This document shows positions 1-64,000 of a DNA stretch of 64,000 nt, piece by piece. The translations under genes and the position numbers were made by a program. The stretch is from Streptomyces sp. WMMC940. GTDB taxonomy: Bacteria > Actinomycetota > Actinomycetes > Streptomycetales > Streptomycetaceae. The stretch covers positions 2,631,501 to 2,695,500 of the forward strand of contig NZ_JAPZBC010000001.1 in NCBI RefSeq assembly GCF_027460265.1, written 5' to 3'. Each line of letters begins with the position of its first letter. The first letter of the stretch is position 1. The notes below the pieces were generated by a model. The model made no database searches and had not been told where the DNA came from. It saw only the letters and a program-made list of their open reading frames with translations.

Positions 1-88
1 GCCCGAACCAGTCGGCAATGACCTCCCCCACAGCCGCTTCCCGCGCCCTCAGGTTGCTGGACCGCGGATGATTGGGCTATCTGAATCT
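1..88 (-). other. left flank, possible gene remnant
   Basis: This short stretch lies outside the ISL3 terminal repeat that begins at 89. On the minus strand one frame is open with coding-like GC-rich third positions (it reads SNLRAREAAVGEVIADWFG towards the window edge), so it may be the end of a gene continuing to the left. It is too short to identify. Confidence 0.25.
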
Positions 89-110
89 GGCTGTGGCGGA
101 TATTTCGTGA
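89..110 (+). repeat. left terminal inverted repeat of ISL3 element
   Basis: 22 bp, perfect reverse complement of 2631-2652. The transposase start lies 49 bp inside. Confidence 0.9.
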
Positions 111-158
111 CGGTCAGTTCTAAACATCCGTCATGACCGGCAATGTCCGTTCACCAGC

Positions 159-1793
159 ATGGTGTTCGTGGGGGACGAACATTTCTGGGATCTGGTGTGG
201 CCCGACGTCGAGGGGCTGGTCATCGACGCGGTGGGCGTCGTTGGGGACGCGGTGTGGATCGACCTGCGTTCTCAACAGAAGACGGTGATGTGCCCCTCGT
301 GCGGCGTGACCGTGTCACGCGTGCACAGTACGTATGTGCGGCGCCTGGCCGACCGCCCGCTGGGCGGGCGGCGGGTGTTACTGCGGCTGCGGATCCGCCG
401 GTTCTTCTGCGACAACGGCCTGTGCTCCCGCCGGACCACGGCCGAACAGGTCCCGAGCCTGACCACGCGGTACCGGCGCCGAACCACGGCGCTCGCCCGG
501 ATGGTGCAGGCGATCGGGCTGGCCGTCGGCGGCCGGGCAGGCGCTCGGCTTGCCGGTTACCTACCGGTGCGGACGAGCCGGGACGTGATCCTGCGGGAGC
601 TCCGGCGCCTCCCAGACCCGCCATCCACCCAGGTCACGGTGCTGGGGATCGACGAGTTTGCGTTCCGGAAGGGTGCCACCTACGGCACCGTCCTCATCGA
701 CGTCGAAACACGACGGCCCATCGACCTCCTGCCCGACCGGACCGCGGGCACCGTGGCCGCCTGGCTCGCCGACCACCCCGAGATCGAGGTCATCTGCCGG
801 GATCGGTGCAGCACCTTCAGCCAGGCCGCCGCCCGCGCGGCACCCGACGCGATCCAGGTCGCGGACAGGTGGCATCTGCTGCACTCGCTCGCCCGCGCGG
901 TCGAACGAACCGCCCACCAGCACCGCGCCTGCCTGCGTAAAGACGCCGAGACCGGTGACCCGGACCACCCCGAAGAACGGTCGGACCCCGCGGCCCTGGC
1001 CTCGCTGATCGCACCGCCGGAGCCGAACGACCCACCTGACAGCCAGCTCCTGGCCCGCGTCCGCCAATGGCACACCGACATCCACCAGCTGCGCGAACGC
1101 GGCTGGACCATCAGTGCCATCGCCCGCCGCCTGGGGCGAGACCGCAAGACCGTGCGCCACTACCTGACCACCGACCTCGACCAGATCCTCGCCTCCGCCC
1201 GCGAACGCCGGCCCAACGGCCACATCAACCGGTTCAAGCCCTACCTGCAACACCGCTTCCGCGGCGGCGCGACCAACGCCGCGGCCCTCTTCCGAGAGAT
1301 CCGCGAACGCGGCTACCGCGGCAGCCGCGTCGTTGTCACCAAGTACATAGCGACCCTCCGCGCCGGCACCGCCGCCCCCGAACCTCCGCGGCCGATCCCC
1401 AGCCCCCGCCGTATCACCACCTGGATCATGCGGCACCCCGACACCCTGACCGACAGCCAGCGTGACCAGCTCAACCGCATCCTGGACGCCTGTCCCGACC
1501 TGGCCACCGCCCGCGACCTCGCCCACGAATTCAGCACCATCGCCCGCGAACCCCGAGGTCAGGACCTCACCCACTGGATGACGCGTGCCCTCGACCAAGG
1601 GCCACCGCCGGTGCAGGGCTTCGCCTCGTTCCTCCAGAACGACTGGGACGCCGTCGTCAACGGCCTCACCCTGCCGTGGAGCTCCGGCGCCGTCGAAGGC
1701 CAGGTCACACGCATCAAGCTGATCAAGCGCCGGTCGTACGGGCGGGCGTCGTTCGCTCTCCTGCGGACGCTGGTCCTCGCTCAGCCGCCGTGA
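159..1793 (+). CDS. ISL3 family transposase
   Basis: A 544-aa transposase that would cut and rejoin the element ends at 89-110 and 2631-2652. The N-terminus has a CxxC zinc-ribbon (MCPSCGVTV, about residues 45-55), followed by the ISL3 catalytic core beginning VLGIDEFAFRKG with its DDE residues. The segment VADRWHLLHSLARAVE is a family hallmark. An internal helix-turn-helix (WTISAIARRLGRDRKTVRHYL, in the middle third) resembles that of long actinobacterial ISL3 members. The C-terminal GAVEGQVTRIKLIKRRSYGRA carries the last catalytic glutamate. Length and motifs look intact, so it is probably functional. The stop codon is 3 bp from the stop of the convergent SUKH gene. Confidence 0.93.
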   Translation: MVFVGDEHFWDLVWPDVEGLVIDAVGVVGDAVWIDLRSQQKTVMCPSCGVTVSRVHSTYVRRLADRPLGGRRVLLRLRIRRFFCDNGLCSRRTTAEQVPSLTTRYRRRTTALARMVQAIGLAVGGRAGARLAGYLPVRTSRDVILRELRRLPDPPSTQVTVLGIDEFAFRKGATYGTVLIDVETRRPIDLLPDRTAGTVAAWLADHPEIEVICRDRCSTFSQAAARAAPDAIQVADRWHLLHSLARAVERTAHQHRACLRKDAETGDPDHPEERSDPAALASLIAPPEPNDPPDSQLLARVRQWHTDIHQLRERGWTISAIARRLGRDRKTVRHYLTTDLDQILASARERRPNGHINRFKPYLQHRFRGGATNAAALFREIRERGYRGSRVVVTKYIATLRAGTAAPEPPRPIPSPRRITTWIMRHPDTLTDSQRDQLNRILDACPDLATARDLAHEFSTIAREPRGQDLTHWMTRALDQGPPPVQGFASFLQNDWDAVVNGLTLPWSSGAVEGQVTRIKLIKRRSYGRASFALLRTLVLAQPP

Positions 1794-1796
1794 GCG

Positions 1797-2579
1797 TCAG
1801 AACGGCAGGACCCACTCGCGATCGTCGACCGGCTCGGTGCCCGCCGGCACGGCGGGCGGCCAGGCTCCGGGAATGGCCTCAACTGCACGTTGGACATCAG
1901 CCATTGTCCTGCCGGTCACGACCAGATCCATCCCCTCCAAGCCGGGCTCCAGGCAGAGCAGCAGACCAGAGGCAGAGAACCAACGAACGAGCGGCCCCAT
2001 TGGCTCGAACCACGCCGGATACGGAGGCAACGCAACCGGGGCGAACCTCTCCTCCAGGCAGGCGACCACCTCGGGCGTTGCCTGACAGGTACGGCTCTCG
2101 GTCCAGCTGGCCATGGCGGCTTCGCTCAGGACGGTCTCCACGCAGGCCAGCGACAGGCGGTCCAGGAAGTGGAGTCGGCTGGACGCGGGCAGGCGATCAG
2201 CGAACAGGGCGACCGGCGGGTCCTCACGGGAAAGGTCGGACAGGGCCACACCCCACCCGGCGCAGCCCTGGTTCTCGCTGCGGAACACCAGCAGTTCGCC
2301 GGAAGGGTCGAGCAGCAGCTCATCAGGCTCCAGCAACGGATTCTGCTGGGCGACCAGGTCACGCCGTCGACCGAACAACGCATACGCCTCCTTGAGCGCG
2401 GGTGGGAGGCGGAGGCCGAGGCGGTCCTCAGCCCGCTGCACATCAGTCGATGAGAACCCATCGGTCGGCAACAACGGAGCGGACCAGGCAGCAGAAAACC
2501 CCCGCACGAACGCCCACGCATCCGCCTGCGTCGGGCACCCACCAGCCAGCGCCTCAGCTACATCGAACCTGTCAGCCAT
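1797..2579 (-). CDS. SMI1/KNR4 (SUKH) family protein, IS passenger
   Basis: A 260-aa protein with a SUKH-type segment in its first half: FSSTDVQRAEDRLGLRLPP, then ALKEAYALFGRR, a loop, and a hydrophobic strand that reads VFRSENQGCAGWGVALSD. This matches the SMI1/KNR4 fold used by many polymorphic-toxin immunity proteins and by stand-alone actinobacterial proteins. The second half is less typical and of unknown role. It lies wholly within the ISL3 inverted repeats, converging on the transposase, so I infer it is cargo rather than an interrupted host gene. No toxin partner is visible beside it. The immunity role is inference; the family call is fairly secure. Confidence 0.75.
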   Translation of the reverse strand: MADRFDVAEALAGGCPTQADAWAFVRGFSAAWSAPLLPTDGFSSTDVQRAEDRLGLRLPPALKEAYALFGRRRDLVAQQNPLLEPDELLLDPSGELLVFRSENQGCAGWGVALSDLSREDPPVALFADRLPASSRLHFLDRLSLACVETVLSEAAMASWTESRTCQATPEVVACLEERFAPVALPPYPAWFEPMGPLVRWFSASGLLLCLEPGLEGMDLVVTGRTMADVQRAVEAIPGAWPPAVPAGTEPVDDREWVLPF

Positions 2580-2630
2580 GCCGCTGACCCTATGCGGCCG
2601 CCAACCCTCTGTCGGACGACACCGTGATCA

Positions 2631-2652
2631 TCACGAAATATCCGCCACAGCC
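2631..2652 (-). repeat. right terminal inverted repeat of ISL3 element
   Basis: 22 bp, perfect reverse complement of 89-110. It directly abuts a sequence that looks like the end of an IS21-type element (2653-2672). Confidence 0.9.
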
Positions 2653-2672
2653 GTTTTCAAGAATCCCCATCA
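2653..2672. other. remnant end of an IS21-type element
   Basis: Read on the minus strand, this segment begins TGATGGGGATTCTTGAA, nearly the same as both ends of the IS21-family element at 11122-14597. The sequence GCCGTTTTCAANNATCCCCATCACC (NN = the two differing bases) recurs at the right end of that element. No IS21 genes are attached, so this looks like the surviving outer end of a related copy, cut by the ISL3 element. Confidence 0.5.
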
Positions 2673-2770
2673 CCGAGCGGCTGGCGTACTCGCGCCGGCT
2701 TCGGGACCCCTACGGCGATGCCGTCACCTACAGCCACCCCGGTAACCAGTACTTCCAAGAGCAGGCACAG
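2673..2770 (+). pseudogene. C-terminal fragment of an unidentified gene, split by IS3
   Basis: An open frame with strong GC third-position bias reads LAYSRRLRDPYGDAVTYSHP and continues to the CAG target duplication at 2768-2770. Removing the IS3 element, the frame continues from 4078 and stops at 4111-4113. Its 5' part is missing, replaced by the IS21-type end and the ISL3 element. I do not recognise the family. Confidence 0.4.
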
Positions 2771-2842
2771 TGAGCTGCACCCCGTTTCGTGGAGTCCCTG
2801 AAGCCAGGCTTATGATCCTGGCCAGAAGGAGAACCACGAGCT

Positions 2843-3154
2843 GTGCCAGCACCACGTAAGTATCCGGACGAGCTCCGCGAGCGGGCCGTCCGAGAGGTCC
2901 GCACCACCGGCCGCCCGGTCGCGCATGTCGCCCGGGACCTCGGCATCCACAAAGAAGCCCTGCGGCAGTGGGTGCGCCAGGCCGAGGCTGACACCGGCGA
3001 ACGCGACGACCGGCTGACCACCGCCGAACGCGACGAGCTGAAGCAACTCCGCAAAGAGAACGCGGAGTTGAAGCGGGCGAACGAGATCCTGAAAGCCGCC
3101 AGCGTGTTTTTTGCCCAGGAGATCGACCGTCCCCGGACGAGGCCGAGCAAGTGA
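2843..3154 (+). CDS. IS3 family transposase OrfA
   Basis: A 103-aa DNA-binding subunit of the IS3 transposase. The N-terminal helix-turn-helix (RPVAHVARDLGIHKEALRQW) recognises the element ends. The C-terminal half is a leucine-zipper-like coiled coil (ELKQLRKENAELKRANEIL) used for multimerisation with the OrfAB fusion. A ribosome site (AGAAGGAG) precedes the GTG start. Its stop overlaps the GTG of OrfB by 4 bp, where IS3 elements usually make the OrfAB fusion by frameshifting. Confidence 0.92.
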   Translation: MPAPRKYPDELRERAVREVRTTGRPVAHVARDLGIHKEALRQWVRQAEADTGERDDRLTTAERDELKQLRKENAELKRANEILKAASVFFAQEIDRPRTRPSK

Positions 3155-4035
3155 TCGACCACCTGCGCGAACGTGGCCTCGGGGTCGATCCCGTCTGCCG
3201 GGTGCTGGACCTGTCGCCGTCGACGTACTTCGCCCGCAAGAAGCGTCCGAAGTCGGCCCGCCGGCTCCGCGACGAGCAGCTCATGCCGCTGATCGAGGAG
3301 ATCCACGCGGAGTCCGGGGCCACTTATGGGGCCCGGCGGATCACCCGCGCCCTGCGGCGCAAGGGCATCGACGTGGCCCGGTGCACCATCGAGCGGCTGA
3401 TGCGTGAGCTGGGCATCGAGGGCGTCATCCGCGGTCAGCGGCGCCGCACCACGGTGCCCGAGCCGTCGGCGCCCCGCCCGCCGGACCTGGTCGACCGCGA
3501 TTTCACCGCCTCGCGCCCGGACCAGTTGTGGGTCGCGGACATGACGTATGTCCGCACCTGGTCGGGCTGGGCGTACGTGGCGTTCGTCCTGGACGTGTAC
3601 TCGCGGATGATCGTCGGCTGGCAGGTCGCGAACCACATGCGGACCGAACTCCCACTGGACGCACTGGAGATGGCCCTGTGGAGACGGAGGATCAAGAAGG
3701 ACTCCGGCCTCATTCACCACAGCGACCGCGGGTCGCAATACGTATCAATTCGGTACACCGACCGGCTCGCCGACATCGGCGCCTCGGCGTCGGTCGGATC
3801 CGTCGCGGACAGCTATGACAACGCGATGGCCGAGGCCCTGAACGGCACATTCAAGGCCGAGCTGATCGAGATGCAGGGCCCCTGGAAGGACGCCGACCAG
3901 GTCGAGCGGGCCATCTTCCGGTGGGTCACGTGGTACAACGAAGAACGCCTGCACTCCGCGCTCGACTACGTACAGCCCGCCGAGTACGAGGAAGCCTTCT
4001 GGCAGAGCCGGGAGCAAACCCCGCAGTCCGCCTGA
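3151..4035 (+). CDS. IS3 family transposase OrfB (DDE integrase core)
   Basis: The 294-aa catalytic part of the IS3 transposase. An N-terminal HTH_21-like segment (YGARRITRALRRKGIDVARC) precedes the rve-type integrase core. The DDE triad is visible: the first aspartate in WVADMTYVRTWSG, the second in IHHSDRGSQYVS, and the glutamate in NAMAEALNGTFKAELI. The C-terminus WYNEERLHSALDYVQPAEYE is characteristic of the IS3 group. It starts with GTG in a 4-bp overlap with OrfA. No lesions are seen. Confidence 0.93.
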   Translation: MIDHLRERGLGVDPVCRVLDLSPSTYFARKKRPKSARRLRDEQLMPLIEEIHAESGATYGARRITRALRRKGIDVARCTIERLMRELGIEGVIRGQRRRTTVPEPSAPRPPDLVDRDFTASRPDQLWVADMTYVRTWSGWAYVAFVLDVYSRMIVGWQVANHMRTELPLDALEMALWRRRIKKDSGLIHHSDRGSQYVSIRYTDRLADIGASASVGSVADSYDNAMAEALNGTFKAELIEMQGPWKDADQVERAIFRWVTWYNEERLHSALDYVQPAEYEEAFWQSREQTPQSA

Positions 4036-4263
4036 AACAAGATCACCGGACTCTACGAAACTCGGGGCAGCTCACAGCCAGTCTGTCTCCGACTGGTTTT
4101 CATTGCGGCGTGATACGCCGACGGTCCTCGGCCTCGCGTTGGGGGTATCAAGGCGGCTGACCTGTGTGACCGAGCTCAAGTGTGGAGAGACACGGGCCGC
4201 TGGATGTGGTCGGCCGTGGCCTCCTTCAGCACCCCGCACACATGGAATGCATCGCCACGCAGA

Positions 4264-5526
4264 TCATGTGACGCCCGCCAGGTTCATACTGCTCCCCGCC
4301 ATCAGCCCGCCCGTTTGAACGAGTCTGCCAGGTCTCTCGTGCAGTTGCCGACTTGGCGCCTCGGGGCGTAGGGCGGTCTGCATGATGGTCCGGCAGCGGT
4401 CCCAGGAAGCGGGGACGAGGTGCCCGTAGACGTCGACCGTGGTCTTGATCGATCTGTGGCCCAGCCAGCGGGAGACTTCGTGGATGGGGATGCCGGCGGC
4501 GAGGGCGGTGGAGGCGAAGAAGTGGCGCAGGCCGTGCGGTGTGTACTTCGCACTCCCGTCCTGGTTGACGATGCCTGCGTCCTTCAGGGCCTTTTTGAAG
4601 TGGTAGGTGTACGTCGTCGCGGTGGGCATGGTGCCCTTGGCCCGCTCCCGTGGTGCGAACAGGACCTCCAAGCCGGAGGACGTGACCGTGCCCCACTCCC
4701 GTAGATGGGCATCGATCTCCTCAGCGAGGAACGGAGGGAGGGGGACGTCCCTGTACTCCCCCTCGGCCCGGTGTTTGAGCGGGACGAACCGGGTCTGACA
4801 GTCGCCGCGGTGCGCCTTGCAGCTGACTTGGCGGCGTACGCGAAGGAAGTCGGAGCGGCGGCAATCGGTGGTAAAGGCAAGGGTCTCGCTGATACGCAGT
4901 CCCGCCCCTGCCTGCAGGTACACGGTCAGCCGGTATTGAGGGGAGATCTGCTTGGCGATGAGATCGACCTCGTGCAAGGTCGGGATCTCATCCTCGTCAA
5001 CCGCGTTGGTCGCGCGTCGGGGGAGTTTGACCCCGTCGGTGGGGTCGTCTGTCCGTCGCCGCTCCTCGACCGCGGTCTGGAAGATGTGCGTGACCAGTTT
5101 CATCCGGTCGCAGACGGTGCTGGCGGCGAGTTTCTTACTCACAGCTGCGACGAAAGCCTCGATGTCCTTGCGCTGTACACCGGCGATCGTCTTGCTGCCG
5201 AGGTGGGGGGCGAGGTGGTTCCGGATGAAGCTCTCGTAGTTGCGGTACGTGGCGTCGTTGATGACCTGGCGCTCGAGCCACTCGGTGCAGTATGCGTCGA
5301 GGGTGAGTTCGCCGCGTTTGGGGTCGAGGTAGAGGCCCTCGTACTTGTCGTGCTCCAGCTTCGCTGCGAAAGCGTCAGCCTGGGGCTTCTTCTCGAAGCT
5401 CGGCTGGCGTTCCGCTCCGCCGGGTTCGCGGTAGCGGACCGTCCATGCGTGCCCGCACCGTGGGAGGGTGCAGGGGTAGTGGACACTCCGCTTGTCGCTC
5501 TTGCATCTCTGGTAGACGGTGGCCAA
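4264..5526 (-). CDS. tyrosine recombinase / site-specific integrase
   Basis: A 420-aa phage-type integrase that would recombine attP and attB. An N-terminal Cys/His-rich segment (residues about 8-25, Cys and His spaced as in other Streptomyces element integrases) precedes a SAM-like core-binding domain (about 75-165). In the catalytic domain the first arginine is in AGAGLRISE (about residue 210), the H-x-x-R box in HGLRHFFAS (about 333), then LGHRSIKTTVDVYGH with the nucleophilic tyrosine (about 366). The start is TTG, supported by AAGGAG nine bases upstream. It lies 35 bp downstream of the excisionase on the same strand, a typical xis-int pair. Confidence 0.93.
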   Translation of the reverse strand: MATVYQRCKSDKRSVHYPCTLPRCGHAWTVRYREPGGAERQPSFEKKPQADAFAAKLEHDKYEGLYLDPKRGELTLDAYCTEWLERQVINDATYRNYESFIRNHLAPHLGSKTIAGVQRKDIEAFVAAVSKKLAASTVCDRMKLVTHIFQTAVEERRRTDDPTDGVKLPRRATNAVDEDEIPTLHEVDLIAKQISPQYRLTVYLQAGAGLRISETLAFTTDCRRSDFLRVRRQVSCKAHRGDCQTRFVPLKHRAEGEYRDVPLPPFLAEEIDAHLREWGTVTSSGLEVLFAPRERAKGTMPTATTYTYHFKKALKDAGIVNQDGSAKYTPHGLRHFFASTALAAGIPIHEVSRWLGHRSIKTTVDVYGHLVPASWDRCRTIMQTALRPEAPSRQLHERPGRLVQTGGLMAGSSMNLAGVT

Positions 5527-5561
5527 CGGCCCTCACTCCTTGCTCGCTGCGGCACGCGGTC

Positions 5562-5744
5562 TCACCCGTAGTGCCGCTCCAAGTAGTTGGCGATGTCGCG
5601 CTCGCGGAACCGCAGGAGGCGTCCTACCTTCTGGGGCTTGATCCCCCAGGCTCGGTACTTGTTCCTGACGGTGGTCTCACTGACTCTGAGCCACGCCGCG
5701 ACCTCTTCCACGGTCAGCAGCCGGTTGCTTCCGCCTCGCGTCAT
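5562..5744 (-). CDS. excisionase / MerR-like helix-turn-helix protein
   Basis: A 60-aa protein formed almost entirely of one helix-turn-helix (LLTVEEVAAWLRVSETTVRN, then a wing with VGRLLRFRERDIANYLE). This is the HTH_17/excisionase fold used by element-borne recombination directionality factors. Longer starts are possible upstream (to 5852), but that extension has no family features, so the ATG at 5744 is chosen. It sits immediately upstream of the integrase and probably shares its transcript; the role in excision is inferred from that. Confidence 0.85.
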   Translation of the reverse strand: MTRGGSNRLLTVEEVAAWLRVSETTVRNKYRAWGIKPQKVGRLLRFRERDIANYLERHYG

Positions 5745-6157
5745 ACGCGCACCGCCCCGTGCGGGTGCACGGTCGTACCTCTCGTTGTCGGGCTTTCGGG
5801 CAGCAGTGCATGACGTGATGCGGATCCGGATGCCGTGCCGGGCGTCGACCATGGACGCTCCGTCTTGGGCGTGTCGTCAAGGCCGTGGACTGGCATGTTG
5901 ACGCGCGGCATGAATGACGGCCGCCAGCCGTGCCTTGCTTCGGCACGGCGGCGGAACGCGGGACGCATGCCTTCGCTGAGCCGGGGCCTCCGCGACGAGC
6001 GAGCTGCGGGAGGGGACGGCCTTTCGTACCGCAGAGACGGAGCCGCGCGGCGCGTGGTCGGTCCCGGTGCGTGCGGCGGTCGTGCGGCCGAGTGCCGCAG
6101 CGATTCCGAGGGTGTGAAGCCAGCAGTCTCCGGCGCATCGTCTTCGGGTCGGCCCGT
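5745..6157. other. intergenic region with one hairpin
   Basis: No convincing gene is present in these 413 bp. A short stem-loop at 5928-5948 (CCGTGCC / GGCACGG) could end transcription of the methyltransferase operon, which reads in this direction. There is no T-rich tail. Confidence 0.4.
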
Positions 6158-7135
6158 TCAGTGACCGCCACGCTCGCCGCCTCGCGTACAGGTACGGGAG
6201 CGGCATGCCGCCGCTGTGCGGGCGGTTCTGGCCGGGCGCGCCGATGCATCCCGGCTGTGCTGCGTCGTCTCGGTTCGTGCCTGTCGTGGTCCCGGTCGGG
6301 TGAAGACCAGGACGTCCTCGTGCTGGATCACCGCGAGCGGGATGCCCTGGCGGCGGGCATCGCGGACGTTCTTCATCTGGAAGAACGACGGACGAGTGAT
6401 CAGTCGGCTGTCGCGGATGCCGGCGAGGAGGGCGACGCAGCGTTCGGAGGGGGTGAGTCCGGCGGCCTGGCCGGCGGCGAGGACGGCGGAGGGCAGGTCG
6501 ATGAGTTCGCCGTGTTCGCGCCAGGGGCGAGTGGTGACGACCATGGTGCCGCCGGGGTGCAGCATCAGGCGACACTGGGCGAGGATCTCTGTGAACGCCT
6601 CCAAGAGCCGGTCGGTGGAGACATGGGCGAGGTTGGAGGGGTCGTGGCTGTAGCGGTAGTCCTTTTTGACGACGCCGCGTTCGCCGGTCTCGCGGGTGGA
6701 GCGGACTTGCCCGTGCACCGAGTTCCCGTACGGGGGTGAGGTGACCACGAGGTCCACATGGCCGTGGAGCGGGGCGGGGATGAGTTGGGTGAGGCGGCGG
6801 GCGTCGCCGCAGTGCACGGTGCCGCTGCCGGTGCCGGTGCCGCCTTCGTGGGTGGCGGTGGCGGCGTTGAGGCGGGCGAGGTCGGCCCACTTCGGTTCGT
6901 ACTCGACGCCGAGGACATTGCGGCCGAGGTGGATGGCTTCGACGAGGGTGGTGCCGATGCCGCACATCGGGTCGAGGACCAGGTCGCCGGGGCGGGTGTA
7001 GGTGGCGATCGCGTGGGCGGCGATCCGCGGGAGCATCTTGGCGGGGTGGGCGGCCGAGCCAGGCGCGTAGCGTCCCTTGCGCTGCGCCGGGGCGGAGGTG
7101 GGCGCGGTGTTCCATACCGAGAGAGGAGAGGTCAC
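6158..7135 (-). CDS. DNA methyltransferase (DNA methylase N-4/N-6 type)
   Basis: A 325-aa enzyme predicted to transfer a methyl group from S-adenosylmethionine to an amino base in DNA. Motif I is LVLDPMCGIGTTLVEA (about residue 48-63), followed by an acidic SAM contact (GVEYEPKWADLARLN); motif IV is VVTSPPYGNSVHG (about 125). The order I then IV differs from the common beta-class order. The start is GTG with AAGGAGAT upstream. The C-terminal 25-30 residues are Arg/Ala-rich and may be non-conserved. It lies 23 bp downstream of a partner gene. No restriction endonuclease is recognisable nearby, so it may be an orphan anti-restriction or regulatory methylase. Confidence 0.85.
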   Translation of the reverse strand: MTSPLSVWNTAPTSAPAQRKGRYAPGSAAHPAKMLPRIAAHAIATYTRPGDLVLDPMCGIGTTLVEAIHLGRNVLGVEYEPKWADLARLNAATATHEGGTGTGSGTVHCGDARRLTQLIPAPLHGHVDLVVTSPPYGNSVHGQVRSTRETGERGVVKKDYRYSHDPSNLAHVSTDRLLEAFTEILAQCRLMLHPGGTMVVTTRPWREHGELIDLPSAVLAAGQAAGLTPSERCVALLAGIRDSRLITRPSFFQMKNVRDARRQGIPLAVIQHEDVLVFTRPGPRQARTETTQHSRDASARPARTARTAAACRSRTCTRGGERGGH

Positions 7136-7158
7136 AGCGATATCTCCTTGGTCTTGGG

Positions 7159-7806
7159 CTATGCGTGGCGGATCGCGGACAGGGCGATCAAGTCGCAGTG
7201 CGCGACGCCGCGACAGGCGTCTGCGGGAAGGGTGGGTACCAGGCGGTCGCCGACCGGGTGGCCGTAGACGACCACGATGTGCTGGAGGTAGCGGAAGCCG
7301 GCGGTGCGGGCGGAAGCGACCAACGTGCCGAGCGGATGCGTAAGGCGCCCGGCCTCCCGGCCCTGACGGGTGGCCAGTAGCAGGAGTCCGTCGTCGGGGA
7401 GGAGCCGGTGGGCGCGGTGGAAGAAGGCGGGCCAGCCGTCCTCCAACGCGCCGGGCATCTCGCCTCCGCCGGCTGGCAGGTCGTTGGAGGGCGTGGGGAG
7501 GGTGTCGGGGTGGACCTCGGCGAGCAGGATGGACAGCCTCCTGGAGTCCTCGGCCGCGGCGGAGAAGGGTGTGGTGGGGATGCGGGCGTCCATGCCCGGC
7601 TCGGTGTCCCGGATTGCGATCTTGAGGAGAGGGGCGGGCCGGTGGTCGGGGCGTCCGACGAACTCGGTACGGACCTTGTCGAGCGCCCAGGCGGGCAGCA
7701 CCGCGCCGGGGATGGGAGCGGCGTTGGGCTCGTCCGGGTCGGGGATCCAGATCGTCGTCGGCAGCGGGTGGGATTCGGTGGGGCGGCGGGACGAAGTGTT
7801 CGGCAT
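7159..7806 (-). CDS. methyltransferase-associated protein of unknown function
   Basis: A 215-aa protein encoded directly upstream of the DNA methylase on the same strand. Its second half (WPAFFHRAHRLLPDDGLLLL, then LVASARTAGFRYLQHIVVVY) resembles the C-terminal strands of Rossmann-type methyltransferases, but no SAM-binding glycine motif or SPPY box is present. I infer a degenerate methyltransferase partner, perhaps for target recognition, as in split methylases. I cannot name a family, and the function remains unassigned. Confidence 0.65.
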   Translation of the reverse strand: MPNTSSRRPTESHPLPTTIWIPDPDEPNAAPIPGAVLPAWALDKVRTEFVGRPDHRPAPLLKIAIRDTEPGMDARIPTTPFSAAAEDSRRLSILLAEVHPDTLPTPSNDLPAGGGEMPGALEDGWPAFFHRAHRLLPDDGLLLLATRQGREAGRLTHPLGTLVASARTAGFRYLQHIVVVYGHPVGDRLVPTLPADACRGVAHCDLIALSAIRHA

Positions 7807-8105
7807 GGGCTGGTTGGCGCCCGGGACCGTGGGTCCGGCCGTCTCGTGCTGACGTGAGTAATAGGGACTCAGCGGCTGGTCTTTGCCATCGCGCCGGTAG
7901 GTGTTCGGCCCGGGTATTTGCCGCTGAGCGTTCAGAGTCGTCCCAGGTCGTGCTCATGTTCACCGAATCTGCAGGTCCTCCCGTATCCGAGCCAGTTTCG
8001 CGCCAGTGCCGAGCCACTGCCGGGCCACCTCAACTCGTGCTCTGTGCGGCGGCCAGTGGGCGGTACGCCGCGGCGCTGTCAGTGGCCGCGTCTAGGGTCT
8101 GCCGT

Positions 8106-9253
8106 ATGACAACCGACCTGGTCGAAGGCTCCTGGGACCGTATCGACGACTGGTTGCGAAAGCACGCCCCGCGCACGTTCGCCTCGCTCGGCCCGCCCGC
8201 GGCGGACGAGGAGATACGGGCTGCGGAGGTGGAGTTGGGGGTCGCCTTCCATCCCGACCTGGTCGCGTCGCTGCGTCGGCACAACGGGGCGCGGGGCGGT
8301 GTGGAGGCGTTCCAGTTCACTACGCACGACCGGCTGCTCGGCGTGCGGGAGATCGTCGAGGCGACGGGGTTCATGCGAGGCATTGCGGCCGACCTGGACG
8401 AGGAGGAGGCCGAGTACTACTGGCACCATGGCTACCTCAAGTTCGGTACCTACGAGGTCACCGCCGATGGCTTCACGATCGACTGCCGGCCAGGGCGGGG
8501 CTCGTATGGCGCGATCGGACGGTTTTTCGACGAGACCGGAACTGACTTCGGGCGAGCCGACTCGCTGGGCGCCTATCTGGCGGAGTTGGCGTACCGGTTG
8601 GAGGGCGGCAAGGGCCCGAGCGCGGTGGCGTTCAACGGCCGGCTGATCTGGGAGTCCGCGCGTGCGCCGCGGCCGGAGTGGGGCAGCGTCGACGACCCGC
8701 TTCCCGGACCGGAAGCGCAGCTCCCGCCGCTGGACCTGCCCGCAGACCCGACGGAACCCCTGAAAGTGGGCTACCTGCACGGACTTGAGGAACTGGGCGC
8801 GCTGGTCGCTACCCTGCCTCGCGAGCGCGTGGCCTATGCGGCGTGGAAGCAGATGCGCAGACTGGCCGTGGAGACCGGGCTGGCCAAGTACGTCGAGGTC
8901 ACGACGGCGCTGGACGCGCTGGAGCGGGGCGAGGCCGTCCTGCCGGGCCAGGTCGGCCCGCTCGGCCTGCGGCTGCGCAAGGTGATCGTCCAGTCGGACG
9001 CACACCGTGACGACCTTCGCCGATGGGCGGCGCAGGACATGGTGGTCGCGGCATGGGGCTCGCCGCACCAGGCGGTGTGCAAGATCGCGACCACCCGCAG
9101 CCACCTGAGCGTCGGCTGGCGCGCCGAACTGCTCGCGGACCTCGGCAGCCCACCCATTCCGACCGTGCCGGATGACTGTTCTGGGCGGGCCTGCGCAACC
9201 CCGACATCGATTCGAGTTGGTACGCGGCTCGCTACACCCAGGACCAGGGCTGA
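8106..9253 (+). pseudogene. SMI1/KNR4 family protein, frameshifted near the C-terminus
   Basis: Starting at ATG 8106 the protein has a SUKH domain: a lead helix, then AADEEIRAAEVELGVAFHPD, LVASLRRHNGARGG and YEVTADGFTIDCRPG. A second region contains a conserved tract up to PPIPTVPDD. The reading frame then leaves the family: the expected ending FWAGLRNPDIDSSWYAARYT lies one frame over and stops at 9251-9253. Inserting one C at about 9176 (GATGACTG to GATGACCTG) restores a 383-aa protein. This is either a real inactivating deletion or a sequencing error. Uncorrected, translation runs on to 9662 through sequence with no family features. The gene stands between the methylase pair (divergent) and the regulator at 9583. 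Confidence 0.75.
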
Positions 9254-9582
9254 CGCCTACACGGGCGTAGGACAAGAAGCGCGTGGCCATGTCCGCTTAC
9301 GCCTTCGATGGCACACGCTCACCCTCTGGGTGGCACAGGACATCGACTCGCCTACAGCGAAGGCTGAGCCCGGTGTAGAAGAATTCTCTTGTTCGATTCG
9401 CGTTCCCGAGGTCAAAGCGTCGTGCCAGGTCGTCAGGGGCGGGCCGGTGACGGGCCATCGCACAGGCCGGACCATTCGACCGCGCCTGGCCCGGCACTGG
9501 CGTGCGGGTGGGCCGTTCGTGGCACGACGGCTTGGGAGGTGTGGCGGCGGAAGTTGTCCGCACCGCTCATGGGAGCTGCGCC
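9254..9582. other. intergenic region, no gene seen
   Basis: 329 bp between the SMI1/KNR4 gene and the regulator. Base composition is somewhat lower in GC in parts (around 9376-9400, GTAGAAGAATTCTCTTG), which may hold the promoter for the regulator. I see no gene or clear dyad. Confidence 0.35.
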
Positions 9583-10374
9583 ATGCACCACCGTCACTAC
9601 GCCCACCGCCCCGCCACCCGTACGGAGAGCACCGTCCTCCGGTCTCCGCTCGGGGAGCTTGAGCAGGCGTTCCTCGCCCTTGCCAGCGGCGCGGAGCCGC
9701 TCACGTTCCCCGCGCACCTTGTGTGTGACGAACCCGACCGTGCGGCTTGGCCGGTCGACCGGGTTCGCACACAGCTGGCCCATCCGTCCACCCGCGCCGA
9801 TCTGCGTGAGCAGACCTGGCGTGAAGCGGTCCGGCGCGCCCGCGAGCTGGGCGAGCCGTGGGGCATGGTCGCGGTGGCCCTGACCGTGCCCGTGCTGCGG
9901 CGGATGCTTGCCCGGCTGGCACGTCCCGCTCATCTGGAGCGTGCCGAGGTCGAGCAGGAGGCCCTGGCGGCCGTCGCCGCGGCGCTGTGCACGGTGGACC
10001 TGGGTGCGCAGCGGCTGGACCGGGAGCTGTTCAGCGCGGCCGACCGGGCCGTGCACCGGCTGGCGTACGCCGCGCGCTGCCGCACCACACGCGAAACCGC
10101 CCCGGTGACAGCGCATCTCGACCACCTCTGCGCTGTCCCGCCGGCAGACCAGGGAGAGCCGGTGGACGAGCTCACGGTGCTGGCCCACGCGGTGCAGGCC
10201 CACGTAGTGGATGTCACCGAGGCGCGGCTGATCGCCCGTACCCGCCTCGACGGCGAGCCCATGGGCCGCCTGGCGGCCGAGCATGGAGTGAGTGTGCGTC
10301 AGCTCTACCGGCACCGCAGCGCTGCCGAGCAGCACCTGGCCGCCCATCTGCGACGCCAGCTGCAGGACCAGTAA
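9583..10374 (+). CDS. sigma-region-4-like HTH regulator of the element
   Basis: A 263-aa protein. The C-terminal 60 residues form a sigma-70 region-4-like helix-turn-helix (MGRLAAEHGVSVRQLYRHRS), preceded by a helical region (ARLIARTRLDGEP) and a long all-helical N-terminal half. It lacks a recognisable region 2, so it is more likely a transcription factor than a full sigma factor. It is the first plus-strand gene ahead of the transfer operon, about 330 bp upstream of the pilin gene, which fits control of transfer genes (inference). An upstream in-frame start at 9502 is possible; ATG 9583 was preferred because coding character begins there. Confidence 0.6.
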   Translation: MHHRHYAHRPATRTESTVLRSPLGELEQAFLALASGAEPLTFPAHLVCDEPDRAAWPVDRVRTQLAHPSTRADLREQTWREAVRRARELGEPWGMVAVALTVPVLRRMLARLARPAHLERAEVEQEALAAVAAALCTVDLGAQRLDRELFSAADRAVHRLAYAARCRTTRETAPVTAHLDHLCAVPPADQGEPVDELTVLAHAVQAHVVDVTEARLIARTRLDGEPMGRLAAEHGVSVRQLYRHRSAAEQHLAAHLRRQLQDQ

Positions 10375-10708
10375 ACGCCCAGCCGGGGGATTCGCGGCAG
10401 CGGAGTGTCAATTCCCGCCGCCGGGATCTCTATTCACGGTGCCGCCAGCTCGGTCCGGCTTCGGACCGGACTGGCCGCCTGGTCCGGGGCGGCGGCCGAT
10501 GCCCCGGACCAAGCCCCGCACAGTGCGGGGTGAGCGCGACCGTCTCGTGCTGACACTCGAGAGACCCTTCCCGCCGAGGTTCCACGAAGGAGGTCGGCCC
10601 CGGGGCCCAGGGTTCTGCTCACCCCGCGCTGCCTGCTCTCCGCCCTTCTGGGGCGCTCCCCTGCTCTGTCCTGCTCTTGCTGTGTGCCCGATGGAGGTGT
10701 GTGCTGCC
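10375..10708. other. structured leader ahead of the transfer operon (possible oriT)
   Basis: No gene is seen. Three stem-loops follow in series: 10452-10468 (GGTCCG/CGGACC), 10481-10510 (GGTCCGGGGC / GCCCCGGACC, perfect 10-bp arms) and 10512-10530 (CCCCGCA / TGCGGGG). They lie between the regulator and the first transfer gene. They may end the regulator transcript, or form the nick region of an origin of transfer, which commonly has inverted repeats and lies next to transfer genes. The sequence alone does not decide. Confidence 0.45.
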
Positions 10709-11092
10709 ATGCTCGCGAGGCTCTGCCGGCTGCACCGGTCGGTGGTCCGGATACTCGTCCGCTGGATCTTCCGGCTGGGGTTCGTCGCAGCCCTCACCAC
10801 GTTGGCGCTGCTGGCGGAGCCGCCACACGTATGGGCGGTCGCGGACATCCCGACCGTCATCACGAACCTGCGGAACTGGGTCGTCGGCATCCTCGCCGGG
10901 CTCGCCACCCTTTTCCTCACCTTCGGCGGCCTGCGCTACCTGATGGCCGGCGGGGATCCCGGCGAAGTCGAGACTGCCAAGCGAGGGTTGAAGGCAGCGG
11001 CCATCGGCTACGGGCTGGCGATCCTGGCCCCGGTCATCGTGACGGTGCTCCAGGGCATCGTGGGATCGGGCGCTGGCGGGGGCGGGCAGTGA
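10709..11092 (+). CDS. VirB2/TrbC-like pilin subunit
   Basis: A 127-aa small membrane protein. A positively charged N-terminus and a hydrophobic signal segment (about residues 22-42, ending VWA before VADIP) are followed by two transmembrane helices (about 53-73 and 93-115) separated by a short charged loop (GGDPGEVETAKRG), and a glycine-rich end. This is the architecture of VirB2/TrbC conjugative pilins and the pilin-like subunits of Gram-positive T4SS. ATG 10709 has GGAGGTG 9 bases upstream. The stop overlaps the GTG of the next gene by 4 bp, as throughout this operon. Confidence 0.75.
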   Translation: MLARLCRLHRSVVRILVRWIFRLGFVAALTTLALLAEPPHVWAVADIPTVITNLRNWVVGILAGLATLFLTFGGLRYLMAGGDPGEVETAKRGLKAAAIGYGLAILAPVIVTVLQGIVGSGAGGGGQ

Positions 11093-11121
11093 TCCGCGCC
11101 TGGCGTCTGGGCCGCGCCCCT
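11089..11121 (+). pseudogene. 5' fragment of the TrbL/VirB6-like gene, cut by IS21
   Basis: GTG 11089 overlaps the pilin stop by 4 bp and opens a frame reading MIRAWRLGRAP, after which the IS21 element begins and a stop follows at once. Joined to the sequence right of the element, it supplies the missing positively charged head of a signal peptide (see the gene at 14948). This is the original translation start of that gene. Confidence 0.7.
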
Positions 11122-11282
11122 TGATGGCGCTTCTTGAATCTCCCCACTTGCTGCTAAGGGGTGGGGCAAACCTGCTCTGTTGATCTCCCCACCCATTGTG
11201 TGATCTTGCCCGGTGTGTCGTCGTATCTGGCGGTTGATCCGGAAAGCCTGCGTGCGCAAGTTCGGCCTGTCCGGGGGCCTGG

Positions 11283-12644
11283 ATGCTTACGCGGGAGGAA
11301 GACGTGGATGCTCATGCACTGCGTCGGCAGGGTTGGACGATCTCAGCGATCGCCCGGCATCTGGGCCGGGACCGCAAGACGATCCGGGCCTATCTGAACG
11401 GTGAGCGGACCGCCGGCCCGCGGCGTCAGGCGCCTGACGCGTTCGTGCCGTTCCTTCCGTACTGCCGCCAGCGCCTCGCCGACGACCCGCACCTGTGGGC
11501 GTCCACCCTGTTCGACGAGGTGGTGGGGCTCGGCTACGAGGGTGCGTACTCGACGTTCACCCGCGCCCTTCGCCGCTATCGCGTCCGGCCGCACTGCGAG
11601 CCCTGTCATGCCTCCACCGGTCGCAACGTCGCGGTGATCGCGCATCCACCCGGCGAGGAGATCCAGTTCGACTGGCTGGAGCTGCCCGATCCGCCTGACG
11701 GATGGGGGGTGGGTGCGCACGCGCATCTACTCGTCGGAGCTCTCGCGCATTCGGGCCGGTGGAGGGCGGTGCTGGCGGAGTCGGAGGACTTCCCCCATCT
11801 GGTCCAGGCCCTGGACGATGTTGTGCGCAAGCTGGGCGGAACCGCCCGTCGGTGGCGCTTCGACCGGATGGCCACCGTCTGCTATCCCTCCAGCGGCCAG
11901 GTCACTGCGGCGTTCGCCGCCGTCGCCAAGTACTACGGGGCTGGGGTGGACATTTGCCCGCCCCGTCGCGGCAACCGCAAGGGAGTGGTGGAGAAGGCCA
12001 ATCACTCGGCCGCGCAACGATGGTGGCGCACGGTTCCCGACGGGCTCACGGTCGTGCAGGCCCAGTCCGGTGTCGACAAGCTCTCGCTCCGGATGGATGA
12101 CCGGCGCCGGCGGATCGACGGAGCGGTCACCACCGTCGGCGAGCTCGCCGCGGCCGAACCGTTGCTCGACATCCCGGTGCGGCCGTTCCCGGCCGAGCTG
12201 GAGGTCGAGCGGACCGTCAGCCCGCAGAGTCTGGTCGGCTTCGACGGTAACTTCTACTCCGTTCCGCCCGGCCTGCCCGGCGTCACGGTCAAAGTCCTGC
12301 ACCGGCTCGGCGAGGACGACCTGCGGATCGTCACCGCAGGCCGGGCCGTCGTCGCCTGCCACCGCCGGGCCCCGCGAGGCGCCGGGCAGACCATTCGGGA
12401 CGACGGACATGTCATCGCCCTGGAGAGGGCGGTGCTGTCCTCCTTCTCCGACCGGGCTCCCTGCAAGACCAAGGTCCGCAAACCGCCGTCAGCCGCAGCC
12501 CTGGCCGAAGCCGAGCGTCTGCGCGAAGGACCGGCCGCCGGCAGTTCAGCCGAACGGGTCGTGATCGACCTGACCCACTATGCCGCCGTGGCCGACCGGC
12601 TGCGGAGTGTCCCCTCATCGAAGCAGGAGGAGAGTCCGGAGTGA
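11283..12644 (+). CDS. istA: IS21 family transposase IstA
   Basis: A 453-aa DDE transposase. The N-terminal helix-turn-helix (ALRRQGWTISAIARHLGRDR) is followed by the integrase core: the first Asp in EEIQFDWLELPDPPDG, the second in RWRFDRMATVCYP and the Glu in GNRKGVVEKANHSA. The C-terminal Mu-transposase-like beta-barrel carries FDGNFYSVPPGLPG, the usual signature. The start is ATG 11283. Its stop overlaps the GTG of istB by 4 bp, the standard coupling. The protein looks complete. Confidence 0.93.
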   Translation: MLTREEDVDAHALRRQGWTISAIARHLGRDRKTIRAYLNGERTAGPRRQAPDAFVPFLPYCRQRLADDPHLWASTLFDEVVGLGYEGAYSTFTRALRRYRVRPHCEPCHASTGRNVAVIAHPPGEEIQFDWLELPDPPDGWGVGAHAHLLVGALAHSGRWRAVLAESEDFPHLVQALDDVVRKLGGTARRWRFDRMATVCYPSSGQVTAAFAAVAKYYGAGVDICPPRRGNRKGVVEKANHSAAQRWWRTVPDGLTVVQAQSGVDKLSLRMDDRRRRIDGAVTTVGELAAAEPLLDIPVRPFPAELEVERTVSPQSLVGFDGNFYSVPPGLPGVTVKVLHRLGEDDLRIVTAGRAVVACHRRAPRGAGQTIRDDGHVIALERAVLSSFSDRAPCKTKVRKPPSAAALAEAERLREGPAAGSSAERVVIDLTHYAAVADRLRSVPSSKQEESPE

Positions 12645-13450
12645 GTACGTCACCGATGCAGGTGAGCGAAGCCCGCCGCTTCCAGCAGCTCAGAGGCCAC
12701 CTGTCCTACCTCAAACTCAACGACGCAGCTGAGGCGTTGAACCGGGTCCTGGACCAAGCCCGCACCGAGCGAATGTCACTGACCGCAGCCCTGGAACGGC
12801 TCCTGGAGATCGAGGTCGAGGCCACCGAAGCCCGCAAGCTCGCCGCCCGGGAACGGTTCGCCTGCCTGCCCGAGCCCTGGACCCTGGCCGACTTCGACTT
12901 CGCCGCCCAGCCCGGCGTCGACGAGAAGCTGATCCGCGACCTGGCCACCTTGCGCTTCCTCGACGACGCCTCCAACGTGCTGTTCGTCGGCCCTCCCGGA
13001 GTGGGCAAGACCATGCTGTCCGTCGCTCTCGGACGAGCAGCCGTCGACGCCGGTCACCGTGTCTACTTCACCACCGCCGCGGAACTCGCCGCCAAGTGCC
13101 ACAAGGCCGCCCTCGAAGGCCGCTGGAAGACTTGCATGCGCTTCTTCGCAGGTCCGAAGCTTTTGATCATCGACGAGCTCGGGTATCTGCCGCTACCCGA
13201 GGACGGCGCCTCGGCCTTGTTCCAGGTGATCAACCAGAGGTATCTCAAGTCCAGCACGATCCTGACGACCAACGTCGGGATCGCCGACTGGGCCGGAGCC
13301 TTCGGCGACGCCACCGTCGCCGCCGCCATGCTCGACCGGCTCCTGCACCGGGCTGCCGTCGCCGGCATCGACGGACCCTCCTACCGGCTCCGCGGCCACC
13401 AGAACCAGGCCGACGCCATGCGCAAGGGAGTCAACGCACGTGTCTCCTGA
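12641..13450 (+). CDS. istB: IS21 helper ATPase IstB
   Basis: A 269-aa AAA+ ATPase that selects target DNA and activates IstA. An N-terminal helical domain (residues 1-90) precedes Walker A (LFVGPPGVGKTMLSVAL, about 112-128), Walker B (LLIIDELGYLPL, about 174-185) and sensor I (STILTTNVGIADW). The C-terminus RLRGHQNQADAMRKG is slightly different from the usual IstB ending but complete. It overlaps istA by 4 bp and the next ORF by 11 bp, so the cassette is likely co-translated. Confidence 0.93.
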   Translation: MSTSPMQVSEARRFQQLRGHLSYLKLNDAAEALNRVLDQARTERMSLTAALERLLEIEVEATEARKLAARERFACLPEPWTLADFDFAAQPGVDEKLIRDLATLRFLDDASNVLFVGPPGVGKTMLSVALGRAAVDAGHRVYFTTAAELAAKCHKAALEGRWKTCMRFFAGPKLLIIDELGYLPLPEDGASALFQVINQRYLKSSTILTTNVGIADWAGAFGDATVAAAMLDRLLHRAAVAGIDGPSYRLRGHQNQADAMRKGVNARVS

Positions 13451-13934
13451 CCCCACCCACAACGACGAACAGCTCACCCCCAGGTCCACCAACTGCCCAG
13501 TCTGCCACGGCGAGTTCATGCCGAGCCCCAGACAGATCTACTGCTCTCCCCGCTGCAAGAGCGCCGCCCACCGACGCACTCCCGCCAGCCTGGCCGCACA
13601 CACCTGCCCAGTCTGCGAGGGCATGTTCACCGCCAACCCCCGACTCCGTCAGATCTACTGCTCGCCCGAATGCCGTCGCGAGTCGGAAAGACAACGCAAC
13701 CGCACCCGGGACGAAGAGCGGGCACGCCGCCTCGGCGAACACCCCCGAGCCCTCCCCGCCCCGCAGCCGGCAACCCCCGGCCCCATCGACCCACTGGCAC
13801 CGACAGCCGTCCGAAACTGCCCGCACTGCGACCAGCCCGTCACGATCGTCGCCCTGCTCGCCACCCAGGAAGCCGCCCGTCCCACGATCACCAACCGCGT
13901 CACCGACATCGCCCCGCTCAGACGCCTCCAGTGA
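13440..13934 (+). CDS. zinc-ribbon protein, IS21 passenger
   Basis: A 164-aa protein with two near-identical zinc modules (NCPVCHGEF...QIYCSPRCK at about residues 18-40 and TCPVCEGMF...QIYCSPECR at about 55-80) and a third CxxC pair (NCPHCDQPV, about 127-135). The paired CxxC...YCSxxC pattern is like that of small DNA-associated zinc-ribbon proteins. The start GTG 13440 lies within the end of istB (11-bp overlap). Position within the IS21 ends and coupling to istB suggest an accessory transposition factor; this is inference and no function is known to me. Confidence 0.7.
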   Translation: MSPDPTHNDEQLTPRSTNCPVCHGEFMPSPRQIYCSPRCKSAAHRRTPASLAAHTCPVCEGMFTANPRLRQIYCSPECRRESERQRNRTRDEERARRLGEHPRALPAPQPATPGPIDPLAPTAVRNCPHCDQPVTIVALLATQEAARPTITNRVTDIAPLRRLQ

Positions 13935-13997
13935 GCTTCGGCTGACCGTCACCGATCACCGGGCCCGCCGACCTGACGGTCGGCGGGCCCACAACAC

Positions 13998-14477
13998 TCA
14001 GGCTGCCGAGCGCAGTTGGTCCAGTTCGCCGCTGATCGCATCCCGCAGCACGTCATGCTGCGGACCGAGCCTGAACCGCTCGTCGCTCCACCGCTCACGC
14101 GGATAGAGCCACACCGGAGCACCCACCACATCGGTCGGCTCCCACTCGAACCGCGGCCAGACATGCGCATGCAAGAACGGGTCCGTGTTCCCCAGGATCT
14201 CCAGGTTGACCCGCCGGAAAGCCGGGTCCAGCCGCCGACAGACACGCTCGACCGATTCGCCGAGCTGGTCCATGTCGGACAGGAACGACAGCCGCTTCGC
14301 CCTCGGCAGGTCCGACAGCCGCTGCACATCCGGCTCGTCCACGAGCAGGACCGAGTAGCCAGGCAGGAACTGCACGTCCCCGATCACCGCGAACCCCGAC
14401 GTCAGCCGTCGCAGCACAGTCGGGTTCTCACCCCTCAGTGCAGTCCCGATCCGGTCCCTCCGCCAGTCACCAGTCAT
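13998..14477 (-). CDS. HIT-like family hydrolase, IS21 passenger
   Basis: A 159-aa histidine-triad-superfamily protein, most like Streptomyces diadenosine-tetraphosphate-hydrolase-type HIT proteins. The N-terminal half holds the expected strands and ASN-containing helix (FAVIGDVQFLPGYSVLLVDE), and the motif region reads LEILGNTDPFLHAHVWPRFE. Only two of the three histidines of the HxHxH triad are present, with Trp at the third place, as in a subset of the family. It is convergent with the IS21 genes but inside the element ends (the right end is at 14597). Substrate is unknown; a nucleotide hydrolase role is inferred from family. Confidence 0.75.
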   Translation of the reverse strand: MTGDWRRDRIGTALRGENPTVLRRLTSGFAVIGDVQFLPGYSVLLVDEPDVQRLSDLPRAKRLSFLSDMDQLGESVERVCRRLDPAFRRVNLEILGNTDPFLHAHVWPRFEWEPTDVVGAPVWLYPRERWSDERFRLGPQHDVLRDAISGELDQLRSAA

Positions 14478-14947
14478 GGCCAAAACCTACATTCCGGTGA
14501 TCAAGGGCCGCTCTTCGATCCCCATCTCCTCACACAGTTCAAGGAACAAGCAAGTGAGGCCAGGAGCGACCCCGGCCGTTTTCAAAGATCCCCATCACCC
14601 TGCCACTACTGTTCCTGGCCGCCTTCGCGCTGGTCCCGCTTGCCCAGTCGGCCTCCGCACACGTCACGAGTACGGCTGCCCTGGCCCCGGCGGCCCCCGC
14701 GACGCCTCAACCCGAACCGCAGCCCGCGCCCGGCCCCCCAGCTCCCTCCCCGGAGCCAGATGCCCGGCCGAGGCCGGAGCCTGCGCCAGGCCCAACCCCT
14801 GTTCCTGGCCGCCCCTCGCCAGAACCGGAACGGGCCTCCTCCCCCGAGCCGACGCCGGGGCCGACACCTGCGGCGTGCGAGGCGGACGGCGATCCGAGCG
14901 ACTGCGACGCCGGGGGCGGCGGTGTCGGCCTGTTCGATATCCCCGGC

Positions 14948-16567
14948 ATGATCGTGAACGCGATCACCTCGTTCCTCGGCATACTGATCGAGCAGATCAT
15001 GAAGCCGGTCCGCGAGTTCCTCGCCGACACGCTGCTGGCCACCCCCGACGTCACGAAACACGCGGACATCACGAAGCTGTGGACCGCGACACTGGGGATC
15101 ACAGCCGGGATCTATGTACTGTTCGTGACCGCGGGCGGCGTCACGGTCATGGGCTATGAAACCGTCCAGACCCGCTACGCCCTGCAGCAGATCGCCCCGC
15201 GCCTGCTGCTGGGGATGGTCGCGGCGGCCTCCTCACTGACCTTGATGGGCAAGGCGATCAGCCTGTCCAACGCGCTCGCTCACGCGATCATGTCCACCGA
15301 CATGGCGGACGCCGGACAGGGCATGGTCGAACGCGTCCTGCCCTTCGCCTTGTTCGGCGTTGCCGGGCTGAAGATCTACCTGCTGCTGCTGGCGATCGTG
15401 ATGATCGCACTGGTGCTCGCGGTGCTGATCGGTTTCCTGGTGCGCGTTGCGGTGATGGCGCTGCTGGCCGTGGCCGCGCCCCTGATGCTGGCGTGTCACG
15501 CCCATCCGCTGACCGATCCGGTCGCCCGGCTGTGGTGGCGCGCGCTCGCCGGGTGCCTGGTCATCCAGGTCGCCCAGTCGATGACGTTCGTCCTCGCTTT
15601 GAAGCTGTTCTTCGCCCCCGGCGCCACGACGCTTGGCATCCCCAGGTCCGACCAGTTGGGCACGATGCTGGCAGGAGTGGCCCTTTTCTGGGTGCTGTTC
15701 AAGATTCCCGGCTGGACCCTGCAGGTCGTCCTGCGCGGCACCCCCGTGCACAACCCGCACGCACCCACCGGAGTGCGGATCCTCAAGCACCTGGCCATGT
15801 ACCGGCTCATGGACCACTACCTCCCCGGCATCAGCCTGCTCCGCCGACACGGAGGAGCAGGCGGTGGAGGTGCCGGGCCCGGCCTGGGCCGCGGCAGACC
15901 CGGCGGTGGCGGAGGCGGCCACCCAGGCCGAGGCGGAGGTGGACGACAGCCCGCCGCCGGGCCCGGGCGCGGTGGTGTGCGCGGCCGGAGCCCTCTCGTT
16001 CGCGGCCGAACCATTCTGTCCCGGCCCGGTAACGGTGGCGGTGGCGGTGGCGGAGCAGCGGATCAGCCCGGAACTGTTGGCCCGGCTGGGTCGGGCGGGC
16101 GCCGCGCTGGCGCCGCCAGCGCGCATCTGGTGCCCGCCGTAGCCGGTGCTCCCGGCGCCGCTCCACGGCCGGGTCCGGATGCCGTCCCCAGACCGCACGG
16201 CGCTCAGCCTTCTCAGCGCCGCGGGCCCGGGGCGGCTCCCCCCGTCCGTACGCCGAAAGGTCCCCGCGCTGTGATCCATCCCGCCCAGGCTCACCGGATC
16301 CGGCAACTGGCCCTCCCCGTCACCGCCCCGCGCACCCCCACCCGGCCCGGGAGGCCCACCCAGATGTGGCTCCCGATCCATGCCGAGCGCGCACCCGCCA
16401 CACCCCCAGCAGCTCACGCAGCGCCCGCCACGCCACCGCCCCCAACCGGCCCTGCCCCAGTGCCGCAAGCGCGTCAGCTGGCGCTACCCATTCCCGCCCG
16501 CCGCGTCCGTGTTCGCCCGCCGCGCCCCATGCAGCTGCGGCTGCCCCTCGAACCACCCCGGAGGTGA
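14948..16567 (+). CDS. VirB6/TrbL-like T4SS membrane protein, 5' end displaced by IS21
   Basis: A polytopic membrane protein of the conjugation channel. From ATG 14948 it has about 5-6 transmembrane helices in residues 1-270, then a glycine-rich stretch and a basic Pro/Ala-rich tail containing short repeated motifs (RQLALPV, QMWLPI, RQLALPI, QLRLPL) that may bind other machine parts. The same frame is open upstream to 14558 and reads a signal-peptide core (LPLLFLAAFALVPLAQSASA, 14600-14659) plus a proline-rich, CEADGDPSDCD-containing linker, but has no start codon. The true start is at 11089, left of the IS21 element. Expression may now come from ATG 14948, without a signal peptide, or be lost. 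The stop is followed by GGAGG-dependent PrgI start. Confidence 0.7.
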   Translation: MIVNAITSFLGILIEQIMKPVREFLADTLLATPDVTKHADITKLWTATLGITAGIYVLFVTAGGVTVMGYETVQTRYALQQIAPRLLLGMVAAASSLTLMGKAISLSNALAHAIMSTDMADAGQGMVERVLPFALFGVAGLKIYLLLLAIVMIALVLAVLIGFLVRVAVMALLAVAAPLMLACHAHPLTDPVARLWWRALAGCLVIQVAQSMTFVLALKLFFAPGATTLGIPRSDQLGTMLAGVALFWVLFKIPGWTLQVVLRGTPVHNPHAPTGVRILKHLAMYRLMDHYLPGISLLRRHGGAGGGGAGPGLGRGRPGGGGGGHPGRGGGGRQPAAGPGRGGVRGRSPLVRGRTILSRPGNGGGGGGGAADQPGTVGPAGSGGRRAGAASAHLVPAVAGAPGAAPRPGPDAVPRPHGAQPSQRRGPGAAPPVRTPKGPRAVIHPAQAHRIRQLALPVTAPRTPTRPGRPTQMWLPIHAERAPATPPAAHAAPATPPPPTGPAPVPQARQLALPIPARRVRVRPPRPMQLRLPLEPPRR

Positions 16568-16574
16568 ATCCCGA

Positions 16575-17522
16575 ATGAACCAGTCCGACGCAGCGGACCC
16601 CCCGCACTCTGCACGCATCCCGGCCGATATCTCCCGCCCCGACCGTCTCTTGGGGCCTTTCACGGCCCGGCAGACCGCCATCCTCGCCGCCGCCGGGCTT
16701 GTGCTGTACGGCGGCTGGTGGGCCACCCGTTCTTTCATGGCACCGCTCGCGTACGGGGCCTTGGTGATCCCGATCTCCGGGGCGATGGCCGCCCTCGTGC
16801 TCGGCCGCCGGGAGGGCATCGGCCTGGACCGCTTCCTGCTCGCCGCCCTCACCCATGCCCGCACCCCCAAGCGCCGGGTACACGCCCCCGAAGGAGTGCC
16901 GCCACTGCCTGCCGTCGTCCCCGACCGGTGGGCAAGGGCCGCAGGGCCGCCTCCTGCCGCGACGTGCATGCCGTACGCCGGCGTCACCACGGATGGAGTG
17001 CTCGACCTTGGCCGTGAGGGGAAGGCGGCCCTGGCGACGTGCTCCACGGTCAACTTCGAGCTGCGTTCGACAGCCGAGCAGCAGGGCCTGACCGCGGGAT
17101 TCGCGCGCTGGCTCAACTCCCTGACCGGCCCCACCCAGCTGCTGGTGCGCTGCCACCGCATCGACCTCACCCCGCTCGCCGACACCCTGCACAAGGATGC
17201 CGCTGCGCTGCCGCACCCCGCTTTGGAGAGGGCCGCCCGCGCGCACGCCGACTTCCTCGCCGACCTCGCCAGGGGCGGCGACCTGCTCGGCCGGCAGATC
17301 GTGCTGGTCGCCCGCGAAGAAGCCGCAGTCCACGGAGTACGGCGCCACACAGGTGAGGGGCGGGCACTCCAACGCGTAGCCGAAGCGGCCCGCGCCCTGG
17401 CAGGGGCCGAGATCACCGTCACCCCTCTGGACGCCGAGCAGAGCGCCAGCTTGGTCGGTGCGGCCTGCAACCCCGACAGCCCCACCAGCCCCGAGGACGG
17501 ATCGGAAGGTGACCTCACATGA
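16575..17522 (+). CDS. PrgI-like T4SS protein (SCO6880-like N-terminus)
   Basis: A 315-aa protein. Residues about 15-35 (RIPADISRPDRLLGPFTARQ) and the two following transmembrane helices (about 36-85) match PrgI-family proteins, which pair with VirB4 in Gram-positive T4SS. The remainder is a soluble domain without a catalytic motif (TAGFARWLNSLTGPTQLLVR) similar to the region upstream of the ATPase in SCO6880-type proteins. ATG 16575 has GGAGG 12 bases upstream, overlapping the previous stop. Its own stop overlaps the VirB4 start (ATGA), so the two are translationally coupled. Confidence 0.75.
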   Translation: MNQSDAADPPHSARIPADISRPDRLLGPFTARQTAILAAAGLVLYGGWWATRSFMAPLAYGALVIPISGAMAALVLGRREGIGLDRFLLAALTHARTPKRRVHAPEGVPPLPAVVPDRWARAAGPPPAATCMPYAGVTTDGVLDLGREGKAALATCSTVNFELRSTAEQQGLTAGFARWLNSLTGPTQLLVRCHRIDLTPLADTLHKDAAALPHPALERAARAHADFLADLARGGDLLGRQIVLVAREEAAVHGVRRHTGEGRALQRVAEAARALAGAEITVTPLDAEQSASLVGAACNPDSPTSPEDGSEGDLT

Positions 17523-19378
17523 CTCGGCTCTTCTCCAGCCGCCGCACCGCTGACGACGCACCGGTCATCGACACCGCCCATCTGCTGAATGTGGCCGGCC
17601 CGGAGGCCATCGAGGTGCACGCCCGCGCCCTCGCCATCGGCGGGCACCTGGCCACAACCCTGGTGGTCACCGGTTATCCGGCCGAGGTCACCGCCGGCTG
17701 GCTCGCCCCGCTGCTGAACTTCCCCGGACACCTCGACATCGCCCTGCACATCGAGCCCGTCCCCAATCCCGTTGCTGCTGCCGGGCTGAAGAAGCAGCGT
17801 GCCCGCCTGGAGTCCGGCCGCCGCAGCGGCTTCGACAAGGGGCACCTGGACGACCCGGAGGTGGAAGCCGCCGCCGCGGACGCCGCGGACCTCGCCTACC
17901 GCATCGCCCGCGGCGAGGGCAAGCTCTTCCAGGCCGCGCTCTACCTGACCGTGCACGCACCCGACGAAGACACCCTGGCCGAGCAGGCCGCAGCCGTCCG
18001 CGCGATCGCCGAGTCGCTGCTCATGACGGTCGCACCGACCACCTACCGGGCCCTGCCCGCCTGGCTGGCCACCCTCCCCCTCGGCATCGACACCCTCAAG
18101 ATCCGCCGCACCTTCGACACCGCCGCGCTCGCCGCCTGCTTCCCCTTCACCAGCCCCGACCTACCCATCACCACCGACGCGGACGGTACGGCGTCCGGGG
18201 TCTTGTACGGGCTGAACGCGGTCTCTGGTGCTCCGGTGCTGTGGGACCGCTTCGCGCAGGACAACTACAACTCCGTCACCCTGGCCCGCTCCGGCGCCGG
18301 CAAGTCGTACCTCGCCAAACTCGAGCTGCTCCGGCTCCTGTTCACCGGCGTGACGGCCTCGGTGATCGACCCGGAGGACGAGTACGTCCGCCTCGCCGAA
18401 GCCGTCGGCGGACACGTCATCGCCCTCGGTGCCGACGGCGTACGCCTCAACCCCTTCGACCTCCCGGCAGCCACGGGCGGCGGTGACGACGTCCTGACGC
18501 GGCGGGTACTGTTCCTGCACACCTTCCTCGCCGTCCTGCTGAGTTGCGACCAGACCGCGGCCGAGAAGGCGGTGCTGGACCGGGCCATCCTCGCCACCTA
18601 CACACGCGCCGGGATCACCACAGACCCCCGCACCTGGCAGCGCACCCCGCCCACCCTCGCCGACCTGGCCGCCGTTCTGGCCGAGGACGGCAGCGAGCCG
18701 GCAGCCGATCTCGCCGACCGGCTCGCCCCCTTCACCACCGGCTCGCACTCAAGCCTGTTCAACGGCCACAGCACCGTCTCGACCACCGGGCATCTCGTCG
18801 TGTTCGCCCTGCGCCGGCTTCCCGAAGAGGTCAAGGCGCCGGCCATGCTGCTCGCGTTGGACGCGATCTGGCGACAGGTGACCCATCGCGCCGATGCCGG
18901 ACGGCATCTGGTCGTGGTGGACGAGGCGTGGCTGCTGATGCGCGACGGTGCCGGGGCGCGCTTCCTCTTCCGCATGGCCAAGGCCGCCCGCAAGTACTGG
19001 ACCGGACTGGCCGTGGTCACCCAGGACGCCGATGACGTCCTCGCCTCGCCGCTCGGGAGGGCCATCGTCTCCAACGCGGCCACCCAGATCCTGCTCCGCC
19101 AGGCCCCGCAGGCCATCGAGGTGATCAGCGAGAACTTCCACCTCTGCCACGGCGAGCGGGAGTTCCTGCTCTCCGCGACCCGCGGCGAGGCCCTGCTACT
19201 AACCGGCGACCGCCGCCACAAGGTCGCCCTCACCAGCGTCGCCGCGCCCGGCGAACACGAAGTGATCACCACCGACCCGGGCGAACTCGCCGCCCACTAC
19301 ACCGCAGGCGCAGATGACCACCCCGACGACCTCTACGCCGATGACCCCTCGGGCCACGATGCGGGATGGGCGTCATGA
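17519..19378 (+). CDS. VirB4-like conjugation ATPase
   Basis: A 619-aa cytoplasmic ATPase that powers T4SS assembly and substrate transfer. The N-terminal half is the VirB4 N-domain. Walker A is LARSGAGKSYLAKLEL (about residues 255-270), followed by VIDPEDEYVRLAEAVGG, a VirB4 hallmark. Walker B is HLVVVDEAWLLMRDG (about 460-475), and the downstream GLAVVTQDADDVLAS and IVSNAATQILLRQAP complete the family signature. It begins and ends in ATGA overlaps with its neighbours. No damage is seen. Confidence 0.92.
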   Translation: MTRLFSSRRTADDAPVIDTAHLLNVAGPEAIEVHARALAIGGHLATTLVVTGYPAEVTAGWLAPLLNFPGHLDIALHIEPVPNPVAAAGLKKQRARLESGRRSGFDKGHLDDPEVEAAAADAADLAYRIARGEGKLFQAALYLTVHAPDEDTLAEQAAAVRAIAESLLMTVAPTTYRALPAWLATLPLGIDTLKIRRTFDTAALAACFPFTSPDLPITTDADGTASGVLYGLNAVSGAPVLWDRFAQDNYNSVTLARSGAGKSYLAKLELLRLLFTGVTASVIDPEDEYVRLAEAVGGHVIALGADGVRLNPFDLPAATGGGDDVLTRRVLFLHTFLAVLLSCDQTAAEKAVLDRAILATYTRAGITTDPRTWQRTPPTLADLAAVLAEDGSEPAADLADRLAPFTTGSHSSLFNGHSTVSTTGHLVVFALRRLPEEVKAPAMLLALDAIWRQVTHRADAGRHLVVVDEAWLLMRDGAGARFLFRMAKAARKYWTGLAVVTQDADDVLASPLGRAIVSNAATQILLRQAPQAIEVISENFHLCHGEREFLLSATRGEALLLTGDRRHKVALTSVAAPGEHEVITTDPGELAAHYTAGADDHPDDLYADDPSGHDAGWAS

Positions 19379-21780
19379 CGGCGCACGTCTCGCACGCCAC
19401 CCCTCTGCCAGGCGGACCGCTTGGGGAGTTCCTCACCAACCCAGGCGGCTTCTGGAGCACCCTCGGCGGCCAAGGCATCGGCTGGCTCGCATCGCATGCA
19501 CCGCTCCTCTGCCTGGGCGCCGCCGTCGCTGTGGCCGGCGGCTGCGTGCTCAAGGCCCGTCTGCGCCTGTGGCGCGAGCAACGCCTCGCCCGTGGCGCAC
19601 GCTGCGTGGAGATCCTTACGCCACCCTCGGTCACTCCCAAGGGGGGTGAGGTCCTGTGGGCCCAGCTCGCCGGTCTGCTGCGCCCGTGGTGGCGCCGGGC
19701 CACAACCGGCCAGCCCCACCTCGCGTTCGAATACACCTGGTCCCACACCGGGCTGTCCATCCGCCTGTGGGTGCCCGGCACCGTGCCGCTGGGCCTGGTA
19801 CGCCGCGCCGTGGAGGCCGCCTGGCCCGGTGCCCATACCCGCGTCACCGAGCCTGCCGTGTTCCTCCCGCCCGGCCACGCCGTGTCCGCCGGACGGCTGC
19901 GTCCGGCCCGCCCCGACGTCCTGCCCCTGCGCACCGACCACGCCACCGACCCGCTCCGGGCGCTGCTCCAGGCCGCCACCGGCATGGGCGAGGACGAGAC
20001 GGCGTGCGTGCAGATCCTGGCCCGCCCGGCCACCGGCAGCGCCCTGCGCCGAGCCCGCCGGCAAGCCCGCAGGCTGAAAGCGGGACACTCCCCCGCCCGA
20101 GCGGCAGCCCTGGCCTCGTTCCTCCTCCACCGCGCCCAACCGGCTGCCACCGGCAAGCAGGATCCCGAGCACAGTGCCGCCGTACGGCAGTCGGCTGCGA
20201 AGCTCTCCGGGCCGCAGTGGCAATGCGTGCTCACCTACGCCGCCACCTGCTCCCCCGACGTGAACCGAGCCGAGGACGTGGCGCGTGGCAGGGCCCACGC
20301 GCTCGCCTCCGCCTTCGGCCTGTACGCGGACCGCAACTACCTCGCCCGCACCCGTTCGCGGCATCCCGAACCGCACCTGAGCGCACGGCGGATTCCGCTC
20401 TCCCGCCCGGCGCTGCTGTCGGTCCCCGAACTCGCTGCCCTCGCCCACCTTCCCGTCGATGCGGATGCCCCCGGCGTCCAGCGGGCCGGTGCCCGCTCCG
20501 TCCTGCCGCCCCCGTCCGTCCCCGAACCGGCGCCCGGCAGCGGAGTGAAGCCGCTGGGCCGCTCAGACACCGGTGCCCGCCGCGGCGTCGGACTCGCGGT
20601 CACCGACGCACGCCACCACCTCCATGTCATGGGCGCGACCGGCTCCGGCAAGTCCACCCTCATCGCGAACCTCGTCCTCGACGACGTACGCCACCACCGC
20701 GGCGTCATCGTCATCGACCCCAAAGGCGACCTCGTCACCGACCTGCTCGACCGTCTCCCGGACACCTGCGCCGACCGGCTTGTGCTCATCGACCCCGACG
20801 ACCCGCACACCCCGCCCTGCCTGAACGTGCTGGACGGGGCCGACATCGACGTCGTCGTCGACAACATCACCGGCATCTTCCGCCGCATCTTCACCGCCTT
20901 CTGGGGCCCGCGCACCGACGACGTGATGCGCGCCGCCTGCCTGACACTCCTCAAACACCGCGACCGGACCCGCCAGCTGGTCACACTCGCCGACGTGCCC
21001 CGCCTGCTCGGCGAAAGTGCCTATCGTCTGCGGATCATTCCTGCGCTCAAGGACCCTGTGCTGCGCGGCTTCTGGGCCTGGTACGAGTCCATGTCCGAAC
21101 CCTCCCGGGCCGCCGTGGTCGGACCGGTGATGAACAAGCTGCGCGCCTTCCTACTGCGCGACTTCGCCCGCCGCGCCATCGCCGCCGGCCCCTCCACCTT
21201 CGACCTCACCAGCGTGCTCGACGGCGGCATCCTCCTCGCCCGCCTCCCCAAAGGAGCCCTCGGTGAGGAGACCGCCCGCCTGCTCGGCTCCTTCATCGTC
21301 GCCGGAACCTGGCAGGCCGCCGCAGCCCGCGCCCGCACCCCCGAGCACACCCGCATCGACGCCACGCTCAGCATCGACGAGGCCCACAACTTCCTCACCC
21401 TGCCGTACCCGCTGGAGGACATGCTCGCCGAGGCCCGCGGCTACCGCCTGTCCATGCTCCTGGCCCACCAGCACCTCGCCCAGCTCCCCCGCGACCTACG
21501 CGAAGGCATCTCCGCCAACGCCCGCAACAAGGTCTTCTTCAACGCCTCCCCCGAAGACGCCACCGCCCTGGAACGGCACACGCTCCCCACCCTGGCCGCG
21601 CACGACCTCGCCCACCTCGGCCCCTACCAGGCCGCCGCCCACCTGCTGACCGGCGGCGCGGAATCCGCCGCCTTCACCCTCACCACCCGCCCACTGCCGC
21701 CTGCGGTGCCCGGCCGCGCCAAGGACCTGCGCGCGGCAGTCGGCGGCCGCACCGGGCCGCGCCCGGCCACCCGCCCCTGA
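19375..21780 (+). CDS. VirD4/TraG-like type IV coupling ATPase
   Basis: An 801-aa protein expected to bring the relaxase-DNA complex to the channel. An N-terminal transmembrane helix (about residues 35-55) is followed by a long domain and then the TraD/TraG ATPase: Walker A HVMGATGSGKSTLIANL (about 417-433), VIVIDPKGDLVTDLLDRL, and Walker B ATLSIDEAHNFLTLP (about 660-674). The motif LLAHQHLAQLPRDLREGIS is the TraM-recognition/VirD4 signature. ATG 19375 overlaps the VirB4 stop (ATGA), so it is preferred over ATG 19366. Confidence 0.88.
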   Translation: MTAHVSHATPLPGGPLGEFLTNPGGFWSTLGGQGIGWLASHAPLLCLGAAVAVAGGCVLKARLRLWREQRLARGARCVEILTPPSVTPKGGEVLWAQLAGLLRPWWRRATTGQPHLAFEYTWSHTGLSIRLWVPGTVPLGLVRRAVEAAWPGAHTRVTEPAVFLPPGHAVSAGRLRPARPDVLPLRTDHATDPLRALLQAATGMGEDETACVQILARPATGSALRRARRQARRLKAGHSPARAAALASFLLHRAQPAATGKQDPEHSAAVRQSAAKLSGPQWQCVLTYAATCSPDVNRAEDVARGRAHALASAFGLYADRNYLARTRSRHPEPHLSARRIPLSRPALLSVPELAALAHLPVDADAPGVQRAGARSVLPPPSVPEPAPGSGVKPLGRSDTGARRGVGLAVTDARHHLHVMGATGSGKSTLIANLVLDDVRHHRGVIVIDPKGDLVTDLLDRLPDTCADRLVLIDPDDPHTPPCLNVLDGADIDVVVDNITGIFRRIFTAFWGPRTDDVMRAACLTLLKHRDRTRQLVTLADVPRLLGESAYRLRIIPALKDPVLRGFWAWYESMSEPSRAAVVGPVMNKLRAFLLRDFARRAIAAGPSTFDLTSVLDGGILLARLPKGALGEETARLLGSFIVAGTWQAAAARARTPEHTRIDATLSIDEAHNFLTLPYPLEDMLAEARGYRLSMLLAHQHLAQLPRDLREGISANARNKVFFNASPEDATALERHTLPTLAAHDLAHLGPYQAAAHLLTGGAESAAFTLTTRPLPPAVPGRAKDLRAAVGGRTGPRPATRP

Positions 21781-21822
21781 AACACACCCTCACTGTCCCG
21801 TGCCCCTTGGTGGTGACCCGTC

Positions 21823-22812
21823 ATGCCCGCTCTCCCCCGCCCCGCCGTCGGCCCCGGCTCCCGCTACACCGCCCGCGCCGCCACCACCCGACTCCGCCCA
21901 GCCCGGCATACGGACGTCGCCGCCCTCTCCCGCGTCCTCACAGCCCGTGACCTGTGGCTGACGCGAATGCTTCACGAACACCGCGTCCTGACCACCCGCC
22001 AGATCGCCAGCCTCGCCTACCCCTCCTCCCGATCCGCCCAGCGCCGCCTGCGTACCCTGCACCAGCACGCCATCCTCGACTCCTTCCGCCCCCTGACCCA
22101 GACCGGATCCGCCCCCGAGCACTACACGCTCGGCCCCGCCGGCGCCGCCGTCCTCGCCGCCCACGCCGGATGCGACCCGGCCGAACTCGGATGGCGCCCC
22201 AGCACGACCGGCCGCATCGCCTACTCCCCCTCCCTCGGCCACGACCTCGGCGTCAACGAACTCCTCACCCACCTCGCCGCCCGCGGCCGCACCACGCCCG
22301 GCACCGGCCTGTCGCTCTGGCTCTCGGAACGTTCCTGCGCCCGCCGCTGGGGCGACATCGTCCGCCCCGATGCTTATGCCGAATGGCAAGAAGGGGATAC
22401 CCGGCTTCCGTTCTTCCTCGAGTACGACACCGGCAGCCAGCCCCTGTCTCGCGTCGAGGCGAAACTCACCGGCTACGCGGCTTTCAGCACGGCCACCAGC
22501 ACCCGACCGGCCCTGCTCATCCACACCCGCACCGCCTCCCGCGAGCAGGCCCTCCGCCGCCGTCTCGCTGCCCCCGCACGCGAACTGGACCTGAACGTGG
22601 TGACCGCGTCCGCGGACTTCACCACCACCAAGCCCTGGGGCCCCTGGTGGAGCCCGCTCGAGCCCGGAGACACCCGCCGCACCACCCTCACCCAGCTCGC
22701 CACCCGCTGGCCTCACCTCAGCGCGGCCGCCGGGCTGGAGCCCACCGACGCCGACACCGCGCTCACCCTCCCCGTGCCCCCACTCCCACGCACGACCGAG
22801 GCAAGCTCGTGA
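21823..22812 (+). CDS. replication-relaxation family protein (candidate relaxase)
   Basis: A 329-aa protein of the replication-relaxation family. An N-terminal winged helix (LHEHRVLTTRQIASLAYPSS, with RSAQRRLRTLHQHAILDSF) is followed by the core domain (HDLGVNELLTHLAARG, then RPDAYAEWQEGDTRLPFFLE and YDTGSQPLSRVEAKLTGYA). The acidic and charged residues of this core (D-x-N, E-Y-D, E-x-K) resemble those of restriction-endonuclease-like nucleases. It is the only gene in the transfer operon that could nick DNA, and it lies right after the coupling ATPase, so I infer that it acts as relaxase or plasmid-mode replication initiator. Confidence 0.75.
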   Translation: MPALPRPAVGPGSRYTARAATTRLRPARHTDVAALSRVLTARDLWLTRMLHEHRVLTTRQIASLAYPSSRSAQRRLRTLHQHAILDSFRPLTQTGSAPEHYTLGPAGAAVLAAHAGCDPAELGWRPSTTGRIAYSPSLGHDLGVNELLTHLAARGRTTPGTGLSLWLSERSCARRWGDIVRPDAYAEWQEGDTRLPFFLEYDTGSQPLSRVEAKLTGYAAFSTATSTRPALLIHTRTASREQALRRRLAAPARELDLNVVTASADFTTTKPWGPWWSPLEPGDTRRTTLTQLATRWPHLSAAAGLEPTDADTALTLPVPPLPRTTEASS

Positions 22813-23747
22813 GCTCCCTGCTCACCAAGACCATCGGAGGCATCGGCTGCGCAGTCCTCGCCCTGCCACTCCTGGGCGCCGTCACCATCGCCGCAATGCT
22901 GGGCGGGCTGTCCTCCGGCGGCAGCATGGCGACCTCGCCGAGCAAGCACGCGCTCGCGGACATCCCCGCACGCATGCTCGCCCTCTACCAACGCGCCGCC
23001 CCCGAATGCCCCGGCCTGTCCTGGACGATCCTGGCCGCGATCGGCAAGGTCGAGACCGACCACGCACGCCACCCCACCATGGTCTCCTCGGCAGGCGCAG
23101 TGGGCCCGATGCAGTTCTTGCCGTCCACCTTCACCACGTACGCCCATCCCGTACCGCCCGGCGGGAAAATGCCGCCCACGCCGTGGGACCCAGTCGACGC
23201 CGTCTACGCCGCAGCCCGGCTGCTGTGCGTCAACGGCGCGAAGAACGGCAAGAACCTGCGACGCGCCCTCTGGCACTACAACCACTCCGACACCTACGTC
23301 AACCAAGTCCTAAAGATCGCCGACAGATACGCGACCGCCGCCCCGGCCCCAACCAGCGCCGCGGGAAAGGCAGTTGCCTTCGCCCGTGCCCAGCTCGGCA
23401 CCCCCTACGTATGGGGCGGCGATGGCCCAGCTGAGGGCGGCTTCGACTGCTCCGGCCTGACCCAGGCCGCCTACCGCGCCGCCGGCATCACCATCCCCCG
23501 CATCGCCCAAGACCAGTACCACCACGGACCCCGCTTCCCCAAAGGAGCACCTCTGGCACCGGGCGACCTGCTGTTCTTCGGCAGCAACCCACGCAAGATC
23601 ACCCACGTCTCCCTCTACATCGGCCGCGGCCAGGCCATCGACGCCCCGCGCCCCGGAGCCGTCACTCGCCAGGGCCCAGCCCGCACCAACTCCCCCTCCT
23701 TCCAAGGCACGACACGCCCCTCGGTGCGAGAAGGCGGCGCCCGGTGA
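22809..23747 (+). CDS. bifunctional lytic transglycosylase - NlpC/P60 wall hydrolase
   Basis: A 312-aa secreted or membrane-anchored enzyme that would open peptidoglycan for the conjugation channel (VirB1-like). A signal/anchor helix occupies about residues 10-38. The transglycosylase domain spans about 55-170 with the catalytic Glu in ILAAIGKVETDHARHP and GAVGPMQFLPSTFTTYA. A linker leads to an NlpC/P60 domain (about 185-300) with catalytic Cys in GGFDCSGLTQAAYR and His in KITHVSLYIGRGQ. The start GTG 22809 overlaps the previous stop, and its stop overlaps the next GTG. Confidence 0.9.
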   Translation: MSSLLTKTIGGIGCAVLALPLLGAVTIAAMLGGLSSGGSMATSPSKHALADIPARMLALYQRAAPECPGLSWTILAAIGKVETDHARHPTMVSSAGAVGPMQFLPSTFTTYAHPVPPGGKMPPTPWDPVDAVYAAARLLCVNGAKNGKNLRRALWHYNHSDTYVNQVLKIADRYATAAPAPTSAAGKAVAFARAQLGTPYVWGGDGPAEGGFDCSGLTQAAYRAAGITIPRIAQDQYHHGPRFPKGAPLAPGDLLFFGSNPRKITHVSLYIGRGQAIDAPRPGAVTRQGPARTNSPSFQGTTRPSVREGGAR

Positions 23748-24628
23748 AGCAGCTCCCCGCCCGCGAGGCCATCGGCCTGCTGCGGGCCATGACCTGGGTG
23801 CTGTGCGCGGTCGGGATCCTGGCCTTGGTCTTCACCACGGTCAACGTCACCCGCTTCGCCACCAGCCGGGACGTTCCCCTGCCCATCGCGGTCCTCCTCG
23901 ACCCGATGATCGGCACCGCGCTCGCCGGCGTCCTGTTCGTGGACGCCCGCCTGGCCTCATGGGGCATCAGCCCGCCGGCCTGGTCCACCACCCTGCGCTG
24001 GGGCGCCGGATGCACCGCCGCCCTCATGAACTCCTGGGAAAGCCTGTGGCCGGACGGCCAGATCGGCTGGCCCCGCCAGGCCGATCCGGCGGCTGTCCTG
24101 CTGCATCTGACCCCGGCGCTTCTCCTGATCGCCCTGACGGAAACGATCGCCGCCTACCGAAGGACCGTCACCGACCTCCTGGAAAGGATCGGCCCCGCCG
24201 ATCCTGCCGAGCACCCCGCCCCACCCACGCCCCCCGCACATCGATCGGTCGCCGTCCACATCGTTCCCGCCGCTCCCGATTCCGATCCGCCAGGCGCCGT
24301 GTCCTCGGACGGCCGATCCGATCCCGAATCCGTCCCAGACCACACTCCCGCCTCCGCCGACGCCGATATCGAAAGGCCCCACGCGGGCGACAGCGCGCCC
24401 GACGGCTATCTCCTGGCATCCGCCCCCCGCACGGTCGGCGACGGGGCGGCAGGAGCCGACGTGTGGCCGCGCGCCCGCGCGCTGGACAACGCAGCCCGCG
24501 CTGCCACCGGCAAACCGGTCAGCATCTGGCGGCTGCGCACCGAGCTTCGCATGGGCCCCGACCGCGCCCGCCAGATCCGTGAACAGCTCCTGGCCCGCCG
24601 CTCCGACCCACCGCCGTCGATCCGATGA
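23744..24628 (+). CDS. DUF2637-like membrane protein with C-terminal HTH
   Basis: A 294-aa protein. The N-terminal 130 residues contain about four hydrophobic helices (around 10-30, 42-66, 80-98, 118-137), similar to DUF2637/Spd-type transfer proteins of Streptomyces elements. A disordered, acidic, proline-rich linker follows, and the last 60 residues form a helix-turn-helix-like domain (GKPVSIWRLRTELRMGPDRA). Similar proteins link the membrane to DNA during intramycelial spread; the exact role is unknown. It is the last gene of the coupled operon. Confidence 0.7.
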   Translation: MKQLPAREAIGLLRAMTWVLCAVGILALVFTTVNVTRFATSRDVPLPIAVLLDPMIGTALAGVLFVDARLASWGISPPAWSTTLRWGAGCTAALMNSWESLWPDGQIGWPRQADPAAVLLHLTPALLLIALTETIAAYRRTVTDLLERIGPADPAEHPAPPTPPAHRSVAVHIVPAAPDSDPPGAVSSDGRSDPESVPDHTPASADADIERPHAGDSAPDGYLLASAPRTVGDGAAGADVWPRARALDNAARAATGKPVSIWRLRTELRMGPDRARQIREQLLARRSDPPPSIR

Positions 24629-25055
24629 ACCGTCCCGATCCGCCCGCCAATCCCGCCCGCCCCCGATCCAGAGGCACGGGATCTCTCCACGCCCCGCTCA
24701 CCGATCGAGCACACCGGCCCCTGCCCTGCACCCTCCCGCCATTGGTACGCACCTCGGGAACTGGTCAGCAGCGCAGCGCGCCTTCGGCGCGCGCCGGGGG
24801 CGTGGTAAATCCCGTGGCGTGCGCCGGGGGTGCTTCTGTCTGCCCTGACGTGGGCTGCTGCGGGCCGGGACGCTGGAGGGGTTCGTTCCGGCCGAAACCG
24901 AGGTCTCTGTGATGCCGGTGAGCTCGCAGGTCAGCATGGTGCCGAGGGCCGTCCGCGGGAACCGTGGAGTGTTGCTGTGAGCACGTGCGTCAGAATTCCT
25001 GATCCACCCTGGCCCTCCCGGAACGGCGTACCGCTCGGCCGCCTGGGGAGGGGCT
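24629..25055. other. region between transfer operon and IS110 transposase
   Basis: 427 bp with no gene I can support. It includes the left part of the IS110 element, which has no inverted repeats, so its exact outer end cannot be placed by eye. Confidence 0.4.
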
Positions 25056-26345
25056 GTGGACATGGACGTACTGCACGAACGCTGCGTCGGTGTGGACGTC
25101 AGCAAGAAGGACGCCAAGGCGTGTATCCGCACTCCGAGTACGAAACGGCGCGGGCCGTTCACCACTGAGACCACAACCTGGGGCGCGACGACGAACGCCG
25201 TGCTCGCCCTGCGCGATCACCTGCTCGCCGCCCAGGTCACCCTGGTGGTGATCGAGGCGACCTCGGACTACTGGAAGCCCTTCTACTATCTGCTGGCCGA
25301 CGAGTTGAACGTGATCCTGGTCAACGCGCGGCAGGTCAAGAACCTGCCCGGCCGCAAGACCGACGTCTCGGACGCGGCCTGGCTGGCCCAGCTCGGCGCC
25401 CACGGCCTGGTCCGTGCCTCGTTCGTCCCGCCGCAGCCGGTGCGCGAGCTGCGGGATCTGACCCGAGCCCGGACCCAGATGACCCGCGAGCGCGGCCAGA
25501 TCGTGCAGCGCCTGGAGAAGCTGCTGGAGGACACCGGGATCAAGCTCTCCGCGGTTGCCGCCGACATCATGGGCGTCTCCGGCCGGGCCATGCTCGAAGC
25601 CCTCATCGCCGGGGAACGCGACCCGCAGGTCCTCGCTGAGATGGCCAAACGCAAGCTCCGCAGCAAGATCCCCGAGCTCACCGAGGCCCTGACCGGCCGC
25701 TTCCGCGAGCACCACGGGTTCCTGACCCGGCTGCACCTGGACCACTACGACCAGCTCACCGCCGCGATCCGGCAGCTCGACGAACGGATCGAGGAGACGA
25801 TGGCCCCCTTTCGCCCCGCCCTCGACCTCCTGGACACCATCCCCGGCATCAACCAGGCCGTCGCCGAAGTGATCATCGCGGAGACCGGCGGCGACATGAC
25901 CCGCTTCCCCTCCGCCAAGCACCTCGCCTCCTGGGCCGGGGTCTGTCCCGGCCACCACGAGTCCGCCGGCCGCACCAAGAACGCCAAGGTCCGCCCCGGC
26001 AACCCCTACCTCAAGGGCGCCCTCGGCCTGGCCGCCTTCGGCGCGGTGCGAACCAAGGACACCTACCTGCAGGCCCGCTACAAACGGCTGACCTCTCGCC
26101 GCGGCCCGCTGCGGGCCCTGGTCGCCGTCGAACACTCGATCATCACCGCGATCTGGCACATGCTCACCGACAACGTCCCCTACCACGAGCTCGGCGGCAC
26201 CTACTTCACCTAGCGCGACCCCGAACGCGCCACCCGCCGCGCGATCAACCAGCTCAACCAGCTCGGCTACACCGTCACCCTCAACCCGAGAGAGCAGCCA
26301 GCCTGACCGACGACCCCGGACACCCGGCGACCCCACGGCCACCGG
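24880..26345 (+). mobile_element. IS110-family insertion sequence (ends approximate)
   Basis: The element is defined by its transposase gene; IS110 members lack long terminal repeats and usually leave no or very short duplications, so the ends given are estimates. It lies between the end of the transfer operon and the regulator at 26624. Confidence 0.55.
25056..26213 (+). CDS. IS110 family transposase with premature amber stop
   Basis: A 385-aa DEDD/RuvC-type transposase. The N-terminal catalytic domain begins CVGVDVSKKDAKACI (first Asp), with VVIEATSDYWKPFYYLL (Glu) and LPGRKTDVSDAAWLAQL (the two later Asp residues). The C-terminal transposase_20 domain has LDTIPGINQAVAEVIIAETG, FPSAKHLASWAGVCPG and the active serine region NPYLKGALGLAAFGAVR. 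The frame is closed by TAG at 26211-26213, but it stays open afterwards to TGA at 26304-26306 and encodes the usual family ending (RDPERATRRAINQLNQLGYT). The last 30 residues have therefore been cut off, probably by one or two base changes. Confidence 0.88.
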   Translation: MDMDVLHERCVGVDVSKKDAKACIRTPSTKRRGPFTTETTTWGATTNAVLALRDHLLAAQVTLVVIEATSDYWKPFYYLLADELNVILVNARQVKNLPGRKTDVSDAAWLAQLGAHGLVRASFVPPQPVRELRDLTRARTQMTRERGQIVQRLEKLLEDTGIKLSAVAADIMGVSGRAMLEALIAGERDPQVLAEMAKRKLRSKIPELTEALTGRFREHHGFLTRLHLDHYDQLTAAIRQLDERIEETMAPFRPALDLLDTIPGINQAVAEVIIAETGGDMTRFPSAKHLASWAGVCPGHHESAGRTKNAKVRPGNPYLKGALGLAAFGAVRTKDTYLQARYKRLTSRRGPLRALVAVEHSIITAIWHMLTDNVPYHELGGTYFT

Positions 26346-26623
26346 GCGTCCAATGCTGCCCACACCGACCCTGACCTGCTGCTATTTACGCGTCAGCGAC
26401 CGACCCGCTTGACTTCCTGGCGGAGCGGAGCGTCCATGGTCGTGGCCGACGAACCGAGCGGTATCGCAGCGATCCGCGACCCCACTCGCGCCACGGTCAT
26501 GTTCGCTCGGGGAAACCACGATGCGCACGCGCCCAGCGGACACCCGCGGCTCCGCACACGCGGTCCGCACCCCGGCCGGGGACCTCCACCACCTTCGGCA
26601 CACACCGGAATCGAGGTTCCCTC

Positions 26624-27463
26624 ATGTCTAACGCCGCGACCGACAACACACAGACCATGCACGCCGTCCCCGTGCCCAAACTCCCAGCCGGACTGACCGG
26701 CGCCCCCGCCGCCGTCTACGCCGAACTGGTCAACCTCACCGGTGACGACAAGGCCACGGCCGTTGAACTCGCCCGCGCCGCAGGCCTGGGCCGCTCCACC
26801 ACGGGCAAGGCCCTGACCATCCTGGAGCAGCAAGGGTTGGCACAACGCACCCTCGGCGGCCACGACGGCCCCCGTCGCACCCCCGACCGCTGGCGCGCCG
26901 CGTCCTCCCCCGCCAGCAGCGATCATCCGAAGTGTGCTCCCGAGCACGCCAACGCCAAGTCGGAGCCCTCCACCGTCAGTACCCCGCAGCCGGACACCCC
27001 CCACGCAGAGGGCGAGGACATCCCAGCCACTGACACCGCACCGGACAGCGAGGAGGAGACGGACGCTGCCACCGCTCCGGCGGCCAACACCCCGCCCCAA
27101 GCCCCCGAGCGCGCCGAATCCAACGCCACTGCCGAGGCCGATCCGGAGCACAACAACGGCGGCGGATGGGACTCCGGGGATACCCTTGACCCACAGTCGG
27201 AGCCCGAGCCGCACCCGACGGTCTCGCCGGCCCTCATCGCCCAGCCGGGCATGAGGAAGCGGCTGGCGCCCGGGGCATTGCGACAGATGGTCGTCGACCA
27301 CCTTGAGGCGCACCCCGACGAGGCGTTCACGGCCACGCGCATCAGCCGCCTGATCGAGAAGTCATCGGGCGCGATCGCCAACGCCCTCGACAAGCTCGTC
27401 AAGGAGGGCATCGCCGAGCAGGTGGACGACCGCCCGCGCACCTTCCGACTGGCCAACGGATAG
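26624..27463 (+). CDS. two-domain winged-helix regulator
   Basis: A 279-aa protein. An N-terminal MarR-like winged helix (DKATAVELARAAGLGRSTTG, then KALTILEQQGLAQRT, about residues 40-80) is joined by an acidic, proline-rich and probably disordered linker of about 130 residues to a second winged helix (MVVDHLEAHPDEAFTATRIS, then NALDKLVKEGIAEQV). Both ends therefore look DNA-binding. Similar proteins are common in actinobacterial plasmids and ICEs, where they may control copy or transfer. The gene is monocistronic and closed by a strong terminator at 27481-27519. Confidence 0.7.
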   Translation: MSNAATDNTQTMHAVPVPKLPAGLTGAPAAVYAELVNLTGDDKATAVELARAAGLGRSTTGKALTILEQQGLAQRTLGGHDGPRRTPDRWRAASSPASSDHPKCAPEHANAKSEPSTVSTPQPDTPHAEGEDIPATDTAPDSEEETDAATAPAANTPPQAPERAESNATAEADPEHNNGGGWDSGDTLDPQSEPEPHPTVSPALIAQPGMRKRLAPGALRQMVVDHLEAHPDEAFTATRISRLIEKSSGAIANALDKLVKEGIAEQVDDRPRTFRLANG

Positions 27464-27480
27464 GCAACCGACGACAGCGA

Positions 27481-27519
27481 GCCGGGCTGGTTCCCACGGG
27501 GGTCGGGAACCAGCCCGGC
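27481..27519 (+). terminator. stem-loop terminator
   Basis: Perfect 15-bp stem (GCCGGGCTGGTTCCC / GGGAACCAGCCCGGC) with a 9-base loop, 18 bp past the regulator stop. No T-run, as is usual in Streptomyces. Confidence 0.8.
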
Positions 27520-27700
27520 CGCTGTGTGAGTCTCCCACCCACGCCACGCAGTGGACACGGAGAAGCGCCGTTCGGTGGCTGACTGATTGGGATGTTTTCA
27601 TCCTGAATTCGCAGGTCACGGGGCTGGCGTGAGCGGGTGATGGGGCTCTCGCCCTGGTGCTCGGCGTGATCGTCTCGGGGAGATCATCTGACGCGGCGGA

Positions 27701-27925
27701 TCAGCGGCTGATCTCCGCGTTCGTCAGAACGAGAAGAGCCCGCAGCAGCATGGTGGCGTGCTTGGCGTTCATGCGGACCTTGGTGAGGATCCGCCAGTTC
27801 TTCAGGTCGGCGAAGCCGTGTTCGTTCGCCGCTGACCAGCCGATTCGCCTCCTTCTGGGCGGCGGTGAGCGGTTGGCCGCGGGTCGCCTTGCGGCCGGTG
27901 ATGATGACGGGGTCGTCGTCCAGGC
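27701..27925 (-). pseudogene. 3' remnant of an IS5-family transposase
   Basis: The last part of an IS5/IS1647-type transposase: LDDDPVIITGRKATRGQPLT and AAQKEANRLVS in one frame, then ANEHGFADLKNWRILTKVRM and ALLVLTNAEISR in another. A frameshift lies near 27830-27840. The 5' part is gone; at about 27926 the sequence changes abruptly to an ISL3 transposase reading on the same strand. Confidence 0.75.
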
Positions 27926-28707
27926 CGACGGACGCGGAGCATGCGCTCGGGCCGGTCGGCGCGGGCGTAGCGTTTGACGGTGTTCAGGGCCAGTTGCAGG
28001 CGGCGGGCGCACTCGAGCAGGCCCACGCCCTGGTCGAGCAGGCCGTGGACCTGGTGCCAGCGTTCGAGGGTGGTCTGGGCGCGGGGCCCGTCGTAGATGG
28101 GCGCGTCCAGTACGGCGGCCCAGCAGGTGCTGTGCGCTTTGACCTCGCTCAGGGCTGCTTCGCACAGGTTGTGCCACAGATGCCACCGGTCGGCGACTTG
28201 GACCGCGTCGGGCAGGGCGCGGCGGATGGCCTCGGCGTAGGTGGCGGAGCCGTCGCGGCACACGACCTCGACGCCTGGATGGTCGAGCAGCCACGTCTCG
28301 AGCGTGTCGGCCGTGCGGTCGGGCAGCACGTCGATCCGCTCATGGGTCTCGGCGTTGATGATCACGGTGGCGTAGCGGTGACGCCGGCGCAGAGCGAAGT
28401 CGTCGACGCCGATCACACGGGGCACCCGCCCGACGGGCAGCGGGATCCGCAGCAGCGTGCGCAGAGCCGTGTGACGCGACAGGCTCACCGCGAGTATCGC
28501 CAGCAAACGCGTCCCGGCCCGGCCCGCTAACTCCTTGACCACGGCCTTGACTTGCCTGGTCAGGCGGACGGTTCGCCGCTGATATCGGTCCAGCACTCCG
28601 GGCACCTGCTCGCGGAAGGTGTGGCGGCAGCCGCGCGTGGGACACACCAGGCGCCGCACCCGCACACGGACCACCACCCGTCGTTCATCGACCGGCACGT
28701 CGGCCAC
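27926..28707 (-). pseudogene. internal fragment of an ISL3-family transposase
   Basis: Encodes the middle of an ISL3 transposase, from a zinc-ribbon tail (RRLVCPTRGCRHTFREQV) through the catalytic start RVIGVDDFALRRRHRYATVI and VADRWHLWHNLCEAAL to LALNTVKRYARADRPERML. The N-terminus is cut off by the IS3 element starting at 28708, and the C-terminus is replaced by the IS5 remnant. It is a different ISL3 subgroup from the complete element at 89-2652. Confidence 0.8.
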
Positions 28708-28759
28708 TGTCCCTCCCCTCGTAGCGTGAAGACCGTGACTGCAGGGGAAGTTGGGAGTC

Positions 28760-29047
28760 ATGGCGGAGAAGCGACGGAAGTTCGATCCGGAGTTCCGTGA
28801 GGGGGCCGTACGGATCGTGACGGAGACCGGCAAGACGATCGCCGAGGTCGCCGAAGACCTGGGGATCAACGAGACCACTCTGGCGAGTTGGGTCTCCCGC
28901 GCCCGTCGGGCAGGGATCGCACCGGCCGGCGGGAGTGACGAGCTGGAGCGTCTGCGGCGTGAGGTCGCCCAGCTCAAGCGGGAGAAGAAGGAACTGGTCA
29001 TGGAGCGTGATGTCCTCAAACGCTGCATGGTCCTGTGGGTGAAGTAG
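28760..29047 (+). CDS. IS3 family transposase OrfA
   Basis: A 95-aa subunit with an N-terminal helix-turn-helix (TIAEVAEDLGINETTLASWV) and a C-terminal coiled coil (ELERLRREVAQLKREKKELV). It resembles the IS3 element at 2771 only at family level. ATG 28760 is preceded by GGGAG and is preferred over the upstream TTG. It overlaps OrfB by 13 bp, the expected place for the frameshift that makes OrfAB. Confidence 0.9.
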   Translation: MAEKRRKFDPEFREGAVRIVTETGKTIAEVAEDLGINETTLASWVSRARRAGIAPAGGSDELERLRREVAQLKREKKELVMERDVLKRCMVLWVK

Positions 29048-29955
29048 CCGTGGCGGACCCGGCGTCCGTCGTCGGGGTGATCAGCGACTTCAGGACCGAG
29101 CACGGCATTTCGCACCGTGTCTCCTGCCGCGCTCTGGGCGTGAGCGAGGCATGGTTCTACAAGCACCGCACCCGTCGGCCCACCCGGCGTGAGCTGCGCA
29201 GACAGCGTCTGATCGAAGCGGTGAAGGAGGAGTTCGACGACTCCGGCGGCACCTACGGCTCGCCGAAGATCTGGATCAGGCTGGTGAGGCAGGGCTGGCG
29301 GGTCTCCGTGAACACCGTCGCGAAGATCATGTCGGAGTTCGGCCTGGTCGCGCGGAAGGTACGAAGACGGCGGGGGCTGACCCGGCCGGGGAAACGGCTG
29401 GCCGCCCCGGACTTCGTGCGCCGCGACTTCACCGCCGAGGCGCCCGACCTGGTCTGGTGCGGAGACATGACCGAGATCGACGCCGGCGAGGGCAAGCTCT
29501 ATCTGGCCACGGTCATAGACCTGTTCTCCCGCCGCCTGCTCGGCTATGCGATGGGCGCCCGCCACGATGCCGACCTGGTCGTCGCTGCCCTCCACATGGC
29601 CGCCGCCACCCGCGGCGGGGACGTCCGCGGTGTGATCTTCCACAGCGATCGCGGAAGCGAGTACGGCTCGCGGAAGTTCCGCCGGGCCTGCCGGAAGCTG
29701 GGCGTCACCCAGTCCATGGGCCGGGTCGGATCATGTTTCGACAACGCCGTCAGCGAGGCGTTCAACAGCGTGCTGAAGGTCGAGTACGTCCATCGCCGGA
29801 CCTTCGCCACCCGCACCGAGGCCCGGATCCGGATCGCGACCTGGATCACCGACTTCTACAACGCTCGACGACTACACAGCGTGTGCGGCTGGAAGAGCCC
29901 GATCGACTACGAACACGACTACTGGGCCGGCTTCACCGGGGAGCTGGCTGCATAG
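29035..29955 (+). CDS. IS3 family transposase OrfB
   Basis: A 306-aa DDE recombinase. An HTH_21 segment (GGTYGSPKIWIRLVRQGWRV) precedes the rve core with Asp in LVWCGDMTEIDAGEGKLYL, Asp in VIFHSDRGSEYGSRKF and Glu in DNAVSEAFNSVLKVEYV. The ending ARIRIATWITDFYNARRLHS is typical for the group. No damage is visible. The antisense of its last 30 bp serves as the coding end of the cold-shock-like gene on the other strand. Confidence 0.92.
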   Translation: MGEVAVADPASVVGVISDFRTEHGISHRVSCRALGVSEAWFYKHRTRRPTRRELRRQRLIEAVKEEFDDSGGTYGSPKIWIRLVRQGWRVSVNTVAKIMSEFGLVARKVRRRRGLTRPGKRLAAPDFVRRDFTAEAPDLVWCGDMTEIDAGEGKLYLATVIDLFSRRLLGYAMGARHDADLVVAALHMAAATRGGDVRGVIFHSDRGSEYGSRKFRRACRKLGVTQSMGRVGSCFDNAVSEAFNSVLKVEYVHRRTFATRTEARIRIATWITDFYNARRLHSVCGWKSPIDYEHDYWAGFTGELAA

Positions 29956-30227
29956 GAAGGTCTCCACGAAACCGGGGGATTGACAGGCTGGTCGAGGCGA
30001 ATGACGAACTCCGCCCGGTCGGGGCTCTCAGCGCTGATGTGAAAGCGGACGCGTTCGCCCGTGCGGATGGTCCGGAATCCCTCGGTCACGATCTGCCGGT
30101 AGTCGAAGCCGTAGTACCGCTCATCCTCGTCGTCCTGGACGACATAGGTGCCGAGCGCGCCGCTCAACCCGCCACCATGCGGACGCCTGTCCACGATGGT
30201 TCCGTAACGCGGCCCGCCGCCGCTCAT
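29919..30227 (-). CDS. small cold-shock/OB-like protein, C-terminus replaced by IS3 end
   Basis: A 102-aa protein, third gene of the operon. Residues 8-77 look like a small beta-barrel of the cold-shock type: YGTIVDRRPHGGG, LGTYVVQDDEDERYYGFDYR, then GFRTIRTGERVRFHI and AEFVIRLDQP, with the alternating strand pattern and the G-x-x-V-x-F segment of that fold. Key aromatic RNA-binding motifs (KGFGFI, VFVH) are not exact. Its ATG overlaps the stop of the NTPase gene (ATGA). From 29985 on, coding passes into the IS3 right end and stops at 29919, so the last 24 residues are not original. A nucleic-acid-binding role is inference. Confidence 0.6.
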   Translation of the reverse strand: MSGGGPRYGTIVDRRPHGGGLSGALGTYVVQDDEDERYYGFDYRQIVTEGFRTIRTGERVRFHISAESPDRAEFVIRLDQPVNPPVSWRPSYAASSPVKPAQ

Positions 30228-32878
30228 GCCGTCGCCTCCTCCGTCCCTGATGTGTCGGGGTCTTGCACGCACCGGAAGCCGACCGCGTTGCTCCCGCCGC
30301 GCTTCCGGTAGATGCCCTTGCTGCTGGTCTGCACCGCACGCATCGGATTGTCGTAGCTGCCACCGCAGATGACGGCCTCGCCGGGGTCGTCCAGGATGGT
30401 GGATGTCCATTCCCAGCAGTTGCCCACCATGTCGAGGACGCCGAACGGGGAGCGGTTGCCCGGCCGTTCGCAGACGGGTGTCGCCCCGGCCCGCCGAACG
30501 GTGTTGCCTGCGAAGTCCCGGTACCACGCCTGATACGTCACGACAGGTCGGCCCACCCATGTGTCGGCACAGTTGACACGCACGCTGTCCGGCGTGTCGC
30601 CCCAGGGGAAAAGGCGTCCGTCGGTGCCACGGGCGGCGGCCTCCCACTCGAGGGAGGTCGGCAGCCGCTTGCCCTCGAACGCGGCGAAGGCGTATGCGCT
30701 CCACCAGTTGACGCAGATGGCAGGGTGAGCGTCGTAGCGCGGATTCTCGTAGTAGTCGGGCCGGCGCAGCCGGTCGGTCCAGGGGCGGTGTGTGACGTTG
30801 GCCGGCTGGTCGGGGTGGTCCCACTCCGAGGTGCCGTCCGTGTCGAGGGCGTCGAGGAAGCGGCGGTAGCGTGCGACGGTCACGGCATGGCCGTCGAAGC
30901 GTACGGGACGCTCGACGCGGCGGATCAGCAGCCGTTCGGCCGGCCCGACCAGGTACGCCCCGGCGGGCAGCACGCAGTCGTCCGTCTCCGGACTGCCGGG
31001 CACACCGGCGAGGAATGCGCGCACCTGCTCGGTGAGGAAGGCACCGCCGGGAAGGTCCGCTGCCAGGTCCTGGTTCGCCGGCTCAGCGAGAAACCTGGCA
31101 GCCAGTAGTTCCTGGTACGCCGTGTGCACGAAGGCGACGTGATCGGGCCCGGCGGGCCGCAGCAGCGGAGCGAGGACACAGGCGTCGCGATCGAGGCGCC
31201 CGTCCGTGAATGCGTTGGCTCCCAGCTGCCGGTGAATGTCGAGAAGGGAGAACACGGTGCGGTCGGTGAGGAAGGCATGTCCGAACGCGGCGGGCAGCCG
31301 CTGCTCCAGGTCGGGCTGCCCACGCTCGGCCAACGTCCGCGTGATGTGAGCGCCGAGGATGTCCGCGAGCGGCTTCCCCGCGGGAAGATTCAGCGCCGTG
31401 GTGAGGCGCGTCTCGAGAGGGGTTGCCCCGGGTTCGGCCAGCCGTACGACGTGGAAGTGCGGCACGCGTGACGGGTCGACGCCGTTCGCGTACATCTGCT
31501 CGACCAGCTGCTCGGAGCGGCCCGCGCCGCTGTCCAGCAGCTGACGTACCTGGGGTGAGTCCGCGAGGAAGGACACCCGTGAACTCATGACCACCGCCGA
31601 TTCGGCGGACAGCACGGCCGCGAGATCGGTGAAGAGCCGCAGGAAACCGGCAGGGCTTGGTACCTCGACGCCCTCGTCGACGGCATCGAGCACGCACAGT
31701 GCGGTCCCGGAACGGATGAGGTAGAGGAAGAGTTCGTAGGCACGTGAGCGGTCCGACGTCATGGCCGGGGCGAGAAGGCGGGCCGCGTACTCGGAGAACG
31801 GTTCGTCCTTCGGTTTGAGACCGAGGTCGAAGTAGAAGCGGAAGCGGCGGATCTCCGGGTTGACGGCCAGCGAGCGCAAGAGCGTGCTCTTGCCGCTCCC
31901 CGGACGACCGGTGACCAGGACGTTCGCACTGCCGCGCACCAGACGCGTCAAGACCTCCGCCGCGTCGCCGCACTGCTCCATCCTCGACTCACCGGTGCGC
32001 GGGTCGGTGGTCAACGCCGCCGCGGCGACAGCGGCCCTCGGATCCTCCGGGTTCACCGCGGAGGTGAGTTCGGCGAGGTGGATGTCGAGGTTGACGATGG
32101 TGTCGACAAAGCCGTCGTAACGCACGATACGGAAGTCGAGCCCCAACATATGATGGAGGGCGCCGGGTGCCGCACCGCCGTCTTCGTCCAGGACGACGAA
32201 TCGGGTGAGCTTGGGCAGCCGGGTGCGCAGCAGCTCGCCACCACTGGAGGCCAGGACGGTGCTCAGGTCATCGGCGTCCCGGGAGAGCATCAACTCCACG
32301 TATTCCAGCCGCATCCCCGACTCACGGCAGAACAACTGGTACACCGTGTCCGGGCTGAGGACGAACCGCTTCGCCTGCCGGTAGCCGAGCGTGACGTACA
32401 ACCCGGCAAGAAACTCACAGCGGCGCGCCACCTCGGGCGCCACGTCGGGCTCGCCCCCGAGCAGGGCCGCGCTCCCTGTATTGGTGAACCAGACCAGCAC
32501 GTCCACGAGCCTGCGGACCGCCAGCAGCCCGTCCTCGTCACCTATGTCGTACCCGTCGTGCGCGGACCGGTTGCGCAGCCGACGAATGTCCTCGAGCGCA
32601 TCCAGAACCGTGCTGCTGCGAATGTACGGCCGGCAGCGCTTGACCAGATCGTTCAAGGCCTTCGTCGAAGGATCGCCCTCGACGCCATGATGGCGCCACA
32701 GCTCCTTGAGCAGCTTCTCGGTCAGTTTCCCGACCAGGGCAACCGCGTTTTCGGGATAGCCGTCATTGAGCGACCGTAACGGCCGCTCCAGATCAAGCCC
32801 CAGCCGATCGGCGATCCGCGAGTGGTCGTCGAGTTCACTCCGTAGGCGCCGCAGCCGTTCATCGACCATGGTGCTCAC
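30224..32878 (-). CDS. HEPN-NACHT-FGE STAND NTPase (putative defence protein)
   Basis: An 884-aa multidomain protein. Residues 1-140 are helical and DUF4145/HEPN-like, with RNRSAH at 102-107, matching the R-x(4)-H nuclease motif. The NACHT core has Walker A GRPGSGKST (324-332), Walker B ALCVLDAVDE (393-402) and MSSRVSFL (431-438); VAFVHTAYQELLAARFL (581-597) matches the region after the winged helix. Residues about 655-872 are a formylglycine-generating-enzyme-like C-type-lectin fold: VTVARYRRFLDAL, GKRLPTSLEWEAAARG, LFPWGD, FGVLDMVGNCWEWT, AVGFRCVQ. NACHT and similar STAND ATPases sense invaders in bacteria; the terminal lectin-fold domain may be the sensor and HEPN the effector. It starts at GTG in a 4-bp overlap with the methyltransferase. 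Confidence 0.82.
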   Translation of the reverse strand: MSTMVDERLRRLRSELDDHSRIADRLGLDLERPLRSLNDGYPENAVALVGKLTEKLLKELWRHHGVEGDPSTKALNDLVKRCRPYIRSSTVLDALEDIRRLRNRSAHDGYDIGDEDGLLAVRRLVDVLVWFTNTGSAALLGGEPDVAPEVARRCEFLAGLYVTLGYRQAKRFVLSPDTVYQLFCRESGMRLEYVELMLSRDADDLSTVLASSGGELLRTRLPKLTRFVVLDEDGGAAPGALHHMLGLDFRIVRYDGFVDTIVNLDIHLAELTSAVNPEDPRAAVAAAALTTDPRTGESRMEQCGDAAEVLTRLVRGSANVLVTGRPGSGKSTLLRSLAVNPEIRRFRFYFDLGLKPKDEPFSEYAARLLAPAMTSDRSRAYELFLYLIRSGTALCVLDAVDEGVEVPSPAGFLRLFTDLAAVLSAESAVVMSSRVSFLADSPQVRQLLDSGAGRSEQLVEQMYANGVDPSRVPHFHVVRLAEPGATPLETRLTTALNLPAGKPLADILGAHITRTLAERGQPDLEQRLPAAFGHAFLTDRTVFSLLDIHRQLGANAFTDGRLDRDACVLAPLLRPAGPDHVAFVHTAYQELLAARFLAEPANQDLAADLPGGAFLTEQVRAFLAGVPGSPETDDCVLPAGAYLVGPAERLLIRRVERPVRFDGHAVTVARYRRFLDALDTDGTSEWDHPDQPANVTHRPWTDRLRRPDYYENPRYDAHPAICVNWWSAYAFAAFEGKRLPTSLEWEAAARGTDGRLFPWGDTPDSVRVNCADTWVGRPVVTYQAWYRDFAGNTVRRAGATPVCERPGNRSPFGVLDMVGNCWEWTSTILDDPGEAVICGGSYDNPMRAVQTSSKGIYRKRGGSNAVGFRCVQDPDTSGTEEATA

Positions 32879-33651
32879 GCCGACTCCCCACCTCGCCGGC
32901 CGAGGACGAACGCGAACCGGTCCGGAAACACGAGCACAGGCTCCGGATGAGCGACCCGCATCTCCTCGATGCCCTTCTCGATCTCGCTGTCGCTGAAGGT
33001 GGACAGCAGGGACATATAACGGGCACGCACCATGCCGAGGTACTTGTCCCGATCGATGCGCAGCTCATGCTCGACATGGCTGCGACCGGCCGACAGCCCG
33101 ACAGCTCGCAAGTGCCCCTCGATAACGGCCGGGTCCGGCTGCAGTTCCTCGAAGCGCGCGAGGGCCGCCTCGAACAGCGGGTACTGGATGGTGGCCGGAA
33201 GCATCACCACCAGCAGCCGGCCTCCGGGCGCCAGCCGGTCGGCCAGGCCGCGAAGCGTGTGCGCCGGATCGGCCACGTGATGCACCGACTCTTTCAGCCA
33301 CATCGCATCGAGTTGCTCGTATGGCAGTCGTGTACGCCCTTCTGCGATGTCCTCGGCAGAAGCAACGATTGGTGTCAGGTCGGCCGGAGGCGGCATTCCG
33401 AGCTGACCGAGCATCGCCTCGGAAGGATCGACGCACAGAACGGGACGGTGAGGCTGGAGCCGCTTGGCCACTTCCCTGGCGAACAGGCCCGTACCGGAGC
33501 CGATGTCGGCGATCCGGTCCGTGGGGCCGAGCCGCAGCGCCTCAGCGATCCGGCCGGACATCCAGGGAATGTAGTCCGGACTATAGACCCAGTGCTCGTC
33601 GTATTCGGCTGCCAACTCCTCGTAGTGCCCTCGCGCGTCGCGCCCCTCCAC
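32875..33651 (-). CDS. class I SAM-dependent methyltransferase
   Basis: A 258-aa methyltransferase, first gene of the three-gene operon. The SAM site is IADIGSGTGLFAREVAKRL (about residues 47-65), followed by VLCVDPSEAML (acidic loop) and ASAEDIAEGRTRLPYEQLD, with LKESVHHVADPAHTLRGLAD as post-motif III. The substrate is not evident; the closest architecture is that of small-molecule or cofactor methyltransferases of the Methyltransf_11/25 type. The start is GTG 33651. Its stop overlaps the NTPase start (GTGA), so dosage is coupled to the NTPase, unlike a chance neighbour. Confidence 0.82.
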   Translation of the reverse strand: MEGRDARGHYEELAAEYDEHWVYSPDYIPWMSGRIAEALRLGPTDRIADIGSGTGLFAREVAKRLQPHRPVLCVDPSEAMLGQLGMPPPADLTPIVASAEDIAEGRTRLPYEQLDAMWLKESVHHVADPAHTLRGLADRLAPGGRLLVVMLPATIQYPLFEAALARFEELQPDPAVIEGHLRAVGLSAGRSHVEHELRIDRDKYLGMVRARYMSLLSTFSDSEIEKGIEEMRVAHPEPVLVFPDRFAFVLGRRGGESA

Positions 33652-34046
33652 GATCCCCCTCGCGTGCCGCCGGTTGTGCCGTACAGGGCACAGGACAGGC
33701 TATCGCGGGTACTTGATCGGCAACATGCTGTAACTGGACGTTCTGGCCAACATCAGCTCTGACCCCCACGGCCTGTTCTCCCGGCTGCCGGCCACCCGTC
33801 ACGACGGGCCGCGCGGCAGCCCGGATCGACGATATTGCGGGAAAGAGCGCGCCACGCCACCCCAGTCACCGCCCCAGCCGCCCCGCAGTGGCCCTCTGGC
33901 TACAGATTTCACCGGACCCCGGCCGATCCCACTGACGCCCCGTCAGTCACATCCAGCGCCGATCCAGCAACGGTACGGATGACCAGGGATGACGACAGGT
34001 GACGAGACGTCAGGAGATCCAGCACGGATCCAGCACCGGATACAGC
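33652..34046. other. accessory/core junction region
   Basis: About 395 bp with no gene seen. It contains the promoter of the methyltransferase operon (divergent to nothing on the right) and, at 33949-34035, a cluster of GATCCAGCA-type repeats (33961, 34016 and 34027, with a weaker ATCCAGCG at 33951). These could be arm-type recombinase sites of an element end, but I found no matching core near the integrase. Confidence 0.4.
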
Positions 34047-34080
34047 GACGGGGCCAACCCCAAATGGAGCCAACCCCGTC
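34047..34080 (-). terminator. stem-loop downstream of ychF
   Basis: GACGGGG / CCCCGTC arms with a loop containing two copies of CCAACCCC-type sequence, 46 bp past the ychF stop. Probable terminator and effective start of core-genome DNA. Confidence 0.5.
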
Positions 34081-34126
34081 TGACCTGCACGTTTGTCAGA
34101 TCGCTACATCGATGCTACGGCGCGGA

Positions 34127-35215
34127 CTAAACGTTGAAGCGGAACTCCACCACGTCCCCGTCCTGCATCACGTAGTCCTTGCCCTCCATGCGCGCCTTCC
34201 CCGCCGCGCGGGCGTCGGCGACCGAGCCGGTCTCGACCAGGTCGGCGAAGGAGATGACCTCGGCCTTGATGAAGCCCTTCTGGAAGTCGGTGTGGATCAC
34301 ACCGGCCGCTTCGGGGGCCGTGGCGCCCTTCTTGATCGTCCAGGCGCGGGACTCCTTGGGGCCCGCCGTGAGGTAAGTCTGCAGGCCCAGCGTGTTGAAG
34401 CCGACGCGGGCCAGTGTGGCGAGGCCCGGCTCCTCGGCGCCGACGGACTGGAGGAGCTCCATCGCGTCCTCCTCGTCGAGCTCGGCGAGGTCCGCCTCCA
34501 GCTTGGCGTTGAGGAAGATCGCCTCGGCCGGGGCGACCAGTGCGCGCTGCTCGTCCTTGAAGGCGTCGTCCGTCAACTCGTCCTCGTCGACGTTGAAGAC
34601 GTAGAGGAACGGCTTGGTGGTGAGCAGGTGCAGGTCGTGCAGGAGCTCCGCGTTCTCCGAGCCCTGGACGATGCCCTGGGAGAAGAGGGTGTCGCCCTTC
34701 TCGAGGATCTCCTTGGCCGCCTCGACCGCCGCGACCTTCGGCGCCACGTCCTTCTTGATCCGGGACTCCTTCTGGAGCCGCGGCAGGACCTTCTCGATGG
34801 TCTGGAGGTCGGCCAGGATCAGCTCGGTGTTGATGGTCTCGATGTCGTCCTTGGGTGAGACCTTGCCGTCGACGTGGACGACGTTCTCGTCCTTGAAGGC
34901 CCGGATGACCTGGCAGATCGCGTCGGACTCGCGGATGTTCGCCAGGAACTTGTTGCCCAGGCCCTCACCCTCGCTCGCGCCGCGGACGATGCCGGCGATG
35001 TCGACGAAGTCGACCGTCGCGGGCAGGACCCGCTGCGAGCTGAAGATCTCGGCCAGCTTGCCGAGCCGGGCGTCGGGGACGCCGACCACGCCCACGTTGG
35101 GCTCGATGGTGGCGAACGGGTAGTTGGCCGCCAGCACGTCGTTCTTGGTCAGGGCGTTGAAGAGGGTCGACTTACCGACATTCGGCAGACCGACGATTCC
35201 GATCGTGAGCGACAC
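34127..35215 (-). CDS. ychF: redox-regulated ATPase YchF
   Basis: A 362-aa Obg-family P-loop protein that binds ATP rather than GTP and associates with ribosomes. G1 is IGIVGLPNVGKSTLFNALTK (residues 4-23), G3 is VDIAGIVRGASEGEGLGNKF, and G4 reads FNVDEDE instead of NKxD, consistent with ATP preference. A coiled-coil insert and a C-terminal TGS domain (GVIHTDFQKGFIKAEVISFA, then GKDYVMQDGDVVEFRFNV) follow. GTG 35215 gives the standard length; longer starts upstream lack conservation. It is the first core gene right of the accessory region. Confidence 0.97.
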   Translation of the reverse strand: MSLTIGIVGLPNVGKSTLFNALTKNDVLAANYPFATIEPNVGVVGVPDARLGKLAEIFSSQRVLPATVDFVDIAGIVRGASEGEGLGNKFLANIRESDAICQVIRAFKDENVVHVDGKVSPKDDIETINTELILADLQTIEKVLPRLQKESRIKKDVAPKVAAVEAAKEILEKGDTLFSQGIVQGSENAELLHDLHLLTTKPFLYVFNVDEDELTDDAFKDEQRALVAPAEAIFLNAKLEADLAELDEEDAMELLQSVGAEEPGLATLARVGFNTLGLQTYLTAGPKESRAWTIKKGATAPEAAGVIHTDFQKGFIKAEVISFADLVETGSVADARAAGKARMEGKDYVMQDGDVVEFRFNV

Positions 35216-35397
35216 GTTGGCGACTTCCTGGAGTGAGGACTGGCTGGTGGCCGGGCCCGGGAGTGGGCCGATCCCCCAGTTTACGGGCGGCCCGCCGGAG
35301 TACGTCACGCGTGCGACGTCTCGAACTCTTGACCAAGCTCACCCAAAGGGCGTGTCCCGTGACCTACTGATCGCACATCGCGACCTACGTTGTTCAC

Positions 35398-36051
35398 GTG
35401 GAGCAGCAAAGGACTGGTACCCCGTCGAGGCAGCCGCGGCCGCAGGCCCCTCTTTCGCAGCAGGCCCCCCTCTCCAAGGGCGCCCTTATCGAGGGTGCCT
35501 CGGTGTACCGGGTCACCGCCCGGCCCGGCAGGGCGGGGCAGCCGGAAACCCCGCAACGGCCCGGGAAGCGGCCCGGCGCCCGGACCGCGCGCCAGGGCCC
35601 CCCGCTGGTGGCCGCCCTGCGCAGACTGCCGAACCCGCGGCTGACCGGACTGGGCGCCGGACTGTTCGTCTGCGTCCTCATGCTGGTGATCGGCTCGCTG
35701 GACCAGCTGCTCTTCGACGGCTCGGCCGTCGTGTACGGGGTGCTGTTCCTGCCGGTGAGCGCCCTGACCGCGTTCTGGGTGCGGAGCGCGGACCTGGTCA
35801 CCGCGCCGATCAGCGTGCCGATCGCCTTCGCCGTGGGGCTGCTCCCGATCACGGGGGGTTCGGACGGGACCGGCGGGTCCGGGGGTGTCGGCGTCCAGAT
35901 CATGGCCGTGGTCACCGCGCTGGCCGTGCAGGCGGGCTGGCTGTACGGTGGCACGCTCGTCGCCGGGCTGATCGCGACCGTGCGGAAGATCCGGCTGATG
36001 ACGACCCGGCGCCGTTCCCGCCGGCCGTCCGGGCCGCCGCGCCGGGCCTGA
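35398..36051 (+). CDS. DUF6542 membrane protein
   Basis: A 217-aa membrane protein. Residues 1-75 are polar, proline-rich and probably disordered; four hydrophobic helices (about 83-103, 107-129, 137-151 and 163-189) form the DUF6542-type domain, and a basic tail ends the protein. The start GTG 35398 follows a promoter-like region shared with the divergent ychF. The function is unknown. A conserved neighbour of ychF/ppgK in Streptomyces genomes as I recall them. Confidence 0.75.
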   Translation: MEQQRTGTPSRQPRPQAPLSQQAPLSKGALIEGASVYRVTARPGRAGQPETPQRPGKRPGARTARQGPPLVAALRRLPNPRLTGLGAGLFVCVLMLVIGSLDQLLFDGSAVVYGVLFLPVSALTAFWVRSADLVTAPISVPIAFAVGLLPITGGSDGTGGSGGVGVQIMAVVTALAVQAGWLYGGTLVAGLIATVRKIRLMTTRRRSRRPSGPPRRA

Positions 36052-36082
36052 GGACGCCCGGCACCTGACGGCACCCGACGAC

Positions 36083-36114
36083 GAGGCGCCCGTCGCATGG
36101 GTGACGGGCGCCTC
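36083..36114. terminator. bidirectional terminator
   Basis: Perfect 12-bp stem GAGGCGCCCGTC / GACGGGCGCCTC between the convergent DUF6542 gene and ppgK. Confidence 0.8.
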
Positions 36115-36161
36115 CCCATGTGCGCTGCCCCGTCCGGCCGGCGGGCGCGGTCCCGCCCTCG

Positions 36162-36905
36162 TCAGCCGTGCTCGGCCGCCGCCGTCATCGCCGCGCCGAC
36201 GATCCCCGCGTTGTTCTGCAGCTGAGCCGGGACGATCTCCGCCCGGATGTGGTGGAGCAGCGGAATGAACTTGTCCGCCTTACGACTCACGCCGCCCCCG
36301 ATGATGAACAGCTCGGGCGAGAACAGCATCTCCAGGTGGGCCAGGTACTTCTGGACCCGGCGGGCCCAGTGCTCCCAGCTCAGCCCCTCGTCCTCCTTGA
36401 CCTTGGTCGACGCCCGCTTCTCGGCCTCGTGGTGGTTCAGCTCCAGATGGCCGAGCTCCGTGTTCGGCACGAGCCTGCCGTCGAGGAAGAGCGCGCTGCC
36501 GATGCCCGTGCCGAGGGTCAGCAGCATCACCGTGCCCTTGCGGCCCTTGCCCGCGCCGAAGGTCATCTCGGCCACTCCGGCCGCGTCCGCGTCGTTGAGC
36601 ACGGTCACCGGCAAGCCGATCCGCTCGCGCAGCAGTTCGGCGGCGTCGACGTCGATCCAGTTCTTGTCGACGTTGGCGGCCGTACGGATGACCGAGCCGG
36701 TGACCACTCCGGGGAAGGTGACCCCCACGGGGCCCGACCAGCCGAAGTGCCGCACCACCTCCGCGACGCAGTCGGCCACGGGTTCGGGCGCGGCCGGGTG
36801 GGGGGTGAGTACCTTGTGGCGGGGCTCGGCGAGGTCGCCGCGGTCCAGGTCCACGGGGGCGCCTTTGATCCCCGATCCGCCGATGTCCACTCCGAAGACG
36901 TTCAT
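36162..36905 (-). CDS. ppgK: polyphosphate-dependent glucokinase
   Basis: A 247-aa ROK-family kinase phosphorylating glucose with polyphosphate (and ATP). The N-terminal phosphate site is MNVFGVDIGGSGIKGAPVDL; glucose contacts include LNDADAAGVAEMTFGAG with the catalytic Asp; GTVMLLTLGTGIGSALFLDG is the second glycine motif; and LGHLELNHHEAEKRAS replaces the zinc-binding ROK motif, as in other PpgK proteins. ATG 36905 gives the family start; an in-frame GTG lies two codons upstream. Confidence 0.95.
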   Translation of the reverse strand: MNVFGVDIGGSGIKGAPVDLDRGDLAEPRHKVLTPHPAAPEPVADCVAEVVRHFGWSGPVGVTFPGVVTGSVIRTAANVDKNWIDVDAAELLRERIGLPVTVLNDADAAGVAEMTFGAGKGRKGTVMLLTLGTGIGSALFLDGRLVPNTELGHLELNHHEAEKRASTKVKEDEGLSWEHWARRVQKYLAHLEMLFSPELFIIGGGVSRKADKFIPLLHHIRAEIVPAQLQNNAGIVGAAMTAAAEHG

Positions 36906-37004
36906 GGACACAACGTTACGAGGAAGGCCCCGCCGTCACTCCCCGACGACGGGACGTTCGCCGGACTTCCCGGGGCGCCTCGTCCCCGCTCCCCGCCCGG
37001 GCGG

Positions 37005-37985
37005 TCAGTCCTCGACGAGCGACGACGCCTCGGCTCGCAGGTCGCGGCGGAGCTCCTTCGGCAGCGAGAACGTGATCGACTCCTCGGCCGCCTTGACGAT
37101 CTCGACGTCCTCGAAGCCGCGCTGCGACAGCCACTCCAGGACCTCCTCGACCAGGACCTCGGGCACCGACGCGCCCGACGTGACGCCCACGGTCGAGACG
37201 CCCTCCAGCCAGGCTTCGTCGATCTCGTGCGCGTAGTCCACGAGGTGGGCGTCGCGGGCGCCCGCGCCCAGGGCGACCTCGACGAGCCGCTTGGAGTTGG
37301 AGGAGTTCTGCGAGCCGACGACGATCACCAGGTCCGCCTCGGCACCCATCTGCTTGACCGCGATCTGGCGGTTCTGCGTGGCGTAGCAGATGTCGTCGCT
37401 CGGCGGGGAGACCAGCAGCGGGAACTTGGTCTTCAGCCGGTCGACGGTCTCCATCGTCTCATCGACGGAGAGCGTGGTCTGGGACAGCCAGACGACCCGG
37501 GAGGGGTCGCGGACCTCGACCTTGTCCACGTCCTGGGGGCCGTCGACCAGGGTGATGTGGTCCGGGGCCTCGCCGGTGGTGCCGATGACCTCCTCGTGGC
37601 CCTCGTGGCCGATGAGGAGGATGTCGAAGTCGTCCTTCGCGTACCGCACGGCCTCCTTGTGGACCTTCGTCACCAGCGGGCAGGTGGCGTCGATGGTGGC
37701 CAGCTTGCGCTCGGAGGCCTCCTCGTGGACGACCGGGGCCACACCGTGCGCCGAGAACATGACGATGGAGCCCTCGGGGACCTCCTCCGTCGTCTCGACG
37801 AAGATCGCGCCCTTCTTCTCCAGGGTCTGCACGACGTACTTGTTGTGGACGATCTCGTGGCGGACGTAGATCGGCGCGCCGTACTGCTCGAGGGCCTGCT
37901 CCACGGCGATCACGGCACGGTCCACGCCCGCACAGTAGCCACGGGGTGCGGCGAGGAGGACGCGGCGGGCGTTCGTTGCAGTCAT
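37005..37985 (-). CDS. ispH: 4-hydroxy-3-methylbut-2-enyl diphosphate reductase
   Basis: A 326-aa [4Fe-4S] enzyme, the last step of the MEP pathway, making IPP and DMAPP. The three cluster cysteines are in [15 protein letters not shown] (about residue 19), [18 protein letters not shown] (about 103) and [19 protein letters not shown] (about 205). The catalytic Glu is in [13 protein letters not shown] and the substrate motif [16 protein letters not shown] is intact. ATG 37985 (MTATN) was chosen; ATG 37994 adds three residues. It is separated from xseA by a divergent intergenic region. Confidence 0.96.
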
Positions 37986-37994
37986 GTCCCCCAT

Positions 37995-38347
37995 CGTAAG
38001 GGCGCGCCGGACGGCCCAACGATCGCCCACGGGGCTGAGACCGGTGCGGGTTCGGGACCACGCCTCGTGATCGGCACCGCGGACGGGACGTACGGGGACG
38101 AACGCTCCCATGACCGGCACCGGCACCGGCTCCGGGAAGGGGGCGGGGCGCGGGACCGGGCCGCACGCAACCGTCCGGGGCACGGGACCTCCCCGCACGG
38201 GGCGTGGCGGACACGGCGCGGACGTGGCCGGGCGCTCGCTGCGGCAGGCCCGGGCGGGGAGGAAGGGGAAACCGAACCGTCGGCCCGGCGCAGGGGTGCG
38301 GCGCCGTCGGCCCGGGCGTGTCGGAGGCTGCCGTTACGCTCGCGGGC
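37995..38347. other. divergent ispH-xseA intergenic region
   Basis: About 350 very GC-rich bases with no supported gene. It must hold the promoters of both ispH and xseA. Overlapping open frames here lack family features. Confidence 0.4.
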
Positions 38348-39559
38348 ATGGGTCTCACTACGTCAGCCGAAGCCCCGATGCCCGTCGGCGAGGTGTCACG
38401 GCTCATCGGGGGGTGGATCGACCGGCTCGGCGCGGTCTGGGTCGAGGGGCAGATCACCCAACTGTCGCGCCGTCCGGGCGCCGGGGTGGTCTTCCTGACG
38501 CTGCGCGACCCTGCGTACGACATCTCGGTCAGCGTCACCTGCTACCGACAAGTGTTCGACGCGGTCGCGGACGCCGTTGCCGAGGGCGCGCGGGTGGTCG
38601 TCCACGCGAAGCCGGAGTGGTACGCCCCGCGCGGGCAGCTCTCGCTCCGGGCCGCCGAGATAAGGCCGGTCGGCATCGGAGAGCTGCTGGCTCGGCTGGA
38701 ACGGCTGAAGCGGTCGCTGGGCGCCGAGGGACTCTTCGCGCCGGACCGCAAGAAGCCGCTGCCCTTCCTGCCCCAGCTGATCGGCCTGGTCTGCGGCCGG
38801 GCCTCGGCGGCCGAGAGGGACGTGCTGGAGAACGCCCGGCGGCGGTGGCCCGCCGTCCGGTTCGAGGTGCGCAACGTCGCCGTGCAGGGCGTGCGTGCCG
38901 TGCCCCAGGTGATCCAGGCGGTGAAGGAGCTGGACGAGCACGCCGGCGTGGACGTGATCGTCGTGGCGCGCGGCGGCGGCAGCGTGGAGGACCTGCTGCC
39001 CTTCTCGGACGAGCAGCTGGTGCGCGCGGTCGCCGACTGCCGTACGCCCGTGGTGTCCGCGATCGGGCACGAGCCGGACTCCCCGCTGCTCGATCTGGTG
39101 GCCGATCTGCGGGCCTCGACGCCGACGGACGCCGCGAAGAAGGTCGTCCCCGACGTCGGCGAGGAGCTGGACAGGGTGCAGGCGCTGCGGGACCGCGCGC
39201 TGAGGACGGTCCGCGGCCTGCTGGAGCGGGAGGAACGCGGCCTGCAGCACTGTCTGCACCGGCGCGTCATGGAGCATCCGCAGCGGATGGTGGAGGAGCG
39301 CGAGCACGAGACGGACGCCCTGGTCGCCCGTGGCCGCCGGGTCCTGGGGCACCTGCTGGACCGCGCGGACTCCGAGCTGTCCCACACCCATGCGCGCGTG
39401 GTCGCGCTGTCGCCTGCGGCGACGCTGGAGCGGGGGTACGCGGTGCTGCAGCACGAGGACGGCACGGTGGTGCGCACGGCGGGCGAGGTGGCGGCGGACG
39501 AGGAGCTGCGGGCGCGGGTCGCCGAGGGCGAGTTCCGGGTCCGGGTGACGGGCGGTTGA
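38348..39559 (+). CDS. xseA: exodeoxyribonuclease VII large subunit
   Basis: A 403-aa subunit of the single-strand exonuclease used in recombination and mismatch repair. The N-terminal OB domain ([20 protein letters not shown], then [13 protein letters not shown]) is followed by the catalytic core ([40 protein letters not shown] and [19 protein letters not shown]) and a long coiled coil ending [19 protein letters not shown] 38348 is preferred over far-upstream starts because conservation begins there. XseB lies about 100 bp downstream on the same strand. Confidence 0.95.
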
Positions 39560-39656
39560 GCGGCCCGGTGGGACGGGGCACGGCCTCCGGCTCCGGGGGG
39601 AAGCGGCCTGCGCGCGCACGGCCGGACGACGACAGGCGGAATTGAGGGTGGATCAC

Positions 39657-39944
39657 ATGACGGCCAGGACCCACGAGGGCGCGCTCGGCTACGAGCAGGC
39701 GCGGGACGAACTGATCGAGGTCGTACGCCGGCTGGAGGCGGGCGGCACGACGCTGGAGGAGTCCCTGGCGCTGTGGGAGCGCGGCGAGGAGCTGGCGAAG
39801 GTGTGCCGCCGCTGGCTCGACGGCGCCCGCGCGCGGCTGGACGCGGCGCTGGCGGAGCGTGACGAACCCCAGGGCGGGGCGGCTCCGGGCGCGGCCGGGG
39901 CGGGTGCCGGTGCCGGCCGGGACGAGAGCGACGCGGCCGGCTGA
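39657..39944 (+). CDS. xseB: exodeoxyribonuclease VII small subunit
   Basis: A 95-aa helical partner of XseA. The family motif [20 protein letters not shown], then [20 protein letters not shown], spans residues about 10-52. The C-terminal third is a Gly/Ala-rich extension. ATG 39657 has GAGGGTGG upstream; a TTG five codons earlier is less likely. The stop codon lies inside an 18-bp direct repeat. Confidence 0.93.
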
Positions 39945-39981
39945 GGCGGCGCGCCGACCACCGCTGAGGCGGCGCGCCGAC
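39941..39981 (+). repeat. tandem direct repeat of 18 bp
   Basis: CTGAGGCGGCGCGCCGAC occurs at 39941-39958 and again at 39964-39981 (23-bp period), the first copy containing the xseB stop codon. It contains the palindrome GGCGCGCC. Confidence 0.8.
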
Positions 39982-40055
39982 ATCGGGCGCGCCGGACGGC
40001 GGGGACGCTGCGACATTCACGGGCAGGGACGGGCATAAGCACGGACCGGATTTAG

Positions 40056-40122
40056 TTGAACGTTGAGTTATTGAAAGTTGAGTGACTTACCTCACCCGAG
40101 GGCGCGAATGGTTGAACATTCA
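40056..40122. promoter_or_regulatory. repeated TTGAA-type operator upstream of nitroreductase
   Basis: TTGAACGTTGA (40056), TTGAAAGTTGA (40071) and TTGAACATTCA (40112) are spaced 15 and 41 bp apart. The third is nearly palindromic. This AT-rich block is the only likely promoter region of the nitroreductase and resembles binding sites of MarR/HxlR-type regulators. Confidence 0.5.
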
Positions 40123-40185
40123 TCTATTCCGCTCGTACGGTGAGGGCTCGGCTTGATCCTCTTTGCTCATCGGAAGGTAAGCAGC

Positions 40186-40776
40186 ATGTCCCTCGTTCTC
40201 GACCCCGCCGCCCAGGACCTCCTCTTCCGCGAGGCCCGCACCGCCAACACCTTCACCGACGAGCCGGTGACCGAGGAGCAGGTCCAGGCGATCTACGACC
40301 TGGTCAAGTACGGCCCCACCGCCTTCAACCAGTCGCCGCTGCGGGTCGTCCTGGTCCGCTCTCCCGAGGCCCGCGGGCGCCTGGTGAAGCACATGTCCGA
40401 GGGCAACCAGCCCAAGACCGCCACCGCTCCGCTGGTCGCGATCCTCGCCGCCGACAACGAGTTCCACGAGGAGCTGCCGGAGTTGTTCCCGCACTTCCCG
40501 CAGGCCAAGGACGCGTTCTTCGCCGAGCGGCCGGTCCGTGAGCGGTCCGCCGTGCTGAACGCCGCGCTCCAGGCCGCGTACTTCATCGTCGGCGTCCGCG
40601 CCGCCGGCCTGGCGGCCGGCCCCATGACGGGCCTTGACTTCGCAGGCGTGCAGAAGGAGTTCCTGGACGACGACCACACCCCGCTGATGGTCGTCAACAT
40701 CGGCAAGCCGGGCGAGGGCGCCTGGTTCCCCCGTTCGCCGCGGCTGGCGTTCGACGAGGTCGTCACCACCGTCTGA
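40186..40776 (+). CDS. malonic semialdehyde reductase / nitroreductase family protein
   Basis: A 196-aa flavoprotein of the RutE/HadB-like nitroreductase branch, using NAD(P)H and FMN. The FMN-binding lead is FREARTANTFTDEPVTEEQV and DLVKYGPTAFNQSPLRVVLV; ALQAAYFIVGVRAAGLAAGP and MTGLDFAGVQKEFL carry the conserved C-terminal motifs. Length is normal. The gene stands alone between operator-like repeats (40056-40122) and a terminator. A physiological substrate is not evident; RutE-type enzymes reduce malonic semialdehyde. Confidence 0.88.
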   Translation: MSLVLDPAAQDLLFREARTANTFTDEPVTEEQVQAIYDLVKYGPTAFNQSPLRVVLVRSPEARGRLVKHMSEGNQPKTATAPLVAILAADNEFHEELPELFPHFPQAKDAFFAERPVRERSAVLNAALQAAYFIVGVRAAGLAAGPMTGLDFAGVQKEFLDDDHTPLMVVNIGKPGEGAWFPRSPRLAFDEVVTTV

Positions 40777-40833
40777 CCGTCGCGCCGCGCCCGGCGGGAC
40801 CGTCCGCCGCTGCCGGGACGCACTGCGGCACCG

Positions 40834-40862
40834 GGCCGCCGCACCGCTTCGGTGCGGCGGCC
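40834..40862 (+). terminator. stem-loop terminator
   Basis: GGCCGCCGCACC / GGTGCGGCGGCC, 12-bp perfect stem with GCTTC loop, 58 bp past the nitroreductase stop. The following stretch to 41179 (about 317 bp) holds no gene I can support. Confidence 0.82.
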
Positions 40863-41179
40863 TCGTCGTGTCCGAGGAACCGGTGCGCGGTCGGAGGAAG
40901 CGGCGTGCGGCCCGAGCGGGCCACCCGCCCCGAGGGCACCCCGGCGCCGGTGGCGAGCGGCGCCCGGAGCCGGCCCGCTCGCCACCGTGCCGGGCGGCCG
41001 GCGCACGGGCGGGGTGCACCCCGGGCGGCGGACGGGCGAGGGCGGCGCGGCGGAAGCGGCGCAGGCCCGGGACGCGCCCCGCAGGGCCCACCCGGTCCCG
41101 GCCGTGACGTGCGACGGCCCGCCGGGCGCCCCGATCAGGCCGGCGGCCGCCGTACGTCCCGGATCACCGGATCACTCCG

Positions 41180-41734
41180 TCAGGAGGCCGGCGGAGCCGG
41201 CGACGGCGAGGCGCCGGGCCGCGCGTCGAGCGCCGCGGCCATCTGAGCGAGCCGCTCGTACGAGGCCGTACCCGTCACCACGGTCGTGGAGCCCTTGTCG
41301 GCGCGTACCAGCGCGTCGTACTTGGGACCCTCCCAGCGCTGCCAGGACTCCCCGGCCACCTGCTGGGTGCGCTCGGTCGGGGCCGCCTGCTGGGTGACCC
41401 TGGGGACGTACTTCCGCGGCGGTTCCGTGGACTGCTCGACCGCCACGTACTGCCCGTCCGGGTCCAGGAACCCGATGTGCCAGGCATGACCGTCCTCGCG
41501 CCGGAAGGTCACCGAGGTGGGCTTCCAGCCCGCGGGCAGCCCGGCCGGGGCCGCAACCGGGTAAGGTGCCGCCCGGCGTGCCGTCGTGAGCTCCACGCTG
41601 TAGTCGACGGGCTGGATCGGGTCCAGGGAGTCGTCGTGCGGAATGAAGAAGTAGATGACGCCTGCGAATGCGCAGATGACCGTCATCGACTGGATCATTC
41701 CGCGCACTGTCTGGTTGCCTCGCTTGCCTGCCAC
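41180..41734 (-). CDS. DUF4245 family membrane-anchored protein
   Basis: A 184-aa protein. A short basic N-terminus and one transmembrane helix ([20 protein letters not shown], about residues 13-32) anchor it, leaving a C-terminal domain outside the membrane. The DUF4245 domain has [34 protein letters not shown] and [17 protein letters not shown]. The tail is Pro/Ser-rich. It is divergent from glpX with a 124-bp gap. Function unknown. Confidence 0.85.
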
Positions 41735-41858
41735 CGCACTATGGTCGCATCAAGGCTGCCTGCTCAAACGTGGGCCCCTCTGCTCAATTTGTCGACGTAC
41801 CGATAGAGTCGCAGCACCCTCTTCATCCGGCCGTCGTCGTACAGAAAGGTGCGCTCCG

Positions 41859-42890
41859 ATGACCGAGAATCATCTTCCGTCGCAGCTCGAGGTCTCGCCC
41901 GAGGCCCCGGACCGCAACCTCGCCCTGGAGCTCGTCCGGGTCACCGAGGCCGCCGCAATGGCCGCCGGCCGCTGGGTCGGCCGCGGCGACAAGAACGGCG
42001 CGGACGGCGCGGCCGTCAAAGCCATGCGCACCCTCGTCAGCACCGTGTCGATGAACGGTGTCGTCGTGATCGGCGAGGGTGAGAAGGACGAAGCCCCGAT
42101 GCTGTTCAACGGGGAGCGGATCGGCGACGGGACCGGCGCCGAGTGCGACATCGCCGTGGACCCGATCGACGGCACGACGCTCACCGCCAAGGGCATGCCG
42201 AACGCGATCGCGGTGCTCGCGGCCGCCGACCGCGGCACCATGTTCGACCCGTCCGCGGTCTTCTACATGGACAAGCTGGTCACCGGCCCCGAGGCCGCCG
42301 ACTTCGTCGACATCAACGCCCCGGTCTCGGTGAACATCCGCCGGGTCGCCAAGGCGAAGAACTCCTCCCCCGAGGACGTCACCGTCGTCATCCTCGACCG
42401 CCCCCGCCACGAGGGCATCGTCAAGGAGATCCGCGAGACGGGCGCGCGCATCAAGTTCATCTCGGACGGCGACGTCGCCGGCGCGATCATGGCCGTGCGC
42501 GAAGGCACCGGCGTCGACATGCTGATGGGCATCGGCGGCACGCCGGAGGGCATCATCACCGCGTGCGCGATCAAGTGCCTCGGCGGCACGATCCAGGGCA
42601 AGCTGTGGCCGAAGGACGAGGAGGAGCGACAGCGCGCCCTCGACGCCGGACACGACCTGGACCGCGTGCTCCTCATGGACGACCTGGTCAGCGGGGACAA
42701 CGTGTTCTTCGTCGCGACCGGCATCACGGACGGCGAGTTGCTGCGCGGCGTGCGCTACCGCTCCGCGACCGCGACCACTCAGTCGCTGGTCATGCGCTCC
42801 AAGTCGGGCACCATCCGGCAGATCGACTCGACCCACCGGTTGTCGAAACTGCGCGCCTACAGCGCCATCGACTTCGACCGGGCCAAGTAG
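41859..42890 (+). CDS. glpX: class II fructose-1,6-bisphosphatase
   Basis: A 343-aa Mg/Mn-dependent phosphatase of gluconeogenesis. Metal-site motifs are [18 protein letters not shown] and [17 protein letters not shown]; the lithium/inositol-phosphatase-like signature continues with [16 protein letters not shown] and [23 protein letters not shown] 41859 with AAAGGTG upstream fits the family length. It ends at a strong bidirectional terminator shared with the convergent wbl gene. Confidence 0.96.
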
Positions 42891-42924
42891 GCCCCGCCCG
42901 GCAGGACACCGGACGCAGACACGA

Positions 42925-42975
42925 CACACGGAGAGGGGCGCCCCCATGTGCGGTGGGAGCACCCCTCTCCGTGTG
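42925..42975. terminator. bidirectional terminator glpX / wbl
   Basis: CACACGGAGAGGGG at 42925-42938 pairs with CCCCTCTCCGTGTG at 42962-42975, 14 perfect bp, between convergent genes. Confidence 0.85.
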
Positions 42976-42997
42976 TGCCCGGGTGCCGCGGTCTCCG

Positions 42998-43348
42998 TCA
43001 GGCCGCCGACGCCGCTTTCTTGATCTCCGTCTCGCGCCGCCGGCGACGGGCCAGGACGACCCTGCGCTCGGCCGCGGTCAGGCCGCCCCACACGCCGTAC
43101 GGCTCGGGCTGGAGCAGCGCGTGCTCCCGGCACTCGACCATGACGGGACAGCGGGCGCAGACCCGCTTGGCGGCGTCCTCGCGCGAGAGCCGCGCGGCCG
43201 TCGGTTCCTTGGAGGGCGCGAAGAACAGCCCGGCTTCGTCCCGGCGGCACACCGCCTCCGTGTGCCAGGGCGCATCCTGGTCTTCCCGAGCGGCAGAACG
43301 CTGGGGCGGAACGGCTACCTGCAAGGACTGATGCGGCAGTTGCAGCAC
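42998..43348 (-). CDS. WhiB-like iron-sulfur regulator
   Basis: A 116-aa Wbl protein. The four cluster cysteines are in EAVCRRDEAGLFF (about residue 34), and in the block RVCARCPVMVECREHALLQ (about 63, 66 and 72), followed by the GVWGG turn (about 86-90) and a basic C-terminal helix (RRVVLARRRRRETE). Wbl proteins bind a [4Fe-4S] cluster and partner with the sigma factor. By position next to glpX it resembles S. coelicolor wblI, but I give no symbol because that is from memory. An alternative start at M1 or a few residues later is possible. Confidence 0.92.
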   Translation of the reverse strand: MLQLPHQSLQVAVPPQRSAAREDQDAPWHTEAVCRRDEAGLFFAPSKEPTAARLSREDAAKRVCARCPVMVECREHALLQPEPYGVWGGLTAAERRVVLARRRRRETEIKKAASAA

Positions 43349-43484
43349 GGTCTACTCCTGACGACGGCTTCGCGAGCGAGAGACGATGCAGCAAGGCCTA
43401 CCCGCTGTGCGCGCGCCTATGCACTGAGTGGCAGTGGGTTCCGAACGCCGGAACTGCGGACGGCCGTTCGCGCCCACCCGTCGG

Positions 43485-44183
43485 TCAGTGCCCCAGATGC
43501 TTGCGCAGCCGGTCATGGAGGTCCGTGATGCGCTTGCCGCGCTTCGGCTTGGCCTCCACATTGCCGAAGACGGAATAGCCGTTGACGACCACCACCGGGG
43601 CCTCCGGGTCGGCCGCCTCCAGGGTGACGACCTCGAAGTTGCCGAAGATGCCCGTGCCGCTGCCGCGCAGCGAGATGTTCTCGGGGACGCGCACCTCCAC
43701 ATTGCCGAAGATCGAGGTCGCGTTGATGACGGTGAGCCGCTGGCCGAACATGGCCTCGGTCAGATCGATCTCGATGTTGCCGAAGAGCGAGAACGCCTGG
43801 GTCCGGGCGCCGACGCGCCAGCGGCCCTTGCGGGTGGAGCTGGAGAAGACGGCGACGAGGTTCTCGGCGGGGCCGGCGGGGGTCTCGGGGCCGTACGCGT
43901 ACGGGGCGGGCTCCTGACGGGGCGGCCCACTCGCCGGGAGGTCGCGGACGATCGGCTCCAGTTCGCCGACGGTCTTGGCCCGGTAGACCGCGTCGATCCG
44001 CTCGGCGTGCTCCTCGGCGTCGAGCCGGCCCTCGGCCAGGGCCTCCCGGAGGATGTCCGCGATCCTGTCGCGATCCGCGTCGGAGGCGCGGATCGCCCCG
44101 GCGGGGTCCGCGGGCACCGCGGGCGCGACCGGCTTCTGGGGCTGTCCGCGGCCGGGGGCTGAATCATGCTTGTCGAGGTCCAC
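43485..44183 (-). CDS. DUF1707 / LiaF-like C-terminal domain protein
   Basis: A 232-aa cytoplasmic protein. DUF1707 spans about residues 30-85 (IRASDADRDRIADILREALA, then RLDAEEHAERIDAVYRA). The C-terminal half is a LiaF/DUF2154-like beta-repeat in which FGN recurs (SLFGNIEIDL, SIFGNVEVRV, GIFGNFEVV, SVFGNVEAK), as in cell-envelope-stress proteins. No transmembrane segment is seen, unlike full LiaF. Divergent from fumA; a CGCGAT-AG-ATCGCG dyad upstream may be its operator. Confidence 0.88.
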   Translation of the reverse strand: MDLDKHDSAPGRGQPQKPVAPAVPADPAGAIRASDADRDRIADILREALAEGRLDAEEHAERIDAVYRAKTVGELEPIVRDLPASGPPRQEPAPYAYGPETPAGPAENLVAVFSSSTRKGRWRVGARTQAFSLFGNIEIDLTEAMFGQRLTVINATSIFGNVEVRVPENISLRGSGTGIFGNFEVVTLEAADPEAPVVVVNGYSVFGNVEAKPKRGKRITDLHDRLRKHLGH

Positions 44184-44201
44184 ACCAACACCCTAGCGAA
44201 A

Positions 44202-44215
44202 CGCGATAGATCGCG
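44202..44215. promoter_or_regulatory. CGCGAT dyad, candidate operator
   Basis: CGCGATAGATCGCG, a perfect 6-bp dyad with 2-bp centre, flanked on both sides by CTAG. It lies 19 bp upstream of the DUF1707 gene start. The rest of the 44216-44519 intergenic region up to fumA holds no gene. Confidence 0.5.
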
Positions 44216-44519
44216 ACTAGTGGCCGCGCGCGACACCCTCACTCCGCGTCGCTCCGGGCCGTCGCGCCCCCGCCGGTACCGAAACGCCCGCAAGCCCGCG
44301 CCGGTGCCGACGCCCTTGCACCCGCACGCCGGCACGCCCGCACGCCCGCCGGACACGATCCCGGAGCCGGGCGCCCCGGCCCGACAGCGCCGGGCCCCGG
44401 GCGCCCCCGACGCCAACTGAGCCTTACCTCACAAGCCCGGACGGCGGGGGGCGTCTTACGCTTGTGGGCGCGCTGCCAATGGATGCCAGCCGCCGTCTGC
44501 CGAGTGAGGAATGGCCGCA

Positions 44520-46211
<1,692 letters not shown>

Positions 46212-46289
46212 GCCCGGGACCGGGTCGGGACCACCGGACCCGGAGGATCCCCCGGCGCGCACCGCAGCACCCGGGAGGGCGCCCACGCA

Positions 46290-46323
46290 AGACGCTCGGC
46301 TGGGATACCCCAGCCGAGCGTCT
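46290..46323 (+). terminator. stem-loop terminator of class I fumarase
   Basis: AGACGCTCGGCTGGG / CCCAGCCGAGCGTCT, 15-bp stem with a 4-base loop, 78 bp past the stop. Confidence 0.85.
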
Positions 46324-46556
46324 ACGTGATCCACTCACCACCTGAAACCAAGTGGTGTTGCGACGACCCCTTGAACACAAGCCCCGGCGGCGGGGCCCTC
46401 TTCCGTGTCCCGCGCCGCCTCCAGGCCGCCGTGGCACGGCTCCCCGGGCGGCGCCGCCTCCCCGGTCCGGCGCCGTCGAGGGCTTCTACTGGCCGGTGGC
46501 GCGCTTGGGAATACACGGAACCAGGGGCGTGCTGACCTTGTTCAGGAGGTTTGAGG

Positions 46557-47963
46557 ATGTCCGACGCGAGCGAGAACGCAGGCCGTCACCGGATCGAGTA
46601 CGACTCCATGGGGGAAGTGCGGGTGCCGGAGCACGCCAAGTGGCGCGCCCAGACCCAGCGGGCGGTGGAGAACTTCCCGGTCTCCGGACAACGGCTGGAA
46701 CGCGCCCATGTGGAGGCGCTGGCCCGGATCAAGGCAGCCGCCGCCAAGGTCAACGCGGAGCTCGGCGTGCTCGACGAGGACATCGCCCTGGCGGTCCAGG
46801 AGGCCGCAGCGGAGGTCGCCGAGGGGCGCTGGGACGAGCACTTCCCCGTGGACGTCTTCCAGACCGGCTCGGGGACGTCGTCCAACATGAACATGAACGA
46901 GGTCCTGGCCACCCTGGCGTCCGAGCGCCTCGGCCGCGACGTGCACCCCAACGACCACGTCAACGCCTCGCAGTCGTCCAACGACGTCTTCCCCTCCTCG
47001 ATCCACATCGCCGCGACGGCGGCCGTGACGAGGGACCTGGTCCCCGCGCTGGAGCACCTGGCGGAGGCGCTGGAGCGCAAGGCCGGGGAGTTCTCCCGAG
47101 TGGTGAAGTCCGGCCGTACGCACCTGATGGACGCGACACCGGTCACTCTCGGCCAGGAGTTCGGCGGCTACGCGGCGCAGATCCGGTACGGGATCGAACG
47201 ACTGAACGCATCGCTGCCCCGGCTCGCCGAACTCCCCCTCGGCGGTACGGCGGTGGGCACGGGCGTCAACACACCGCCCGGGTTCCCTGCGGCGGTCATC
47301 GCCGAGGTGGCGCGGACGACCGGGCTGCCGCTGACCGAGGCGCGCGACCACTTCGAGGCACAGGGCGCCCGTGACGGGCTTGTCGAGACGAGCGGCCAGC
47401 TGCGGACGATCGCCGTCTCGCTGACCAAGATCTCGAATGATCTTCGCTGGATGGCGAGCGGCCCGCGCACCGGGCTCGCCGAGATCCGGCTGCCCGACCT
47501 GCAACCGGGTTCCTCGATCATGCCCGGCAAGGTCAACCCGGTCGTCCCCGAGGCCGTCCTGATGGTGGCCGCCCAGGTCATGGGCAACGACACGACGGTC
47601 GCGGTGGCGGGCGCGGCGGGCAACTTCGAGCTGAACGTGATGCTCCCGGTGATGGCCAAGAACCTGCTGGAGTCGGTGCGGCTCCTCGCGAACGCTTCCC
47701 GGCTGCTCGCCGACCGCACGGTGGACGGCATCACGGCGGACGAGAAGCGGGCCCGCGAGTACGCCGAGTCGTCCCCCTCCGTGGTCACCCCGCTCAACAA
47801 GTACATCGGGTACGAGGAGGCCGCGAAGGTCGCCAAGAGGTCGCTGGCCGAGCGGAGGACGATCCGTGAAGTGGTGCTGGAGGGCGGGTACGTGGAGCGC
47901 GGCGCGCTCACGCTCGAGCAGTTGGACGAGGCGCTGGACGTGCTGCGGATGACGCGTCCCTGA
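46557..47963 (+). CDS. fumC: class II fumarate hydratase
   Basis: A 468-aa oxygen-stable, cluster-free fumarase of the aspartase/fumarase superfamily. Conserved regions are [54 protein letters not shown] and the signature [15 protein letters not shown] with the catalytic Ser loop. ATG 46557 has AGGAGG 8-13 bases upstream. Having both fumarase classes side by side gives activity under both iron-replete and oxidative conditions; the terminator between them suggests separate control. Confidence 0.95.
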
Positions 47964-48036
47964 GGTGCTCGCCGGCCGCCGCGGACTCCCCGCGGCCCTC
48001 GACGGCGCCCTCCCGACGCGGCACTAGGATCCCTGC

Positions 48037-48702
48037 ATGACGGGATCGGCGGGCTTCGAGCACTGGGCGCCGGGGGAGCAGATCCTCTGGCGGTATCGCG
48101 GCAACGGCTCCTCCGACGTGCACATCTGCAGGCCCGTGACCGTGGTCCGGGACACCGACGAGTTGCTGGCGGTGTGGATGGCCCCGGGCACCGAGTGCGT
48201 GAAACCGGTGCTCGCCGACGGGACGCCCGTGCACCACGAACCGCTCGCCACGCGGTACACCTCGCCCCGGACGACCGTACGCGCCCGATGGTCCGGAACG
48301 GGCGTGCTGAAGCTCGCCAGACCGGGCGAGGCGTGGTCGGTGTGGCTCTTCTGGGAAGAGGGCTGGCAGTTCAGGAACTGGTACGTGAACCTGGAGGAAC
48401 CGCATCTGCGTTGGTCCGGCGGGGTCGACTCCGAGGATCACTTTCTGGACATCGCCGTGCAGCCGGACCGCAGCTGGCAGTGGCTGGACGAGGACGAGTT
48501 CGAACAGGCGCGTACGGCCGGCCTGATGGGCGAGGAACAGGCGCGGCGGGTGCGTGCGGCCGGGCGGGAAGCGGTCGAGGTGATCGGCGACTGGGGCCCA
48601 CCGTACTGCGACGGCTGGGAGGGCTGGCGGCCCGACCCGCGCTGGCCTGTACCGGAGCTTCCGGCCGACTGGAATCGGACCCCCGCGCCCACGTCCGCAT
48701 GA
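48037..48702 (+). CDS. DUF402 domain protein
   Basis: A 221-aa protein of the DUF402 (FomD-like) family. The beta-barrel core contains ILWRYRGNGSSDVHICRPVT, AWSVWLFWEEGWQFRNWYVN and LEEPHLRW, VDSEDHFLDIAVQPDRSWQW and DEDEFEQARTAGLM. FomD-type members hydrolyse nucleotide-linked phosphonates or nucleoside diphosphates with a metal; no substrate can be assigned here. It follows fumC by 73 bp and may share its transcript. Confidence 0.88.
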   Translation: MTGSAGFEHWAPGEQILWRYRGNGSSDVHICRPVTVVRDTDELLAVWMAPGTECVKPVLADGTPVHHEPLATRYTSPRTTVRARWSGTGVLKLARPGEAWSVWLFWEEGWQFRNWYVNLEEPHLRWSGGVDSEDHFLDIAVQPDRSWQWLDEDEFEQARTAGLMGEEQARRVRAAGREAVEVIGDWGPPYCDGWEGWRPDPRWPVPELPADWNRTPAPTSA

Positions 48703-49112
48703 CGACGCCGTGAGACCCTTGATGCGCCCCCGGGGTTCAAACGTAGGATCGTCCTCCGCAAGGCCACATCGCATCAACGATTGAGCGCAGCACAAGAACT
48801 GACCGTAAGTCATCACAAGGGGGACTGAACCGTGCCGGATGTGTGCCCGGATCTCCCCCGATCTGTCGACGCCTCGCCCGGATTGGGTATGGGCTATATC
48901 GACCTTCCAGGGGCGTTGCCGTCCCGGGCCAGGGGTGTGTTCGCCCGATGGCCCGGGGAACCGCGGCTCAGCCACGGTCGTCACCGCCCCCGGAGGCGCA
49001 CAGCGGCACCCGAGGCGCCGGGACCCGCCGTGCCGGTCGTGCCGTGCCCGGCAGGATCGGCAGGACGGTTCCCAGCCTCGCACCACCGGCCCGGACGGAC
49101 GGAATCCCAGGC
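48703..49112. other. intergenic region upstream of the phosphatase gene
   Basis: 410 bp. The frame of the next gene stays open back to 48843, but that stretch lacks conserved features, so I regard it as promoter and leader sequence. A relatively AT-rich patch at 48775-48830 (AACGATTGAGCGCAGCACAA) probably holds a promoter. Confidence 0.4.
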
Positions 49113-51002
49113 GTGACGGAGCACCCCACCTCCCACGAAGGCCGGCAGCCCGTGGCTGCCCGGCCGCAGGAGCGCACCCGGCCGCGGCAGGAGGCCGCCG
49201 CCCATGCCCCCCTGCCGGCCGCGCCCGCCGCGGTCCCGCCGCAGCCGCCCGCGCCCCCGGAGCCGCCGCAGGATCCCGCGGGCCTGGCGCGCCGCGAGGG
49301 CGACCGGCTGCGTTTCGTCGGGGCGGCGACCCGGCGGATCGCCCGCGGTATGGACCTGGACGAGATCGTGCTCGGGCTGTGCCGGGCCACGGTGCCCACG
49401 TTCTCCGACGCGATCCTGGTGTACCTGCGGGATCCGCTGCCCGTGGGTGACGAGCGGCCGGTCGCGCCGTTCGTGCTGCGGCTCCGCCGGACCGACAGGT
49501 TGCGTTTAACCGACGAGGACACCGACGGCGCCCTGATCGGCGGCGTCCAGGTGCCGGTGCTCGGCCCCCCGGCGGACGTGGCGCCGGCCGCCGAGCTGTG
49601 CGAGGTGATCGCCGGCGGTCCGCTCGCGGAGGTGCTGCGGGGTGTGCGCCCGGTCTTCGGCGACTCGGCCGCCGCCCGGGCCGCGCTGCCCGAACTGCTG
49701 GGCGACGGCAAGACCCTGCCCGCGGGGCAGCGGGCGATCCTGGCCCCGCTGCGCGGCCGGCGCCGGGTCACCGGCGCCGCGATCTTCCTTCGGCGTCCGG
49801 ACCGGCCGGCCTTCGAGCCGGACGATCTGCTCGTGGCCGCCCAGCTGGCGACGCACACCGCGCTCGGCATCGACAAGGCGGTCCTGTACGGCCGTGAGGC
49901 GTACATCGCGGACGAGCTGCAGCGCACGATGCTGCCCGAGGGGCTGCCGCAGCCGACCGGCGTACGGCTGGCCTCGCGCTATCTCCCGGCCGCGGAGACG
50001 GCCCGGGTCGGCGGCGACTGGTACGACGCCATCCCGCTGCCCGGCAGCCGGGTCGCCCTGGTCGTCGGCGACGTCATGGGCCACTCGATGACCTCAGCCG
50101 CGATCATGGGCCAGTTGCGGACGACGGCCCAGACCCTGGCCGGTCTGGACCTGCCCCCGCAAGAGGTGCTGCACCACCTCGACGAGCAGGCGCAGCGGCT
50201 CGGCACCGACCGCATGGCGACCTGCCTGTACGCGGTCTACGACCCGGTCTCGCACCGGATCACGATCGCCAACGCCGGCCATCCGCCGCCCATACTGCTG
50301 CACCTCGGCGGCCGGGCGGAGGTCCTGCGGGTGCCGCCGGGCGCCCCCATCGGCGTGGGCGGGGTGGACTTCGAGGCCGTGGAGCTGGACGCGCCCGCCG
50401 GGGCGACGCTGCTGCTGTACACGGACGGGCTGGTGGAGTCGCGGCTGCGGGACGTGTGGACCGGCATCGAGCAGCTGAGGGAGCGGCTGGCCGCGACTGC
50501 GCAGCTCACCGGCCCCGACCATTCGCCGCCGCTGGAGGCGCTCTGCGACGACGTGCTGGACATGCTCGGCCCGGGTGACCGGGACGACGACATCGCGCTG
50601 CTCGCGGCCCGTTTCGACGGGATCGCTCCGAGTGACGTCGCGTACTGGTTCCTGGAGCCCGAGGACTCCGCCCCCGGCCGGGCCCGCCGGCTGGCCCGCA
50701 GGGCACTGGCACGATGGGGCCTGGAGGAGCTGTCCGACTCGGTGGAACTGCTGGTCAGCGAAGTGGTGACCAATGCCGTGCGGTACGCGGAGCGGCCGGT
50801 GACCCTGCGGCTCCTGCGCACCGACGTGCTGCGGTGCGAGGTCGGTGACGACTCGCCGCAGCTGCCGCGTCAGCGGCGGGCCCGGGACACGGACGAGGGC
50901 GGCCGCGGGTTGTTCCTGGTGAACCGGCTGGCCCGGCGATGGGGGGCGACGCGGCTGTCCACGGGCAAGGTCGTGTGGTTCGAGTTGTCCACCCAGGCGT
51001 GA
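49113..51002 (+). CDS. GAF - PP2C (SpoIIE) phosphatase - HATPase signalling protein
   Basis: A 629-aa signalling protein. After a proline-rich N-terminus comes a GAF-like region (about residues 65-270). The PP2C/SpoIIE phosphatase (about 280-490) has metal residues in [57 protein letters not shown] and [14 protein letters not shown]. The C-terminus is an anti-sigma-like HATPase ([20 protein letters not shown], then [20 protein letters not shown]). Such fusions both dephosphorylate anti-anti-sigma factors and phosphorylate or bind sigma partners. GTG 49113 is the likeliest start; upstream starts to 48843 are possible. Confidence 0.9.
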
Positions 51003-51118
51003 CCAGTAACGGAGCCAAACCTGGACATGGTCCAAATGTTGCCGACTTCGCATGTAAGGAGTTGACTGGGGCACACGGCCGAAGCGACCACATTCCCTCG
51101 ATGGACGGGAGGACGCTC

Positions 51119-52582
51119 GTGACCGAGTCACCCCCCAAAGCTCCGTACACGACGAACAACCACGGCATTCCCGTGGAGAGCGACGAGCACTCGCTGACCG
51201 TGGGGCCGGACGGCCCGATCCTTCTGCAGGACCATTACCTGATCGAGAAGATGGCCCAGTTCAACCGCGAACGGGTCCCCGAGCGGGTGGTGCACGCCAA
51301 GGGCTCCGGCGCGTACGGCTTCTTCGAAGTCACCAACGACGTCAGCCAGTTCACCAAGGCCGACCTGTTCCAGCCGGGCAGGCGCACCGAGATGCTGGCC
51401 CGGTTCTCGACGGTCGCCGGCGAGCAGGGGTCCCCGGACACCTGGCGCGACCCGCGCGGCTTCGCACTGAAGTTCTACACCGAGCAGGGCAACTACGATC
51501 TGGTCGGCAACAACACGCCGATCTTCTTCGTGCGCGACACGATCAAGTTCCAGGACTTCATCAGGTCGCAGAAGCGACACCCGGCCACCGGGCTGCGCAA
51601 CAACGACATGCAGTGGGACTTCTGGACCCTCTCCCCCGAGTCGGCGCACCAGGTCACCTGGCTGATGGGCGACCGGGGCATCCCCAAGACCTATCGCCAC
51701 ATGAACGGCTACGGATCGCACACCTACATGTGGATCAACGGCGCCGGTGAGCGGTTCTGGGTGAAGTACCACTTCAAGACCGACCAGGGCATCGACTTCC
51801 TCACCCAGGAGGAGGCCGACGAACTCGCCGGTTCCGACGCGGACAAGCACCGGCGCGATCTGTACGACTCGATCGAGGCCGGGGACGCGCCCTCGTGGAC
51901 CCTGAAGGTCCAGGTCATGCCGTTCGAGGACGCCGCGGACTACCGGTTCAACCCCTTCGACCTGACGAAGGTGTGGCCGCACGGGGACTACCCGCTGATC
52001 GACGTGGGCCGGATGACGCTGAACCGGAACCCGGAGGACTACTTCATCCACATCGAGCAGGCCGCCTTCGAGCCGTCGAACATGGTTCCGGGCATCGGGC
52101 CGTCGCCGGACAAGATGCTGCTCGGCCGGCTGTTCTCCTACCCGGACACCCACCGGTACCGGATCGGCCCCAACTACGCACAGCTGCCGCCCAACCGGCC
52201 GCACGCACCGGTGAACTCGTACGCCAAGGACGGCCCGATGCGCTACGCCCCGTCCTACGCCGCGCGGCCCTACGCCCCGAACTCCTACGGCGGCCCGGAC
52301 GCCGACTTCGCGCGCTTCGGAGACCCTGCGGGGTGGGCGACGGCCGGTGAGATGGTGCGCGAGGCGTACAAGCTGCACCGCGAGGACGACGACTGGGGCC
52401 AGGCGGGGACGATGGTCCGCAGCGTCCTCGACGACGCCGCCCGTTCGCGGCTGGTTTCGAACGTCAGCGGTCATCTGAAGCAGGGCGTTTCACGGCCGGT
52501 GCTGGACCGGGCGGTGCAGTACTGGCGCAACGTCGACAAGGAGATCGGCGACCGGATCTCCAAGGAGGTCAACGGAGGCTGA
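51119..52582 (+). CDS. monofunctional haem catalase
   Basis: A 487-aa clade-3-like catalase decomposing hydrogen peroxide. The active-site region is [20 protein letters not shown] with the distal His, the NADPH/haem region is [20 protein letters not shown], and the proximal haem ligand Tyr is in [19 protein letters not shown]-terminal [20 protein letters not shown] is typical. GTG 51119 has GGGAGGA upstream; ATG 51101 is an alternative. It converges on the PBP gene with a strong terminator between. Confidence 0.95.
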
Positions 52583-52606
52583 CCGCCCGCCCCGTGCGGA
52601 CCACGC

Positions 52607-52634
52607 GGAAGGGCCCGGCGCTCCGGGCCCTTCC
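52607..52634. terminator. bidirectional terminator catalase / PBP
   Basis: GGAAGGGCCCGG / CCGGGCCCTTCC, 12 perfect bp with CGCT loop between convergent genes. Confidence 0.85.
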
Positions 52635-52697
52635 CGGTCCTGCGGCTCCCCCGTCCCAAGGGCTGTCCGCCGTTCCGCGACAGCCGCGGGACGGCCC

Positions 52698-54995
52698 TCA
52701 GGTGTTCTGGGGCCGGGGCGGCCGTACGCCGGACGTCGTCCCCGTCGTCGTCCCGTCCGTGGTGCCGGAATCGGTCCCGCCGTCGCTCTCGCCGCCCTCC
52801 GTGGTGCCGGAGTCGGTCCCGCCGCCCTCGGTGGTACCGCTGTCGGTGCCCTCCGTGGTGCCCGTCGAGTCGCCCGGCCCGGTGGACTCGTCGTCCGACT
52901 GCGTCGGGTCGGGTGAGGTGCTCGGCCGGTCGTCCGGCTTCTCCGACTGCGACGGCTCGTCCGAGGGCTCCTCCGGCTCCTCGCTCCCGGAGGGCGACCC
53001 GCTGGGACTCGCCGGGAGCTCCTCCTGCACCGGCGCCATGAGATCCAGGTCGAACCGCTCGTCCGAGCCGCCGCCGAGCGCGCCGGTCGTGTACTGCTGC
53101 CAGATCATGGCCGGCACCCCACCGCCGTTGGCGCGGCCCTCGTTGATGGTGTCGGTCAGGGTCACCTGGCGGCCCTTGGCGTCCTCCCCGAACAGACCGA
53201 CGGCGGTCACCAGTTCGGGCGTGTATCCCACGAACCAGGCCGAGCGGTTGTTCTCCGAGGTGCCGGTCTTGCCGGCCGCGGAGTAGTCGCCCTGGGCGTT
53301 GCGGCCGGAGCCGCTCCGCACCACGCCGGTCATGGCCTGGGTCACGGTGTCGGCGGCCTCCCGGCTGATGACCCGGTCACCGCCCTCGGGGGCGGCTCCC
53401 GCCTCGCGGGTGCGGTGCTTGACGTCCTTCACGATCGAGGGCACGACCTGCTCGCCGTGGTTGTCGAGGGTCGCGTAGGCCGCGGCCATGTCCCAGGTCG
53501 ACGCGCCCATCGTGCCGAGTGACATCGCCGGCCGCACCGGCCAGCCCTCGCCGTCGTGCATCCCGAGGCCGACCGCGGTCTCCTTCACCTTGCCGGGGCC
53601 GACGTCCACGATCATCTGGGCGTACACCGAGTTGATCGAGCTGTTGGTGGCCCTCTGGACGGTGACGGGGCCGTAGCTGCGGTCGTCCTCGTTCTCCGGC
53701 GCGAAGGGCGTGTCGCTGCCCTCCACCGGGCGCTTGCTGTTGCCGTCGTAGATCGTGTTGAGGCCGATCCGTCGGCCGTCCTGGGTCTCGGCCCCGTTCT
53801 CCAGCGCGGAGGCGAGCACGATGGGCTTGAACGTGGACGCGGGCTGGTAGTCGCGCCGGGTGGCGTTGGAGATCCAGTGCTCGGTCGCGCCGACCCCGCC
53901 GTACAGGGCGACGACCTTGCCGGTCTTCGGGTCGACGGAGGTCGCTCCCGCCTGGACGGTCGCGTCGCGCGTGTCGCCCTTGCGGTCGAGCTTCTCCTCC
54001 AACTGCTCGCCGACGGCCTTGAGGAGGGCGTTCTGGCGCTTCTTCTCGATGCTGAGCGTGATCGTCCAGCCGCCGGCCTCGATCTGGTCCTCACTGACGC
54101 CGCGCCTGGCGAGTTCGGCGTTGGCCGCCTTGACGAGGTAACCGGTCTGCCCCTCCATACCCGGGGCCGCCTTCGGCTCCTTCGGCACCGGGAACGAGAG
54201 GGCCGAACGCGCGGACGCGTCCAGCCAGTTCTCCCCGACCATGTTGTTCAGGACGTAGTTCCAGCGCTCGCTCACCAGCTTCCTGCCGGTCGGCGAGGCA
54301 ACCGCCCAGTCGTACTGGCTGGGGGCCTGGAGCAGGGCGGCGAGGTAGGCGCCCTCGGCGACGGTCAGCTTCTGGGCGTCCTTGCGGTAGTACGCCTGGG
54401 CCGCGGCCTGGATGCCGTAGGCGCCGCGCCCGTAGTAGCTGGTGTTCAGGTAGCCGGCGAGGATCTCGTCCTTGTCCTTCTGCTGGTCCACCTTCAGCGA
54501 GATCACCAGCTCCTTGAGCTTGCGGGTGACCGTCTGGTCCTGGTTCAGGTAGTAGTTCTTGACGTACTGCTGGGTGATCGTCGAGCCGCCCTGCTTGCCC
54601 CCGCCGGTCAGGGTGTTGAAGACACCACGCGCGGTGCCCTTCAGGTCGACGCCGGAGTCCTTGTAGAAGGTCTTGTTCTCGGCGGCGACGAAGGCCTTCT
54701 CGACGTCGTCCGGGATCTTGTCCAGACCGACGATCTCGCGGTTGACGGAGCCGGTACGGGTCAGGATGGAGCCGTCGCTGTACTTGTAGACGTTGCTCTC
54801 CTTCTCGGCCTGCGCGTTGGCCGTGGGGACCGGCACCAGCAGGTAGACGATGAAGAGCGCGCCCATGCCCAGCAGGCAGAGGGTGAAGAAGGTGCCCAGC
54901 AGCTTCCGCCAGGTGAGGAAGCGCCGTATGCCCCCGGCCTTGCCCGCCCGGCGCGCGTCGCGCTGCCGGGTTCTCCGCGCTTCCGCTCGGCCCAT
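52698..54995 (-). CDS. class A penicillin-binding protein
   Basis: A 765-aa bifunctional peptidoglycan synthase anchored by one helix (about residues 33-53). The GT51 transglycosylase has the catalytic Glu in FVAAENKTFYKDSGVD, plus GGSTITQQYVKNYYLNQ and LNTSYYGRGAYGIQAAAQAY. The transpeptidase has the nucleophile in QPASTFKPIVLAS, SSIN in RATNSSINSVYAQM and KTGT in SAAGKTGTSENNRSAWF. The last 110 residues are a low-complexity acidic Ser/Thr/Gly tail with repeated DSGTTEGG units, probably extracellular and exposed. ATG 54995 is the only reasonable start. Confidence 0.95.
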   Translation of the reverse strand: MGRAEARRTRQRDARRAGKAGGIRRFLTWRKLLGTFFTLCLLGMGALFIVYLLVPVPTANAQAEKESNVYKYSDGSILTRTGSVNREIVGLDKIPDDVEKAFVAAENKTFYKDSGVDLKGTARGVFNTLTGGGKQGGSTITQQYVKNYYLNQDQTVTRKLKELVISLKVDQQKDKDEILAGYLNTSYYGRGAYGIQAAAQAYYRKDAQKLTVAEGAYLAALLQAPSQYDWAVASPTGRKLVSERWNYVLNNMVGENWLDASARSALSFPVPKEPKAAPGMEGQTGYLVKAANAELARRGVSEDQIEAGGWTITLSIEKKRQNALLKAVGEQLEEKLDRKGDTRDATVQAGATSVDPKTGKVVALYGGVGATEHWISNATRRDYQPASTFKPIVLASALENGAETQDGRRIGLNTIYDGNSKRPVEGSDTPFAPENEDDRSYGPVTVQRATNSSINSVYAQMIVDVGPGKVKETAVGLGMHDGEGWPVRPAMSLGTMGASTWDMAAAYATLDNHGEQVVPSIVKDVKHRTREAGAAPEGGDRVISREAADTVTQAMTGVVRSGSGRNAQGDYSAAGKTGTSENNRSAWFVGYTPELVTAVGLFGEDAKGRQVTLTDTINEGRANGGGVPAMIWQQYTTGALGGGSDERFDLDLMAPVQEELPASPSGSPSGSEEPEEPSDEPSQSEKPDDRPSTSPDPTQSDDESTGPGDSTGTTEGTDSGTTEGGGTDSGTTEGGESDGGTDSGTTDGTTTGTTSGVRPPRPQNT

Positions 54996-55202
54996 CGCTT
55001 CGTCGCTCCGCTCTCTGTTCCGCGCTCGTCGTTGGTCGTTGGTCGTGCCGTACCCCGGCGCTCTTCGCCAGATCAGCTCAGAAAGCTAACACCGGTCGTA
55101 CAGACAAAGGACGACCGATCCGGTCTTTTCCGGACGTGACAATCAGCACCCGTCTCACAAGGAACCGACTCACGAGGGGTGCGCAGGGTTGCCGGTTCAG
55201 AT

Positions 55203-55218
55203 AATGTGTAATCACATT
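55203..55218. promoter_or_regulatory. AATGTG-TAAT-CACATT dyad, candidate operator
   Basis: A perfect 6-bp dyad immediately followed by GCTAGCTAG, in the AT-rich part of the divergent PBP/SPFH intergenic region, 49 bp upstream of the SPFH start. Its position suggests control of the SPFH-RHH operon. Confidence 0.5.
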
Positions 55219-55266
55219 GCTAGCTAGTCGGGCCGCCGGTGCGGCCCGCTGAACGGGGGGACCGGA

Positions 55267-56205
55267 ATGCCTGCGACCAGCACATCCCTGCACCACGACG
55301 ACGTACCCGAGATGCCCGCGCCGAAGGTCAGGGAGTTCGCCGCGCACAGCATCGGCGGGGGCCTGGCACTGCTGCTCGCCCTGGCCGGACTCGCGGCCGG
55401 CATCGCACTGATCGTGACGGGTCCCACAGCGACGGCGGCGACCGCGAAGGTCGCACTGGTCGTGCTCGGAATCGTCGTGGTGGCCGCCTCCGCCTTCTCG
55501 ATGTGCGGGCTCAACATGATCGCACCGGGCGAGGCGCGGGTGGTGCAGCTCTTCGGCCGCTACCGGGGCACGATCCGCACGGACGGACTGCGCTGGGTCA
55601 ACCCGCTGACCACCCGGGCGAAGATCTCCACCCGGATCCGCAACCACGAGACCGCGGTGCTCAAGGTCAACGACGCCTACGGCAACCCGATCGAGCTCGC
55701 CGCGGTGGTCGTGTGGAAGGTCGAGGACACCGCACAGGCGATGTTCGAGGTGGACGACTTCCGGGAGTTCGTCTCCACCCAGACCGAGGCGGCGGTGCGG
55801 CACATCGCGATCGAGTACCCGTACGACGCCCACGACGAGGACGGCCTGTCGCTGCGCGGCAACGCCGAGGAGATCACCGAGAAGCTCGCCCTGGAACTGC
55901 GCGCACGGGTCGAGGCGGCGGGCGTCCACATCGTCGAGTCCCGCTTCACCCACCTCGCGTACGCGCCCGAGATCGCCTCGGCCATGCTCCAGCGCCAGCA
56001 GGCGGGGGCCGTGGTCGCCGCCCGCCGGCAGATCGTGGACGGCGCGGTCGGCATGGTGGAGGCCGCGCTGTCGAGGATCACGGAGGAGGGCCTCGTGGAG
56101 CTGGACGACGAACGCAAGGCGGCGATGGTGTCGAACCTGATGGTGGTGCTCTGCGGGGACCGCGCCGCACAGCCCGTCCTGAACACGGGCACGCTCTACC
56201 AGTGA
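55267..56205 (+). CDS. SPFH / band-7 domain membrane protein
   Basis: A 312-aa protein. Two hydrophobic helices (about residues 30-52 and 58-80) form a hairpin anchor, followed by the SPFH domain: [59 protein letters not shown] and [24 protein letters not shown] proteins scaffold membrane microdomains or regulate proteases. Its stop overlaps the next GTG by 4 bp. Confidence 0.92.
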
Positions 56206-56414
56206 CCCCTTCCGAACGGAAACAGGTGCTGTTGCGGCTCGACCCGGCGGTGTACGAGGCGCTGGCGCGCTGGGCGTCGGACGAGCTGCGCAGCGCCAAC
56301 GCGCAGATCGAGTTCCTGCTGCGCCGGGCACTGTCGGAGTCGGGCCGTCTGCCCGGCGGCGTCAAGCCCATCCCCCGCCGCGGACGACCGCCGAAGGCGC
56401 CGTCCGAGGAGTAG
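56202..56414 (+). CDS. ribbon-helix-helix-like small protein
   Basis: A 70-aa protein starting at GTG in a 4-bp overlap with the SPFH gene. The core KQVLLRLDPAVYEALARWAS is strand plus first helix and LRSANAQIEFLLRRAL the second helix of an Arc/RHH fold; the tail GRPPKAP is an AT-hook-like basic stretch. A DNA-binding regulator translated together with SPFH, possibly its own repressor (inference). Missed by size filters because it is short. Confidence 0.82.
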   Translation: MTPSERKQVLLRLDPAVYEALARWASDELRSANAQIEFLLRRALSESGRLPGGVKPIPRRGRPPKAPSEE

Positions 56415-56578
56415 CCGGGGCGGCCTCCGGAGGGCACCCGCCCTTCGGAGGCCGACGCACGTCGGGGCGGGCCGTACGCGAGCACGGCCGGGTCGGAAGA
56501 GGGTGACGGCACGGGTGCCGGCCGTCGGCCGGGCCGCGAGCGCGTCCCTGGCCGGCGTCGGCGCCGGCGTGACGCTGC

Positions 56579-57595
56579 TCAGCCCGCCGTCGCCGCTGCG
56601 GCCGATGCGGTCGGAGGGTCTGCGGACGCGGCGAACCCGCCGTCGTGGAGCACGCGCACCGGAAGGTCCCCCAGCGCCTCCCGGAGCGCGCCCGCGAACT
56701 GCTCGAACTCGCCCTGGCGGGCCGCTCCCGTGCGCATCGCCAGGGCGACGCGGCGGGCCGGGGCCGGGTCCGCGAAGTAGCCGGTGGACAGGGCCGGGTT
56801 GCGGCCCGTCTCGACCCGGACGGCGGTGCGCGGGAGGAGGGTGACGCCCAGTCCGCCCGCGACCAGCTGGACCAGGGTGGACAGCCCGGCGGCGGTGGTG
56901 GTGACCGGTGCCCCCTCGGTGCGGCCCGCCTCCCGGCAGATGTCGAGGGCCTGGTCACGCAGGCAGTGCCCCTCGTCGAGAAGCAGCAGCGGGAGCTCCC
57001 GGAGCGCGTCGCGCGGAATGTCCTCGCGGCCGCCGAGCCAGTGGTCGTCGTACGTCACCAGCACGAAGTCCTCGTCGAACAGGGGAAGTTCCGTCACCCC
57101 GGGCACCCCGAGGGGGACGGCGAGGAGCAGCAGGTCGAGCCGGCCCGCCGAAAGGCCCTCCAGCAGCGACGACGTCTGCTCCTCGTGGACCTGGAGATCC
57201 AGATCCGGATAGCGCTCGTGGACCAGCCGCAGAACGCTCGGCAGCAGGTACGGCGCGACGGTCGGGATCACCCCGAGCCGCAGCACCCCGGTGAACGGCG
57301 CGCGTACCGCCTCCGCCTCCTCCAGCAGTTCACCGACGGCGTCGAGGACCGCCTTGGCCCGGACCGCCAGCCGCGCACCCGCCGGCGACAGGAGGACCTT
57401 CCGCGTCGTACGCTCCAGCAGCTGGACACCCAGTGCCTCCTCCAGCGCCGACACGGCCCCGGACAGCGCGGGCTGACTCGTCCCTATTGCGGCGGCCGCG
57501 TCCCGGAAGTGCAGATGCTCGGAGACGGCGGCGAAGGCTCGAAGCTGAGCCAGGCTGGGCTGCTTGCCCCGATTCGACCCGTTCACCGCCACCAC
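56579..57595 (-). CDS. oxyR: LysR-family hydrogen peroxide regulator OxyR
   Basis: A 338-aa LysR regulator divergent from ahpCD. The winged helix is PSLAQLRAFAAVSEHLHFRD and AAAAIGTSQPALSGAVSALE. The effector domain contains the peroxide-sensing cysteines, LLLLDEGHCLRDQALDICRE (first and second Cys 9 residues apart), and GLSTLVQLVAGGLGVTLLPR. GTG 57595 lies at good distance from GGAGGT; GTG 57592 is an alternative. It should activate ahpC and itself from the 57596-57723 intergenic region. Confidence 0.94.
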   Translation of the reverse strand: MVAVNGSNRGKQPSLAQLRAFAAVSEHLHFRDAAAAIGTSQPALSGAVSALEEALGVQLLERTTRKVLLSPAGARLAVRAKAVLDAVGELLEEAEAVRAPFTGVLRLGVIPTVAPYLLPSVLRLVHERYPDLDLQVHEEQTSSLLEGLSAGRLDLLLLAVPLGVPGVTELPLFDEDFVLVTYDDHWLGGREDIPRDALRELPLLLLDEGHCLRDQALDICREAGRTEGAPVTTTAAGLSTLVQLVAGGLGVTLLPRTAVRVETGRNPALSTGYFADPAPARRVALAMRTGAARQGEFEQFAGALREALGDLPVRVLHDGGFAASADPPTASAAAATAG

Positions 57596-57723
57596 TAATA
57601 AGCACCTCCGATCACGGCGACCCAGTCTAGCTATTTCTTTGATCAATGCACTCTGTGCCAGGGTGGAGATCCGTCCAACCCCCGGAGGCCCTCACGAGGG
57701 GCTTCCTGTTGCAAGGAGAGCGT

Positions 57724-58278
57724 GTGCTCACTGTCGGTGACCAGTTCCCCACCTTCGAGCTGACCGCCTGCGTCTCGCTGGAGAGCGGCAAGGAGTTCGA
57801 GCAGATCACCCACAAGTCCTACGAGGGCAAGTGGAAGGTCGTCTTCGCGTGGCCCAAGGACTTCACCTTCGTCTGCCCCACGGAGATCGCCGCGTTCGGC
57901 AAGCTGAACGACGAGTTCGCCGACCGTGACGCCCAGGTCCTCGGCTTCTCCGGCGACTCCGAGTTCGTCCACCACGCCTGGCGCAAGGACCACGACGACC
58001 TGCGTGACCTGCCCTTCCCGATGCTGGCCGACTCCAGGCACGAGCTGATGCGCGACCTCGGCATCGAGGGCGAGGACGGCTTCGCCCAGCGCGCCGTCTT
58101 CATCGTCGACCCGAACAACGAGATCCAGTTCACGATGGTGACCGCCGGCTCCGTCGGCCGTAACCCCAAGGAGGTCCTGCGGGTCCTCGACGCCCTGCAG
58201 ACCGACGAGCTCTGCCCCTGCAACTGGACCAAGGGCGAGAACACCCTCGACCCGGTCAAGCTGCTGGCCGGTGAGTGA
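57724..58278 (+). CDS. ahpC: alkyl hydroperoxide reductase AhpC (peroxiredoxin)
   Basis: A 184-aa two-cysteine peroxiredoxin reducing peroxides. The peroxidatic Cys is in [19 protein letters not shown] (about residue 46) and the resolving Cys pair in [12 protein letters not shown] (about 163-166). GTG 57724 with AAGGAGAG upstream gives the family start. The promoter region is shared with oxyR; ahpD follows at 2 bp. Confidence 0.96.
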
Positions 58279-58280
58279 GC

Positions 58281-58814
58281 ATGGCGCTCGATGAGCTGAA
58301 GTCCGCCCTGCCGGACTACGCCAAGGACCTGAAGCTGAACCTCGGTTCGGTGATCGGCAACAGCGACCTCCCGCGGCAGCAGCTGTGGGGCACGGTCCTG
58401 GCCTGCGCGATCGCCTCCCGCTCGCCGATCGTGCTGCGCGAGCTCGAGCCCGAGGCCAAGGCCAACCTGTCCGGCGAGGCGTACACCGCCGCCAAGTCGG
58501 CCGCCGCGGTCATGGCGATGAACAACGTCTTCTACCGGACCCGGCACCTGCTGTCGGACCCCGAGTACGGGACGCTGCGCGCCGGTCTGCGGATGAACGT
58601 CATCGGCAACCCCGGCGTCGAGAAGACCGACTTCGAGCTGTGGTCGCTGGCCGTCTCCGCGATCAACGGCTGCGGCCAGTGCCTGGACTCGCACGAGCAG
58701 GTGCTTCGCAAGGCGGGCGTCGAACGCGACGTCATCCAGGAGGCCTTCAAGATCGCCTCGGTGATCCAGGCCGTCGGCACCACGCTGGACGCGGAAGCCG
58801 TTCTGGCCGAGTAG
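58281..58814 (+). CDS. ahpD: alkyl hydroperoxide reductase AhpD
   Basis: A 177-aa carboxymuconolactone-decarboxylase-fold protein that passes electrons to AhpC. The active CxxC is in [20 protein letters not shown] (about residues 130-133) with the proton relay Glu and His nearby. ATG 58281 was chosen; a GTG two codons upstream overlaps the ahpC stop (GTGA) and is possible. Two stem-loops follow. Confidence 0.95.
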
Positions 58815-58886
58815 TCACGTCCCGGCCGGACGGCCGGGACGTGAGGAGGGCGCCCCGCCCGGCTGCATGCCGGGCGGGGCGCCCTC
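58815..58886 (+). terminator. double stem-loop terminator of ahpCD
   Basis: Two consecutive perfect stems: TCACGTCCCGGCC / GGCCGGGACGTGA (58815-58844) and GAGGGCGCCCCGCCCGGC / GCCGGGCGGGGCGCCCTC (58846-58886). They also face the convergent AI-2E gene. Confidence 0.88.
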
Positions 58887-58993
58887 GTCGTACGCGGGGG
58901 AAGCGCGCCGGTCGGCACCGGCGCCGAACCGCCGTCCGGCACACGGGGCGTTCGAGCCGGGCCGCCAGCCGCCTGGTGTCCTCGACCAGGTGC

Positions 58994-60361
58994 TCATGTG
59001 CGTTCCTCGCCCTCCGGGGGAGAGGACTCGGGCTTCGGGGCGGTCGGGGGCGGCGACGGGGTCGGGGCGAGGTCCGTCACCGTCGCCCCGTGCGGAGCGG
59101 GACCGATCCGGCTGACCTGGCCCCGGCCGTACGCACGCAGATAGGTGACCACCGTGTTCGTCACCGCGACCAGCGGCACCGCGACCACCGCGCCGCCGAT
59201 CCCCGCCGTCAGACCGCCCGTGGCGACGGCGAGGACGACGGCCAGCGGATGGACGCGGACCGCGCGGCCGAGGATGAACGGCTGCAGCACGTGCCCCTCG
59301 ATCTGCTGCACGGCGAGCACTACCAGCAGCACCATGAGGGCGGTGAACACGCCCTGGGTGACCAGCGCGACGACGACCGCGAGGGCCCCCGACACGACCG
59401 CACCCACGAGGGGGATGAAGGAGAACAGGAAGATGAAGACGGCGAGCGGAACGGCCAGCGGCACATCGAGGAAGTAGATGCCCAGTCCGATGAAGATCGC
59501 GTCGATGAGGGCGACCACCACGGTGCCCCGCACGTACGCCGTCAGCGTCCGCCAGGCGCGCGGGCCGGCGCCGGCGACACCCGGGCGGGCCGCGGAGGGC
59601 ACCAGCTTCAGGGACCACTGCCAGATCCGCTTCCCGTCGTAGAGCAGGAAGAGGGTCGAGAACAGCGCCAGCAGCATCCCGGTGAGGATCTCCACCATCA
59701 CGCTCACGCCCTCGAGCCCGGCGGAGGTGATCTCCTGCGTGTTGGTGCCGATGGTGTCCTGGAGGTTGTTCGCGATGTCGTTGATCTGGCGCTCGGTCAC
59801 ATGGAACGGACTGTTGAGCAGCCAGCGCTTGAGCTCCTCGATACCGTCCTTGACCCGGTCGGCGACGTTGTCGAGGTTGTCCATCACCTGCCAGACGACG
59901 AACCAGCCGACGAGGCCGATGACGACGAAGCCCAGGATCGCCGTGACGGCCGTGGCGAGCCCGCGCGGCAGGCCGACCCCCCTCAGACGGGCCACGGTCG
60001 GCTGGAGCAGCGCGGTGACCAGCAGGGCCGCGACGAAGGCGAGCACGACGAGCTGGACCGCGCTGATGACACGCATCAGCACCCAGAGCGTTCCCGCCAG
60101 GACCAGCAGCCGCCAGCCCGCCTCGGCCGCGACCCTCATGCCCCAGGGGATGGCCTCGACCGGATGGGGCCTCGCCGGAACGGCCGGGGCGTACGCGGGC
60201 GGCGGCGGGACGTGCTCGGGCGGGTTCCCCGCGTCGAGATCGCCGTCACCCATGCCGTTGCCGTCGTCCGCGGCCGCGGCGGCCCGGCGCTCCTCCAACC
60301 GTGCCCCGAGCCGGGACAGTCCGGCCCCCAGCCGACCCAGCCAAGCTGGCGTCTTCGACAT
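58994..60361 (-). CDS. AI-2E family transporter
   Basis: A 455-aa polytopic membrane protein. After a disordered 70-residue N-terminus come about seven to eight transmembrane helices arranged as two pairs, a long extracytoplasmic helix region (about 165-240), and the rest. Family motifs are VVLAFVAALLVTALLQPTVA, LPRGLATAVTAILGF, YFLDVPLAVPLAVFIFLFSF, IPLVGAVVSGALAVVVALVT and the end QQIEGHVLQPFILGRAVRVH with P. Members export autoinducer-2 or act as Na/H antiporters; the substrate here is unknown. Confidence 0.93.
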   Translation of the reverse strand: MSKTPAWLGRLGAGLSRLGARLEERRAAAAADDGNGMGDGDLDAGNPPEHVPPPPAYAPAVPARPHPVEAIPWGMRVAAEAGWRLLVLAGTLWVLMRVISAVQLVVLAFVAALLVTALLQPTVARLRGVGLPRGLATAVTAILGFVVIGLVGWFVVWQVMDNLDNVADRVKDGIEELKRWLLNSPFHVTERQINDIANNLQDTIGTNTQEITSAGLEGVSVMVEILTGMLLALFSTLFLLYDGKRIWQWSLKLVPSAARPGVAGAGPRAWRTLTAYVRGTVVVALIDAIFIGLGIYFLDVPLAVPLAVFIFLFSFIPLVGAVVSGALAVVVALVTQGVFTALMVLLVVLAVQQIEGHVLQPFILGRAVRVHPLAVVLAVATGGLTAGIGGAVVAVPLVAVTNTVVTYLRAYGRGQVSRIGPAPHGATVTDLAPTPSPPPTAPKPESSPPEGEERT

Positions 60362-60409
60362 CTCGTGCTTCCCTCTCCCCCCAAGGTCCGTCCCGACCGT
60401 ACACGCATC

Positions 60410-60440
60410 GAGCCCCCCACCGTCGGACGGTGAGGGGCTC
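60410..60440 (-). terminator. terminator of transglycosylase gene
   Basis: GAGCCCC-CACCGTC / GACGGTG-GGGGCTC stem with one mismatch, about 100 bp past the stop at 60539 on the minus strand. Confidence 0.75.
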
Positions 60441-60538
60441 AGCGGAGTCGAGCAGCCGGAACTTCCCGGAGTCCGGGGCCCGGTCGGTACCGGTCGTCCG
60501 CCTGGGTACCGGTTGTCGGGCCGGTACCGATGGTCGGC

Positions 60539-61258
60539 CTAGTACCAGTGGTTGGCCTGCCAGAACGACCAGGCGCCGCAGGGGCTGCCGTAGCGGTCGT
60601 TCATGTAGTTGAGGCCCCACTTGATCTGGGTCGCGGGGTTCGTCTGCCAGTCCGCGCCGGCGGACGCCATCTTGGAGCCCGGCAGCGCCTGGACGAGGCC
60701 GTAGGCACCGGAGGACGGGTTCTGGGCCCGGTAGTTCCAGCTGGACTCGTGGTCCACGATGTTGCTGAAGCACTGGAACTGGTCGCCGGGGACCATCTGG
60801 CGGGCCATCGCCTGGACCTCGGAGATGCTGTACGAGGACTGCGTCGCGAAGCTGGAGGCGTCACGGACGGCGGACCGGCTGGCGCGCTCCTCGGCCTCCT
60901 TGGCCTCGGCCTCGCGCTGGGCCTTCTCCTCGGCGGCTTCCTTCTTCGCCTCGGCGTCCTTGGCGGCCTGGACGCGAGCCGCCTCCTCGGCGGACTTCCT
61001 CGCGGCCGCGTCGGCGGCGGCCGCCTGCGCGTCGGCCTGCTGGGTCAGGGATGCGACCTGAACCTGGGCCTGCTCACCGACGGGGATGTCCGCGAGGAGC
61101 GTCGCGTCTGCCGCGGTCGTCTCCAGGTTGTCGCCGTTCGCGGGCACGGTGTTGCCCGAGGCAACACCGACGACGGCGCCGACAGTGGTGACTGCGGTGG
61201 CGGACGCCACTGCGAATCCCCGGACCGAGATCCGGCTCACACGGTTTCCTTCCAGCAT
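60539..61258 (-). CDS. secreted transglycosylase with coiled-coil region
   Basis: A 239-aa secreted protein. A signal peptide (about residues 1-38, VRGFAVASATAVTTVGAVVG) precedes a Lys/Glu/Ala coiled coil (about 75-135). The C-terminal SLT-like domain has the catalytic Glu in NIVDHESSWNYRAQNPSSGA, then YGLVQALPGSKMASAG and IKWGLNYMNDRYGSPCGAWS. The enzyme would cleave glycan strands or act as a wall-associated resuscitation-like factor. ATG 61258 is chosen; a GTG six codons later is possible. Confidence 0.9.
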   Translation of the reverse strand: MLEGNRVSRISVRGFAVASATAVTTVGAVVGVASGNTVPANGDNLETTAADATLLADIPVGEQAQVQVASLTQQADAQAAAADAAARKSAEEAARVQAAKDAEAKKEAAEEKAQREAEAKEAEERASRSAVRDASSFATQSSYSISEVQAMARQMVPGDQFQCFSNIVDHESSWNYRAQNPSSGAYGLVQALPGSKMASAGADWQTNPATQIKWGLNYMNDRYGSPCGAWSFWQANHWY

Positions 61259-61566
61259 CGCCCGCACAGGTGACCTCGCGGGCGCAATCGTGCCCCTGGC
61301 ACTGGCACTCCCTCTTGCTAGGTCACGGGAGGCACGGGCCCGGTGGGCGCTCCCTTGCGGGAGTGCCGCGTGGTGCTCGGGCGGCATACGGCGGCGTCTG
61401 TGGAGTTGTGTGGTGCCGCACCCCTGAGGGTGCAGCTGTGCCGTATGCGGGGCCTGACGGAACCCAGACTCTGCCGGAAGCCGATGCCGCAAGGCAATTC
61501 ATGGCTGCGTGTGAAAGCTCACACCTCGTTTGTCCCAGGAGTTTTCTGGAAAGGGCGGCACGGCAC
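61259..61566 (-). promoter_or_regulatory. structured 5' leader, possible cis-regulatory RNA
   Basis: About 308 bp upstream of the transglycosylase without a gene. The leader can fold into several stems: GCATACGGC at 61383-61391 pairs with GCCGTATGC at 61440-61448 around an inner stem (GCACCC / GGGTGC at 61420-61434), and further arms flank GCGCTCCC / GGGAGTGC (61350-61364). Cyclic di-AMP riboswitches precede many Streptomyces wall-hydrolase genes, but I could not match that consensus by eye. Confidence 0.45.
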
Positions 61567-61608
61567 GACGCCGCCCGGCTAAGCTCCTTCGCTTCGCCGG
61601 GCGGCGTC
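61567..61608 (-). terminator. terminator of phoH
   Basis: GACGCCGCCCGGC / GCCGGGCGGCGTC, 13 perfect bp, 24 bp past the phoH stop. Confidence 0.85.
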
Positions 61609-61632
61609 AACTCCCAAGCCGGGCAGGTCCCG

Positions 61633-62955
61633 TCAGATCGGTCCGTCCTCCAGCATTTCGGTCACCAGCGCGGCGATCTGCGAACGCTCGGACCGGGTGA
61701 GCGTGACGTGCGCGAAGAGCGGATGACCCTTCAGCTTCTCCACGACGGCGACGACCCCGTCGTACCGACCGACACGCAGATTGTCCCTTTGTGCCACGTC
61801 ATGGGTGAGAACGACCCGCGAGTTGGCCCCGATACGGGACAGAACGGTCAGGAGGACGTTCCGCTCCAGGGACTGGGCCTCGTCGACGATGACGAACGCG
61901 TCGTGCAGCGAACGCCCGCGGATATGGGTCAGCGGCAGCACCTCGAGCATGCCCCGGCCCAGGACCTCCTCGATGACCTCGCGGCCGGCCACCGCGGACA
62001 GCGTGTCGAAGACAGCCTGCGCCCAAGGGCTCATCTTCTCGGCCTCGGTGCCCGGCAGATAGCCCAGTTCCTGCCCGCCCACCGCGTACAGCGGCCGGAA
62101 GACCATCACCTTCCGGTGCTGCCGGCGCTCCAGGACGGCCTCCAGGCCGGCACAGAGCGCGAGCGCGGACTTGCCGGTGCCCGCCCGGCCACCCATGGAG
62201 ACGATGCCGACGTCCGGGTCGAGCAGCAGATCGAGGGCGATGCGCTGCTCGGCGCTGCGGCCGCGGATCCCGAAGGCCTCACGGTCACCGCGGACCAGCC
62301 GGACGTTCCCGTCGGAGGCGACCCGACCGAGCGCCTTGCCCCGCTCGGACTGGAGGACGAGCCCGGTGTGGACGGGCAGGTCGGACGCCTCCGGCACGTA
62401 CAGGCGCTCCTCCTCGAAGAGGATGTCCACCTGCTCCCCGGCCAGGGTCAGTTCGGACATACCGGTCCAACCGGAATCCGTGACCGCGAGCTCGGCGCGG
62501 TACTCCTCGGCAAGCAGGCCGACGGAGGACGCCTTGATGCGCAGCGGCAGGTCCTTGGACACGACGGTGACGTCGTACCCCTCTGCCTGGAGGTTCCGTG
62601 CCACCGCGAGGATCCGTGAGTCGTTGTCACCCAGCCGGTAACCGGCGGGAAGCACCCCGGGGTCCGAGTGGTTGAGCTCGACGCGCAACGTGCCGCCGAG
62701 GTCGCCCATCGGGAGGGGTGCGTCCAGGCGGCCGTACCGGACCCGGTAGTCGTCGAGCAGGCGCAGCGCCTGCCGGGCGAAGTAACCGAGCTCCGGGTGG
62801 TGCCTTTTGGCCTCCAGCTCCGTCACGACGACGATCGGGAGCACCACCTCGTGCTCGTCGAAACGCGAGACGGCATTGGGGTCGGCCAGCAGGACGCTGG
62901 TGTCGAGAACGTAGGTGCGCCTGTCGGACATGCGGCGCTTTGTGCTGTTCACCAC
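61633..62955 (-). CDS. PIN-PhoH family ATPase (PhoH-like protein)
   Basis: A 440-aa protein combining an N-terminal PIN RNase domain ([13 protein letters not shown], then [19 protein letters not shown] and [15 protein letters not shown], about residues 12-150) with a C-terminal PhoH P-loop ATPase ([59 protein letters not shown]). PIN-PhoH proteins are RNA unwinding ribonucleases in mycobacteria; this is inferred by family. GTG 62955 is chosen. The start region lies opposite a long non-coding stretch. Confidence 0.93.
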
Positions 62956-63534
62956 GGAAGGACGTACCCCCTCGGCTGAGATCGGGGTGCGACGGCGTCG
63001 CGGACTGGGGGTCTCCCCACCGAACGGCAGGGGACAGGACCGGTCTCCGGCCACGATGCACGGGCCGGGCACCGGCCCCCCGTTCCTTCCGTGCTGGCCG
63101 CACGGTCGTCCTGGCGCAAAGGGCCTCCCGGGCGAGCGGCTCGGTGCCGCGCGCTGTAGAACGGCATCCGGAGCGGGTGTCCGGATGTCGACCTGTCAGG
63201 GATATTCCCTCGAACAAGCAAGGCCATGCCATGGCATATGACGACGCGTCGATGAACATGCGGTGACCACGCCCGGGACCGCGCCCACGGACGCGCGAAC
63301 GTCACCCGATCGGCCCCTTGCTCCCGGGCCGGACGTGCGACCGGTCGTCAAGATCCCGCCACCCGCCCGCGAAACCCGCCTCGGTGGGGGCCGCACCCAC
63401 TCGAACGGGGACCGCCGCCCGGGACCACCCGCGAACGGGGGCGCACCGCCCTCGGACGGCGGCGCGACCGGGTGCGGACCGTTCCCGGGCGAGCGGACCA
63501 GCCCCCGGACGGTCTCCGGCGGGGCGGCCCGAGC
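62956..63534. other. intergenic region upstream of phoH
   Basis: 579 bp with no supported gene. It holds the phoH promoter and possibly the terminator of the cis-prenyltransferase. A 12-bp palindrome ATGCCATGGCAT occurs at 63226-63237. Overlapping open frames lack family features. Confidence 0.4.
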
Positions 63535-64000
63535 TCAGGCGCCGTAGCGGCGGTGGCGTGCCGCGTAGTCGCGGAGGGCTCGGAGGAAGTCGACCTTGCG
63601 GAAGGCCGGCCAGAAGACCTCGCAGAAGTAGTACTCGGAGTGGGCGCTCTGCCAGAGCATGAAACCCGACAGTCGCTGCTCGCCGCTCGTGCGGATCACC
63701 AGGTCGGGGTCGGGTTGTCCGCGCGTGTAGAGATGGGACGCGATCATGTCGGTGTCGACGATCTCCGCGAGCTCCTCGAAGGTCGTCCCCTTGGCCGCGT
63801 GCTCGTTCAGCAGGGAGCGCACCGCGTCCGCGATCTCCTGACGGCCGCCGTAGCCGACCGCGACGTTGACCAGTATCCCGTCGACGCCGACCGTCGACTG
63901 CTCGGCCTCCTTGAGGACGGACTGGGTCCTGGCGGGAAGCAGGTCCATGGTCCCCACGTGGTGCACCCGCCACCGGCCGTCGGCGGCCAGATTGCGCACG
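63535..64000 (-). CDS. cis-prenyltransferase (isoprenyl diphosphate synthase), partial
   Basis: The C-terminal 155 or so residues of a Z-type (undecaprenyl-like) prenyltransferase; the 5' part is beyond the window end. Conserved motifs are GILVNVAVGYGGRQEIADAV, then LVIRTSGEQRLSGFMLWQSA, HSEYYFCEVFWPAF and RKVDFLRALRDYAARHRR. It makes C50-C55 lipid carriers for cell-wall synthesis, or shorter Z-prenyl chains. Confidence 0.95.
   Translation of the reverse strand, partial: VRNLAADGRWRVHHVGTMDLLPARTQSVLKEAEQSTVGVDGILVNVAVGYGGRQEIADAVRSLLNEHAAKGTTFEELAEIVDTDMIASHLYTRGQPDPDLVIRTSGEQRLSGFMLWQSAHSEYYFCEVFWPAFRKVDFLRALRDYAARHRRYGA

Follow-up and report, generated by a model that had tools for sequence, protein, structure and literature searches.

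Gene content and coupling at the locus

We analyzed a window of 64,000 nucleotides from Streptomyces sp. WMMC940 (contig NZ_JAPZBC010000001.1) and found in it a damaged copy of a mobile cassette of four genes from soil actinobacteria. On the minus strand, three open reading frames lie exactly where an earlier sequence-only reading had located them. The first, g1 (32875..33651), starts with GTG and encodes a class I SAM-dependent methyltransferase of 258 amino acids (Methyltransf_12, E 2.3e-12). The second, g2 (30224..32878), encodes an 884-residue protein with the order HEPN, alpha/beta domain, NACHT, helical region and FGE, as delineated by the reading frame, motifs, Pfam, an AF2 model and Foldseek. 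The third, g3, encodes a small cold-shock-like protein. Both junctions are 4-bp overlaps that can be read directly in the sequence, GTGA at 32875-32878 between g1 and g2 and ATGA at 30224-30227 between g2 and g3.

In intact relatives, these genes are followed by a fourth, g4, giving the order methyltransferase, HEPN-NACHT-FGE protein, cold-shock-like protein and CorA-like protein. Of 60 non-redundant relative loci, 41 carry all four genes intact and side by side, and these intact loci occurred in six named actinobacterial genera. Within the intact loci the 4-bp overlap was exact in 40 of 41 cases for g1/g2, 37 of 41 for g2/g3 and 41 of 41 for the third junction. The overlaps are therefore not due to chance, and the coupled operon of three genes described by the sequence-only reading was borne out. 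That reading had recognized the methyltransferase, the HEPN/NACHT/FGE protein and the cold-shock-like protein as one coupled operon but had missed the CorA-like gene. It had also named co-occurrence with the methyltransferase and the small gene as the point on which it could fail, and all of these genes are together in the 41 loci. The cassette persists where identity drops to about 55%, in the genera Spongiactinospora, Nonomuraea, Microtetraspora, Actinoallomurus and Streptosporangium; in the Streptosporangium locus (L089) g2 is broken.

The 5' edge of the conserved cassette is a leader of about 90 bp before g1 (33652..33741, minus strand), a possible promoter that is partly conserved. In an alignment of 52 loci, the mean share of the commonest base was 0.54-0.77 in these last 90 bp and 0.10-0.47 farther upstream.

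The other edge is damaged in the window. An IS3-family element with orfA and orfB (28751..29955, plus strand; orfB with rve, E 5.4e-28, and HTH_21) interrupts the operon, and an inverted repeat pairing the two IS3 ends was looked for and not found. The element replaces the end of g3. The homologous part of g3 covers residues 1-81 of about 88 (29985..30227, minus strand), as defined by relatives and hhalign. The 102-residue reading frame given for g3 in the sequence-only reading is present, but its last 21 residues (about 29919-29984, minus strand) are insertion-element sequence outside the system; they overlap the end of the IS3 transposase frame at 29955 and are missing in 20 aligned relatives. 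Intact g3 relatives have 86-97 residues and end in ...RLDQPDPAEYYR or close to that. Downstream of g3, where g4 would be expected, a long reading frame with a partial ISL3 transposase domain (27802..29643, minus strand; DDE_Tnp_ISL3, E 5.5e-18, profile positions 1-98 of 240) adjoins the IS3 element, and we found no match to g4 in the window or in the whole genome. Since the end of g3 has been replaced and g4 lost, the window copy is probably a relic that does not function as a whole.

Domains and conserved residues of the four proteins

The HEPN domain of g2 spans residues 1-140 (32459..32878; all g2 features are on the minus strand). It is helical in the AF2 model, and DUF4145, a HEPN family (PMC3710099), was matched by 28 of 39 g2 members at E<=0.1 (best 1.9e-4); the window protein scored 18.2 bits, below the Pfam cut-off of 23.1. 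The RNRSAH motif (residues 102-107, 32558..32575) stands at the end of helix 89-106, and R102, N103 and H107 of this RN-x3-H pattern are invariant in 39 of 39 members. E54 and K58 of an Ex3K motif (residues 54-58, 32705..32719) in helix 42-63 are likewise invariant in all 39. The protein thus has both an Rx4-6H motif closing helix 3, in which R is followed by a polar residue, and an acidic Ex3[KR] in an earlier helix, a placement that agrees with the description of HEPN motifs in PMC3710099. The domain is probably RNA-cutting.

An alpha/beta domain (residues 167-275, 32054..32380), defined by AF2 secondary structure, lies between HEPN and NACHT, and the Foldseek list of the g2 model gave no assignable identity for it. 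We considered a restriction-endonuclease-like order of elements here and dropped it because both a catalytic motif and a match were absent.

The NACHT STAND ATPase occupies about residues 301-470 (31469..31978) and is supported by Foldseek and Pfam. The whole g2 model matched NOD2 (E 2.3e-7), Avs4 (structure 8dgf, 5.4e-5) and NLRP1 (2e-4), and the Pfam NACHT profile was found in 39 of 39 aligned members at E<=0.1. Against the cut-off of 26.7 bits, the window protein scored 22.4 (below) and its relative P0007 35.6 (above). Walker A (GRPGSGKST, residues 324-332, 31883..31909) and Walker B (CVLDAVDE, residues 395-402, 31673..31696) contain K330 and D398, D401 and E402, respectively, each invariant in 39 of 39 members. 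All three motifs of the sequence-only reading (RNRSAH, Walker A and Walker B) are therefore at the residues it gave. It had named the lack of a HEPN or FGE fold as the other point on which it could fail. The AF2 model, Foldseek, Pfam and the invariant residues agree with HEPN and NACHT, and with the mainly profile-based FGE assignment the reading withstood both of its own tests.

The C-terminal part (residues 636-871, 30266..30973) has an FGE/C-type-lectin fold and is a predicted sensor. This assignment, also made earlier, is backed mainly by sequence profiles (FGE-sulfatase, E 7.7e-33; PDB relatives CalU17 and FGE, best E 2.3e-20), and AF2 confidence is low across much of residues 756-866. 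The FGE-sulfatase profile was found C-terminal to the STAND NTPase in 39 of 39 members. The copper cysteines of true FGE are, we assume, absent from the GGSYDNP stretch. The order HEPN, NACHT and FGE corresponds to the NLR-type plan of N-terminal effector, NACHT and C-terminal sensor, with HEPN as the presumed effector and FGE as the presumed sensor. Mean pairwise identity among g2 relatives was 0.741 for FGE and 0.742 for NACHT, and the nearest reverse-transcriptase match (RVT_1) in a search of this genome was about 2.6 Mb from the window. An earlier hint that the sensor is diversified is not supported by these values. We rejected a diversity-generating retroelement for the g2 family because FGE is not hypervariable and the nearest reverse-transcriptase match in this genome is that far away.

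In g1, the predicted SAM site is DIGSGTG (residues 49-55, 33487..33507, minus strand), which we take to be motif I. D49, G51, G53, T54, D75 and E100 are invariant in 43 aligned members.

A relation of g3 to cold-shock proteins was suggested by hhalign against the host Csp (probability 90%, E 1.4e-6 across 29 columns). Matches to Pfam CSD were weak (E 0.025 and 0.01, both below the cut-off), and a PDB search gave a cold-shock match at E 0.0015 while also listing Apaf-1 CARD chains at E 0.035-0.047. By eye, the g3 alignment has no counterpart of the host Csp stretches KGFGF/KGYGF and VFVH/VFAH, presumably the RNP1 and RNP2 RNA-binding motifs. On alignment evidence, g3 is cold-shock-like and lacks the usual RNA-binding stretches of the family.

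The g4 protein of intact relatives has about 425 residues and is CorA-like, with two C-terminal hydrophobic helices; two such segments were seen in three of three proteins examined. In Foldseek, ranks 1-14 were all CorA or ZntB (best E 2.5e-4; E<=0.001 in the first 3 of 14). This agrees with a CorA fold, in which a long helical stalk leads into a two-helix membrane domain at the C-terminus; the TM-scores to CorA are low (0.10-0.31). GMN, the selectivity motif of CorA metal transporters, was present in 0 of 45 g4 proteins, and Pfam CorA gave no g4 match at E<=1. Of the PADLOC CorA-like models, which we take to derive from type III CRISPR loci, one matched g4 at E 2e-10, the best model per protein giving 38.0 bits for P0004, 37.7 for P0014 and 23.1 for P0005. 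The resemblance of g2 and g4 to the proteins named here is thus at the level of profiles and folds, alongside conserved HEPN, ATPase and SAM residues.

Homologues of g4 also occur in other settings. One comes after an 848-residue protein in which a SAM methyltransferase domain is combined with a P-loop and an RNDFVH motif. A second one shares an overlap with a DUF4145 gene; both represent module reuse. g4 was found without g1-g3 in one locus (L130) and without g1 in two (L090 and L127). The 848-residue fusion is a single case. When 35 genomes of its family were searched with it, all listed matches besides itself began at residue 527 or later, and were therefore mainly to the methyltransferase part.

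Distribution, mobility and genomic context

The g3 family (E<1e-30) was present in 12 of 394 genomes of the class, 11 of which also contained g4; the twelfth is the broken copy in the window. A search based on g4 identified 15 of 394 class genomes; in 11 of these, g2, g3 and g4 still lie together, either whole or in decayed form. A divergent g4, P0014, gave one marginal match among 396 genomes in a phylum search. Full-length g2 was detected in 19 of 392 Streptomyces genomes. Among loci with both flanks, both were shared in only one of 1,378 locus pairs. This indicates that the cassette moves as a unit. Mobility, like gene content, order, coupling and co-conservation, is thus among the features shown by the sequences. 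Truncations, deletions or frameshifts affected 15 of the 60 loci. A phage collection gave no match to g4 (P0004), and a plasmid collection gave one, to a Streptomyces mirabilis record of 1.03 Mb (query P0005).

The sequence-only reading had likened the surroundings to those in which defence islands often lie. We compared all 109 called ORFs flanking 20 loci with 109 of 125 ORFs from 20 control regions of these genomes, at distances of about 70 to 500 kb. At E<=1e-10, the 109 proteins of each set matched 65 PADLOC families in the flanks and 54 in the controls; this is no clear excess. Among the first 25 families listed for each set, the DISARM models DrmA and DrmB had one matching flank protein apiece, and the control set contained a type IV restriction enzyme and DrmD.

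Proposed function and comparison with known systems

The cassette is probably an uncharacterised anti-virus defence system. The reading that we favour, with somewhat better than even confidence, is a mobile NLR-like anti-invader cassette acting by abortive infection, with two predicted effectors, the HEPN RNase and the CorA-like membrane protein. What we infer here is the defence role with its trigger, the activities assigned to RNase and channel, and the parts played by g1 and g3. g2 would be the receptor and switch. Its FGE/lectin-fold domain would sense an invader molecule, the NACHT ATPase would pass from an ADP-bound closed state to an ATP-bound open oligomer, and the N-terminal HEPN domains would then pair into a metal-independent RNase cutting cellular or viral RNA. 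g4 could serve as the other effector, forming a channel at the membrane that depolarises the cell once the receptor fires, and g3 as an adaptor or RNA- or nucleotide-binding part between receptor and channel. g1 is most likely a partner of the HEPN/NTPase half, which might mark self RNA or hold the HEPN domain off. A more specific route, in which NACHT/HEPN activation leads through g1 and g3 to a SAM- or RNA-derived ligand gating the channel, would make the cassette a counterpart of SAM-AMP/CorA that works independently of CRISPR and pairs RNA cleavage with membrane depolarisation; we regard this as a long shot.

Several other explanations were weighed. The named hosts of the cassette are actinomycetes, which are mycelial, and the genes could form a developmental or stress-triggered cell-death switch, with an endogenous ligand in mycelial differentiation and RNase and membrane effectors that kill compartments. 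An over-representation of FGS conflict systems among multicellular bacteria has been described, for FGS in cyanobacteria (PMC8195603). However, a switch of this kind should be widespread and keep its synteny. Because the cassette is instead sporadic (19 of 392 Streptomyces genomes) and variable in location, with 15 of 60 copies damaged, we consider such a switch unlikely. Selfish spread as a toxin-antitoxin-like addiction module, with a HEPN (and CorA-like) toxin and the methyltransferase as modifying antitoxin as in HEPN-MNT, appears decidedly unlikely. It would fit the intact HEPN motif, the mobility, the modifying enzyme being encoded first and coupled, and the fused NTPase/RNDFVH/methyltransferase protein adjoining a g4 homologue. 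In two loci (L050 and L094) g1 is intact and just the front part of g2 remains, as if the toxin had been lost first, whereas L090 and L127 lack g1 yet have g3 and g4, with g2 partial in both. The cassette is also far above the usual size of such pairs and has a conserved FGE of the kind predicted to sense invaders. A toxin-antitoxin-like layer within a defence system may be compatible with these objections.

By analogy with SAM-AMP and CorA of type III CRISPR, the SAM-binding g1 might instead make, alter or remove a SAM-derived messenger that gates g4. A CorA effector gated by SAM-AMP has been published (PMC10600005), and in 41 loci g4 is found together with a protein that has a SAM site. On the PADLOC model PDLC01043, P0004 (38.0 bits) and P0014 (31.2) exceeded the best score of a phylum search (30.2, with matches in 98 of 336 genomes), but P0005 reached only 15 bits. 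The PADLOC match covers the stalk and membrane part and leaves the ligand domain outside, a Cas10-like synthase was not recognised among the four genes, and in L130 the methyltransferase domain is fused to the NTPase side rather than to g4. We judge the messenger quite improbable. Chance retention of unrelated genes in one lineage, without any joint function, is barely credible: beyond the diversity of the parts nothing speaks for it, and it is already contradicted by the constant gene order and the 4-bp overlaps across six named genera, amid shuffled flanks.

If the favoured reading of an NLR-like defence cassette holds, a single tightly coupled operon would connect an NLR-like receptor with two different predicted ways of killing, by cutting RNA and through a membrane channel, and a CorA-like effector would stand under an NLR rather than CRISPR. 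A methyltransferase and a cold-shock-like protein would be standing partners of a bacterial NLR, and how bacterial NLRs talk to membrane effectors would become directly testable. A NACHT-FGE protein read alone, as in the window, conceals part of the system.

STAND-FGE proteins have been published, and we found no paper joining one to methyltransferase, cold-shock-like and CorA-like partners. Among the closest known systems are the STAND NTPase-FGS conflict systems (Kaur et al. 2021, PMC8195603; Kaur et al. 2020, PMC7159879), which share the NACHT-clade STAND ATPase, the FGE/FGS lectin fold and an N-terminal effector or adaptor. N-terminal examples given there are EADs, TIR, DRHyd, calcineurin, caspase, trypsin, kinase and FHA, often with DGR (PMC8195603), and HEPN is described fused to inactive STAND (Kaur et al.). 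As portrayed in those accounts, DGR diversification is frequent, not universal. The cassette differs in having HEPN on an intact NACHT, a conserved FGE without diversification (0.741 against 0.742 for NACHT) and no reverse transcriptase near the window, and it adds fixed methyltransferase, cold-shock-like and CorA-like partners. The bNACHT/Avs NLR-related anti-phage proteins (PMC12169576) share the plan of effector, NACHT/STAND and sensor, and the g2 fold matches Avs4 and NOD2; the four proteins described in that source have a PD-(D/E)XK nuclease or no clear effector, and partner genes are not named in its description of them. Type III CRISPR CorA/SAM-AMP systems (PMC10600005, PMC11229360) resemble the cassette in a CorA-related membrane effector with a distinct N-terminal soluble domain and a SAM-dependent component in the same locus. 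Relative to those accounts, the four cassette genes include nothing recognised as a Cas protein or as an enzyme that degrades SAM-AMP, the g4 ligand domain is not recognisably related and the methyltransferase does not belong to the known SAM-AMP enzymes. The CoCoNuTs (PMC11090510), a form of type IV restriction with RNA as the predicted target, also have coupled operons in which an NTPase is joined by HEPN RNases and cold-shock-like OB domains, but as presented there they use McrB-type GTPase, coiled coils and McrC homologues, with NACHT, FGE and a CorA-like part outside that description. HEPN-MNT toxin-antitoxin pairs, in the outline of PMC3710099, likewise link HEPN to a modifying enzyme, whereas the cassette has a methyltransferase in place of a nucleotidyltransferase, together with an NLR-like receptor and its membrane partner.

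The operon in the window and its central protein

The sequence-only reading had described a minus-strand operon at 29919-33651 of the window encoding a SAM methyltransferase (g1), an 884-aa HEPN-NACHT-FGE protein (g2) and a small cold-shock-like protein (g3). We recovered the three ORFs at these coordinates, together with the 4-bp overlaps between them (GTGA at 32875-32878 and ATGA at 30224-30227) and the g2 motifs RNRSAH (residues 102-107), Walker A GRPGSGKST (324-332) and Walker B CVLDAVDE (395-402). The FGE-like C-terminus was also recovered (Pfam FGE-sulfatase over 636-871, E 7.7e-33). NACHT, AAA_16 and DUF4145 (36-121) all fell under the Pfam cut-offs in the window protein. In a relative, P0007, NACHT was over the cut-off (35.6 vs 26.7 bits). 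Pfam placed protein 1 among the class I methyltransferases and gave protein 3 a weak cold-shock match.

We then compared 39 g2 members. At E<=0.1, FGE and NACHT matched in 39/39 and DUF4145 in 28/39, and R102, N103, H107, E54, K58, K330, D398, D401 and E402 were invariant in all 39. PMC3710099 counts DUF4145 among the HEPN families. It describes an Rx4-6H motif that closes helix 3 and has a polar residue next to the R, and reports that many families also carry Ex3[KR]; g2 has both motifs. The AlphaFold2 model of g2 (39 sequences, mean pLDDT 72.9, pTM 0.64) begins with a helical domain; an alpha/beta stretch (167-275), the ATPase and a further helical part follow, and the FGE part is poorly predicted. 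Foldseek matched the model to NOD2 (E 2.3e-7), CalU17 (1.5e-5), Avs4 (5.4e-5) and NLRP1 (2e-4); further AAA+ ATPases ranked lower. Mean pairwise identity was highest in the HEPN part (0.815). The FGE part (0.741) equalled NACHT (0.742), and therefore the FGE sensor is not diversified.

The SAM-site residues of g1 (D49, G51, G53, T54, D75, E100) were kept in 43/43 proteins, and its PDB relatives were diverse SAM methyltransferases (best E 3e-11). The similarity of g3 to cold-shock domains lies in their second half: hhalign aligned g3 with five of six host Csp proteins (probability 90%, E 1.4e-6, 29 columns). By eye, the KGFGF and VFVH stretches of host Csp were absent from g3. A PDB search with g3 found a cold-shock protein (E 0.0015), with Apaf-1 CARD chains lower in the list (E 0.035-0.047).

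A linked fourth gene

By clustering flanking ORFs, we found a conserved coding stretch immediately 3' of g3, an ORF of 400-440 aa denoted g4. Using tblastn, g4 was identified in 60 of 69 loci, duplicates and the window counted; L034/L057, L049/L088, L050, the window, L093, L094 and L099 had no match. Excluding eight duplicates and the window left 60 non-redundant loci. The four genes were intact and contiguous in 41 of these, with exact 4-bp overlaps at g1/g2 in 40/41, g2/g3 in 37/41 and g3/g4 in 41/41. Among the other 19, contig ends interrupt L063, L064 and L078, and L093 stops close to one; the remaining 15 had truncations, deletions or frameshifts, some of them possibly assembly errors. 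The g4 adjoining the L071 operon has an internal deletion, and L088 lacks g4 although its contig continues.

Searching with g4 first, independently of g2, matched 15 of 394 genomes of the class. One match (G218) was the decayed locus L052. Nine of the other 14 loci, taken with their flanks, had all four genes and a full-length g2, including L134, where g1 is in two pieces, and L124, whose contig is as long as that of L079. L127 had a partial g2 with g3 and g4, L130 had g4 alone of the four, L135 and L136 had g4 parts only, and L137 had no match. The g3 family (E<1e-30) was found in 12 of the 394 genomes; 11 of these also have g4, and the remaining one is the window genome. Eight weaker g3 matches (E 4e-5 to 9e-4) look, from their scores, like ordinary cold-shock proteins. 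The scrambled relic L053 (G349) has one ORF joining the g1 start to most of g3, a full-length g4 adjoining it, and a g2 fragment ~4 kb away.

Sequence searches with the g4 protein gave no Pfam match above chance, none in NCBIfam over the cut-off and none in the PDB. In its model (mean pLDDT 76.5), an alpha/beta domain at the N-terminus is followed by long stalk helices and a C-terminal pair of hydrophobic helices. Foldseek hits 1-14 were all CorA or ZntB (best E 2.5e-4, only three at E<=0.001), with low TM-scores of 0.10-0.31. PADLOC CorA-like models matched the g4 proteins P0004 (E 2e-10, 38.0 bits), P0014 (2.7e-10) and P0005 (7.7e-6) over the stalk and membrane part. One of these models, PDLC01043 (38.0, 31.2 and 15 bits for P0004, P0014 and P0005), also matches in 98/336 phylum genomes (up to 30.2 bits) and 5/14 controls, so a special nearness of g4 to CRISPR-type CorA is suggestive only. 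The GMN motif was absent from 45/45 g4 proteins. We conclude that g4 is a CorA-like membrane protein and not a standard magnesium transporter.

No significant g4 match was found in the window or in the whole window genome. The window g3 matches its relatives over residues 1-81 and beyond 81 is insertion-element sequence; the broken end holds a transposase of the IS3 family (rve E 5.4e-28) and part of an ISL3 transposase domain. An insertion with a deletion probably removed g4 from this copy. The ISL3 and IS3 transposase sequences abut at window:27802-29955, where we looked for an inverted repeat that pairs both ends of the IS3 element and found none. Elsewhere in the window genome (G000:C1), six reverse-transcriptase matches were seen near 27-29 kb, 5.46 Mb, 6.58 Mb and 7.54 Mb, all >2.5 Mb from the window.

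Distribution, mobility and reuse of the modules

Searching 392 Streptomyces genomes with g2 (E<=0.001, two candidates scored per genome) matched 353, and the great bulk of the matches listed cover the FGE domain only. Full-length g2 was present in 19, the window genome included; three more (G124, G218, G349) had pieces, and G128 had a partial second copy. In 84,980 species genomes we found 47 loci, of which L101 matched in the FGE domain only; named hosts of the rest were Streptomyces, Spongiactinospora, Nonomuraea, Microtetraspora, Actinoallomurus and Streptosporangium. The grouping of g2 with g1 and g3 proposed by the sequence-only reading recurred, with gene order kept and identities as low as ~55%, wherever g2 matched over its full length. 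In L034 (=L057) and L049 (=L088), g1 was split or had a frameshift, and in L063 and L064 a contig end cuts it. Separate Streptomyces ORFs of ~440-720 aa (L024-L031, G107, G160, G095) carry an FGE-like domain that shares roughly 39-46% identity with the C-terminus of g2, as two neighbouring copies in three genomes. A complete operon in L129 is followed, ~2.8 kb downstream, by a second, partial copy of the g2 C-terminal half (L129:13616-14671; query residues 527-880).

DNA conservation across loci rises ~90 bp before g1 and drops at the g4 stop. Among 53 loci with both flanks, window included, at least 300 bp of flank DNA was shared in 33 of 1,378 pairs, 19 on the same side, and both flanks were shared in one pair. 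With flanks rarely shared and conservation ending at the cassette edges, we conclude that the cassette moves on its own. YchF, upstream of the cassette in the window, was in no other fetched stretch. We looked for defence-gene enrichment in the flanks, and none was shown. Among the flank proteins of 20 aligned loci, one matched the DISARM DrmA model (E 1.3e-204) and one DrmB (1.5e-74).

At L130, a single 848-aa ORF is followed by a g4 homologue (38% identity to P0005). The ORF has a P-loop (GGIGSGKT) in its N-terminal part, an RNDFVH motif seen by eye and, at the C-terminus, a methyltransferase (Pfam E 1.5e-21). This region (L130:4509-8364), from a different actinobacterium, may hold the same system in compact form; its fusion, a single case, joins methyltransferase and NTPase in one chain. 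At L071:11606-13793 (minus strand), ~2 kb from the operon with the internally deleted g4, a second g4 copy overlaps a 265-aa ORF by 14 bp if the first GTG is the start, and DUF4145 is over the cut-off in that ORF (28.7 vs 23.1 bits). The two cases tie g4 to HEPN-like partners.

Comparison with known systems

In the mechanism that we propose, the FGE domain of g2 would act as the sensor, NACHT would oligomerise, RNA would be cleaved and the membrane opened, with g1 and g3 having putative roles in the system. For type III CRISPR, a CorA effector gated by SAM-AMP has been described (PMC10600005, PMC11229360). The protein g2 shares its plan with NLR-related anti-phage proteins and with the STAND-FGS systems that Kaur et al. 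describe (PMC8195603). For the N-terminal parts of the latter, section 7 of that paper cites, for instance, EADs, TIR, DRHyd, calcineurin, caspase, trypsin, kinase and FHA and notes frequent links to DGR; HEPN, methyltransferase, cold-shock and CorA partners are not named there. Elsewhere the paper reports a HEPN effector fused to an inactive STAND module. In PMC10910872, NACHT and CorA occur in figure legends only. Our full-text searches, which did not cover subscription papers and outside preprints, found no paper describing this set of parts, and we therefore regard the cassette as an NLR-like system whose effector and set of partners are new.
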